Assembly (NCBI GenBank): GCA_002737115.1
Contig: NSHR01000016.1
Coordinates: 564-35,494, forward strand
Length of the DNA: 34,931 bases
Reading direction: 5' to 3'
Origin: Gemmatimonadota bacterium
Lineage (GTDB): Bacteria; Gemmatimonadota; Gemmatimonadetes; Gemmatimonadales; Gemmatimonadaceae
Part shown: piece after piece, positions 1 through 34,931 of the stretch
Layout of the letters: the number at the start of each line of letters is the position of its first letter
Position numbering within the stretch: position 1 is the first letter of the stretch
Translations under genes and position numbers: made by a program
Notes under the pieces: model-generated
Told to the model about the DNA's origin: nothing
The model's input: only the letters and a program-made list of their open reading frames with translations
Database searches by the model: none

Positions 1-524
1 CCCTCCACGGCCAGGATCTCGCACGACTCGAACACCTCGGCAATGAACATCGTCCGCTCGCGCTCGGGGGCCGGCGACAGAAAGTGCAGGTTCTGCCAGA
101 GGGCCCCGCCCACGGTGCTCGGAATGCCGATGTAGTGCTCGAGACCCGACCAGCCGGCGCGTGCGGTGTCGAGCACCAGATCCTGCATCACGGCGCCGCT
201 CTCGGACCAGAGCTTCCCCTCGGGGGAGATCGTGTGGGCGGCCGCCGCATTCCGGATCACGAGGCCGCGGATGCCGCGATCACCGATCAGCACGTTGGCG
301 CCCAAGCCCAGCACGAACCACGGCACGCCCGCCAGCCGTGCGGCCGCGATCGCCGTTGCCAGTTCATCGGCCGTCTGTGCCTCCAGCAGCACATCGGCCG
401 GACCGCCGATGCGGAACGTGGTGTACGGGGCCAGCGGTACACTGAGCCGCAGTCGGCTGCGGTCCAGCGGGCGTTCGGAAGCGGATGCCGCGACGAGGGC
501 GTCGGCAATCTGGGTGGGAGTCAT
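1..524 (-). CDS. murB: UDP-N-acetylenolpyruvoylglucosamine reductase, N-terminal part (runs off the left edge)
   Basis: MurB is the cytoplasmic FAD enzyme that reduces UDP-GlcNAc-enolpyruvate to UDP-N-acetylmuramate in peptidoglycan synthesis. The reading frame is open from ATG at 524 to the window edge, giving 174 whole codons. The FAD-binding (PCMH-type) motifs are visible: YTTFRIGGPAD at residues 34-44 and LGLGANVLIGDRGIRGLVI at about 72-90. A substrate-loop motif, GIPSTVGGALWQNLHFLSP, follows at about 133-151. The usual MurB motif is IPGTVGGA followed by N-A-G, so the WQNLHFLSP continuation marks a variant subgroup. The C-terminal catalytic domain lies outside the window. The gene diverges from the M16 peptidase at 602, with 77 bases between the two starts. 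Confidence 0.85.
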   Translation of the reverse strand, partial: MTPTQIADALVAASASERPLDRSRLRLSVPLAPYTTFRIGGPADVLLEAQTADELATAIAAARLAGVPWFVLGLGANVLIGDRGIRGLVIRNAAAAHTISPEGKLWSESGAVMQDLVLDTARAGWSGLEHYIGIPSTVGGALWQNLHFLSPAPERERTMFIAEVFESCEILAVE

Positions 525-601
525 ACTGAAAGATTCCCCGCAGCGGGTTCGTACGCCATCGTTCGGGTGATACCGCCTGCCCCTTCCTCTTCCGACGTCG
601 C

Positions 602-2038
602 ATGCCCGCACCCTTCGGCGCCCGGCCGTCCCACCGGTACCTCCTCACCGCCGCCCTGCTCGCGGTGGCCATCCCCGCGGCCACGCCGCAGCTGCTGCCG
701 GCGCAGTCCCGCGCTGAGCTGGCCAAGGTGGTGCGCCGCAAGGTGCTCACGAACGGCATGGAAGTGATCGTGGTGGAAAACCACGGCGTGCCAATCGCGA
801 CGCTGGAAATCGATGTGCGGAACGGCGCGTTCACGCAGAGCCCCGAGTACGCCGGTCTCGCGCACATGTATGAACACATGTTCTTCAAGGCCAACCGGGA
901 TCTGCCCGACGCCGAGGCGTTCAACGATCGCGCTGCTGAACTGGGCGCCGTGTTCAACGGCACGACGCAGGAAGAGCGCGTGAACTACTTCCTGTCGCTG
1001 CCCGCTGATTCCGTGGCCGGTGGCCTGCGCTTTCTGGCCAGCGCACTGATTAACCCGACGTTTCGCGACGACGAATTAAAGCGCGAAAAGGAAGTGGTGC
1101 TCGGGGAGTACGATCGCAACGAGGCACAGCCTGGGTTCGCCTTTCAGCAGAAGGCCACGGAGCTGCTCTATCCCGGCCAGTTCAGCCGCAAGAATACGAT
1201 CGGTGATCGCACGGTCATTGCGAATGTGACGCCGGCGCAGATGCGCGAGATTCAGCGCAAGTACTACGTGCCGAACAACAGCGCGCTCATCGTGACTGGC
1301 GATGTCGATCCGGAGCAGCTGTTCGTGCTGGCCGAGCAGGTGTTTGGCGCCTGGCCGCGCGGCGCGGATCCGTTCAAGGCGGATCCCATCCCGCCCATTC
1401 CCGCACTCGACGGTAACAAGGGGCACATCAGCGAAGAGCCGATTAACGCCGTGGCCGTGCTGATTCAGTGGCAGGGGCCGAGCGTCGGCAAGGATCCGGG
1501 CGCGACGTTCGCCGCCGACGTATTCAGCGACGTGCTCAATACGCCGGGGTCGACCTTTCAGAAAAATCTCGTCGACACCGGATTGTGGCAGGGCGTCGGG
1601 GTGAACTACTACACGTTGAATCAGACCGGTCCGATTTCGATTAGCGGACAAACCACACCCGACAAGTATCGCGCGGCGATGGCTGCTTTGGAGCGCGAGA
1701 TCGCGCGCTTCACCGATCCCACCTACGTGACCACGCGCGAACTGGAGTCGGTTAAGGCCCAGCGTACCGTCTCGAGCGCGTTCGGTATCGAGAAGGCCTC
1801 GGAAATCGCGCACACCATCGGCTTCTGGTGGAGCGTCTCCAACCTCGACTACTTCATCGGGTACACGGACACCATGGCCCAGCAGCGCATCACCGACCTT
1901 CTGCGATACACCACCACGTACATCGCGGGCAAGCCGCGCGTGACGAGCGTGCTGCTCTCCAGTGACGCGCGCCGCGCGATCGGCCTCACGGAAAAGGAAT
2001 TGCTTACGCCAGCGCTGCGTCCGGTGGTGCGACCGTGA
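602..2038 (+). CDS. M16 family zinc metallopeptidase, catalytic subunit, exported
   Basis: This is a predicted secreted or periplasmic insulinase-type peptidase of 478 residues. Residues 1-35 form a signal peptide, with a hydrophobic core at about 13-27 and a likely cleavage after LLPAQS. The inverted zinc motif HxxEH is present as HMYEH, with H88, E91 and H92. The third zinc ligand is E169 in the REKEVVLGEY segment, at the family's usual spacing of about 76 residues. The C-terminal half is the second M16 domain. The ATG at 602 puts the signal peptide at the very N terminus; no clear Shine-Dalgarno precedes it. Its stop overlaps the start of the next M16 gene by 4 bases, so the two are probably translated together as active and inactive subunits. 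The natural substrate cannot be read from sequence. Confidence 0.9.
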   Translation: MPAPFGARPSHRYLLTAALLAVAIPAATPQLLPAQSRAELAKVVRRKVLTNGMEVIVVENHGVPIATLEIDVRNGAFTQSPEYAGLAHMYEHMFFKANRDLPDAEAFNDRAAELGAVFNGTTQEERVNYFLSLPADSVAGGLRFLASALINPTFRDDELKREKEVVLGEYDRNEAQPGFAFQQKATELLYPGQFSRKNTIGDRTVIANVTPAQMREIQRKYYVPNNSALIVTGDVDPEQLFVLAEQVFGAWPRGADPFKADPIPPIPALDGNKGHISEEPINAVAVLIQWQGPSVGKDPGATFAADVFSDVLNTPGSTFQKNLVDTGLWQGVGVNYYTLNQTGPISISGQTTPDKYRAAMAALEREIARFTDPTYVTTRELESVKAQRTVSSAFGIEKASEIAHTIGFWWSVSNLDYFIGYTDTMAQQRITDLLRYTTTYIAGKPRVTSVLLSSDARRAIGLTEKELLTPALRPVVRP

Positions 2039-3384
2039 ACAAACAGTATATAGGGTACGGCGTTGTGTGGGCGGCGGCGATGATGTGCTCAGCGGGGATG
2101 CTGGCGGGGCAGCCGGTGGTGAAGGCGCCGGTGCTCAAGGCGCCGACGGATACGCTCACGTCGAAGTTCGATGTCGCGGGCATTCCCGTAATTCTGCGTC
2201 GTGTCAGTGCCAACAACGTGGTCGCCGCGAACCTGTATTTACTGGGGGGCACGCGTCAACTCACCGCGCGCACTCAGGGCATCGAGACGCTGCTGCTCGA
2301 GGCGAGCGAACGCGGTACGGCGAAGTATCCGCGCGATGTGCTGCGCACGAAGATGGCGCGATTGGGCAGCGCGATCGGTGTGGGTGCGAACTCCGACTGG
2401 ACCACGATCAGCTTGCGCGCCACGACCACCGGCCTCGATAGCACGTGGGCGATTCTCGCCGATCGGGTCATGGCCCCGCGTCTCGACCCGGCCGAGGTAG
2501 AGCTGGTGCGCGAGCAGTTTGTCACCGCGACGCGTCAGCGCAAGGATAGCCCCGACGCGTTGCTCGACTATCTCGCCGACAGCATTGCGTTCTCGGGCCA
2601 TCCCTATGCGCTCGAGCCCACGGGTACCGAAGAGTCGTTGACCTCGATCAATACTTCCGCACTCAAGTCGTATCACGCGTCGCAGTTCGTGACGTCGCGC
2701 ATGATGCTGGTGGTGGTTGGCAACGTGTCGCGCACGAAGGTGGAGAAGCTGGTGCGCGAAACGCTGGGCCGGATGCCGAAGGGCAACTATGTGTGGACGT
2801 TGCCCGATCCGCCGGCGGAATTGCCGAGCGCGTATGTGGTGGAGCAGCGCACGTTGCCCACGAACTACCTGCAGGGCTACTTCCATGGTCCGAAGGCCAC
2901 CAGCCCGGACTATCCCGCGCTGCGGCTCGCCTGCGCGGTGCTCAGCGGCCGGCTGTTCGCCGAAGTGCGGGGTCGTCGCAATCTCACGTACTCCGTGAAC
3001 GCGCCCTTCGTGGAGCGTGCCTTCTCACTGGGTGGGCTGTACGTCACCACGACGCAGCCCGATGAAGTGCTCACGATCATGCAGCAGCAGATCGCGTCGC
3101 TGCGCGAAGGCACGATCACCAACGAGGGACTCGATCGGCTCGTGCAGCAGTTCATCGTGACGTACTTCCTCGATAACGAAACGAACGCCGACCAAGCGAA
3201 CATGCTGGCGCGCGCCGAGTTGTATCAGGGTGACTTTCGTCGCGCGGCGCAGTTCGTGGAGGAGCTGCGCGCGGTCACGCCCGAGCAGATTCAGCAGGCC
3301 GCCCGCACGTACATGAGCAAAGTACGGTGGGCGTATGTTGGCGATCCCTCCAAGGTGACGCCGGCGCGGATGCTGCGCTTCTGA
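2035..3384 (+). CDS. M16 family peptidase-like subunit lacking the zinc motif, exported
   Basis: This 449-residue protein starts with GTG in a GTGA overlap with the upstream M16 gene. It has an N-terminal signal segment, with a hydrophobic stretch at about 9-24. In the segment that should carry HxxEH it reads GIETLLLEASERGT, so both histidines are missing and zinc catalysis is unlikely. The C-terminal half keeps the RGRRNLTYSVNAPF segment, which resembles the R/Y substrate-binding motif of non-catalytic M16 subunits. Known M16B enzymes often pair a catalytic with a non-catalytic chain, and the tight coupling fits a heterodimer. It was probably once a duplicate of the active subunit. Confidence 0.87.
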   Translation: MNKQYIGYGVVWAAAMMCSAGMLAGQPVVKAPVLKAPTDTLTSKFDVAGIPVILRRVSANNVVAANLYLLGGTRQLTARTQGIETLLLEASERGTAKYPRDVLRTKMARLGSAIGVGANSDWTTISLRATTTGLDSTWAILADRVMAPRLDPAEVELVREQFVTATRQRKDSPDALLDYLADSIAFSGHPYALEPTGTEESLTSINTSALKSYHASQFVTSRMMLVVVGNVSRTKVEKLVRETLGRMPKGNYVWTLPDPPAELPSAYVVEQRTLPTNYLQGYFHGPKATSPDYPALRLACAVLSGRLFAEVRGRRNLTYSVNAPFVERAFSLGGLYVTTTQPDEVLTIMQQQIASLREGTITNEGLDRLVQQFIVTYFLDNETNADQANMLARAELYQGDFRRAAQFVEELRAVTPEQIQQAARTYMSKVRWAYVGDPSKVTPARMLRF

Positions 3385-4142
3385 CGGCCTCGCTGAGCAC
3401 CAGGCACCAGCGCGGGGTCGCCCTGTCGGTCGATCTCGCCTACGTGGACTACCGAGACATCGGGGTGGCCCTGGTGACCTGCGACGGCAACGGGGCTGAG
3501 GAGTCGCTGTCGGCGCGGGCGTTCGACGTGCCGCTCAGCGGACGCCCGTCGGTGACGGCGCTGGCCACCTGGCTGCGCGAGATGGTCGAGGCACACGACG
3601 TGCGCTGTCTCTGCATCGACGGCCCGTTGGGCTGGCGCTCGCCGCACACCGACTCGCCGCACTGTCGTCTCAGCGAGCGCGCGGTGCGCGCGCCCGGCAA
3701 GACCGGACTTCCGCCCGACGGCGTAAAGCCGCGCACCTACCTCGGCTTCACGACCTTCTCGATTGCCCTCTTCGAGGCGTTGCTGGGGTCCACCGACTGG
3801 GCGCTGCCGGGAGATCCGGAGGCGGCCTCACACGCCCGCGTCGTGACCGAGAGCTTTCCCACCGCCGGCTGGCGGGCGCTGGGGCTGTCGCCGCTGATGG
3901 CCAAGGGACGCGCGTCGGTGGCCGATGTACAGAACGCCGGCGCCAGATTGCAGGCCCGCACCGACATCACCCTCGAGCAGGTGCGCACCCACGATCAGCT
4001 GCAGGCGGCCGTGGGTGGCATCGCTGGTGCGTGGTGGGCGGCCGGTCGCACGGAACGGGTGCAATTGGCTGGTGCGCCGCCGTTCCGTCTCGACGGCAGC
4101 TGGCGCGAGGGATATATCATGATTCCAGCAGCGACGACTTGA
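3327..4142 (+). CDS. DUF429 family protein (predicted RNase H-fold nuclease-like)
   Basis: The protein carries the DUF429 pattern: an early beta-strand with an Asp (LSVDLAYVDY), a second acidic strand (CLCIDGPLGWRSP), a conserved ESFPTAGWRALG segment and a C-terminal DQLQAAVGGIAGAWWAAG helix. DUF429 proteins are thought to have an RNase H-like fold, but their function is unknown. The start is uncertain. GTG at 3327 is the only ATG/GTG/TTG codon upstream of the conserved core, and it overlaps the M16 gene by 58 bases. A CTG at 3381 would instead give a CTGA overlap with the M16 stop, like the GTGA junction upstream, and would better fit the family N terminus. It sits in the run of same-strand genes but has no signal peptide, unlike its neighbours. 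Confidence 0.7.
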   Translation: MGVCWRSLQGDAGADAALLTASLSTRHQRGVALSVDLAYVDYRDIGVALVTCDGNGAEESLSARAFDVPLSGRPSVTALATWLREMVEAHDVRCLCIDGPLGWRSPHTDSPHCRLSERAVRAPGKTGLPPDGVKPRTYLGFTTFSIALFEALLGSTDWALPGDPEAASHARVVTESFPTAGWRALGLSPLMAKGRASVADVQNAGARLQARTDITLEQVRTHDQLQAAVGGIAGAWWAAGRTERVQLAGAPPFRLDGSWREGYIMIPAATT

Positions 4143-4184
4143 TCGATCTCGGTGTACTCCTCGAACGACCTCTCACCGCCTCCC

Positions 4185-5702
4185 ATGTCGAATCCCACTT
4201 CCCGCCGTGACTTCGTGTCCGACAGTGCCATGCTCGCCTTCGGCGCGATGATCGTGCCGCGCGCCGTGCTTGGTGGCCCCGGCTATCGCGCGCCGAGCGC
4301 CAAGCTCAACATCGCCTGCGTGGGCATCGGTGGCATGGGCATGAGCAACATGTCGCAGATGCTCACCGAAAATATCGTGGCGGTGTGCGACGTGGATTTC
4401 GCGTATGTGGAGCGGTCACTGGCCGGACGTCTCACGCCCCGTACGGGCGAGCCGACGCCGCAGGATGTGCAACTCGGCGAGGCCTACAAAAACGCCAAGA
4501 AGTACACGGATTTCCGCGAGATGCTCGACAAGCAGAAGGACATCGATGCGGTGCTGATCGCTACGCCCGATCATCTGCACGCCACCATCGCGCTGGCCGC
4601 GATGTCGCTCGGCAAGCATGTGTACGTGCAGAAGCCCCTCGCGTATTCGGTGCACGAAGTGCGACTGCTGCAGAAGGCGGCATTGGCCAATCCGAAATTG
4701 GCCACGCAGATGGGCAATCAGGGCCACTCGATGGAAGGCTCGCACCGCATCACAGAGATCATCCGTTCTGGTGTACTGGGGAAAATTCGCGAGGTGCACG
4801 TGTGGACCGATCGTCCGGTGCGCTACTGGGCGCAGGGCATTCCGCGTCCTCGCGCCACCAATGCGCCGGCGCCTACGGCACCGCCGAATCCGCGTCCGCA
4901 GTGGAACATGGGCACGGTCGACAACGCGGTGCGTTCGGCCATGGCCGCCAACGATTCCTCGATGCCGCCGGGTCTCAACTGGGATCTGTACCTCGGCCCG
5001 GCACCAGAGATCGCGTATCACCCGGCATACCATCCGTTCGCGTGGCGTGGCTGGCTCGATTTCGGCGTCGGCTCGCTCGGCGATATGGGTGCGCACCTGA
5101 TCGATCAGCCGTTCACGTCGCTCGGCCTCACGTATCCCACGTCGATCGCGGCGTCGTCCACGCCGTGGGGCGGTGGCGCACAGAATCCGGCCACGTACCC
5201 AATGGCCACGATGGTGCAGTACGACTTCCCGAAGGTGGGCAAGCGCGACGCGCTCAAGCTGTACTGGTATGACGGTGGCCTGATGCCGCCGCGCCCGGAG
5301 ATGCTTCCCGACGAAGTGCCGATGAACAATCCCGGCAGCGACGGCGGCGGTGGCGTGTTCGTGGGCGAGAAGGGCATCATGTTTTACGAGACGTACGGCA
5401 ACAAGCCGCGCATCTTCCCGGAAGCGATCGCCAAGAAGGCCGAGCAGGTGCCCGTGACGGTTCCGCGGATCACGGTGTCGCACGAGCAGAACTGGATTCA
5501 GGCGTCGAAGGGCGAAGCGCAGTCCAGCTCTCCGTTCTCGCAGGCGTCGCCGCTGACCGAAACGATGTTGCTGGGTATGGCGGCGTTGCGCGCCGGACAA
5601 GGGCGCAAGGTGAACTACGACAGCGAAAGGATGGCGTTCACCAACGCGCCCGACGCGAATCAGTATCTCACGCGCGTGTACCGAAAAGGATGGGAGCTGT
5701 AA
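4185..5702 (+). CDS. Tat-exported Gfo/Idh/MocA family oxidoreductase
   Basis: This 505-residue NAD(P)-dependent oxidoreductase belongs to the Gfo/Idh/MocA family, which acts on sugars, inositols and related polyols. A twin-arginine signal (TSRRDFV at residues 5-11, then a hydrophobic stretch) indicates folded export. The Rossmann fold starts at NIACVGIGGMGMSNM. The family EKP motif appears as VQKPLA, with the likely catalytic Lys at 150, as is common in exported members. The C-terminal domain has the GDMGAHLIDQPF segment found in this subgroup. ATG at 4185 was chosen over an in-frame GTG at 4152 because it places the Tat motif at the N terminus. Its stop overlaps the next start by one base (TAATG). 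Substrate unknown. Confidence 0.88.
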   Translation: MSNPTSRRDFVSDSAMLAFGAMIVPRAVLGGPGYRAPSAKLNIACVGIGGMGMSNMSQMLTENIVAVCDVDFAYVERSLAGRLTPRTGEPTPQDVQLGEAYKNAKKYTDFREMLDKQKDIDAVLIATPDHLHATIALAAMSLGKHVYVQKPLAYSVHEVRLLQKAALANPKLATQMGNQGHSMEGSHRITEIIRSGVLGKIREVHVWTDRPVRYWAQGIPRPRATNAPAPTAPPNPRPQWNMGTVDNAVRSAMAANDSSMPPGLNWDLYLGPAPEIAYHPAYHPFAWRGWLDFGVGSLGDMGAHLIDQPFTSLGLTYPTSIAASSTPWGGGAQNPATYPMATMVQYDFPKVGKRDALKLYWYDGGLMPPRPEMLPDEVPMNNPGSDGGGGVFVGEKGIMFYETYGNKPRIFPEAIAKKAEQVPVTVPRITVSHEQNWIQASKGEAQSSSPFSQASPLTETMLLGMAALRAGQGRKVNYDSERMAFTNAPDANQYLTRVYRKGWEL

Positions 5703-7198
5703 TGCGCACAAGGCATCGTGCTGGTGTGCCGGCTGGTGCGGTGGCGGCGCTGTTGCTTGGCACGCTCGTCGCACCGGCGAACACCGTGCGGGCGCAGGGA
5801 GCCTCATCGTACGTGGTGACCACCGCCGCGCCGGCCGGGTTCGACCGTGCCTTGGCACAGCGGGCCTCGCTGGAGCATCTCACGAAGCTCATTGCCTTGA
5901 ACACGCAGAACCCGCCGGGTAATGAGATGCTCACGGCGCGCTACTTCGATGCGATCTTCGCGCAGATTCCCGGGGTCGAGCGGCATGTGCTCGATGCCGG
6001 CAACGGACGGGCCAACTTCATCGCGCGATTGCGCGCGGTGAATCCGACCAAGCGACCGGTGCTCATCATGGGGCACATGGACGTGGTCGGTGCCGACACC
6101 ACCAAGTGGAACACGCCGGCCTTCACGGCGACGATTCGCGAGGAAGGTGGCGTGTCGTATCTGTACGGTCGCGGCGCGATCGACGACAAGGGGATGCTGG
6201 CCACGGCCACCGCAGCGATGCAGCAGCTGGCCACGCAGCGCGCCTCGCTCGATCGGGACATCATCTTCCTGGCCACGGCGGCCGAGGAGGGAGGCGAAGA
6301 AATCGGGATCGATCGGGTGATCGAGAAGCATTTCGATCTCATCAAGGATGCCGAGTTTGCGCTGAATGAAGGCGGGCGCGTGCGGGTGTCCGATGGCCGG
6401 GTGATGTCGGTGAATATCCAGACCACCGAGAAGATTTCCTACAACGTGGTTGCCACGGCGAAGGGGCCGAGTGGACACGCCTCGGTACCGCTGCCGCAGA
6501 ACGTGCTGGCGGCGCTGGCCCGCGCGGTGTCGCGCGTGCACGAGTGGAAGTCGCCGGTGAAGCTCAATGAGACCACGCGACTCTACTTTGCCCGGCTGGC
6601 GCGAATCGAGAAAGATCCAGTCATGAAGGCGGCCATGCTGCGCGTGTCGTCACCAACGGCCTCGACGCTGCAGATTGAAGCGGCGGCGGCCCTGTTGTCG
6701 CGTGAGCCGCTGCACAATGCGGTGCTGCGTACGGGTCAGTCGCTCACGTTGATGAACGGGGGCATTCGTTCGAACGTGATTCCCAGTGAAGGCACGGCCA
6801 CTTTTAACGTGCGCGTGTTACCGAACGATGACGTGCGCGCGGTGGTGTCGGCTTTCAACGCCGTGGGGAAGGAGTCGCAGGTGACCTTCGCGCTTACGGG
6901 TGAACCGCGGGCATCGCCGCCGGTGTCGCCGGTGTCGGCGGCGCTGTATCAGGCGATGGAGTCGTCGGCCACCGCGATGGTGCCGAACACCACCGTCATT
7001 CCATTCATGAGCACCGGTGCGACCGATGGGGCGGCCCTGCGCGCGAAGGGCATCCCCACGTACGGCATTCTCCCGACGCCCTTGCCCATGGTGGACGAGC
7101 TGCGCATGCACGGCGACAATGAGCGGGTGCCGGTGCCGGCGTTAGGATGGGCAGCGGAGTTTTTGTATCGCACGCAGCGGCGCGTGACCGCGAAATGA
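5702..7198 (+). CDS. M20 family metallopeptidase, exported
   Basis: This 498-residue M20/M25/M40 family zinc hydrolase removes terminal residues from peptides or amide-linked amino acids. A signal peptide covers about residues 1-32 (hydrophobic core AGAVAALLLGTLVAP, then VRAQG). Metal-site motifs are GHMDVVG (H125, D127), GRGAIDDKG (bridging D161) and TAAEEGGEEIG (general base E195, ligand E196). The dimerisation-domain motif GPSGHASVP follows. A C-terminal RMHGDNERV supplies the last His ligand. ATG at 5702 overlaps the previous stop by one base and gives a cleaner signal peptide than ATG at 5690. It ends only 4 bases from the convergent hisIE stop, leaving no room for a terminator between them. 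Confidence 0.9.
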   Translation: MRTRHRAGVPAGAVAALLLGTLVAPANTVRAQGASSYVVTTAAPAGFDRALAQRASLEHLTKLIALNTQNPPGNEMLTARYFDAIFAQIPGVERHVLDAGNGRANFIARLRAVNPTKRPVLIMGHMDVVGADTTKWNTPAFTATIREEGGVSYLYGRGAIDDKGMLATATAAMQQLATQRASLDRDIIFLATAAEEGGEEIGIDRVIEKHFDLIKDAEFALNEGGRVRVSDGRVMSVNIQTTEKISYNVVATAKGPSGHASVPLPQNVLAALARAVSRVHEWKSPVKLNETTRLYFARLARIEKDPVMKAAMLRVSSPTASTLQIEAAAALLSREPLHNAVLRTGQSLTLMNGGIRSNVIPSEGTATFNVRVLPNDDVRAVVSAFNAVGKESQVTFALTGEPRASPPVSPVSAALYQAMESSATAMVPNTTVIPFMSTGATDGAALRAKGIPTYGILPTPLPMVDELRMHGDNERVPVPALGWAAEFLYRTQRRVTAK

Positions 7199-7202
7199 CA
7201 GC

Positions 7203-7829
7203 CTACTTCGCCCGCGACGAAAGAACGGCGCGAACACCATCGAGCGAGCCACCCACGGCGCGCAGCGCCACCAACGCGTGATAGAGCAGATCTGCGGTCT
7301 CTTCGGTCGCCCGTTCAACGTCGCCGTCCACGCAAGCGGTCGCCAACTCGACCGCTTCTTCGCCGAGTTTCTTTAGTCGAAGGTTGCGGTCGCTAAGCAG
7401 TCGTTGCGTGTAGCTCGTGGTCGTGTCGTCGGTGCGTTGCATGCGCGAGGTGATCGTGGCATCAAGCGTGGCGAACACGTCGGCCTGCAATGCTTCCTCG
7501 CGAAAACACGAGGTTGTTCCATTGTGGCAGGCGGGTCCGGCCGGCACCACGCGCGCGAGGACGGCGTCGGCGTCGCAGTCGGCGGTCAGTGATACGACGC
7601 GCTGCGCGTTGCCGCTCGTGCCACCCTTGTGCCACAAGCCACGTGACCGTGATCGATAGTGCATCTCGCCGGTGCGCATCGTGTATTCGAGCGCCTCGCG
7701 GTCGGCGTGCGCCACCATCAGCACGGCACCGGTGGTCGCGTCTTGCGTCACGATGGTCACGAGCCCACCGCTCTTCGTAAAATCGAGCTGCTCGATGTCG
7801 AACACGACGGCACGCACGGGGTCACTCAT
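7203..7829 (-). CDS. hisIE: Bifunctional phosphoribosyl-AMP cyclohydrolase / phosphoribosyl-ATP pyrophosphohydrolase
   Basis: HisIE carries out steps 2 and 3 of histidine synthesis: removal of pyrophosphate from PR-ATP, then ring opening of PR-AMP. The HisI domain is at about residues 10-115, with MHYRSRSRGLWHKGGTSGN and the metal-binding segments LTADCDADAVL and GPACHNGTTSCF. The HisE domain is at about 120-208, with the helical NLRLKKLGEEAVELATA and ATEETADLLYHALVAL segments. It is the last gene of the his operon, and its ATG overlaps the hisN stop in ATGA (7826-7829). It ends convergently with the M20 peptidase, 4 bases apart. Confidence 0.95.
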   Translation of the reverse strand: MSDPVRAVVFDIEQLDFTKSGGLVTIVTQDATTGAVLMVAHADREALEYTMRTGEMHYRSRSRGLWHKGGTSGNAQRVVSLTADCDADAVLARVVPAGPACHNGTTSCFREEALQADVFATLDATITSRMQRTDDTTTSYTQRLLSDRNLRLKKLGEEAVELATACVDGDVERATEETADLLYHALVALRAVGGSLDGVRAVLSSRAK

Positions 7830-8632
7830 ACGGATACTCCAGCAGCAGGATCAAGAGGCTCGACCAGATATGGCCGAACGATGTCGCCAAGTGCGGCATT
7901 GGTGGCGATGACGTCGCCGCCGAATGCGGTATCACGACCGCGCCAGTCGGTAAAGCGGCCGCCGGCTTCGGTGATCAGCGGATACATTGCGGCGGCGTCC
8001 CATGGATTGACGATGTCATCGATCATGGCCTCGGCGCGGCCGGTGGCGACCAATAGATAGCCGTAACAGTCGCCCCACGTGCGTGCCACCGCCGCGTCCG
8101 CCGACAACGCCTGCCACTTCGCGCGCCGATGCGGACGCTCGAGAAAGCGGTCGTCGGTGATCAACGTGGTGGCATCGCGCAGCTGCGCCACACGCGAGAC
8201 CGAGGCGCGGGATCCATTCCACCAGCAGCCTTCACCAAGCGCGGCGGCTACGGTTTCCTGCACGGCGGGATAGCAGGCCGCACCGGCGATCACGGTATCG
8301 CCCTCGCAGCAGGCGACGAGCGTGCCCCAAAGCGGCACGCCACGCACGAACGCCTTCGTACCATCGATGGGGTCGAGGATCCAGCGGCGGGGCGCATCGC
8401 CGCGTTCGTCGTCGAACTCCTCGCCGAACACGCCGTCGTGCGGAAACCGTTTGGCTAGCCACGCCCGCGCCGCGCGCTCGGCTTCGCGGTCGGCAATCGT
8501 GACCGGCGATCCGTCGCCCTTAATCTCGACCTGCACATCGGTGCGATACCACTGCATCGCGATCGCCGCGGCATACTGCGCCACTTCCGCCGCGGCCTGC
8601 AGCAGCACCGCCGGGCTCTCGGTGCCACTCAT
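7826..8632 (-). CDS. hisN: Histidinol-phosphatase, inositol monophosphatase family
   Basis: This protein dephosphorylates L-histidinol phosphate to histidinol. It is 268 residues long with the Mg-dependent IMPase signatures: GEEFDDERGD, WILDPIDGTKAFVRGVPLWG (metal ligands in DPIDGT) and NPWDAAAMYPLITEAGG near the C terminus. Family membership alone would allow inositol or other sugar phosphates as substrates. Its place between hisF and hisIE, with 4-base overlaps on both sides, argues for the histidinol-phosphate role. It also fills a gap, because the hisB here has only the dehydratase domain. Actinobacteria and some other phyla use the same IMPase-type solution. Confidence 0.92.
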   Translation of the reverse strand: MSGTESPAVLLQAAAEVAQYAAAIAMQWYRTDVQVEIKGDGSPVTIADREAERAARAWLAKRFPHDGVFGEEFDDERGDAPRRWILDPIDGTKAFVRGVPLWGTLVACCEGDTVIAGAACYPAVQETVAAALGEGCWWNGSRASVSRVAQLRDATTLITDDRFLERPHRRAKWQALSADAAVARTWGDCYGYLLVATGRAEAMIDDIVNPWDAAAMYPLITEAGGRFTDWRGRDTAFGGDVIATNAALGDIVRPYLVEPLDPAAGVSV

Positions 8633-9408
8633 GCGGCGATACCGGTGCTCGTGAGCCGCACGGGGAGTCCCGCCTCGCGCATCACCTGCTTGAGCGCCTG
8701 CACCGTGGTCACCCCATCGTGCAGGATGCCCGCCACCAACACCGCGTCGGCGCGGCCCTGCACGATGCCGTCAACCAGATGCTGCGCAACGCCTGCACCG
8801 CCGGAGGCGATCACCGGCACGTGCACGGCGTCAGCCACGGCGCGCGTGATGGCGAGGTCGTATCCAGTGCGCGCCCCGTCGCGATCGATCGACGTGAGCA
8901 GAATCTCTCCGGCGCCACGCGCGACGCACTCCTGCGCCCAGGCCACGGCCTCGAGTGACGTTTCTTCACGCCCGCCCTTCACCCACACCTTGTACACCCC
9001 GTTGGCGTCACGCTTGGCGTCGATACTCGCCACCACGCACTGGGCACCGAACCGCTCGGCCGTTTCGGTGAGCAATTCCGGCCGTGTCACGATGGCCGAA
9101 TTCATCGACACCTTGTCGGCGCCGGCACGCAACGCGTGCGCCACGTCGTCGGCGGTGCGCACGCCGCCGCCGATGGTGAGTGGAATGAACAGACGTTCGG
9201 CGGTGCGACGCGCCACGTCGAGTAGCGTGGCGCGCTCTTCGGCGCTGGCTGAGATATCGAGAAAGGTAATTTCGTCGGCGCCTTCGCGTTCGTACCGCTC
9301 CGATAGCGCCACCGGATCCCCCACGTCGCGTAGCCCTTCGAACTGCACCCCCTTCACCACCCGTGCGCCCTTCACATCGAGGCACACGATGACCCGTCGT
9401 GTCAGCAT
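8629..9408 (-). CDS. hisF: Imidazole glycerol phosphate synthase, cyclase subunit
   Basis: HisF forms IGP and AICAR from PRFAR, using ammonia passed from HisH. It is a 259-residue TIM barrel. The sequence opens with RRVIVCLDVKGARVVKGVQF (catalytic Asp in CLDV), has the phosphate-binding TIGGGVRT and IASGGAG loops, and carries the second catalytic Asp in LLTSIDRDGARTGYD. ATG at 9408 was chosen because it starts right at the conserved N terminus; the frame stays open further upstream. The gap to the hisB stop is 4 bases, the only his junction without an overlap. It overlaps hisN downstream by 4. Confidence 0.95.
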   Translation of the reverse strand: MLTRRVIVCLDVKGARVVKGVQFEGLRDVGDPVALSERYEREGADEITFLDISASAEERATLLDVARRTAERLFIPLTIGGGVRTADDVAHALRAGADKVSMNSAIVTRPELLTETAERFGAQCVVASIDAKRDANGVYKVWVKGGREETSLEAVAWAQECVARGAGEILLTSIDRDGARTGYDLAITRAVADAVHVPVIASGGAGVAQHLVDGIVQGRADAVLVAGILHDGVTTVQALKQVMREAGLPVRLTSTGIAA

Positions 9409-9412
9409 GCGA

Positions 9413-9955
9413 TCACGAGTCCGTAATCTCGAGACGCACGCTGCCCTTCGTGCTGAACACGGCACCCGTTTCCACCAGTGCCTCGCGCAGCGCGAAGCCC
9501 AGCCCCTTGATGGCTGCCTCGATGATGTGGTGCTTGTCGACGCCGCGGATCACGCGCACGTGCAGCGTGGCCTTGGCGTTATCGGCGAACGACCGCAGAA
9601 AGTGCTCATACAGTGTCGACGGCAGCTTGCCCTCGTAGTACGGACGTCCGCCGATGTCGAGCACGACCTGCACCAGCGCGTCGTCCATCGGCACCGTACG
9701 TTCGCCGTAGCGCGCGCAGCCGGCGGGGGCAAAGGCCGCGACCGCCTGACCAAGCGTGATCGCCACGTCTTCGATCAGATGATGGCGCATGTCGCCGGTG
9801 GCCTGCACGCTCAGATCTACGCCCGCGTAGCGCGCGAAGGCCACCAGCATGTGATCGAGGAAGCCGTCGCCGGTGGACACCGTGGCCACACCGGTGCCGG
9901 CGGTGATCGCCAGTCGGATCTGGGTTTCCTTTGATTCGCGAATCACTACGGTCAT
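9413..9955 (-). CDS. hisB: Imidazoleglycerol-phosphate dehydratase (monofunctional)
   Basis: HisB dehydrates imidazole glycerol phosphate to imidazole acetol phosphate. At 180 residues this is the dehydratase alone, with none of the HAD phosphatase domain found in the enterobacterial fusion. Metal-ligand motifs are visible: GDGFLDHMLVAFARY near the start, GDMRHHLIEDVAITLGQA in the middle, and RVIRGVDKHHIIEAAIKGLG near the end. The ATG overlaps the hisA stop (9952-9955). The missing phosphatase step is supplied by hisN in the same operon. Confidence 0.96.
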   Translation of the reverse strand: MTVVIRESKETQIRLAITAGTGVATVSTGDGFLDHMLVAFARYAGVDLSVQATGDMRHHLIEDVAITLGQAVAAFAPAGCARYGERTVPMDDALVQVVLDIGGRPYYEGKLPSTLYEHFLRSFADNAKATLHVRVIRGVDKHHIIEAAIKGLGFALREALVETGAVFSTKGSVRLEITDS

Positions 9956-10665
9956 GCGCCGAACTCCTCTGCAAGACGGCGCGCATCGAGCGCGCCCGTG
10001 TAAAGCGCCATCCCGAGCACTGCACCAGACAGGCCACGGTGTTCAAGCGCACGCATATCATCCAACGACGTCACTCCACCCGAGGCGAACACCGGCCACT
10101 GGCTTGCATCCGCCACATCCTCCATGAGCGGAAGATCGGTGCCTGCCATCAGGCCCTCGCGATGCACGGCGGTGACCAGCACGCCGGCCAGGGGCAGCTG
10201 CGCGAGCTCGGACACAAAATCGATGACATCGATTTGAGAGGTCTCCGCCCAGCCGCGCGTCACCACTTTCCGCTCACGCACATCGGCCGCGATGATGAGG
10301 CGGCCGGGAAACTGCTCGGCCATCTCGCGGCGCCAATCTTCATCCTCGATGGCGCGCGTGCCGATCACCACCCACGAGGCGCCGTCGTCGAGCAGACGTT
10401 CGATACGCGCTTCGTCGCGTACCCCGCCACCGACCTGAATCGGTACCGTAGCATCGCGCAGAATCTCGCGGATCACCTCGTGATTGTGTCCACGCCCAGT
10501 GGCCGCGTCGAGGTCGACCACGTGCAAGCGGGTGAAGCCAATGCGTACCCACTCGGCGGCCACGGCCGCCGGATCATCGAGGCGCACGCGCTCGTCGTTG
10601 TAGTCTCCACCAACCAGCTGAACACACTTACCACTACGTAGATCCACCGCGGGTACAGCAATCAT
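9952..10665 (-). CDS. hisA: 1-(5-phosphoribosyl)-5-[(5-phosphoribosylamino)methylideneamino]imidazole-4-carboxamide isomerase
   Basis: HisA is the TIM-barrel isomerase that converts ProFAR to PRFAR. It is 237 residues long. The N-terminal AVDLRSGKCVQLVGGDY carries the catalytic Asp. IQVGGGVRDEARIERLLDDGA and VFASGGVTSLDDM are the phosphate-binding loops, and a mid-barrel ATGRGHN loop is also present. The start lies in an ATGA overlap with the end of hisH (10662-10665), and its end overlaps hisB. Strong sequence similarity to HisF is expected within the family, but the IPAVDLR-like start and gene order identify it as HisA. Confidence 0.95.
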   Translation of the reverse strand: MIAVPAVDLRSGKCVQLVGGDYNDERVRLDDPAAVAAEWVRIGFTRLHVVDLDAATGRGHNHEVIREILRDATVPIQVGGGVRDEARIERLLDDGASWVVIGTRAIEDEDWRREMAEQFPGRLIIAADVRERKVVTRGWAETSQIDVIDFVSELAQLPLAGVLVTAVHREGLMAGTDLPLMEDVADASQWPVFASGGVTSLDDMRALEHRGLSGAVLGMALYTGALDARRLAEEFGA

Positions 10666-11312
10666 GACGCACTCCTGAGGGAAGCGGCGAACTTCAGGAA
10701 CTCACGCACGAACGCCACGCCAGGGGCACTCGACTTTTCTGGATGGAACTGCGTGCCGATGATGTTGCCGCGTCGAACGGACGCGGGGAAGCGGTCGCCA
10801 TCATGTTCGCTCCATGCGCTCACGAATGGCAGATAGTCGGTGGTGGGACGACAGACGAAGCTGTTAGCGTAATACGCCATCGCGAGCTGTGAGGCCACCA
10901 GCAATGGGTCGGTGATGTCGTCGAGACGGTTCCAGCCGATCTGGGGAATCTGGGTAGCGTGTAGCTTGGTCACCCGACCTTCCAGCACGCCAATGCCACG
11001 CCCCGGACCCTCGTCGCTGCCGTCGAAGAGCAGCTGCATGCCCAGGCAGATGCCGAGCGCCGGCAATCCGGACAACAGCGCGTTGCCCATCACCTCTCGA
11101 CCGGGCGCGAGCCGTTCGGCGGCCGGGGCGAAAGCCCCAACGCCGGGCAGGATGAGGGCGTCGGTGTCGCGCACGGCGCGTATCGGATCGGTTTCCACGT
11201 GCACCACCGCCCCGACCGTTTCGACGGCTTTCACCAGCGAGTGCAGATTGCCGGCACCATAATCGAACACCGTGACCCGTAGCGGCACACGCGATTCTGC
11301 AACGTGCGTCAC
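10662..11312 (-). CDS. hisH: Imidazole glycerol phosphate synthase, glutamine amidotransferase subunit
   Basis: HisH hydrolyses glutamine and channels ammonia to HisF. It is a class I glutamine amidotransferase of 216 residues. The sequence opens at RVTVFDYGAGNLHSLVKA, with the nucleophile Cys in GICLGMQLLFDGS and the His/Glu of the triad in GTQFHPEKSS. The start is taken as GTG at 11312, which forms a GTGA overlap with the hisC stop and matches the other junctions of this operon. A longer form starting at 11375 would overlap hisC by 67 bases and add residues with no family support. Confidence 0.93.
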   Translation of the reverse strand: MTHVAESRVPLRVTVFDYGAGNLHSLVKAVETVGAVVHVETDPIRAVRDTDALILPGVGAFAPAAERLAPGREVMGNALLSGLPALGICLGMQLLFDGSDEGPGRGIGVLEGRVTKLHATQIPQIGWNRLDDITDPLLVASQLAMAYYANSFVCRPTTDYLPFVSAWSEHDGDRFPASVRRGNIIGTQFHPEKSSAPGVAFVREFLKFAASLRSAS

Positions 11313-12394
11313 GCCGACCTCCGTGTGGTCATCACCGCATCGAACGCCGCGAGAAAGCGCTCGAGCAGCGGCCACGGTCCAACGCTGATGCGCAACGCGT
11401 CACCGATGTGTGGCAGTCCGGGGAAGGGCCGGACCGCCACCCCCATTTCGCGCAGGGCGAGTCCGACGTTCACACAGTCCGGTACCGGCACGCAGACGAA
11501 ATTCGCATGCGACTCCAGTGGGGCGAATCCGCGCGTACGCAGCTCGCTGGCCAGCCGCTCGCGCAGCGTGACGGCCAGCGCGATGTGCTCGTTCACCCAC
11601 GGCATGTCGTGCTGCAACGCCGCGAGCGCCGTCTGTTCGGCCATCGCGTTCAACTTGTACGGTCCGCGCGACTTCTCCACTTCCATGACCAGCGATGGCT
11701 GTCCGATGGCGTAGCCGATGCGCAGCCCTGCCAGTCCGAATGCCTTCGACATCGTGCGGATCACCAGCAACCGGTCGTACTGCTTGACCAGATCGACCGA
11801 CGACACGCCCGCGAACTCGGCGTATGCCTCATCGAGAAACACCACGCCCGGCGCGTCGCGCAGCGCGCGCTCGATGGTGTCGCGGGCCAGCAGCGCCCCG
11901 GTGGGATTGTTCGGCGAGCAGAGGTACAGCAGCTTCGGCTTCGTGGCGAGCAGGGCATCGATGTCGGGCTGATTCGACGGGCGTTCCATGCACCCGGCGT
12001 ACGCGAGTGCATTCATACGCGCGAAGATCGGAATCATCGCAAACGACGGCTCCGGTCCTGCCACGAGATCGCCCGGTTCGCCGAACGCGCGCATCGCGCT
12101 GTCGAGAATGTCATCAGATCCACAGCCGGTCACGATCATGTCCGCCGTCACGCCCACGTACTCGGCCAGCGCCTGCTTGAGCTCCGCCGCGTACAGCGTG
12201 GGATAGCGCGTGATGCGCGACACCGGCATTTCGCGCCACGTGCGCTCGGCGACCGGTGGCATCCCCCACAGATTCGTGTTGTCAGTGAGATCGAGATCGA
12301 CCGGTGCGCGCTTCGGATCGTACAGCGGCACGGCATCGTACGCCGCGCGTGCCACGACCAGGCGTTGGGAATTATCCGTTGTGCGTTCGCTCAT
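11309..12394 (-). CDS. hisC: Histidinol-phosphate aminotransferase
   Basis: HisC is the PLP enzyme that transaminates imidazole acetol phosphate to L-histidinol phosphate. It is 361 residues long and fold-type I. The substrate segment DLTDNTNLWGMPP is at the N terminus, PNNPTGALL and FLDEAYAEF follow, and the PLP Lys sits in RTMSKAFGLAGLRIGYAIG. A conserved Arg occurs in the C-terminal ISVGPW region. ATG at 12394 gives an ATGA overlap with hisD; a frame extension to 12520 would lie wholly inside hisD and was rejected. Confidence 0.95.
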   Translation of the reverse strand: MSERTTDNSQRLVVARAAYDAVPLYDPKRAPVDLDLTDNTNLWGMPPVAERTWREMPVSRITRYPTLYAAELKQALAEYVGVTADMIVTGCGSDDILDSAMRAFGEPGDLVAGPEPSFAMIPIFARMNALAYAGCMERPSNQPDIDALLATKPKLLYLCSPNNPTGALLARDTIERALRDAPGVVFLDEAYAEFAGVSSVDLVKQYDRLLVIRTMSKAFGLAGLRIGYAIGQPSLVMEVEKSRGPYKLNAMAEQTALAALQHDMPWVNEHIALAVTLRERLASELRTRGFAPLESHANFVCVPVPDCVNVGLALREMGVAVRPFPGLPHIGDALRISVGPWPLLERFLAAFDAVMTTRRSA

Positions 12395-13725
12395 TCGCTC
12401 ACTCTCCACGCGCGTGCGGCCGCGGCGTGCGCCGGCAACCCTTCGGCATCGGCGAAGGCACCGACGTCGTGCGCAAGACTGGCGGCGGCCGCCGGCGATA
12501 CTTCCTGCCACGTGGTCCACCGCACGAAATCCAGCGTGGACAGACCCGAGTAACTGCGTGCCGCACCAGCCGTGGGCAGCACATGGTTCGCGCCGGTCAT
12601 GTAATCACCAAACGCCACCGAACTCGACTCGCCCACGAAGATCGTGCCGGCGCTGCGCAACGCCGCGAGCGTATCGGCACGCACCGCGGCATCAACCACG
12701 AGCAGCAGGTGCTCTGCCGCCCATTCATTGGAGAACGCCACGCCATCGGCGATCGAGGTCACCGACACGATCGCGCCGCGCGCGGCCAGCGACTCGCGCA
12801 CGATCTGCGCCCGCGGGGCCCGGGCGATTTGGGCGAGGGTCTCGACTTCCAGCGCATCGGAGAGCGCCGAGACCTGCGCCGCCGTGCCAACCAACACGGC
12901 CATCACGGCCGCGTCGGGGTCGTGCTCGGCTTGTGCCATCAGCTCGCGCGCCAGCGCGGTCGGGTTGGCGGTGTGGTCGGCCAGGATCAGCAGTTCGCTG
13001 GGGCCGGCCGGGGAATCGATCGCCACGTCGGCCACCAACTGCAGCTTGGCTTCGGCCACGAACGCGTTGCCCGGACCCATGATCCGGTCTACCCGCGGCA
13101 CGGTCGCGGTACCAATCGCCATGGCGGCGATCGCACCGGCTCCGCCCAGGGCGAACACTCGGTCCACGCCCGCTAAGGCGGCGGCGGCCAGCACGACCGG
13201 CGACGGCAGCCCATCGGGGCCCGGCGGCGAACAAACCACCACCTCACCCACCCCAGCCACTCGGGCCGGGATTGCGCCCATGAGGAGTGAGCTCGGATAG
13301 GCGGCCCGTCCGCCCGGCGCGTAAATCCCGACGCGTCCGAGCGGGTCCGGGCGCCGTCCCACGCGGATGCCGGGTTCGGGCGAGCACTCGGTGGCCACCG
13401 GGCGGAAGGCCTCGTGCACGGCGGCAATGTTGCGGGCCGACCGCTCGAGCACACGACGTAACTCCGGATCCAGCGCCGCCAGCGCCGCGTCCCATGTCGC
13501 GCGCGGCACTTCGATGGCCGGCAGTTCGACCCGATCGAACTCACGGGCGAAGGCGACGAGCGCGGCATCGCCTTCTTCGCGAACGCGAGCGATAATCGCA
13601 GTCGTTCGGCTACGAACGGTCGCGTCGCCGGTTGACGAGCGATCGACGATGGCCCGACGGGTCGCGGCATCGAGGGCCGCGAGCGGTCCGCGCGCCCGCA
13701 GCCCAAGCGCAGAGGCGGTGGTCAC
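12391..13725 (-). CDS. hisD: Histidinol dehydrogenase
   Basis: HisD is the zinc enzyme that oxidises L-histidinol to L-histidine in two NAD-dependent steps, the last of the pathway. It is 444 residues long. Visible motifs are GRVGIYAPGGRAAYPSSLLM, RIMGPGNAFVAEAKLQL, the substrate loop DSPAGPSELLILADHTANP, AQAEHDPDA, and GANHVLPTAGAARSYSGLS near the C terminus. The GTG at 13725 overlaps the hisG stop (13722-13725). The frame is open for a further 609 bases upstream, to 14334, but that stretch is antisense-free shadow inside hisG in another frame and has no family match. Confidence 0.96.
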   Translation of the reverse strand: MTTASALGLRARGPLAALDAATRRAIVDRSSTGDATVRSRTTAIIARVREEGDAALVAFAREFDRVELPAIEVPRATWDAALAALDPELRRVLERSARNIAAVHEAFRPVATECSPEPGIRVGRRPDPLGRVGIYAPGGRAAYPSSLLMGAIPARVAGVGEVVVCSPPGPDGLPSPVVLAAAALAGVDRVFALGGAGAIAAMAIGTATVPRVDRIMGPGNAFVAEAKLQLVADVAIDSPAGPSELLILADHTANPTALARELMAQAEHDPDAAVMAVLVGTAAQVSALSDALEVETLAQIARAPRAQIVRESLAARGAIVSVTSIADGVAFSNEWAAEHLLLVVDAAVRADTLAALRSAGTIFVGESSSVAFGDYMTGANHVLPTAGAARSYSGLSTLDFVRWTTWQEVSPAAAASLAHDVGAFADAEGLPAHAAAARAWRVSE

Positions 13726-14600
13726 GGCACGAGCCTTTCGATACGGGTCACGAGGATGCCTTCGCCGCCGAGGGCTCGGAGTTGCGAGATGGTGCGATAG
13801 ATCGTGTCGGCGCTGACCACGGCGTGCACGGCCACGTACTTCCCGTGGTCGGCGATCTCGATGACCGTCGGCCCGTTGAGGCCGGGGAGCACGGCGCGCA
13901 CCTCTTCGAGCGCCGCGCGCGGCACGTTGGCCATGAGATAACGCTGGCCGCGGGCCCGGATCACCGATCCGAGGGCGGTGACCAAGTCGTTCAGCTCCTG
14001 CAGGCGCGACGGATCGCCGTTGCGCGGGCCGTTGATCGCCGTGACGAGATGGGCGCTCGACTTCATGACCGTCTCGATCTCCCGTAGCCCGTTCATCTTG
14101 AGCGTCGAGCCGGTCGACGTGAGATCGACGACGATGTCGGCGATCCCTAAGTGGGGCGCGATTTCGGCGGCTCCGGACACCGGGACGACGTCCACGGGGC
14201 GACCACGCGACTCGAAAAAGGTGCGCGTGATGCGCGGGAAGACCGTGGCCACGCGGGCCGCCTTTCCGTCGGCGCTGATGTCCTCGATGGAGCGAATGCC
14301 CGAGTCGTCCTTGGCGGCAACCACGAGGCGGCACTTGCCGAACCCGAGGTCAAGGTGTGAGCGGAGGTCGCGCCCCGACTCCTTGACCAGGTCCATCCCG
14401 GTCACACCCACATCGGCGGCGCCGTCGGCCACGAACTCCGGGATATCCTGGGCGCGGACGAAGATGGCTTCGAACTCTCCCCCCAGGGAGGCCGTGAGGG
14501 CGCGCTCCCCCGATGAGCGGACCTCGAGTCCGGCGTCGTTGAACAGCTCACGGGTGTCTTCACTTAGGCGCCCTTTGTTGGGCAGCGCGATTCGTAGCAT
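13722..14600 (-). CDS. hisG: ATP phosphoribosyltransferase, long form
   Basis: HisG joins ATP and PRPP, the first and controlled step of histidine synthesis. At 292 residues it is the long form: catalytic lobes with NKGRLSEDTRELFNDAGL and ADVGVTGMDLVKESG, the PRPP-binding DLTSTGSTLKMNGL, and a C-terminal ACT-like regulatory domain ending VSADTIYRTISQLRALGGEGILVTRIERL. Long HisG enzymes are feedback-inhibited by histidine and do not need HisZ. ATG at 14600 is the family start. No Shine-Dalgarno is evident just upstream. The attenuator hairpin ends 28 bases before the start codon, so expression is probably set by read-through there. Confidence 0.96.
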   Translation of the reverse strand: MLRIALPNKGRLSEDTRELFNDAGLEVRSSGERALTASLGGEFEAIFVRAQDIPEFVADGAADVGVTGMDLVKESGRDLRSHLDLGFGKCRLVVAAKDDSGIRSIEDISADGKAARVATVFPRITRTFFESRGRPVDVVPVSGAAEIAPHLGIADIVVDLTSTGSTLKMNGLREIETVMKSSAHLVTAINGPRNGDPSRLQELNDLVTALGSVIRARGQRYLMANVPRAALEEVRAVLPGLNGPTVIEIADHGKYVAVHAVVSADTIYRTISQLRALGGEGILVTRIERLVP

Positions 14601-14627
14601 GACGGTCTGGGAAAAGAGAGCAGGACT

Positions 14628-14663
14628 GAAAAAACAAACGGCCCGTCCGGAAGGGACGGGCCG
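14628..14663 (-). terminator. Intrinsic terminator / attenuator in the his leader
   Basis: On the minus strand a perfect 10-bp stem, CGGCCCGTCC paired with GGACGGGCCG, closes a 5-base loop (CTTCC). It is followed at once by TTTGTTTTTT. This is a textbook intrinsic terminator placed between the His-rich leader ORF and hisG, 28 bases before the hisG start codon. It would stop transcription before the structural genes unless an alternative fold prevents it. The 5' arm (14663-14656) is complementary to leader bases 14736-14729. Confidence 0.92.
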
Positions 14664-14703
14664 AGGATCGCTTGGGTGCTTCGGGATCAGCGAGCTGTGC
14701 TGG

Positions 14704-14781
14704 TCACCGTGGCATACACGAAGCGCCCCGACCCGTATGGCCGTGGCTGCGATGCGCATGGTGGTGGCTGACGCTCTGCAT
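14704..14781 (-). CDS. hisL: His operon leader peptide
   Basis: This is a 25-codon ORF from ATG at 14781 to TGA at 14704. It begins MQSVSHHHAHRSHGH, so six of residues 6-15 are His (codons CAC, CAC, CAT, CAT, CAC, CAT). An in-frame TAG at 14796-14794 means this ATG is the only start. No Shine-Dalgarno precedes it; the predicted transcription start is at or 3 bases before the ATG. It lies upstream of a strong intrinsic terminator and then hisG, on the same strand. This is how the enterobacterial hisL senses charged tRNA-His: stalling at the His codons lets transcription continue. The peptide itself shares only the His run with the E. coli one. Confidence 0.88.
   Translation of the reverse strand: MQSVSHHHAHRSHGHTGRGASCMPR
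14729..14736 (-). promoter_or_regulatory. Candidate antiterminator arm in the his leader RNA
   Basis: Minus-strand ACGGGTCG (Thr16-Gly17-Arg18 codons of the leader peptide) can pair with CGGCCCGT, the 5' arm of the attenuator at 14663-14656, in 8 pairs with one G-U. A ribosome held at the first four His codons (His6-His10) would leave this segment free, so the pairing could form and disrupt the terminator. The complementarity is read directly; the switching role is inference. A competing helix is also possible between GCTTCG (14724-14719) and CGAAGC (14683-14678). Confidence 0.55.
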
Positions 14782-14790
14782 AATGAACGG

Positions 14791-14819
14791 AGGCTAGCGG
14801 AGGCCCAGACGCCCGTCAA
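14791..14819 (-). promoter_or_regulatory. Promoter of the his operon
   Basis: On the minus strand a -35 box TTGACG (14819-14814) and a -10 box TAGCCT (14796-14791) are exactly 17 bases apart. Seven bases further is A14784, and ten further is A14781, the first base of the leader ATG. The transcript would therefore begin with ATTATG or ATG and be leaderless, which agrees with the absence of a ribosome-binding site for the leader ORF. The -10 box keeps the key TA...T bases. Confidence 0.65.
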
Positions 14820-14856
14820 GGAGGAAAAATCGGAGGGCCCTTGGCGTTGGACGGGC

Positions 14857-14874
14857 TTGTGAATAACTTCACAA
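14857..14874. promoter_or_regulatory. CRP/FNR-family-like operator
   Basis: The 18-base sequence TTGTGAATAACTTCACAA is a perfect inverted repeat, 7 bases plus a 4-base centre plus 7 bases. It contains the exact CRP consensus TGTGA-N6-TCACA at 14858-14873. It is AT-rich in a GC-rich setting and sits between the his promoter and the cupredoxin gene. Its centre (14865.5) is about 81 bases upstream of the predicted his start and about 91 bases before the cupredoxin ATG. It could serve either gene. No regulator gene is in the window. Confidence 0.6.
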
Positions 14875-14956
14875 TGCTCGTAGGGCCCTACGGGTACAGG
14901 ATTCGTCCTGTCGAATGGTAAAAATTTTCGATCAGGCTCACAGGAGGCCTCTCGAC

Positions 14957-15457
14957 ATGCGGTTTCTCGGCTTTGCAGTGGTAACTGGCGCGGCAATCAT
15001 GCTCGGCGCTTGCGGTGGAGAGAAGGCAGCCACGACGGATTCGGCGGCGGCTCCGGCGGCTGAAGCAGCAGCGGCTCCGGCCGAAGCGGCTCCGGCGGCC
15101 GGCGCGATGGCCCCGATCACGGGCACGACGCACGAAATCAAGATGATCGGCGACGGCGCTGGCTACCGTTTCGAGCCGGCCAACCTCACGGTTGCGGCTG
15201 GCGACGGCGTCAAGTTCACGTTGGTCAGCGGTGGCCCGCACAACGTGGCGTTCGACGGCGCGGCGATCCCGGCGGCCGGCAAGGCGGCCCTCATGGCCAA
15301 CATGCCGGAGCAGGCTGGTGAGTTGTCGGGCAAGATGATGCTCAACGCCGACGAGAGCTACACGGTCTCGTTCGCGGGCGTCGCGGCTGGTGACTACCCG
15401 TACTTCTGCACGCCGCACCTTGCCATGAACATGAAGGGCGTGATCACGGTCAAGTAA
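14957..15457 (+). CDS. Cupredoxin (plastocyanin-like) lipoprotein
   Basis: This is a 166-residue blue-copper electron carrier anchored outside the cytoplasmic membrane. Residues 1-19 are a lipoprotein signal with lipobox LGAC (Cys19 would be lipidated). An Ala/Pro-rich linker runs to about 52. The cupredoxin domain carries the type 1 copper ligands H95 (GGPHNV), C151, H154 and M159 in YFCTPHLAMNMKGVITV; the C-x2-H-x4-M spacing matches plastocyanin. ATG at 14957 is preceded by AGGAGG at 14942-14947, one of the few clear Shine-Dalgarno sequences here, so the upstream in-frame start at 14915 is rejected. A strong terminator follows. The CRP/FNR-like site upstream suggests control by respiratory or metabolic state. 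Confidence 0.9.
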   Translation: MRFLGFAVVTGAAIMLGACGGEKAATTDSAAAPAAEAAAAPAEAAPAAGAMAPITGTTHEIKMIGDGAGYRFEPANLTVAAGDGVKFTLVSGGPHNVAFDGAAIPAAGKAALMANMPEQAGELSGKMMLNADESYTVSFAGVAAGDYPYFCTPHLAMNMKGVITVK

Positions 15458-15483
15458 TTCGAACGGTCTCCGTTCGGCAGGAA

Positions 15484-15520
15484 AACGCGGGGGCTGGCGA
15501 ACATCGCCAGCCCCCGCGTT
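15484..15520 (+). terminator. Intrinsic terminator after the cupredoxin gene
   Basis: AACGCGGGGGCTGGCG pairs perfectly over 16 bases with CGCCAGCCCCCGCGTT around a 5-base loop (AACAT). The downstream flank CGTTCGTTTG is modestly T-rich, and AAAA precedes the stem. It starts 27 bases after the cupredoxin stop and isolates that gene from the membrane protein that follows. Confidence 0.8.
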
Positions 15521-15601
15521 CGTTTGCCCAGGCTCATGTCGATGCTTTCCACGGCGCGCGGTCTGTGGCGCGGCGCGTGGTCGTCGGCTAGTCTCCGAGT
15601 C

Positions 15602-16036
15602 ATGTGGGCCGATACGCTGTTGTCACTCGAACGGGGTCACCTGATCCGCCTCGCGCTGTGGGCCGGCGCGTGTGTGTTGAGCGGGACGTCGCTGCTGGCG
15701 TGGTTGATGGTGCGTCGCACGACGGCGCCGCTGTTGCGGCATTTTGCCGTCCAGACGGCAGCGTGGGGAGCGGTCAACCTCGCGATTGTCGCGTGGGCGT
15801 GGCGCGGACTCGCATTTCGCGACTTCGCCGGCACGCAGCGCTTGCTCAACGTGCTCTGGCTCAACACCGGTCTCGACGTGGGGTACGCCGCGGTCGGCAT
15901 CACGCTGGCGCTCACGGCATGGCGTTGGGGACAGCGCCCGGGCGGTATCGGGGCCGGCCTGGGCGTTGTGGTCCAGGGCCTCGCCCTCGCGTTGCTCGAC
16001 CTCCGTCTCATCGCAGCCATCGGTCCGCTGCAATAA
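15602..16036 (+). CDS. Small integral membrane protein, possibly DUF6992-like
   Basis: This 144-residue protein has about four predicted membrane helices (near residues 15-35, 48-66, 86-108 and 114-138). The conserved-looking segments AVQTAAWGAVNLAIVAWAW and LNTGLDVGYAAVGITLAL recall DUF6992 proteins known from Bacteroidota, but that assignment is from memory and tentative. No catalytic residues can be named. The start is uncertain: ATG at 15602 begins just before the first charged segment and helix, while in-frame ATGs at 15536 and 15542 would add residues that look unlike protein. It follows the cupredoxin terminator and precedes the methionine sulfoxide reductase by 66 bases. Confidence 0.65.
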   Translation: MWADTLLSLERGHLIRLALWAGACVLSGTSLLAWLMVRRTTAPLLRHFAVQTAAWGAVNLAIVAWAWRGLAFRDFAGTQRLLNVLWLNTGLDVGYAAVGITLALTAWRWGQRPGGIGAGLGVVVQGLALALLDLRLIAAIGPLQ

Positions 16037-16102
16037 TCGGCAGCGCGTCCATCGGTTCTTTGCCCGTCGGCACTTCGTCGTCTCCTCTTTCGTTGGCCTC
16101 GC

Positions 16103-16612
16103 ATGGAACCCGTGATCCCCGATCTTCGCGCCGAGCCGCGTGCGAGCGCGTATGCGCAGCTGCTCGAGCTGCAGTCGTTGCTGCTCGCGGGCAGTGACGA
16201 TGCGATCGCTGGTATGGCGACGATCAGCGCGCTGTTGCACCACGCGTTCGGTCATCTGTGGACCGGGTTCTACCGCGTCGTCGAGCCGGGACATCTGCTG
16301 CGCGTCGGCCCGTATCAGGGGTCGCTGGGCTGTCAGGAGATCGCATTCGGACGTGGCGTGTGCGGCACGGCGGCGGCCGAACGCCGCACCGTGGTCGTGG
16401 CCAACGTGCATGACTTCCCGGGACACATCAGCTGCGATCCGCGATCGCAGAGCGAGATCGTGGTGCCGGTGTTCGACGCCTCGGGGGCGTTAGTGGCCGT
16501 GCTCGATATCGATTCAGCGGTTCCGGCCGCGTTCGGAGAGGCCGATCGCGAGGGGCTCGAACAGTTGGTGGCTTGGTTCGCCCGCGCGACGTACGTTCCC
16601 GTCCCTTCCTGA
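16103..16612 (+). CDS. msrC: Free methionine-(R)-sulfoxide reductase (GAF domain)
   Basis: This 169-residue single GAF-domain enzyme reduces free L-methionine-(R)-sulfoxide using thioredoxin, a repair role in the cytoplasm. The three redox cysteines are present at C77 (GCQEIAFG), C87 (GVCGTAA) and C111 (HISCDPRSQSEIVVP). Their spacing (10 and 24) is the same as C84, C94 and C118 of the E. coli enzyme. The substrate-binding WTGFYR and the LDIDS segment are also conserved. ATG at 16103 matches the family N terminus. The HD-domain gene begins 20 bases downstream, so the two probably share a transcript. Confidence 0.93.
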   Translation: MEPVIPDLRAEPRASAYAQLLELQSLLLAGSDDAIAGMATISALLHHAFGHLWTGFYRVVEPGHLLRVGPYQGSLGCQEIAFGRGVCGTAAAERRTVVVANVHDFPGHISCDPRSQSEIVVPVFDASGALVAVLDIDSAVPAAFGEADREGLEQLVAWFARATYVPVPS

Positions 16613-16631
16613 CTCCTCAGTCGCCCCGTCG

Positions 16632-17228
16632 ATGACCGGCTACTCCGATCGGATCAACCACGCCTTCGCCTTCGCGGCGAAGCACCACGATCAGCAGGTC
16701 CGCAAGGGCACGCGGCTCCCGTATCTCACGCATCCCGCGAACGTCGCGATCATTCTCACCCGCTATGGGTGCAACGAAGACGCGGTGGTCGCGGGCATCT
16801 TGCACGATGTCGTGGGCGACTGCGTTCGCAATGGCTGGACGGGCAGCATGCTCGACGAGCGCATTGGCGCCAAGTTCGGCACCAGCATGCTCGCACTGCT
16901 CCTGTCCGTCACGGAGCGTCGCACCGATGATGACGGTGTCGAACTCTCGTCGGATGATCGCAAGGACGACTTCCTCGCGCGGCTTTCGCTCGCGAGTGCC
17001 GATGCGCTCTGGGTCTGCGCCGCCGACACGGTGCACAACGCCAACTCTATTCTCTCCGACCTGCGCCGCACGTCCTTTCCCGAAACCGTATGGGGGCGCT
17101 TCGCCGCCGGACGCGAGGGCACGGTGCGCCAGTATGCACGCGTGAGCGAGCGACTGCGCGAGATCGGGTTCACCGCCCCGATCGTGGACGAACTCGCGCA
17201 CGCCGCCGCGGAGTTGGGCCGGATCTGA
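16632..17228 (+). CDS. SpoT/MESH1-like HD-domain phosphohydrolase with a substituted catalytic Glu
   Basis: This 198-residue stand-alone HD domain resembles the (p)ppGpp hydrolase domain of Rel/SpoT and MESH1. The opening HDQQVRKGTRLPYLTHPANVA matches the family. Metal ligands are kept: H34 (LTHP), H58 and D59 (ILHDVV) and D132 (AADTVHNA). The family motif HDxxED reads HDVVGD, so the catalytic Glu is Gly62 while Asp63 remains. There is no synthetase, TGS or ACT domain. It may be a hydrolase with changed chemistry or substrate, or a degenerate copy; sequence cannot decide. ATG at 16632 follows msrC by 20 bases. A palindromic element lies downstream, before convergent ispG. Confidence 0.82.
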   Translation: MTGYSDRINHAFAFAAKHHDQQVRKGTRLPYLTHPANVAIILTRYGCNEDAVVAGILHDVVGDCVRNGWTGSMLDERIGAKFGTSMLALLLSVTERRTDDDGVELSSDDRKDDFLARLSLASADALWVCAADTVHNANSILSDLRRTSFPETVWGRFAAGREGTVRQYARVSERLREIGFTAPIVDELAHAAAELGRI

Positions 17229-17253
17229 GCGTGCTTGCGGCGACATCGAAACG

Positions 17254-17404
17254 GCCGGAACACGGATGACGCGGATGTAAAATGGAAACGACACGGATAA
17301 GCGGTGTGCTACCGCTGCTCCGTGTCGTTTGTTTTACCAGTCAAATATTTTGCTTTTGCTTATCCGTGTGGTTTCGGCGGCATCCGCGTCATCCGTGTTC
17401 TGGC
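17254..17404. repeat. Nested palindromic repeat element (ACGGAT family)
   Basis: This is a 151-base element between two convergent genes. The outer arms at 17254-17277 and 17381-17404 are inverted copies of 24 bases with one mismatch, with core GAACACGGATGACGCGGATG. Inside, 17285-17302 and 17358-17375 are inverted copies of 18 bases with one mismatch. The inner copy also pairs with the middle segment: GTAAAA, AAACGACACGGA and AGCGGT (17277-17305) with ACCGCT, TCCGTGTCGTTT and TTTTAC (17311-17337). The motif ACACGGAT recurs in all arms. The spacer 17338-17357 is AT-rich. No ORF is present. It may act as a bidirectional terminator or be a dispersed mobile palindrome. Confidence 0.85.
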
Positions 17405-17439
17405 AGTAACAATCCGTCCGCCCACACGGCGTCACATGT

Positions 17440-18681
17440 TTACACGCCGACCGTCGTGCCGTAACTCGTCTGAACATAGTTCTCGAGAATCACCAGGAAT
17501 TCCTCGACGATCTTGTCGCCCTTGAGCGTGGTGAAGAGCTTGCCGTCCACGTACACCGGCGCCTTCGGCTCTTCGAACGTGCCCGGTAGCGAGATGCCGA
17601 TGTTGGCGTGCTTGGATTCGCCCGGTCCATTCACCACGCAGCCCATCACGGCGACCTTCATCTCTACCACGCCCGGACGCGACTCACGCCACACCGGCAT
17701 CTGCTCGCGCAGGTAGCCCTGAATGTCTTCGGCCATGTGCTGGAAGAACGTGCTCGTGGTACGGCCACAACCCGGGCAAGCGGTGACCTGCGGGGCGAAG
17801 GAACGCAGCCCCAGTGACTGCAGAATCTGCTGCGCCACGAATACTTCTTCACGACGATCGCCGTTCGGCTTGGGTGTGAGCGACACACGGATCGTGTCGC
17901 CGATGCCTTCGCTGAGCAGGATGGCCAGTGCCGTGCTGGAGGCCACGATACCTTTGGCGCCCATGCCCGCTTCGGTGAGGCCCAGGTGCAGCGGATAGTC
18001 GCAGCGCTTGGCAAGACGACGGTAGCACTCCACCAGATCGGGGACGACGGAAATCTTCGCGCTCACGATGATCTTGTCGTGACCGAGCCCCACTTCTTCG
18101 GCGAGTGCCGCCGAACGCAGGGCGCTCTCGAGCATGGCGTCCATGTACACGTCCTTCGCGGCGCGCGGCTCGGCCGACTTCGCGTTGGCGTCCATCATGT
18201 CGGTGAGCAGGTTCTGATCAAGCGACCCCCAGTTCACCCCGATGCGCACCGGCTTGTCATGATCGATCGCCGCCTGCACGATCGTCGTGAAATTCGTGTC
18301 GCGATGCTTCGTGCCGACATTGCCCGGGTTGATCCGGTACTTGTCGAGCGTGGCTGCGCACTGCGGGTACTTCGCGAGCAGGAGGTGTCCGTTGTAGTGG
18401 AAGTCGCCAATGAGTGGGACATTCAGCCCGCGATCTTCCAGTCGCTGCCGGATCTCGGGGACCGCCTGTGCCGCTTCGTCGTTGTTGACGGTGATCCGCA
18501 CTTTCTGCGAACCAGCCTCGAACAGTGCGGCGACCTGATCCGCCGTGCCGGCGGCATCCGCCGTATCGGTGTTGGTCATCGACTGCACCACGATGGGCGC
18601 GGAGGAGCCGACAGAGACACCGCGCACCTTGGTGGTGACGGTGGGACGACGAGCGCTAAAGCCGTGAACGGAAGACACCAT
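17440..18681 (-). CDS. ispG: 4-hydroxy-3-methylbut-2-enyl diphosphate synthase (IspG/GcpE)
   Basis: IspG is the [4Fe-4S] enzyme that converts MEcPP to HMBPP in the non-mevalonate isoprenoid pathway. It is 413 residues long. The N-terminal TIM barrel contains [33 protein letters not shown] and [15 protein letters not shown]. The C-terminal cluster domain has [12 protein letters not shown] (two Cys), then [19 protein letters not shown] with the third Cys and the cluster-binding Glu. It is the short form without the insert domain of plastid-type enzymes. ATG at 18681 begins [14 protein letters not shown]. It is convergent with the HD-domain gene and diverges from the gene at 18804. Confidence 0.96.
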
Positions 18682-18803
18682 TGAACCCGGTTGAGAGTGG
18701 CAGCCGTAAGGTAGCGCGGGCAGGGTCTCCTCCCCAAGTTCCCACCGCCGGCCAACTGTCTCGCGAGTCGGCCCTGTGTTGCACTCACAACCCCGTGGTC
18801 GCC

Positions 18804-19265
18804 GTGTCCGATTCTACTTCACCGTCCGAGTCGTCCGAGGGAGCCCCCGACCGCCCGATGGCCGCCCCCGCGTCCAAGCCCCGCCAGTCATTTTTGCGGC
18901 GGCACTGGCTGGCGGTCGGTGTCCTCGGGGTGTTCGGCCTCCCGGCGCTCGGGTTCGCCCTCTGGGCCACGATCGCGCTCAACTGGAGCTACTCCAGCGG
19001 CAAACGGGCCGGCTACGTCCAGAAGATCTCCCGGAAGGGATACGTCTGTAAAACTTGGGAAGGCACCCTCTACACCGACATCGCCAAGGGCTTCCGGTCG
19101 GACAGTTTCTCGTTCACGGTGCGCAGCGATTCGCTCGCCCACGTGATCGAGACACTCAGCGGCAAGAGAGTGGCGATGGACTATGAGCAGCACATCTCCG
19201 TGCCGACGTCCTGCTTTGGTGATACGGAGTACTTCGTGACCGGCGTGAATGCGCTGCCGGAGTAG
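18804..19265 (+). CDS. Conserved membrane-anchored protein of unknown function
   Basis: This 153-residue protein has a Ser/Pro-rich N terminus, one membrane helix (near residues 34-57, [25 protein letters not shown]) and a soluble domain outside the membrane. The segment [29 protein letters not shown] is characteristic of a widespread family of single-helix proteins sometimes mislabelled 6-phosphogluconate dehydrogenase; no such domain is present. The start is uncertain: GTG at 18804 is used because a TTG frame start at 18681 would overlap the divergent ispG start, and ATG at 18858 is the other option. Two Cys (in YVCKTW and TSCFGD) could form a disulfide. Confidence 0.65.
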
Positions 19266-19289
19266 CAGGAGAGTCGCAGGAGAGTCGCA
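19265..19289 (+). repeat. Tandem 11-base direct repeat
   Basis: GCAGGAGAGTC occurs twice head to tail (19265-19275 and 19276-19286) followed by a partial third GCA. It lies in the 29-base gap between the stops of the anchored protein and the convergent FAD oxidoreductase. It is probably a slippage duplication without function. Confidence 0.6.
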
Positions 19290-19294
19290 CGAGG

Positions 19295-20611
19295 TCAGTG
19301 GGGCTGCAGCACGGCCCGCGCCGCATCCTGTCCGCCGCGCGCGGCCCCTTCGAGGGAGCTGGAGTGCAGCACTTCGCTGGCGCGCCACAAGCCGGGAATA
19401 CCACACGCAATCGTCGGGCGGTGGTCTCGCCATCCGGGTGGTTGCGCGAACTGGGCGTAGGGCACGCGCCAGATCGCCGCGCGCGTCAGCGATGCGGTTT
19501 TGGCGTCGGCGGCGGTATCGCCGCCGGCCTTCGCCATGGCGGCCAGCTCTCGGCGCGCCGCCGATTCCAGATCCGCATCGTTTCGATCGGCCGCGTCACC
19601 CACGGCGCTGGCCGCAATCAACGACACACCACGCGGCGCATATTCCGGCGCGACATCGGTGATCGTCACGGCGTGACTCATGACGGCCGACGCATCGGCG
19701 TTGAGCCAGAGCGCGCGACCGGGAATCGGCGACGCCCCGCTCGTGGTGAAGTACACCGTGGTGGTTCCGCGTGCGCCCGACGGCGTCGCGATCTGCACGC
19801 CAGCCGTGGCCGCGAGTCGGGCCGCCGCCGGCGCATCCGTGGCCATGATGACCTGCGCGGCGGGCAGCATATCGCCGCCGGCCAGCACCACGCCCGTTAC
19901 GCGCCCCTCGTACACGGTGAGCGCGTGCACGCTGACATCGGTGCGCACCGAACCCGCCGGCAGTTGCGCTGCTAACTGCTTCGTGAGGGCACCCATGCCG
20001 GCCGCGGGCACGACCGTATCGCCCTCGGCCAGCATCTTAAAGGTGAACAGCAGCACCGACGCACTCGTGGCCAGTGTACGATCCAACAAGATGCCGCCGT
20101 AGAACGGCGCGAAGAATCCGTCGATCACCGACGCGCTGAAACCGCGCGAGGCTAGGAACTCGCGCGTCGTCACGCCGGCGAAGCGCGCCGTGAAGCACTC
20201 GTCGATGGAGAGCTGCTGCGCGAAGCGACGCAGCGCCAGCAGTCGGAGCTTGTCACCCAGCGGCACGGCGCGCGCCATCACGGTATCGATCAAGAGCGAT
20301 GGGTCGCTGAGCGCATCGCCGATCAGTGAAGCCCGGCCATCCAGCACGATGCGCGCGGCCGGCAGGAATTTGCGCGTGGCGAGGGCGTCGAGATCGAGGT
20401 AACGGCGCAGCGTAGGATACGCCGTGAACAGCACCTGAAAGCCGTGGTCGAAGACGAGGCCGTCGCGCGTCGTGCTGCGCACCCGCCCGCCCACCTCCGG
20501 CGCAGCATCGAGCACCAGGATGGGCCGACCGGCGCGATGGATCTCAATCGCACAGATCAGTCCGGCCACGCCGGCCCCGATAATGATGATGGGAGCAGTC
20601 TGGTCAGTCAT
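19295..20611 (-). CDS. FAD-dependent amine oxidase/phytoene desaturase-like oxidoreductase
   Basis: This 438-residue flavoprotein belongs to the NAD(P)-binding/amine-oxidase superfamily (phytoene desaturase, protoporphyrinogen oxidase and relatives). The FAD dinucleotide-binding motif is IIIIGAGVAGLICAIEIHRAG at about residues 8-28. It is followed by VLDAAPEVGGRVRSTTRDGLVFDHGFQV, with the GGR motif that contacts FAD. The C terminus has SSSLEGAARGGQDAARAVL, the usual second FAD segment. ATG at 20611 sits just before the Rossmann motif; the extension to 20680 is rejected. No carotenoid or haem genes adjoin it, so the substrate is unknown. Confidence 0.87.
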   Translation of the reverse strand: MTDQTAPIIIIGAGVAGLICAIEIHRAGRPILVLDAAPEVGGRVRSTTRDGLVFDHGFQVLFTAYPTLRRYLDLDALATRKFLPAARIVLDGRASLIGDALSDPSLLIDTVMARAVPLGDKLRLLALRRFAQQLSIDECFTARFAGVTTREFLASRGFSASVIDGFFAPFYGGILLDRTLATSASVLLFTFKMLAEGDTVVPAAGMGALTKQLAAQLPAGSVRTDVSVHALTVYEGRVTGVVLAGGDMLPAAQVIMATDAPAAARLAATAGVQIATPSGARGTTTVYFTTSGASPIPGRALWLNADASAVMSHAVTITDVAPEYAPRGVSLIAASAVGDAADRNDADLESAARRELAAMAKAGGDTAADAKTASLTRAAIWRVPYAQFAQPPGWRDHRPTIACGIPGLWRASEVLHSSSLEGAARGGQDAARAVLQPH

Positions 20612-20716
20612 GCTTTTGAACGGTGGCGGAACGTAGCGATCAACAAGTATCCCCACATGCACAACAGCGCGACGAGTCACGGAGTTGCCTGTTTCGGTTG
20701 TTATGTGTTCCTCACG

Positions 20717-21412
20717 TCACGCGACGCCGAGCAACCCCGCGACATCGGCCAACCGATCTACCGTGACCACGGCCCCAGCGGCGCGCAGGCGGCTGGCCGA
20801 CACGATCTCGGCGTAGCCAATCACCGTCATGCCGGCGGCGGTCGCGCCTTGCACGCCGAGCGGGCTGTCCTCCACCACGATCGTGCGTGCCGGATCGAAG
20901 CCGAGCGCGCGTGCGGCGTGCAGGAACAAATCGGGGGCGGGCTTGGGTTTGCCTACGTCGACGGCCGAGAAGCGCTTGCCTTCAAAGCGATCGAGCAGCC
21001 CTGTTTTGCCCAGTGTGGTGCGCATCTTTTCGTGCTCGCCGTTGGACGCCACGCCGTAGCGCATCCCCGCGGCGTCAAGCGCATCGAGCAGCGCCATAAT
21101 GCCATCAACTGGTTCGAGATCGCGCTGCAGCGCCACCGTGACATTCGCGGTGAAGCGCGCCAGCAAATCATCAGGTGGCGCGTGGCCCATCATTTCCGCG
21201 ACGATCTCGACGCAGCGCGGCATCGAGTTGCCCATAAAAATGCTGAGCGATTGCTCCATCGTCATGGGCAGACCGATCTCGGTGAGCAGCAGCGCCCACG
21301 TGCCGTTCGAGATGCGCTCGCTGTCCACCAGCACGCCGTCGCAATCGAAGATCACCCCATCGATGTGGCCACCGTCAACGTGGCCGAACAACTCAGCGGA
21401 GGGGGAGTGCAT
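20717..21412 (-). CDS. HAD-superfamily phosphatase/phosphomutase (beta-phosphoglucomutase-like)
   Basis: This HAD hydrolase has about 231 residues and a small helical cap. The four HAD motifs are clear: I, VIFDCDGVLVDSE (nucleophile Asp and acid Asp); II, VASNGE; III, the Lys in VGKPKPAPDLFL; IV, VVEDSPLGVQGATAAGM. The subgroup includes beta-phosphoglucomutases and sugar-phosphate phosphatases (GmhB/YcjU/GPP-like); the exact substrate cannot be told. ATG at 21412 overlaps the argH stop by 20 bases; an ATG at 21430 would overlap by 38. It is the third gene of the argR-argH unit, perhaps only by transcription. Confidence 0.88.
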   Translation of the reverse strand: MHSPSAELFGHVDGGHIDGVIFDCDGVLVDSERISNGTWALLLTEIGLPMTMEQSLSIFMGNSMPRCVEIVAEMMGHAPPDDLLARFTANVTVALQRDLEPVDGIMALLDALDAAGMRYGVASNGEHEKMRTTLGKTGLLDRFEGKRFSAVDVGKPKPAPDLFLHAARALGFDPARTIVVEDSPLGVQGATAAGMTVIGYAEIVSASRLRAAGAVVTVDRLADVAGLLGVA

Positions 21413-22820
21413 GGCCGTGCGCGAGGTCAACGGGAGTCAGGCTGGCGCGGGCCTGTGCGAGCTGACGTTGCACAGCGTCGTGGCCGGTACCACCGTCGAT
21501 GTTCCGCGCAGCCAGTGAAGCATCGACAGCTAGCGCATCGCGCGCATCGGCACCGAACAGCGCGTGCGCCGCGGTGAACGCGTCAGGGGGCAGCTGGTCG
21601 AGCTCGATGCCGCCTTCTTCCGCCTGACGGACCAGCGCACCCACGGCCCCATGTGCTTCGCGGAACGTGGCGCCCTTCTTGACCAAATAATCAGCCAGGT
21701 CGGTGGCCATCATCGCGCTCGAGCAGGCGGCGCGCATGCGCGTCTTCACGAAACGCAGTTCGGCAATGGCTCCCGCCATCGACGGCAGCACCAGCAGCAG
21801 CAGATCGATCGCGTTGAACAGCGCGCGCTTGTCGTCCTGTAAATCTTTGCTGTAGCCGCTGGGCAGTCCCTTGATCGTACCGAGAATCGATACCAGGTCG
21901 CCCAGCACGCGGGCGCCCGAGCCACGGGCGAGTTCGAACACGTCGGGGTTCCGCTTCTGCGGCATCATGCTGCTGCCCGTCGAGAAGCCGTCGCCGAACT
22001 TCACGAAGCCGAATTCGCTCGTGCCATACAGAATCATGTCTTCGGCCAGGCGCGAGCAGTGCGCGGCCGTCATGGCGCAGGCGAATAGCGTTTCGGCCAC
22101 GAAATCGCGATCGCCGGTGGCGTCGATGCTGTTGGCCGAAATGGCGTGAAAACCCAGCGACTCCTTGAGCAACACACGTGACACCGGGAACGCCGACCCG
22201 GCGATCGCCCCCGAGCCCAGCGGCATTACCGACGTGCCACGCTCGGCGTTGGCGAAGCGCGTGCGGTCGCGCGACAGCGGCCAGAAGTGCGCCAGCAGCC
22301 AGTGCGTGCCGCTCACCGGCTGAGCGCGCTGCAGGTGCGTATACGCCGGCAGCACGGCATCGGTGAGCGTTTCGGCCTGCATGAGCAACGACTGCTGCAG
22401 CTCGGCGATGGCGGCATCCACGCGATGGCAGGCATCCATCGTCCATAAGCGCGAGGCCGTCGCGACTTGGTCGTTGCGCGAGCGGCCGGTGTGCAGCTTG
22501 GAGGCGACGGTGCCGGCTTCCTCGTGCAGGAGCCGGTCGATCATCGTGTGAATATCTTCGTCGGTTGCCACCGGCGACGCGCCGTCGGCGATGCGCTGCG
22601 CCACGCGATCGAGCCCCTGCTGCAGCGCGTCGCTCTCGTCGCGCGTGAGCACGCCCGCGTCGCCGAGCGCCCGCGCCCACGCCTTGGACAGGCGCACGTC
22701 ATGCGGCCAGAGTCGGAAGTCGGTGCCGATCGAGCGATTGATCGCATCGAGGAGCGGCGATGGGCCGCCGGCGAATCGACCACCCCACAGCTTATGGGTT
22801 CCGGCTTCGGAAGGGCTCAC
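21393..22820 (-). CDS. argH: Argininosuccinate lyase
   Basis: ArgH splits argininosuccinate into arginine and fumarate, the last step of arginine synthesis. It is 475 residues long and belongs to the fumarase/aspartase superfamily. The start MSPSEAGTHKLWGGRFAGGPSP matches the family (KLWGGRF). HTGRSRNDQVAT and the catalytic flexible loop GSSMMPQKRNPD are present, and AYTHLQRAQPVSGTHWLLA carries the active-site THxQxAQP motif. The ATG at 22820 is 44 bases after the argR stop, so argR and argH are likely co-transcribed. No argG (its partner step) is in the window. Confidence 0.95.
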   Translation of the reverse strand: MSPSEAGTHKLWGGRFAGGPSPLLDAINRSIGTDFRLWPHDVRLSKAWARALGDAGVLTRDESDALQQGLDRVAQRIADGASPVATDEDIHTMIDRLLHEEAGTVASKLHTGRSRNDQVATASRLWTMDACHRVDAAIAELQQSLLMQAETLTDAVLPAYTHLQRAQPVSGTHWLLAHFWPLSRDRTRFANAERGTSVMPLGSGAIAGSAFPVSRVLLKESLGFHAISANSIDATGDRDFVAETLFACAMTAAHCSRLAEDMILYGTSEFGFVKFGDGFSTGSSMMPQKRNPDVFELARGSGARVLGDLVSILGTIKGLPSGYSKDLQDDKRALFNAIDLLLLVLPSMAGAIAELRFVKTRMRAACSSAMMATDLADYLVKKGATFREAHGAVGALVRQAEEGGIELDQLPPDAFTAAHALFGADARDALAVDASLAARNIDGGTGHDAVQRQLAQARASLTPVDLAHGHALPLR

Positions 22821-22864
22821 AGAAAACTCACGACAGGGTTCGAAGGAAGGACGACGAGGGAAAT

Positions 22865-23329
22865 CTAGGCGGTCCGCAGATAGGCGCGGAGCTTCTTCAG
22901 AACGCGCTCTCGCCCCTCGGTGGAGCGGCAGATGACGAGCACCGTGTCATCGCCGGCGATGGTCCCGGCGACATCGGGCCACTCCAGTTGATCGAGCGCC
23001 TCCGCCACCGGCTGCGCTCCCGACTTGATCGTGCGGGCGACCACGAGGACCTGCACGCCTTCCGCCGCGGTGAGCAGCTGCGGCAGCATCCGCTCGAGCT
23101 GCGCCAGCTCCTCGTCGTTGGCGGTGGCGTCGGAGAAGGCGTAGCGAGAGTTCCCCTGGGTATCGGGGATGCGGGCGAGGCGGAGCTCGCGGAGGTCACG
23201 TGACAGCGTGGACTGGGTGACCGCCCAGCCGCGCTTGGCGAGCTGTCGACGGAGCTCTTCCTGGCTGGCCACGGCTTTCGCGGCCACGATTTCGCGAATG
23301 ACCTGATGGCGCTGGTTTTTGACGGACAC
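22865..23329 (-). CDS. argR: Arginine repressor
   Basis: ArgR is the arginine-sensing hexameric transcription factor of 154 residues. The N-terminal winged helix includes NQRHQVIREIV, SQEELRRQLAKRGWAVTQSTLSRDLRELRLARIPD (the SR in TLSRDL is the DNA-contact hallmark). The C-terminal oligomerisation and arginine-binding domain has DQLEWPDVAGTIAGDDTVLVICRS (GTIAGDDT, the Asp pair that binds arginine). GTG at 23329 starts at the family N terminus. It diverges from argC, with a composite ATGCA/TGCAT operator between them at 23427-23453, so autoregulation is likely. Confidence 0.94.
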   Translation of the reverse strand: MSVKNQRHQVIREIVAAKAVASQEELRRQLAKRGWAVTQSTLSRDLRELRLARIPDTQGNSRYAFSDATANDEELAQLERMLPQLLTAAEGVQVLVVARTIKSGAQPVAEALDQLEWPDVAGTIAGDDTVLVICRSTEGRERVLKKLRAYLRTA

Positions 23330-23412
23330 GAGGCGGACTCCGGCGAAGCGGTTCGGCGCCGAATTATGCGCGACCGCGAGAAAAATGACGCACCGCTGTG
23401 ACACAAAGCTGA

Positions 23413-23453
23413 TTGACAGCACGGCGATGCAAAATTATGCATTAATTGTGCAT
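23413..23453 (+). promoter_or_regulatory. argR-argC divergent control region with composite ArgR operator
   Basis: TGCA occurs three times at 23428-23431, 23438-23441 and 23449-23452. These make two overlapping dyads, ATGCA-N6-TGCAT (23427-23442) and ATGCA-N7-TGCAT (23437-23453), sharing the middle element. The 27-base stretch is strongly AT-rich against its surroundings. ARG boxes with TGCAT half-sites are known in Actinobacteria, so ArgR is the obvious ligand. A TTGACA at 23413-23418 is followed 17 bases later by TATGCA (23436-23441), a possible argC promoter whose -10 lies inside the operator; the -10 match is weak. Confidence 0.72.
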
Positions 23454-23501
23454 ACTCTACCGGACTTCCCGCAACTGCCAAACCTGACCGTTACCGAACC
23501 G

Positions 23502-24494
23502 ATGTACCGCGTGGGCGTACTCGGCGCGAGCGGGTACGCGGGGCGCGAGCTGTGCGCCCTGATTCTCGGTCATCCCCATCTCACGCTCGCGTTTGCCACG
23601 GCCAATGCGCAGCGCGGCGCCACGTTACGCGTGAAGGCGGGCGGTCAGGTGCACGCCATTCCGATGGTCGGTCCCGACGAGGTCGATCTGTCGAGCGCCG
23701 ATTTGGTGTTTGCGGCGCTGCCGCATGGCGCGTCGGCCGAGTGGGTGGCGAGGGTGATTGCGGCCGGTGCCCGCGTGGTCGATCTGTCGAGCGATCTGCG
23801 GCCGGGGCATGGCGGGACCGATCACGCGCCCACCGGTGTGCCGCACGATGCGCCGTATGGATTGCCGGAGCTGTTTCGTGCCCCGTTGCACGGCGCGCGC
23901 GTGGTGGCCAATCCCGGCTGCTACGCCACGAGCATTCTGGTGGCGTTGGCGCCGTTGGCGAAGGCGGGGCTGATCGCGCCGGGCGCAACGGTGAACATTT
24001 CCGCCGCGAGTGGCGTGAGTGGTGCCGGTGCGTCGCCCAAGCTCGAGCTGCTGTTCGCGGAAGTGACGGAGAATTTCCGACCGTATGGCGTGGGCAATTC
24101 GCATCGGCACCTGTTCGAGATGCGCGCCAGCCTTGCCGCCCTCGGTGCCGACTGCGACTTGCTGTTCACGCCACATCTGCTTCCCATCGACCGCGGGATT
24201 TTGTCCACCATCACGGTGCCGCTCACGCGCCCGCTCGACGATGCGCTGGCGCCGTTCCGCGAGATGTACGCCAACGAGCCGTTCGTGGAGCTTACCGCCG
24301 ATCTCCCCGCCCTGGCCGACGTGCAGCACCGCAACGTGGTGCGGATCGGCGCGCGGATTCCTACGGGAGTGCGTACGCCCACGCTGCTGGTGTTCAGCGC
24401 GATCGACAATCTGGTGAAAGGCGCGGCGGGTCAGGCGATCCAGAACGCGAACCTGATGCTGGGGCTCGACGAGACCGCGGGACTCACTCGCTAA
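23502..24494 (+). CDS. argC: N-acetyl-gamma-glutamyl-phosphate reductase
   Basis: ArgC reduces N-acetylglutamyl phosphate to the semialdehyde with NADPH. It is 330 residues long. The Rossmann start VGVLGASGYAGREL begins right after ATG at 23502. The catalytic Cys is in NPGCYATS, and the downstream GVSGAGASPK, NSHRHLFEM and HLLPIDRGILSTI segments are family-typical. The frame continues open upstream through the operator region to 23319, but that part is non-family and overlaps argR. It is the first gene of argC-argB-argD, with argB starting 12 bases after its stop. Confidence 0.95.
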   Translation: MYRVGVLGASGYAGRELCALILGHPHLTLAFATANAQRGATLRVKAGGQVHAIPMVGPDEVDLSSADLVFAALPHGASAEWVARVIAAGARVVDLSSDLRPGHGGTDHAPTGVPHDAPYGLPELFRAPLHGARVVANPGCYATSILVALAPLAKAGLIAPGATVNISAASGVSGAGASPKLELLFAEVTENFRPYGVGNSHRHLFEMRASLAALGADCDLLFTPHLLPIDRGILSTITVPLTRPLDDALAPFREMYANEPFVELTADLPALADVQHRNVVRIGARIPTGVRTPTLLVFSAIDNLVKGAAGQAIQNANLMLGLDETAGLTR

Positions 24495-24506
24495 GCGGAA
24501 CGCGAC

Positions 24507-25289
24507 ATGTTCATTGTTAAACTCGGTGGCCGCACCCAGAACGATCCCGCACTCCCGGCGGCGCTCGCCGCGCTGTGGCGCGCCACCAATGGTGGCGTGG
24601 TGGTCGTGCATGGTGGTGGCGATCAGATCAGCGCGCTGCAGCGGCTGCGTGGTGAAGAGCCGGTGTTCGTGGGTGGCCGCCGGGTGACCACCGATACGGC
24701 GCTCGAACTCGTGCGCATGGTGTTGTCGGGGTTGGCCAACAAGCAGCTGGTGTCGGCGTTGGTGGCGGCTGGTGCGCCGGCGGTGGGGATTTCCGGTGAG
24801 GACGCGGCGCTGCTGCGTGCGGTGCCGATCGACGTGGCCACGTTCGGGCACTCCGGCACGCCCGCAGTGGTTGATCCGCGGCTGGTGCGGGCGCTGCTGG
24901 CGGCGGGCTTTCTGCCGGTCATCTCGCCGGTGGCGGCGCGTGAAGCGGACAGCGGGGGCGGTGCGTACAACGTGAACGGGGATGACGCGGCCGCCGCCAT
25001 CGCGTCGGCCCTCGGCGCCGATGAACTGTTCCTGATGGCCGATGTGCCGGGTGTGCTCGACGGCGACAAGGGGCTGGTGCCGCGGCTCGCGCTCGATGAC
25101 GCGCAGGCGTTGGTGGCCAGTGGGGTGGCCGGCGGCGGCATGGCCGCCAAGCTCGATGCCTGCGCGCAGGCGCTGGCCGGTGGTGTACACCGGGTGCGGA
25201 TTGGCGATCTCGCCGCACTCACTGTTCCCGAGGCGGGAACCGCGATCGTTGCGCGCGTGGACGCAACGGATGCCGTCTCTTCCAGGTAG
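24507..25289 (+). CDS. argB: Acetylglutamate kinase
   Basis: ArgB phosphorylates N-acetylglutamate, the second step of arginine synthesis and often its feedback point. It is 260 residues long with an amino-acid kinase fold: MFIVKLGGR (ATP-binding Lys), VVVHGGGDQIS, the substrate segment VFVGGRRVTTDTALELV, YNVNGDDAAAAIA and LMADVPGVLDGDKG, and a GGGMAAKLDAC loop near the C terminus. It lacks the long N-terminal helix that marks arginine-sensitive hexameric enzymes, so it is probably arginine-insensitive; that is an inference from length. It lies 12 bases after argC and 6 bases before argD. Confidence 0.95.
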   Translation: MFIVKLGGRTQNDPALPAALAALWRATNGGVVVVHGGGDQISALQRLRGEEPVFVGGRRVTTDTALELVRMVLSGLANKQLVSALVAAGAPAVGISGEDAALLRAVPIDVATFGHSGTPAVVDPRLVRALLAAGFLPVISPVAAREADSGGGAYNVNGDDAAAAIASALGADELFLMADVPGVLDGDKGLVPRLALDDAQALVASGVAGGGMAAKLDACAQALAGGVHRVRIGDLAALTVPEAGTAIVARVDATDAVSSR

Positions 25290-25295
25290 CTGCAC

Positions 25296-26513
25296 ATGAC
25301 TTCGACGATGCCCTCGCCCGCTCCGACCACCGCGTTCACGGCCGCCCCGGCCTTGCCCGCGATCCTCGGCACGTACAAGCGACAGGCCCCGCTGTTCGTC
25401 CGCGGCGATGGCGTCTACATGTTCGACGAGCACGGCAAAAAGTACCTCGACCTCGTGGCCGGTATCGCCGTGACGTCACTGGGGCACAACGATCCGGGCG
25501 TCATGCACGCCATGCAGGAGGCGTTGGCCACGGGACTCATTCATACATCGAACCTGTACCGTACGGCGCCCGGTGAGGCGCTGGCGCAGTGGTTCGTGGA
25601 TCACTCGTTCGCCAGCAGCGTATTTTTTGCGAACTCGGGGGCCGAGGCCAACGAAGGCGCCTTCAAGTTTGCGCGTCGGTGGGGTGGCACGCAGGGCTTC
25701 CCGAACAAGCACCATATCATCGCGGTACGCGGTGCGTTCCACGGCCGGATGCCGGGCACGCTGGCTGCGACCGATCGTTCAGCCTACCGCCTGCCGTTCC
25801 GTCCACTCATGGGCGGTGTGACGATCGTGGAGCGCGACTTGGACGAACTCGCGCGGGCGTTGCACCCGGAGAAGACGGCGGCGGTGATCGTCGAGCCGAT
25901 TCAGGGGGAAGGCGGCGTGCGCGTGGTCGACCCCGAGTTCCTGCGCGGTCTGCGCGAGCTCACGCGGGAGAAGAACGTGCTGCTCATTCTCGACGAGATT
26001 CAGTGCGGACTGGGACGGACCGGGACGTTTTTTGCGCATGAGCAGATTGGTGTCGTGCCCGACATGCTCACCATCGCGAAGCCGCTGGCGAATGGCTTGC
26101 CGATTGGCGCCATTCTGGTGAACGACGCCGTGGCGCGCGCGATGCAGCCGGGTGATCATGGCACCACCTTCGGCGGCGGTCCGCTGCTGGCGCATGTGGC
26201 GCACCATGTCGTACAGCGGTTGTCCGATCCGGCCATGCTGCAGCACGTGCGCGAGACCGGCGCGTGGTTCGGCGAACAGCTGCAGGGGATCGCCGATCGC
26301 ACGGGTCAGGTCCGCGCGATTCGCGGCAAGGGCCTCATGTGGGGCATGGATGTGCATGAGCCGGCGGCGGCGATTATCGGCCGCGCGTTCGAGAAGGGAT
26401 TGCTGCTGGTCAGCGCCGGTGAGCACACGCTGCGCTTCCTGCCGCCACTGGTGATTACCAAAAACGAACTCGCCGAGGGACTCGCGATATTGGAAGCCGC
26501 GATGCAGGCGTAG
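25296..26513 (+). CDS. argD: Acetylornithine aminotransferase
   Basis: ArgD is the PLP enzyme that transaminates N-acetylglutamate semialdehyde to N-acetylornithine; many versions also serve lysine synthesis. It is 405 residues long, class III. Visible features are YLDLVAGIAVTSLGHNDPGV, FFANSGAEANEGAFKFARRWG, the FHGRMPGTLAATDR segment, ILDEIQCGLGRTGTFFAHE and the PLP Lys in MLTIAKPLANGLPIGAIL. The N-terminal 20 residues are Ala/Pro/Thr-rich and outside the conserved fold, so a slightly later start is possible. No terminator is obvious after its stop. Confidence 0.93.
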   Translation: MTSTMPSPAPTTAFTAAPALPAILGTYKRQAPLFVRGDGVYMFDEHGKKYLDLVAGIAVTSLGHNDPGVMHAMQEALATGLIHTSNLYRTAPGEALAQWFVDHSFASSVFFANSGAEANEGAFKFARRWGGTQGFPNKHHIIAVRGAFHGRMPGTLAATDRSAYRLPFRPLMGGVTIVERDLDELARALHPEKTAAVIVEPIQGEGGVRVVDPEFLRGLRELTREKNVLLILDEIQCGLGRTGTFFAHEQIGVVPDMLTIAKPLANGLPIGAILVNDAVARAMQPGDHGTTFGGGPLLAHVAHHVVQRLSDPAMLQHVRETGAWFGEQLQGIADRTGQVRAIRGKGLMWGMDVHEPAAAIIGRAFEKGLLLVSAGEHTLRFLPPLVITKNELAEGLAILEAAMQA

Positions 26514-26874
26514 GGCGTCGTGTAGATCCCCCGGTCGTTCGCCACTCGACGTTCTCGAACCGCCAATTTTTCGCGTGCCCTAGTGCATTCGCGCCGGATG
26601 CACAATATTCCCGTCGCCTTCACGTGCCTCCGTGAACGGTGCGGGAGATTCACGCGGTGCGTTCGCGTGTCGTCATCCGCGAAGTGCACCGACCTCGCGT
26701 GGTTTGATCACCGACGGTGTGGCCCCTGTCCTGGCGCGTCGATCCGGCGACGTGCTCGAGGCCGGACAGGGCCGCTGGTGGATTGGGCTGCTGGTGGAGT
26801 AGGCTCGGGCGGCGATTCGGTAACGGCTGGGCCCTGACGCTGCGCGTGACGAGCACGGTGCATAACTTTCGCCC
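26514..26874. other. 361-base intergenic region between argD and the PafA-like gene
   Basis: No convincing gene is seen here; short open frames on either strand have no recognisable domain and mostly mirror GC-rich composition. One inverted repeat is clear: GTGCAT (26583-26588) and ATGCAC (26598-26603) around a 9-base centre. The last bases before the next gene (around 26861, CATAAC) are locally AT-rich and may hold its promoter, but no good -35 is positioned for it. Confidence 0.55.
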
Positions 26875-28479
26875 ATGCTCGTCTCCAGACTGATTCTTCG
26901 TGCATCCGCGATTGCCGCGTCGATGCTTGCTGCCACGGCCGCCGCGTCGTCGCTCTCCGTGTCGTCGCTCGCCGCCCAGGCCGCGCCGCCCACGCTCGTC
27001 GTCCAGATCACCATCGACCAGCTGCGCCCCGACTATCTCGACACGTGGTCGTCGCAGTTTACCGGCGGTCTTGGCCGGCTGCTGAAGCAGGGGGCGTTCT
27101 TCACGAATGCGTCGCACGATCATGCCACGACCGAGACGGCGCCGGGTCATGCGACGGCCTGGTCGGGACGCCATCCGGCGAATACCGGCGTGGTGCTGAA
27201 CGAGATCGGCGTGGCCGATCCGCAGTCGCCGCTGCTGCTCGGGCGTGGTGGCGGCGCCTCGCCGTATCGGTTCCGCGGCTCATCGCTCTTCGACTGGATG
27301 CGCACCCGCAACCAGTTCAGCCGGGCGCTGTCGGTGTCGCGAAAGGACCGTGGCGCGATCCTGCCATTGGGCCGGGCAAAGCAGCAGGTGTACTGGTACT
27401 CGCTCGACGGGCGCTTCACCACCAGCCGCTACTACGCCGACACCCTGCCGGCGTGGGTGCAGCAGTTCAATGCACGGAATTTCCTCAAGCCGTACGTCGG
27501 GGCCCAGTGGAATCCCCTGCTCGCGGCCTCGCAGTATCCCGAGAAGGACTCGGTCGCCATCGAGAACCAGGGCAAAGATTTCGTCTTCCCGCACACGCTC
27601 GATACCGACCTGCGCGCGGCCGGAACCAACTTCACGGAATTTCCGTGGATGGACGAGGTGACGGTCGACATGGCGCTGGCCGGGGTGAACGCGCTCGACC
27701 TCGGCAAGGGACCGACGACCGACGTGCTCGCCGTGTCGTTGTCCACCACCGATGCCATCGGACACCGGTATGGTCCCGAGTCGCGTGAGCTGCACGATCA
27801 GGTGCTGCGCGTGGATCGTGCCCTTGGCCGCCTGATCGACTCCCTGTACACGCTGCGCGACTCTACGCGCATCGTGTTCGCGCTGACCTCCGATCATGGC
27901 GTGTCGCCGTTCCCCGAGGTCGCGTTTCCGGGGGCCGACCCCAATCGCGGCCGCGTGAATCCGCAGCCCGTCATCGATGCCGCTCGCAGCGCGCTGGCCG
28001 CCCGCGGCGTGGAAGGCGATGCCCTCATGCTGCAGGCGGGCATCGTATCGCTCGATCGCCGTCGGTTGGCCGCCAAGCGGGTAAATGCCGACTCGGTGGT
28101 CACGGCGTTGCGTGGACAGCTGCTCAAGCTGCCCGGCATGCTGCGCGTAGACCGTGTGTCCACCTTGGCCGCGGCCGCGGGCGACGTGATCGCGCGTCGA
28201 TGGCTGCACTCGATTCCCACCGACTTCCAGGCCGAGCTGACGGTCACGTTCAAGCCCGGCTACTACTGGTACAGCACGCGCTACGCGACCCACGGCAGTC
28301 CGCACGACCTCGACGCGCGCATCCCGATCCTGTTCATGGGGCCGCAGGTGAAGCCTGGACGCTACGCGAAGCCGGTGTTTTCGGTTGACATCGCACCAAC
28401 GCTGGCCGAGATGCTGGGTATCCCGCCCACCGAGAAGGTGGACGGCCGGGTGCTGACGGAAGTGCTGCGCCGCCCATAG
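26875..28479 (+). CDS. Exported alkaline phosphatase, PafA-like
   Basis: This 534-residue exported phosphomonoesterase belongs to the alkaline phosphatase superfamily and resembles Elizabethkingia PafA. Residues 1-37 are a signal peptide. Metal ligands include D48 (ITIDQLRPDY), STTDAIGHRYG and TSDHGVSPFP. The nucleophile is Thr88 in TETAPGHAT. Substrate-phosphate residues match PafA: N109 (VVLNEIG, 21 after the Thr, as in PafA) and the K157-x-R159 pair in SRKDRGAILP, equivalent to PafA K162 and R164. It probably releases phosphate from organic esters outside the membrane. Its stop is 5 bases before the Smr-like gene's ATG. Confidence 0.9.
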   Translation: MLVSRLILRASAIAASMLAATAAASSLSVSSLAAQAAPPTLVVQITIDQLRPDYLDTWSSQFTGGLGRLLKQGAFFTNASHDHATTETAPGHATAWSGRHPANTGVVLNEIGVADPQSPLLLGRGGGASPYRFRGSSLFDWMRTRNQFSRALSVSRKDRGAILPLGRAKQQVYWYSLDGRFTTSRYYADTLPAWVQQFNARNFLKPYVGAQWNPLLAASQYPEKDSVAIENQGKDFVFPHTLDTDLRAAGTNFTEFPWMDEVTVDMALAGVNALDLGKGPTTDVLAVSLSTTDAIGHRYGPESRELHDQVLRVDRALGRLIDSLYTLRDSTRIVFALTSDHGVSPFPEVAFPGADPNRGRVNPQPVIDAARSALAARGVEGDALMLQAGIVSLDRRRLAAKRVNADSVVTALRGQLLKLPGMLRVDRVSTLAAAAGDVIARRWLHSIPTDFQAELTVTFKPGYYWYSTRYATHGSPHDLDARIPILFMGPQVKPGRYAKPVFSVDIAPTLAEMLGIPPTEKVDGRVLTEVLRRP

Positions 28480-28484
28480 GCGTG

Positions 28485-29078
28485 ATGACCATCCGCATCG
28501 ACCGTGCCTTCGACGAGCTGCGCTTCGGCGCATCGCGTTCGTTGAATCTGCGCGCGATGCAACCGACCGCGTCGCAGGCCTCCACGCTTGCCGACTCCTG
28601 GCTCCGGCAGCAGCAGGTGCTCGGCGCCGAGGAGGCGCTCGTGATCACGGGGCGCGGCAACAACAGTGTGGATGGCTACTCGCCGGTGCGCGAAGCGATC
28701 GTAAAGCTGCTGCCGTCGCTGCGTCGCCGGAATGTGATTACCGGGTACGCCGAGCACACCCCGGGTTCGTTCGTGGTCACCTTTGCGCCGGTGCGCGCGC
28801 TGTTCGAAACGCCGAAACGGCGGCGGGAGCGGGTGGCGGTGAAGCCGGTGCCTCCGTCCCTCAAGGCGCTGGACGACGAAACGGTGCGTCAGCTGCGCGA
28901 CCTCTCCACCATGTCGCTGGCTGTGCTCGGCCTTCAGTCACCCACAGCGCTGCAGCTCGAGGACGAAATGCAGCGTCAGTTCGCGGTGCTCAGTGCGGCG
29001 CTCCCCGACGATGGTGACCGCGAAGCCCTGCTTCAGCAGGCACTCCTGCGCGCTGCCGAAGAGTACGAAGCGGGGTAA
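28485..29078 (+). CDS. Smr-like domain protein with degenerate active-site motif
   Basis: This 197-residue cytoplasmic protein has an N-terminal half that follows the Smr pattern: a short beta/Leu motif, helix, then EEALVITGRGNNSVDGYSPVREAIVKLL and a final VITGYAEHTPGSFVV strand. Smr nucleases usually start with LDLHG; here the equivalent reads LNLRAM, so the Asp and His are gone, while TGRG is kept. The C-terminal half is helical and charged, without a known domain. ATG at 28485 or the adjoining GTG at 28482 may be used. It is 5 bases after the phosphatase stop, so they share a transcript, but a functional link is unclear. Confidence 0.65.
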   Translation: MTIRIDRAFDELRFGASRSLNLRAMQPTASQASTLADSWLRQQQVLGAEEALVITGRGNNSVDGYSPVREAIVKLLPSLRRRNVITGYAEHTPGSFVVTFAPVRALFETPKRRRERVAVKPVPPSLKALDDETVRQLRDLSTMSLAVLGLQSPTALQLEDEMQRQFAVLSAALPDDGDREALLQQALLRAAEEYEAG

Positions 29079-29129
29079 GTTACGACAGCGTTTCGTCTGG
29101 ATGGTTTCCACTCCACCGGAGTTCATGTC

Positions 29130-31286
29130 GTGTCCGTTTCCCGCACCACGGCACTGGCGATGACCAGTGCCTTCGCGCTTGCCGCGCAGCTGACGTCGGC
29201 GCTCTCCCCGTCGGTGTTGTCGGCGCAAAGCCCCACGACGATGCCTGGCTATTCGCCGAGTGCAGCGGCGACGCAACGGCGCCTCGAGCAGGAGGCCATT
29301 CAGGCCCCACAGGCCACGCGGGCGCGGATGCACTCCGCCGCCCTGTCGAAGGAGCCGCATGTGGCGGGTACGCCGGCCCAGAAGCGCACCGCCGACTACG
29401 TGATCGCCCAGATGAAAGCGATGGGGCTCGAGACCGAGCTGCGGAGCTACGACGTGTATCTGCCGCATGCCACCGGCGTGAAGATCACGAGCATGGGGCG
29501 CGATACGACCGTGCTCGATGTGCAGGAGCCGGGCATCCCGAGCGATGCCTCCACGATGCTGCCGCAGTATCTCCCCGTAAACGGCTACGGTGGTGCGGGC
29601 GTGGGTGACGGCGAACTGGTGTTCGTGAACTTCGGACTGATTGAGGACTACGCCACACTCGATTCGATGGGTGTGTCGGTGAAGGGCAAGGTGGTGCTGG
29701 CGCGCTACGGGCGGAGCTTCCGCGGCATCAAGTCGCGCGAGGCAGAGAAGCGGGGGGCGGTGGCGGTGCTCATCTACACCGATCCGCTCGACGACGGCTT
29801 CGTGCAGGGCGATGTGTATCCCGAAGGCCCGATGCGCCCGTTGCGTGGCCTGCAGCGTGGCAGCGTGTTCAACGGCACGGGTGATCCGCTCACGCCGGGT
29901 TATGCCAGCAAGCCGGGGGCGCCGCGCCTCAAGCCGGAAGAGACGGCGGTGCCGAAGGTGCCGGTCGTGCCGATCAGCGCCGCGAATGCGCAGCTGTTGC
30001 TGGCGCAGGTGCGCGGCACGGATATCCCACGCAACTGGCAGGGTGGTATGGCGCTGCGCTATCACGTCGGACCGGGTCCGGTGCGCGTGCGCGTCGAAGT
30101 GACCACCGACGAAGCGACCGCTGGCACGAAGCAGATCCACAACACGCTTGGGCTTCTGCGTGGCAGTACGTATCCGAACGAATACGTGTACATCGGGTCG
30201 CATCGCGATTCGTGGGGGCCCGGTGCTGCGGATAACATCTCCGGTACGGTGAGCGTCCTCGAGGCGGCGCAGTCGCTCTCGGAGATGGCCAAGCGGGGCG
30301 ATCGCCCCAAGCGCACCATCGTGTTCGCGACGTGGGATGCCGAGGAGTGGGGGCTGGTGGGCAGCACGGAGTACGTGGAAGACGACTCGCTGCGTCTCAA
30401 GGCCGGCGCGGTGGCGTATCTCAATCAGGACGTGTCGGCGCAGGGCTCGCAGTTCGGGGGCGGCGGATCGCCCTCCATGCGGGCGATGCTGCGTGACGTG
30501 ACAAAGCAGGTGCAGGATCCGCGTGGACGCGGCACGGTGTACGAGACGTGGCGGGCGGCCACCGGCACACGCGCCGACACGCTCGAGCCGCCGATGGGTG
30601 ATCCAGGTGGAGGCAGCGACTTTGCGGGCTTCTACAACCACTTTGGTATTCCGATGGCCGACTGGGGTTTTGGCGGACCGTCCGGCATTTACCACTCGGC
30701 CTACGACACCTTCGACTGGATGGAGCGCTTCGGCGATCCGGGCTTTCAGTATCACGCGACCGCCGCACGCATCGGGGCGGCGACGTTGCTGCGCCTCGCT
30801 AACGCCCAGGTGCTGCCGTATGACTACGCCGAGTTCGCGCGGACGATGCAGCGCTACGTGGCGCCGGTCGAGCGTGGACTCACGCAGAAGGGATGGAACG
30901 CCGCGGTGACCGCGCCGCTGACGGCGGCGATCGCCCGCCTCGAGCGCAGCGCGAACGTCTTTGCCACGACGCGTGATGCGGCGCTGGCTGCCGGCGTGGT
31001 GCCGGCCGCGCAGGCGGCGGCCAACAGTGCGTTGCTGCGCGTTGAACGTGCGCTGGCCCGCCCGGCCGGCCTCAAGAGCCGTCCCTGGTATCGGTCGCTC
31101 ATCTACGCGTCGGACGTCGATAACGGCTACTCGACGATGAGTTTTCCCGGCGTCAACGAATCCATTCGGTACGGCACCGAGGCGGAGACGGTGGCGGAGA
31201 TCAACGATCTGGCGGCGCGATTCGGCGCCGCCGCCGACGCGGTCGATGCGGCGCGCACGGCGCTGTCGACGCCCGTGAAGCGCTGA
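29130..31286 (+). CDS. Exported M28 metallopeptidase, glutamate carboxypeptidase II-like
   Basis: This 718-residue exported dinuclear zinc peptidase has the three-domain GCPII/transferrin-receptor layout. A signal peptide covers about residues 1-32. The M28 domain is interrupted by a PA domain (about 110-330; GKVVLARYGRSFRGIKSREAEKRGA). Zinc-site residues are H358 and D360 (SHRDSW), D368 (AADNISG), E405 and E406 (DAEEWG), the Asp of LNQDVSA and H522 (GIYHSAYDTFDW). The C-terminal helical part is the TFR-like dimerisation domain. GTG at 29130 is preceded by GGAG at 29118-29121; a nearby ATG at 29125 is out of frame. It likely trims peptides ending in acidic residues. Confidence 0.92.
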   Translation: MSVSRTTALAMTSAFALAAQLTSALSPSVLSAQSPTTMPGYSPSAAATQRRLEQEAIQAPQATRARMHSAALSKEPHVAGTPAQKRTADYVIAQMKAMGLETELRSYDVYLPHATGVKITSMGRDTTVLDVQEPGIPSDASTMLPQYLPVNGYGGAGVGDGELVFVNFGLIEDYATLDSMGVSVKGKVVLARYGRSFRGIKSREAEKRGAVAVLIYTDPLDDGFVQGDVYPEGPMRPLRGLQRGSVFNGTGDPLTPGYASKPGAPRLKPEETAVPKVPVVPISAANAQLLLAQVRGTDIPRNWQGGMALRYHVGPGPVRVRVEVTTDEATAGTKQIHNTLGLLRGSTYPNEYVYIGSHRDSWGPGAADNISGTVSVLEAAQSLSEMAKRGDRPKRTIVFATWDAEEWGLVGSTEYVEDDSLRLKAGAVAYLNQDVSAQGSQFGGGGSPSMRAMLRDVTKQVQDPRGRGTVYETWRAATGTRADTLEPPMGDPGGGSDFAGFYNHFGIPMADWGFGGPSGIYHSAYDTFDWMERFGDPGFQYHATAARIGAATLLRLANAQVLPYDYAEFARTMQRYVAPVERGLTQKGWNAAVTAPLTAAIARLERSANVFATTRDAALAAGVVPAAQAAANSALLRVERALARPAGLKSRPWYRSLIYASDVDNGYSTMSFPGVNESIRYGTEAETVAEINDLAARFGAAADAVDAARTALSTPVKR

Positions 31287-31296
31287 TCGGTCGGCT

Positions 31297-32385
31297 GTGT
31301 ACGATCTCTCCGATCCCCGCTACGCGCGGCAGTTGGTACTGCGGGGCTTCGGCCCCGCCGCACAGGAACGGCTGGCGAATGGGCGTGTCCTGATCGTCGG
31401 TGCGGGCGGGCTGGGCTCACCGGCCGCGAGCTATCTCGCGGCGGCAGGTGTCGGTACGATTTCGCTGGTCGATACCGATGTGGTCGATGTGACCAACCTG
31501 CATCGTCAGCTGCTGTATACCACGCCGGATGTCGGGCGACGCAAGGTCGACGTCGCGCGCGAGCGCCTGCAGGCGATCAACCCGCAGGTGGTCGTGCACA
31601 CGCACGATACGCGGCTCAACGCCGTGAATGCCGCGGGGCTGGTGGCCGGGCACGATGTCGTGATTGATGCCACGGACAATTTCCCTGCCCGGTACGCCAT
31701 CAACGACGCCTGTCTCGCGCAGGGCATTCCGTTCGTTTATGGCAGCGTGGCCCGATTCGACGGGCAAGTCAGCGTGTTCGCCGCGCCGGATGGACCGTGC
31801 TATCGTTGTCTCTTCCCCGTCATGCCCGCGCCCGGCACGGTGCCGACGTGCGCCGAAGAAGGCGTATTAGGCGTGGTGCCCGGCATCATCGGGTTGCATC
31901 AGGCCGCGGAAGCGATCAAGCTGTTGACGGCCATTGGCACCCCGCTGGTGGGTCAGCTGTTGTTGGTGGACCTGTTGGCGCAGGACTCGCAGCGTATTGC
32001 CGTGGCGAAGCGCCATGACTGTCCAACGTGCGGCGACGTCCGCATTTCCTCTCGCCCTGCCATGTCGATTCAACATTGTAATCCGGCCGATGTCGCCGCC
32101 CTGCTCACCCGCGACGACGCGCCCATCATCATCGATGTGCGCGAACCGTGGGAGTACGATCTCGTGCATCTGCCGGTCAGCACGCTCATCCCGCTCAACA
32201 CGTTAGCGTCGAAGGCGAGTGCGTTGGATCCGTCGCGGACATACGCGCTGCTCTGTCACCACGGGATGCGCAGTGAGATGGCCGCGAATTGGTTGATGCA
32301 GCACGGATTCTCGCACCTCATCAACATCGATGGCGGCATCGACGCGTGGAGCATGGACGTCGACCCGTCACTGCCGCGCTACTGA
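31297..32385 (+). CDS. MoeB/ThiF-like adenylyltransferase fused to a rhodanese domain
   Basis: This 362-residue E1-like enzyme activates the C terminus of a ubiquitin-fold sulfur carrier (MoaD, ThiS or CysO type) and its rhodanese domain can supply sulfur. The ATP-binding GAGGLGSP motif is at residues 35-42, followed by DVVDVTNLHRQ and ATDNFPARY. The zinc pairs are C168/C171 (CYRC) and C242/C245 (CPTC). C185 in PTCAEEGVLG is the E1-type Cys. The rhodanese domain is at about 257-362, with IIDVREPWEYDLVHLP and active-site C320 in LLCHHGMRSEMA. The domain order matches MoeZ/MOCS3. No carrier protein or cofactor genes are in the window. GTG at 31297 starts 10 bases after the M28 stop. Confidence 0.92.
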   Translation: MYDLSDPRYARQLVLRGFGPAAQERLANGRVLIVGAGGLGSPAASYLAAAGVGTISLVDTDVVDVTNLHRQLLYTTPDVGRRKVDVARERLQAINPQVVVHTHDTRLNAVNAAGLVAGHDVVIDATDNFPARYAINDACLAQGIPFVYGSVARFDGQVSVFAAPDGPCYRCLFPVMPAPGTVPTCAEEGVLGVVPGIIGLHQAAEAIKLLTAIGTPLVGQLLLVDLLAQDSQRIAVAKRHDCPTCGDVRISSRPAMSIQHCNPADVAALLTRDDAPIIIDVREPWEYDLVHLPVSTLIPLNTLASKASALDPSRTYALLCHHGMRSEMAANWLMQHGFSHLINIDGGIDAWSMDVDPSLPRY

Positions 32386-32439
32386 CGCGTCACACGCCGC
32401 GCCGCCTACTGGAGTAGTCCCCGCCGGTCTCGGCGACAG

Positions 32440-32478
32440 AAAAAGCGGGCGGCTCCCGGAGGGAGCCACCCGCTTTTT
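32440..32478. terminator. Bidirectional intrinsic terminator between moeB-like gene and tRNA-Cys
   Basis: AAAAAGCGGG and GGCTCCC pair with GGGAGCC and CCCGCTTTTT around a GGA loop, with one C-A mismatch. The A5 and T5 flanks give a U-tract on either strand, so it can end both the plus-strand moeB-like transcript and the minus-strand tRNA-Cys transcript, which converge here. Confidence 0.88.
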
Positions 32479-32523
32479 CATCACTACCACTCGAGACCCA
32501 GAACCCAGTACGGCAGGGCCCAG

Positions 32524-32594
32524 AGGCGCCGGTCGGAATCGAACCGACGGTGGGAGATTTGCAGTCTCCTGCCTTACCACTTGGCGACGGCGCC
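32524..32594 (-). tRNA. tRNA-Cys (GCA)
   Basis: The minus strand folds into a full cloverleaf of 71 bases. The acceptor stem is GGCGCCG with CGGCGCC, the D stem GCC with GGC, the anticodon stem GGAGA with TCTCC holding loop CTGCAAA (anticodon GCA), and the T stem GTCGG with CCGAC holding TTCGATT. The discriminator base is U, the known identity base for cysteine. CCA is not encoded. The gene runs toward the shared terminator at 32440-32478. Confidence 0.97.
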
Positions 32595-32680
32595 GTGCCT
32601 GCACTTCACAGGCAGCACGGCAATGTATCGACCTCACCCCTCCAGTGGTAGCAATCGGTGACGTTCCTGAAGGTGTTTGA

Positions 32681-32709
32681 TTGACATTAATTGTTTAAAC
32701 AGATATCAT
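32681..32709 (+). promoter_or_regulatory. marR promoter with palindromic operator in the spacer
   Basis: A perfect -35 TTGACA (32681-32686) and a -10 TATCAT (32704-32709, five of six consensus) are 17 bases apart. The spacer contains the perfect 10-base palindrome TGTTTAAACA (32692-32701). A repressor bound there would block polymerase, which suits autoregulation by the MarR protein. The expected start is 7-8 bases after the -10, at G32716 or A32717; A32717 is the first base of an ATG, so the mRNA is predicted to be leaderless. Confidence 0.75.
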
Positions 32710-32716
32710 GTTTGCG

Positions 32717-33178
32717 ATGAATGCGAATCCCCCCGATTCGGCCGCCGCGGCGACCCGTGCATCCACGGTGCACATCCTTCGCACCGCCACCGCCCACGTC
32801 GAGCGGGCGCTGGCGCGGGCGCTCGAGCCGTTCAACGTGACCGCGGCGCAGTACGAGCTGCTCCAAGTCATCGCGCATTATGGCCAGAGCGGCGCCGGAT
32901 GCAGCGAGCTGGGCACGCATCTGGCCGCTCCGAGTCCCGACCTCACCAGAATGCTCGACCGGCTCGACATTGCCGGCTTGGTGGCCCGTCACCGTGATAC
33001 CAATGACCGTCGCGTCGTGCATGCCGCGCTGACTGAAAAAGGCGAGGGCTTGCTCCGCGCCGCCGCCCCTGTCGTCGCGAAGGCAGAGCGCATCGTGTTT
33101 GGCGGGCTCGCCGACCGTGAGCGCGCCCAATTGGCCATGCTGCTTCAGGGTGTTCGCCAAAACTGCCCCAGCAACTAA
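32717..33178 (+). CDS. MarR family transcriptional regulator
   Basis: This is a 153-residue winged-helix dimer. The core runs from STVHILRTATAHVERALARAL (dimer helix) through VTAAQYELLQVIAHYGQSGAGCSELGTHLAAPSPDLTRMLDRLDIAGLVARHRDTNDRRVVHAALTEKG, with the recognition helix at SPDLTRMLDRLD and the wing RDTNDRRVV. MarR proteins usually repress their own gene and sense phenolic or oxidative signals; the ligand here is unknown. ATG at 32717 is preferred over ATG at 32708, because the latter lies inside the -10 box. A single Cys (in GAGCSEL) and one near the C terminus might be redox-active, but that is speculative. Confidence 0.88.
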   Translation: MNANPPDSAAAATRASTVHILRTATAHVERALARALEPFNVTAAQYELLQVIAHYGQSGAGCSELGTHLAAPSPDLTRMLDRLDIAGLVARHRDTNDRRVVHAALTEKGEGLLRAAAPVVAKAERIVFGGLADRERAQLAMLLQGVRQNCPSN

Positions 33179-33280
33179 TTCGCGTGCGGCAACGCCTGCG
33201 AGCGCGATCTCCGCGATCTCCACGAGACCGAAGCGCCGTTCCTCCGAGCGCACGACGCGCCGTCGCGAGATATTTCCAAC

Positions 33281-33913
33281 ATGCCTGATCTCCTGCTGCC
33301 CGTGTTCCCGCTGGGCGTCGTGCTGTTTCCCGGTACCCTGTTGCCGCTGCACCTCTTCGAACCGCGCTATCGGAAGCTGCTCGCCGATGTGCGCGCGGGC
33401 GACGGGCGTTTCGGCATCATTCCCGCCGTACCAGGTGTCGCCGAACGCGACTTGCCGGTGGGCCGCATGGGCTGCGTGGCCAAGGTCACTGACGTGGAAA
33501 TGATGCCCGATGGCCGCGCCAACATCATCGTGACGGGCTGCGAACGCTTCGCACTTACCGCGTTCGTAGAACGCGATGTCCCGTATCTGGTGGCCACCGG
33601 CACCTTCGTACATGACGAAACCGGCGCGTCGCCGGTAGCACTGGCCGTGGCCGCCGACGAAGTCATCGCCAACTTCACGCGCGTCGTACGGGCCGTGCGC
33701 ACGTTGAACGACGACACCGATCCGCTCCCCGAGTTGCCCGACGACGTCGCGCAGGTGGCGTGGAGTGTCGGCGCGATGATCGATCTGGATTTCGATAGCC
33801 GCTATCGCCTACTCGCCGAGCGATCGCCGGCCGCGCGCCTTATGCAGATCGACCACGTGCTGCGGAAAGCGATCCCGGATCTTGAATTACAAGCGGCGCT
33901 CAAAGCACAGTAG
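33281..33913 (+). CDS. Stand-alone LON substrate-binding domain protein
   Basis: This 210-residue protein consists of the Lon N-terminal (PUA-like) domain only, without ATPase or protease. The opening LLPVFPLGVVLFPGTLLPLHLFEPRYRKLL is the family signature; GRMGCVAKVTDVEMMPDGRANIIVTGCERF follows, and the C-terminal half is helical. Such proteins are widespread in bacteria; their role is unknown, with substrate or peptide binding suggested by the domain. ATG at 33281 starts at the conserved core. It lies 102 bases after marR and converges with the ABC permease gene, 14 bases away. Confidence 0.9.
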   Translation: MPDLLLPVFPLGVVLFPGTLLPLHLFEPRYRKLLADVRAGDGRFGIIPAVPGVAERDLPVGRMGCVAKVTDVEMMPDGRANIIVTGCERFALTAFVERDVPYLVATGTFVHDETGASPVALAVAADEVIANFTRVVRAVRTLNDDTDPLPELPDDVAQVAWSVGAMIDLDFDSRYRLLAERSPAARLMQIDHVLRKAIPDLELQAALKAQ

Positions 33914-33927
33914 CGCGTACGTCGCCG

Positions 33928-34695
33928 TTATCGCTGCATTCGCGGTCGCTGCAAGCGCCGCCCGCCGACATACACCGACAGCACCACCACCATCACCGCG
34001 CCGATCACCGACGCGGTGAGCGACGGGCCGTCCTGCAGCGCCTTCTCCGACGAATCCGTGAGCGAGGAGGCCACGGCCAACGTCCACTGACGCACACTCA
34101 AATAATGCAGGGCGGGGAAGGTGCGACTGAGCGCGCCCTCCCAGAAGAGCACGTACACCAAGCCGGCCACCAGCGCGCGGCGCGTGAGCAGCGCGAGGGC
34201 GGTAAACAGGGCCGCGTAAGTCGCGCCGCCGAACAGCACGGCCACCGTGAACGCCGTCGTCACCTGCTCCGGGTTGCTGCCGTCAGCCGCAATCGCGCCG
34301 GTGCTCCACACCGCGAAGGCCGAGAGCAGCCCCGTCACCATCGACGCGTACATCACGCGCACACACGCGATCCACCAGCGTGGCGTCGTCGTGGTCACGA
34401 GATACAACAGCGTGCCGTCTTCCGTCTCGGCGCTGAACGCGCTGGTGCCCAGCAGCAGCGCGATCAGTGGCATGGCGAGTCCGCACACCAGCGAGTCGTA
34501 GCGCTGCACCAGAAACGCCACCGGATCGCCACTTAAACTCCCGCGCGAGGCGAAGGCCAAGGCGAAGAGCACCGGCAGCAGCAACAAGCCACTCACGCCC
34601 ACGACCAGCGTTACCGAGAAGGTGCGGGCCCACGCCAGCTGCACCAGCACGCGCGCCGTCGCCCACGGCGAGATCCGACCGTACGCCACGCTCAT
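33928..34695 (-). CDS. ABC-2 type exporter permease
   Basis: This 255-residue membrane protein has about six predicted helices (near 25-48, 72-92, 113-133, 146-172, 176-190 and 226-246). The segment SAFSAETEDGTLLYLVTTTTPRWWIACVR, with the acidic DGTL just before an amphipathic helix, is typical of ABC-2 permeases that work with a separate ATPase. The start ATG overlaps the stop of the ATPase gene in ATGA (34692-34695), so the two form one transporter. The substrate cannot be inferred. Confidence 0.85.
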   Translation of the reverse strand: MSVAYGRISPWATARVLVQLAWARTFSVTLVVGVSGLLLLPVLFALAFASRGSLSGDPVAFLVQRYDSLVCGLAMPLIALLLGTSAFSAETEDGTLLYLVTTTTPRWWIACVRVMYASMVTGLLSAFAVWSTGAIAADGSNPEQVTTAFTVAVLFGGATYAALFTALALLTRRALVAGLVYVLFWEGALSRTFPALHYLSVRQWTLAVASSLTDSSEKALQDGPSLTASVIGAVMVVVLSVYVGGRRLQRPRMQR

Positions 34696-34931
34696 CGCGC
34701 CACCAGATAGGCGAACACGTGCTCTAGCGACTCGTCGGTTGGCTGCACTTCCAGCAGCGTGATCGACGCCCGCTGCGCGACCACACCGACGTGATGCGCA
34801 AAGCCGGTGTAATCTGCCGCCCGCACCATCAGCGCATCGGCGTCGATATCCACCCCCATCACGGTGGGCGACGACAGCAGCGCCGAGGCTAACGCGCGAT
34901 CGTTGGTGGACCGAATACGCACCGTGTGCGG
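34692..34931 (-). CDS. ABC transporter ATP-binding protein, C-terminal fragment (runs off the right edge)
   Basis: Only the last 79 residues are in the window. The part seen has the C-terminal extension common to ABC-2 ATPases: VRIRSTNDRALASALLSS, a beta-strand MVRAAD, and the ending VQPTDESLEHVFAYLVAR, matching the typical E-x-S-L-E-x-x-F pattern. No Walker motifs are present because they lie beyond the edge. Its stop overlaps the permease start. The GTG at 34922 is not taken as a start because the frame is open to 34931. Confidence 0.78.
   Translation of the reverse strand, partial: PHTVRIRSTNDRALASALLSSPTVMGVDIDADALMVRAADYTGFAHHVGVVAQRASITLLEVQPTDESLEHVFAYLVAR

What the first reader, a model, noticed from the sequence alone, without database searches (positions are those of the whole stretch)
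14600..14784. Complete ribosome-mediated attenuator (hisL) ahead of the histidine operon
Seen: a 25-codon ORF (14781-14704, -) with six His codons in residues 6-15; a perfect 10-bp terminator hairpin with a U-tract (14663-14628); then hisG 28 bases on. Leader bases 14736-14729 can pair with the hairpin's 5' arm (8 pairs, one G-U). Known: gammaproteobacterial hisL works by ribosome stalling at His codons. Inference: the same logic operates here. I know of no described his attenuator from this phylum. What prevents the antiterminator from pairing when the ribosome reaches the leader stop is not resolved by reading alone; a helix between 14724-14719 and 14683-14678 is one candidate competitor.
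Basis: partly seen in the sequence, partly recalled or inferred. Interest (0 to 1): 0.88.

Follow-up and report, generated by a model that had tools for sequence, protein, structure and literature searches.

The report
Leaderless histidine attenuator in Gemmatimonadota
Ahead of its histidine-making genes this Gemmatimonas bacterium carries an RNA switch in which a ribosome short of histidine is expected to stall on a tiny His-rich peptide and so let the genes be read; it looks like the classic E. coli trick, but in another lineage, with unrelated sequence and apparently with the leader starting right at the tip of the RNA.

Summary
All 79 distinct hisG upstream regions compared (Gemmatimonadota, Myxococcota, Eiseniibacteriota) carry a His-rich ORF, 75 a simple terminator. 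In a folding model it forms when the ribosome waits on His codons 6-10, is masked while the ribosome crosses codons 15-23, and can reform at the stop. It is not a member of Rfam His_leader. Some relatives carry tyrosine versions with similar arms before DAHP synthase or an aromatic amino acid hydroxylase. A known mechanism in what appears to be a new leaderless variant. All evidence is comparative; no experiment was available.

The parts
14814..14819 (-). -35-like hexamer TTGACG, 17 nt before the -10 box
   Evidence: sequence; conserved TTGAC at this spacing in 59 of 76 leaders. The standard sigma-70 scan reported no site
14791..14796 (-). -10-like hexamer TAGCCT, ending 9 nt before the leader ATG; transcription start inferred near 14784-14781
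   Evidence: inferred, no 5' end mapped
14704..14781 (-). leader peptide ORF, 25 codons and stop, probably leaderless
14737..14766 (-). control codons: residues 6-15, six His
   Evidence: His run in 79 of 79 relatives
14716..14736 (-). antiterminator 5' strand, inside the ORF (core 14736-14726, loop-proximal 14725-14721 and 14719-14716)
14656..14679 (-). antiterminator 3' strand (14679-14676, 14673-14669, 14666-14656), overlapping the terminator 5' arm
14639..14663 (-). intrinsic terminator hairpin, 10 pairs, loop of 5
14629..14638 (-). U-tract of the terminator
13722..14600 (-). hisG, long form with C-terminal domain, first gene controlled
7203..13721 (-). rest of the his operon: hisD, hisC, hisH, hisA, hisB, hisF, hisN, hisIE (start of hisD not resolved)
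   Evidence: co-transcription inferred from order and strand

Best explanation
A ribosome-mediated transcription attenuator of the his operon. Transcription starts within a few bases of the leader AUG, so a ribosome loads on the tip of the nascent RNA (inferred). With little His-tRNA the ribosome waits on the His codons; the arm 14736-14716 stays free, pairs with 14679-14656 as that strand leaves the polymerase, takes away the 5' arm of the terminator, and hisG is transcribed. With enough His-tRNA the ribosome runs over the arm (codons 15-23) and on to the stop while the polymerase makes the hairpin; the arm is masked, or the loop-proximal part where pairing would begin is covered, so the terminator closes at the U-tract and transcription ends. 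Shown: the parts, their conservation, terminator covariation, mutual exclusion of the two helices by shared bases. Inferred: the transcription start, the stall, and the timing that makes the OFF state.
For: His-rich ORF in 79 of 79 and simple terminator in 75 of 79 distinct hisG upstream regions found by HisG similarity, not by leader. Terminator covariation: 13 cells changed on both sides, shuffled mean 5.2, 0 of 500 as high. Leader-terminator duplex stronger than 95% of codon shuffles in 49 of 76, window 0.5%. Own arm pairs better than the mean foreign arm in 54 of 67, and in 48 of 65 for the loop-proximal part, permutation 0 of 2000. Antiterminator above 0.5 in 74 of 76 with the ribosome at the third His. 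A ribosome at the first His covers no arm pair in 76 of 76, one at the stop covers four or more in 64 of 76. Leaders before another HisG branch have other arms and terminators with the same logic (L125, L126, L128). 27 of 28 further His leaders stand before hisG, the other before an aminotransferase. No locus of 30 has a Trp leader with terminator before trpE, so the pattern is not a general feature of upstream regions.
Against: A static ribosome at the stop does not stop the antiterminator core in the window (0.77-0.97), nor does the absence of a ribosome (0.95), on RNA that ends with the terminator 5' arm; the full-length RNA prefers the terminator with every ribosome position tried. So equilibrium folding alone does not switch. 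Over 76 leaders the antiterminator still exceeds 0.5 in 38 with the ribosome at the stop and in 33 without one. Covariation of the antiterminator core is weak (84.8% paired against 83.0% in shuffles, 22 of 500 as high). Dinucleotide shuffles of the spacer are beaten at 5% in only 16 of 65. Codon shuffles are not beaten at 5% in 27 of 76. Seven of 18 more distant hisG genes have no leader. No expression data.
Confidence: 0.88

Rival explanations
1. The element is an attenuator, but its OFF state is made by a dedicated competitor (protector) helix that captures the arm when the ribosome is at the stop or absent, as in the textbook 1:2 scheme; the reader's 14724-14719 / 14683-14678 helix would be one form.
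For: The leader up to just past the stop folds better than shuffles in many relatives (mean z -1.92, below -1.5 in 46 of 76), and in about half of the leaders the antiterminator is below 0.5 without a ribosome.
Against: In the window z is -0.6 and the antiterminator core is 0.95 without a ribosome.
Confidence: 0.3
2. The leader is an attenuator with an ordinary 5' untranslated leader; the -10-like box near the ATG is not the promoter in use.
For: 17 of 76 leaders do not meet the spacing rule, the standard promoter scan reported no site, and no start site is mapped.
Against: 59 of 76 meet it against 0.13% of shuffles; the same spacing stands before distant leaders (L113, L114, L115, L125, L126, L128) and, for the -10-like box, before 6 of 7 Tyr leaders.
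Confidence: 0.12
3. The His-rich ORF is untranslated or a plain small protein, and the hairpin only ends transcription from upstream.
For: Its product could not be sought here; a terminator before a gene is common.
Against: The hairpin lies between a promoter-like site and hisG on the same strand and the gene on the other side is divergent. The His run, the arm and the terminator are kept together in 79, 76 analysed, and 75 of 79 cases, and the terminator arm pairs with the codons just after the His run.
Confidence: 0.05

Closest known systems
hisL attenuator of gammaproteobacteria (Rfam RF00514 His_leader)
   Same: His-codon run in a short leader ORF, terminator with U-tract before hisG, alternative pairing that removes the terminator arm.
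   Different: No match to the Rfam model; other sequence; arm lies inside the ORF just after the His codons; leader appears leaderless; no strong leader hairpin in the window.
His-leader attenuators of Firmicutes (bacilli hisS/hisZ, PMC2965389; B. cereus group, Erysipelotrichales, Peptostreptococcaceae his genes, PMC9413887; passages read)
   Same: His-codon leader peptide, terminator and antiterminator.
   Different: Other phylum; sequences not compared here; I saw no statement of a leaderless start in the passages.
Leaderless trpL of Sinorhizobium meliloti (PMC7298713, passages) and leaderless leaders of Streptomyces lividans (PMC8079986, passages)
   Same: Leader ORF begins at or near the 5' end of the transcript, followed in several cases by a terminator.
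   Different: Other amino acids and phyla; there the start comes from transcript data, here only from promoter spacing.

Membership tests
Ribosome-mediated (leader-peptide) transcription attenuator | short ORF with a run of codons for the amino acid made by the operon | tested here: met
   six His of ten codons before a his operon; 79 of 79 relatives
Ribosome-mediated (leader-peptide) transcription attenuator | intrinsic terminator between leader ORF and first gene | tested here: met
Ribosome-mediated (leader-peptide) transcription attenuator | antiterminator that excludes the terminator and is free when the ribosome is on the control codons | tested here: met
   (by folding model)
Ribosome-mediated (leader-peptide) transcription attenuator | fast ribosome at the leader end prevents the antiterminator | tested here: inconclusive
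   masked on codons 15-23 but free again at the stop in the static model; above 0.5 at the stop in 38 of 76
Ribosome-mediated (leader-peptide) transcription attenuator | read-through changes with supply of the amino acid | not testable with these tools
   needs an experiment
Rfam RF00514 His_leader | score over the gathering cut-off | tested here: not met
   not in the window, not in 13 loci up to E 5, 0 of 41 genomes over the cut-off (one sub-threshold hit in G037 is a plain terminator by my reading). The 14 control genomes rang in 2, E. coli and C. glutamicum, over the cut-off in 1
Leaderless attenuator leaders (trpL type of Sinorhizobium, Streptomyces) | -10 box at the distance that puts the transcription start at the start codon | tested here: met
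   59 of 76 leaders, window included
Leaderless attenuator leaders (trpL type of Sinorhizobium, Streptomyces) | mapped 5' end at the start codon | not testable with these tools
   no transcript data held

The most novel reading that the evidence does not exclude
Gemmatimonadota and some neighbours own an attenuator chassis: a leaderless leader ORF with the antiterminator arm coded inside it (the recurring TGRG codons), re-used for different amino acids by exchanging the control codons, His before hisG (and before a hisC-like gene in one genome), Tyr before DAHP synthase and an aromatic amino acid hydroxylase. At least in the window's clade the OFF state is set by a ribosome moving over the arm rather than by a protector hairpin, and the leaderless start fixes the ribosome-polymerase distance that this needs.
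Probability: 0.4. Interest if true: 0.72.

Novelty: new variant of a known kind. Interest (0 to 1): 0.58.

Why it matters
Passages that I read say that no leader-peptide system (ermC aside) had been shown outside Proteobacteria and Actinobacteria before a 2010 study added Firmicutes (PMC2965389), and that the amino acid attenuator motifs then in Rfam may have originated in gammaproteobacteria (PMC3766115). A His attenuator kept through much of Gemmatimonadota and found in two other phyla, with unrelated sequence, argues for a wider or repeated origin. If the leaderless start is right, it is a natural attenuator whose ribosome loads without a Shine-Dalgarno leader and, in the window, without a strong leader hairpin. 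That makes the part played by ribosome-polymerase timing directly testable.

Tried and rejected
Competitor helix 14724-14719 / 14683-14678 as the OFF device: it exists, but all 6 pairs are kept in 5 of 9 anchored sequences (window, L003, L007, L033, L034), 5 in L004 and L035, 4 in L010, 3 in L042, and it uses antiterminator bases. Rfam His_leader membership: not met. Equilibrium folding as the whole explanation of the switch: rejected, since the full-length RNA prefers the terminator with every ribosome position tried.

A general use of attenuators for amino acid genes in these genomes: not borne out. In 420 nt before the trpE match no locus of 30 has both a Trp-rich ORF and a terminator (4 have Trp pairs in an ORF, 1 has a weak terminator); of 8 leuA loci read (of 29 matches) L256 has a Leu-rich ORF and terminator, L255 a terminator only, L257 a Leu-rich ORF only. 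These scans take the family match as the gene start.

Tyr leaders before DAHP synthase: two scripts misread anchor or strand. One search found a Tyr run in 7 of 14 anchored loci; 16 of 30 loci had no anchor, the window's own genome (L219) among them, so it is not known whether the window's genome has one. In L209 and L210 the run is mixed Tyr and Trp, and in L196 no terminator was found.

Rows dropped: of 111 hisG loci one search kept 79 after leaving out duplicates, reverse-oriented genome-search loci, loci with hisG cut at its start and loci with under 250 nt upstream. Searches used the 75 of these with a simple terminator plus the window (67 and 65 distinct in the swap tests). Alignment A1 used the window and 31 relatives chosen for difference; L065, L072, L075 and L102, picked, were left out of it by me.

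Literature: ten full-text searches of the open library. The listings, some cut (20 of 76, 15 of 280, 20 of 35), showed no his attenuator in Gemmatimonadota or Myxococcota; I read passages of eight papers and no whole text. Surveys of attenuators by Vitreschak and by Lyubetsky's group that I recall were not read and could hold such a prediction.

Full report
What is there. By its His run the ORF is unique in the window: 1 of 393 short ORFs. Downstream follow hisG, hisD, hisC, hisH, hisA, hisB, hisF, hisN and hisIE (hisC and hisB below their NCBIfam cut-offs). The window is contig 8 of G000, a genome held at 57% completeness. The best HisG matches among named records are Gemmatimonas and other Gemmatimonadota.

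Conservation. HisG was used to find relatives, so leaders were not selected. After removal of duplicates and unusable loci 79 upstream regions remained of 111 loci. All 79 carry an ORF with at least four His in ten codons (54 with six, 14 with five, 9 with seven, 2 with four) and 75 a simple terminator. The other four (L103, L107, L108, L109) have terminators with bulges. By record names the set spans Gemmatimonadota, Myxococcota and Candidatus Eiseniibacteriota. Of 18 more distant hisG upstream regions 11 have at least four His in ten codons; seven have at most three, and these look to me like coding sequence of an upstream gene, which I did not test. Among the 11, L124-L128 stand before HisG proteins only 33-37% identical to the window's and have unrelated terminators. 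In L128 the arm GCCCCGGCCGGAG faces a terminator CCCCGGGG. In two of the 11 (L112, L127) the script found no terminator.

Antiterminator. Over 76 leaders the duplex has 22 pairs on average and starts a median of 5 nt after the last His codon. Codon shuffles equal it in 0.5% for the window and in fewer than 5% for 49 of 76. The terminator covaries (13 cells changed on both sides, shuffled mean 5.2, 0 of 500 as high). The antiterminator core hardly varies and gives only a weak signal. In its loop-proximal part own partners pair better than the mean foreign one in 48 of 65, permutation 0 of 2000; relatedness is not removed by that test, and dinucleotide shuffles are beaten at 5% in only 16 of 65.

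Mechanism. I modelled a ribosome footprint from 14 nt before to 12 nt after the first P-site base, on RNA that ends with the terminator 5' arm. Over 76 leaders the antiterminator exceeds 0.5 in 67 with the ribosome at the first His, 74 at the third, 52 at the last, 38 at the stop and 33 with no ribosome. In the window its core is 0.95 at codons 6-10, 0.87 at codon 13, 0.01 at codon 15, 0.00-0.03 at codons 17-23, 0.83 at codon 25 and 0.77 at the stop; with a wider footprint 0.66 at codon 13, 0.46 at codon 25 and 0.97 at the stop; 0.95 without a ribosome. The loop-proximal part is closed off (0.00) with the ribosome anywhere from codon 17 to the stop. So a stall at the early His codons gives the ON structure; masking of the arm by a moving ribosome, or covering of the loop-proximal part by one at the stop, can give OFF. 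Timing must therefore decide. A leader hairpin is likely in many relatives (z below -1.5 in 46 of 76) but not in the window (z -0.6).

Leaderless start. TTGACG, 17 nt, TAGCCT, 9 nt, ATG precede the leader. In 59 of 76 leaders TTGAC is followed after 16-18 nt by NANNNT and 5-11 nt later by an in-frame start (47 ATG, 12 GTG); shuffled 5' regions do so in 0.13%. A TANNNT box about 12 bp before the start is the published sign of leaderless genes in bacteria (PMC3160421, passages). Leaderless leaders are described for trpL of Sinorhizobium (PMC7298713, passages) and for several leaders of Streptomyces (PMC8079986, passages), so this feature is not new by itself; my searches showed no His case.

Reach. 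A covariance model of 32 leaders matched 166 of 249 Gemmatimonadota genomes at E up to 0.01. By a hand count of that listing 78 of 249 have a match at 1e-8 or better; the weak end holds chance hits. I fetched 40 hits, chosen by me mostly from weaker or second hits. By reading, 28 are His leaders, 7 Tyr leaders and 5 neither. 27 of the 28 stand before hisG; the other, L151, stands before an aminotransferase, with L150 before hisG on the same contig. The Tyr leaders, such as MNVGAATYFYYYYRTPVTGRGGRG, have arms that pair with the terminator 5' arm in all 7, and in 6 of 7 a start 6-7 nt after a TANNNT box. Of the six loci given to Pfam, L155, L157, L176 and L183 precede DAHP synthase and L152 and L153 a biopterin-dependent aromatic amino acid hydroxylase; L154 was not scanned but its ORF reads like that of L155. 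Of 14 anchored DAHP synthase loci among relatives 7 have a Tyr run, four of them in the window's genus.

What it is. It works like hisL and meets the sequence features of a leader-peptide attenuator. It is not a member of Rfam His_leader by test (the control genomes rang in E. coli and C. glutamicum, over the cut-off in one). His attenuators of Firmicutes are described (PMC9413887, passages; PMC2965389, passages), and C. glutamicum has leader peptides before trpE, leuA, ilvB and aroF (PMC3890552, passages). I judge it a new variant of a known kind: solid as an attenuator, open in its OFF mechanism and in its transcription start.

Noticed in passing
L152, L153, L154, L155, L157, L176, L183; L196, L198, L204, L205, L206, L209, L210: Tyr-rich leader ORFs before DAHP synthase or a biopterin-dependent aromatic amino acid hydroxylase; in the first seven the arm pairs with the terminator 5' arm and 6 of 7 have a start 6-7 nt after a TANNNT box. 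In L209 and L210 the run is mixed Tyr and Trp.
   Followed up: partly
L150 and L151 (G125 contig 210, 12292 and 21806): Two nearly identical His leaders about 9.5 kb apart on one contig, one before hisG and one before an aminotransferase (hisC-like), as if a split his operon had duplicated its attenuator.
   Followed up: partly
window 13722-14600 against L056-L064 and L118-L129: The window HisG is 70-73% identical to that of Corallococcus but only 33-48% identical to that of many genera of its own order, though 66% to two of them; long-form hisG and its leader may have moved between phyla together. The tree neither shows nor excludes it.
   Followed up: partly
L046 and L084: Records titled Kuenenia and Comamonas whose HisG falls among Gemmatimonadaceae and Myxococcaceae: probably mislabelled or contaminated records.
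   Followed up: no
L255, L256: Terminators GCCGCGAACC...GGTTCGCGGC with a T-tract before leuA in two genomes of another family, one with a Leu-rich ORF: a possible Leu attenuator.
   Followed up: no
window 14915-15457 (+) and 32524-32594 (-): A plastocyanin-like gene (TIGR02656, below its cut-off) diverges from the his leader; a tRNA gene lies at 32524-32594.
   Followed up: no
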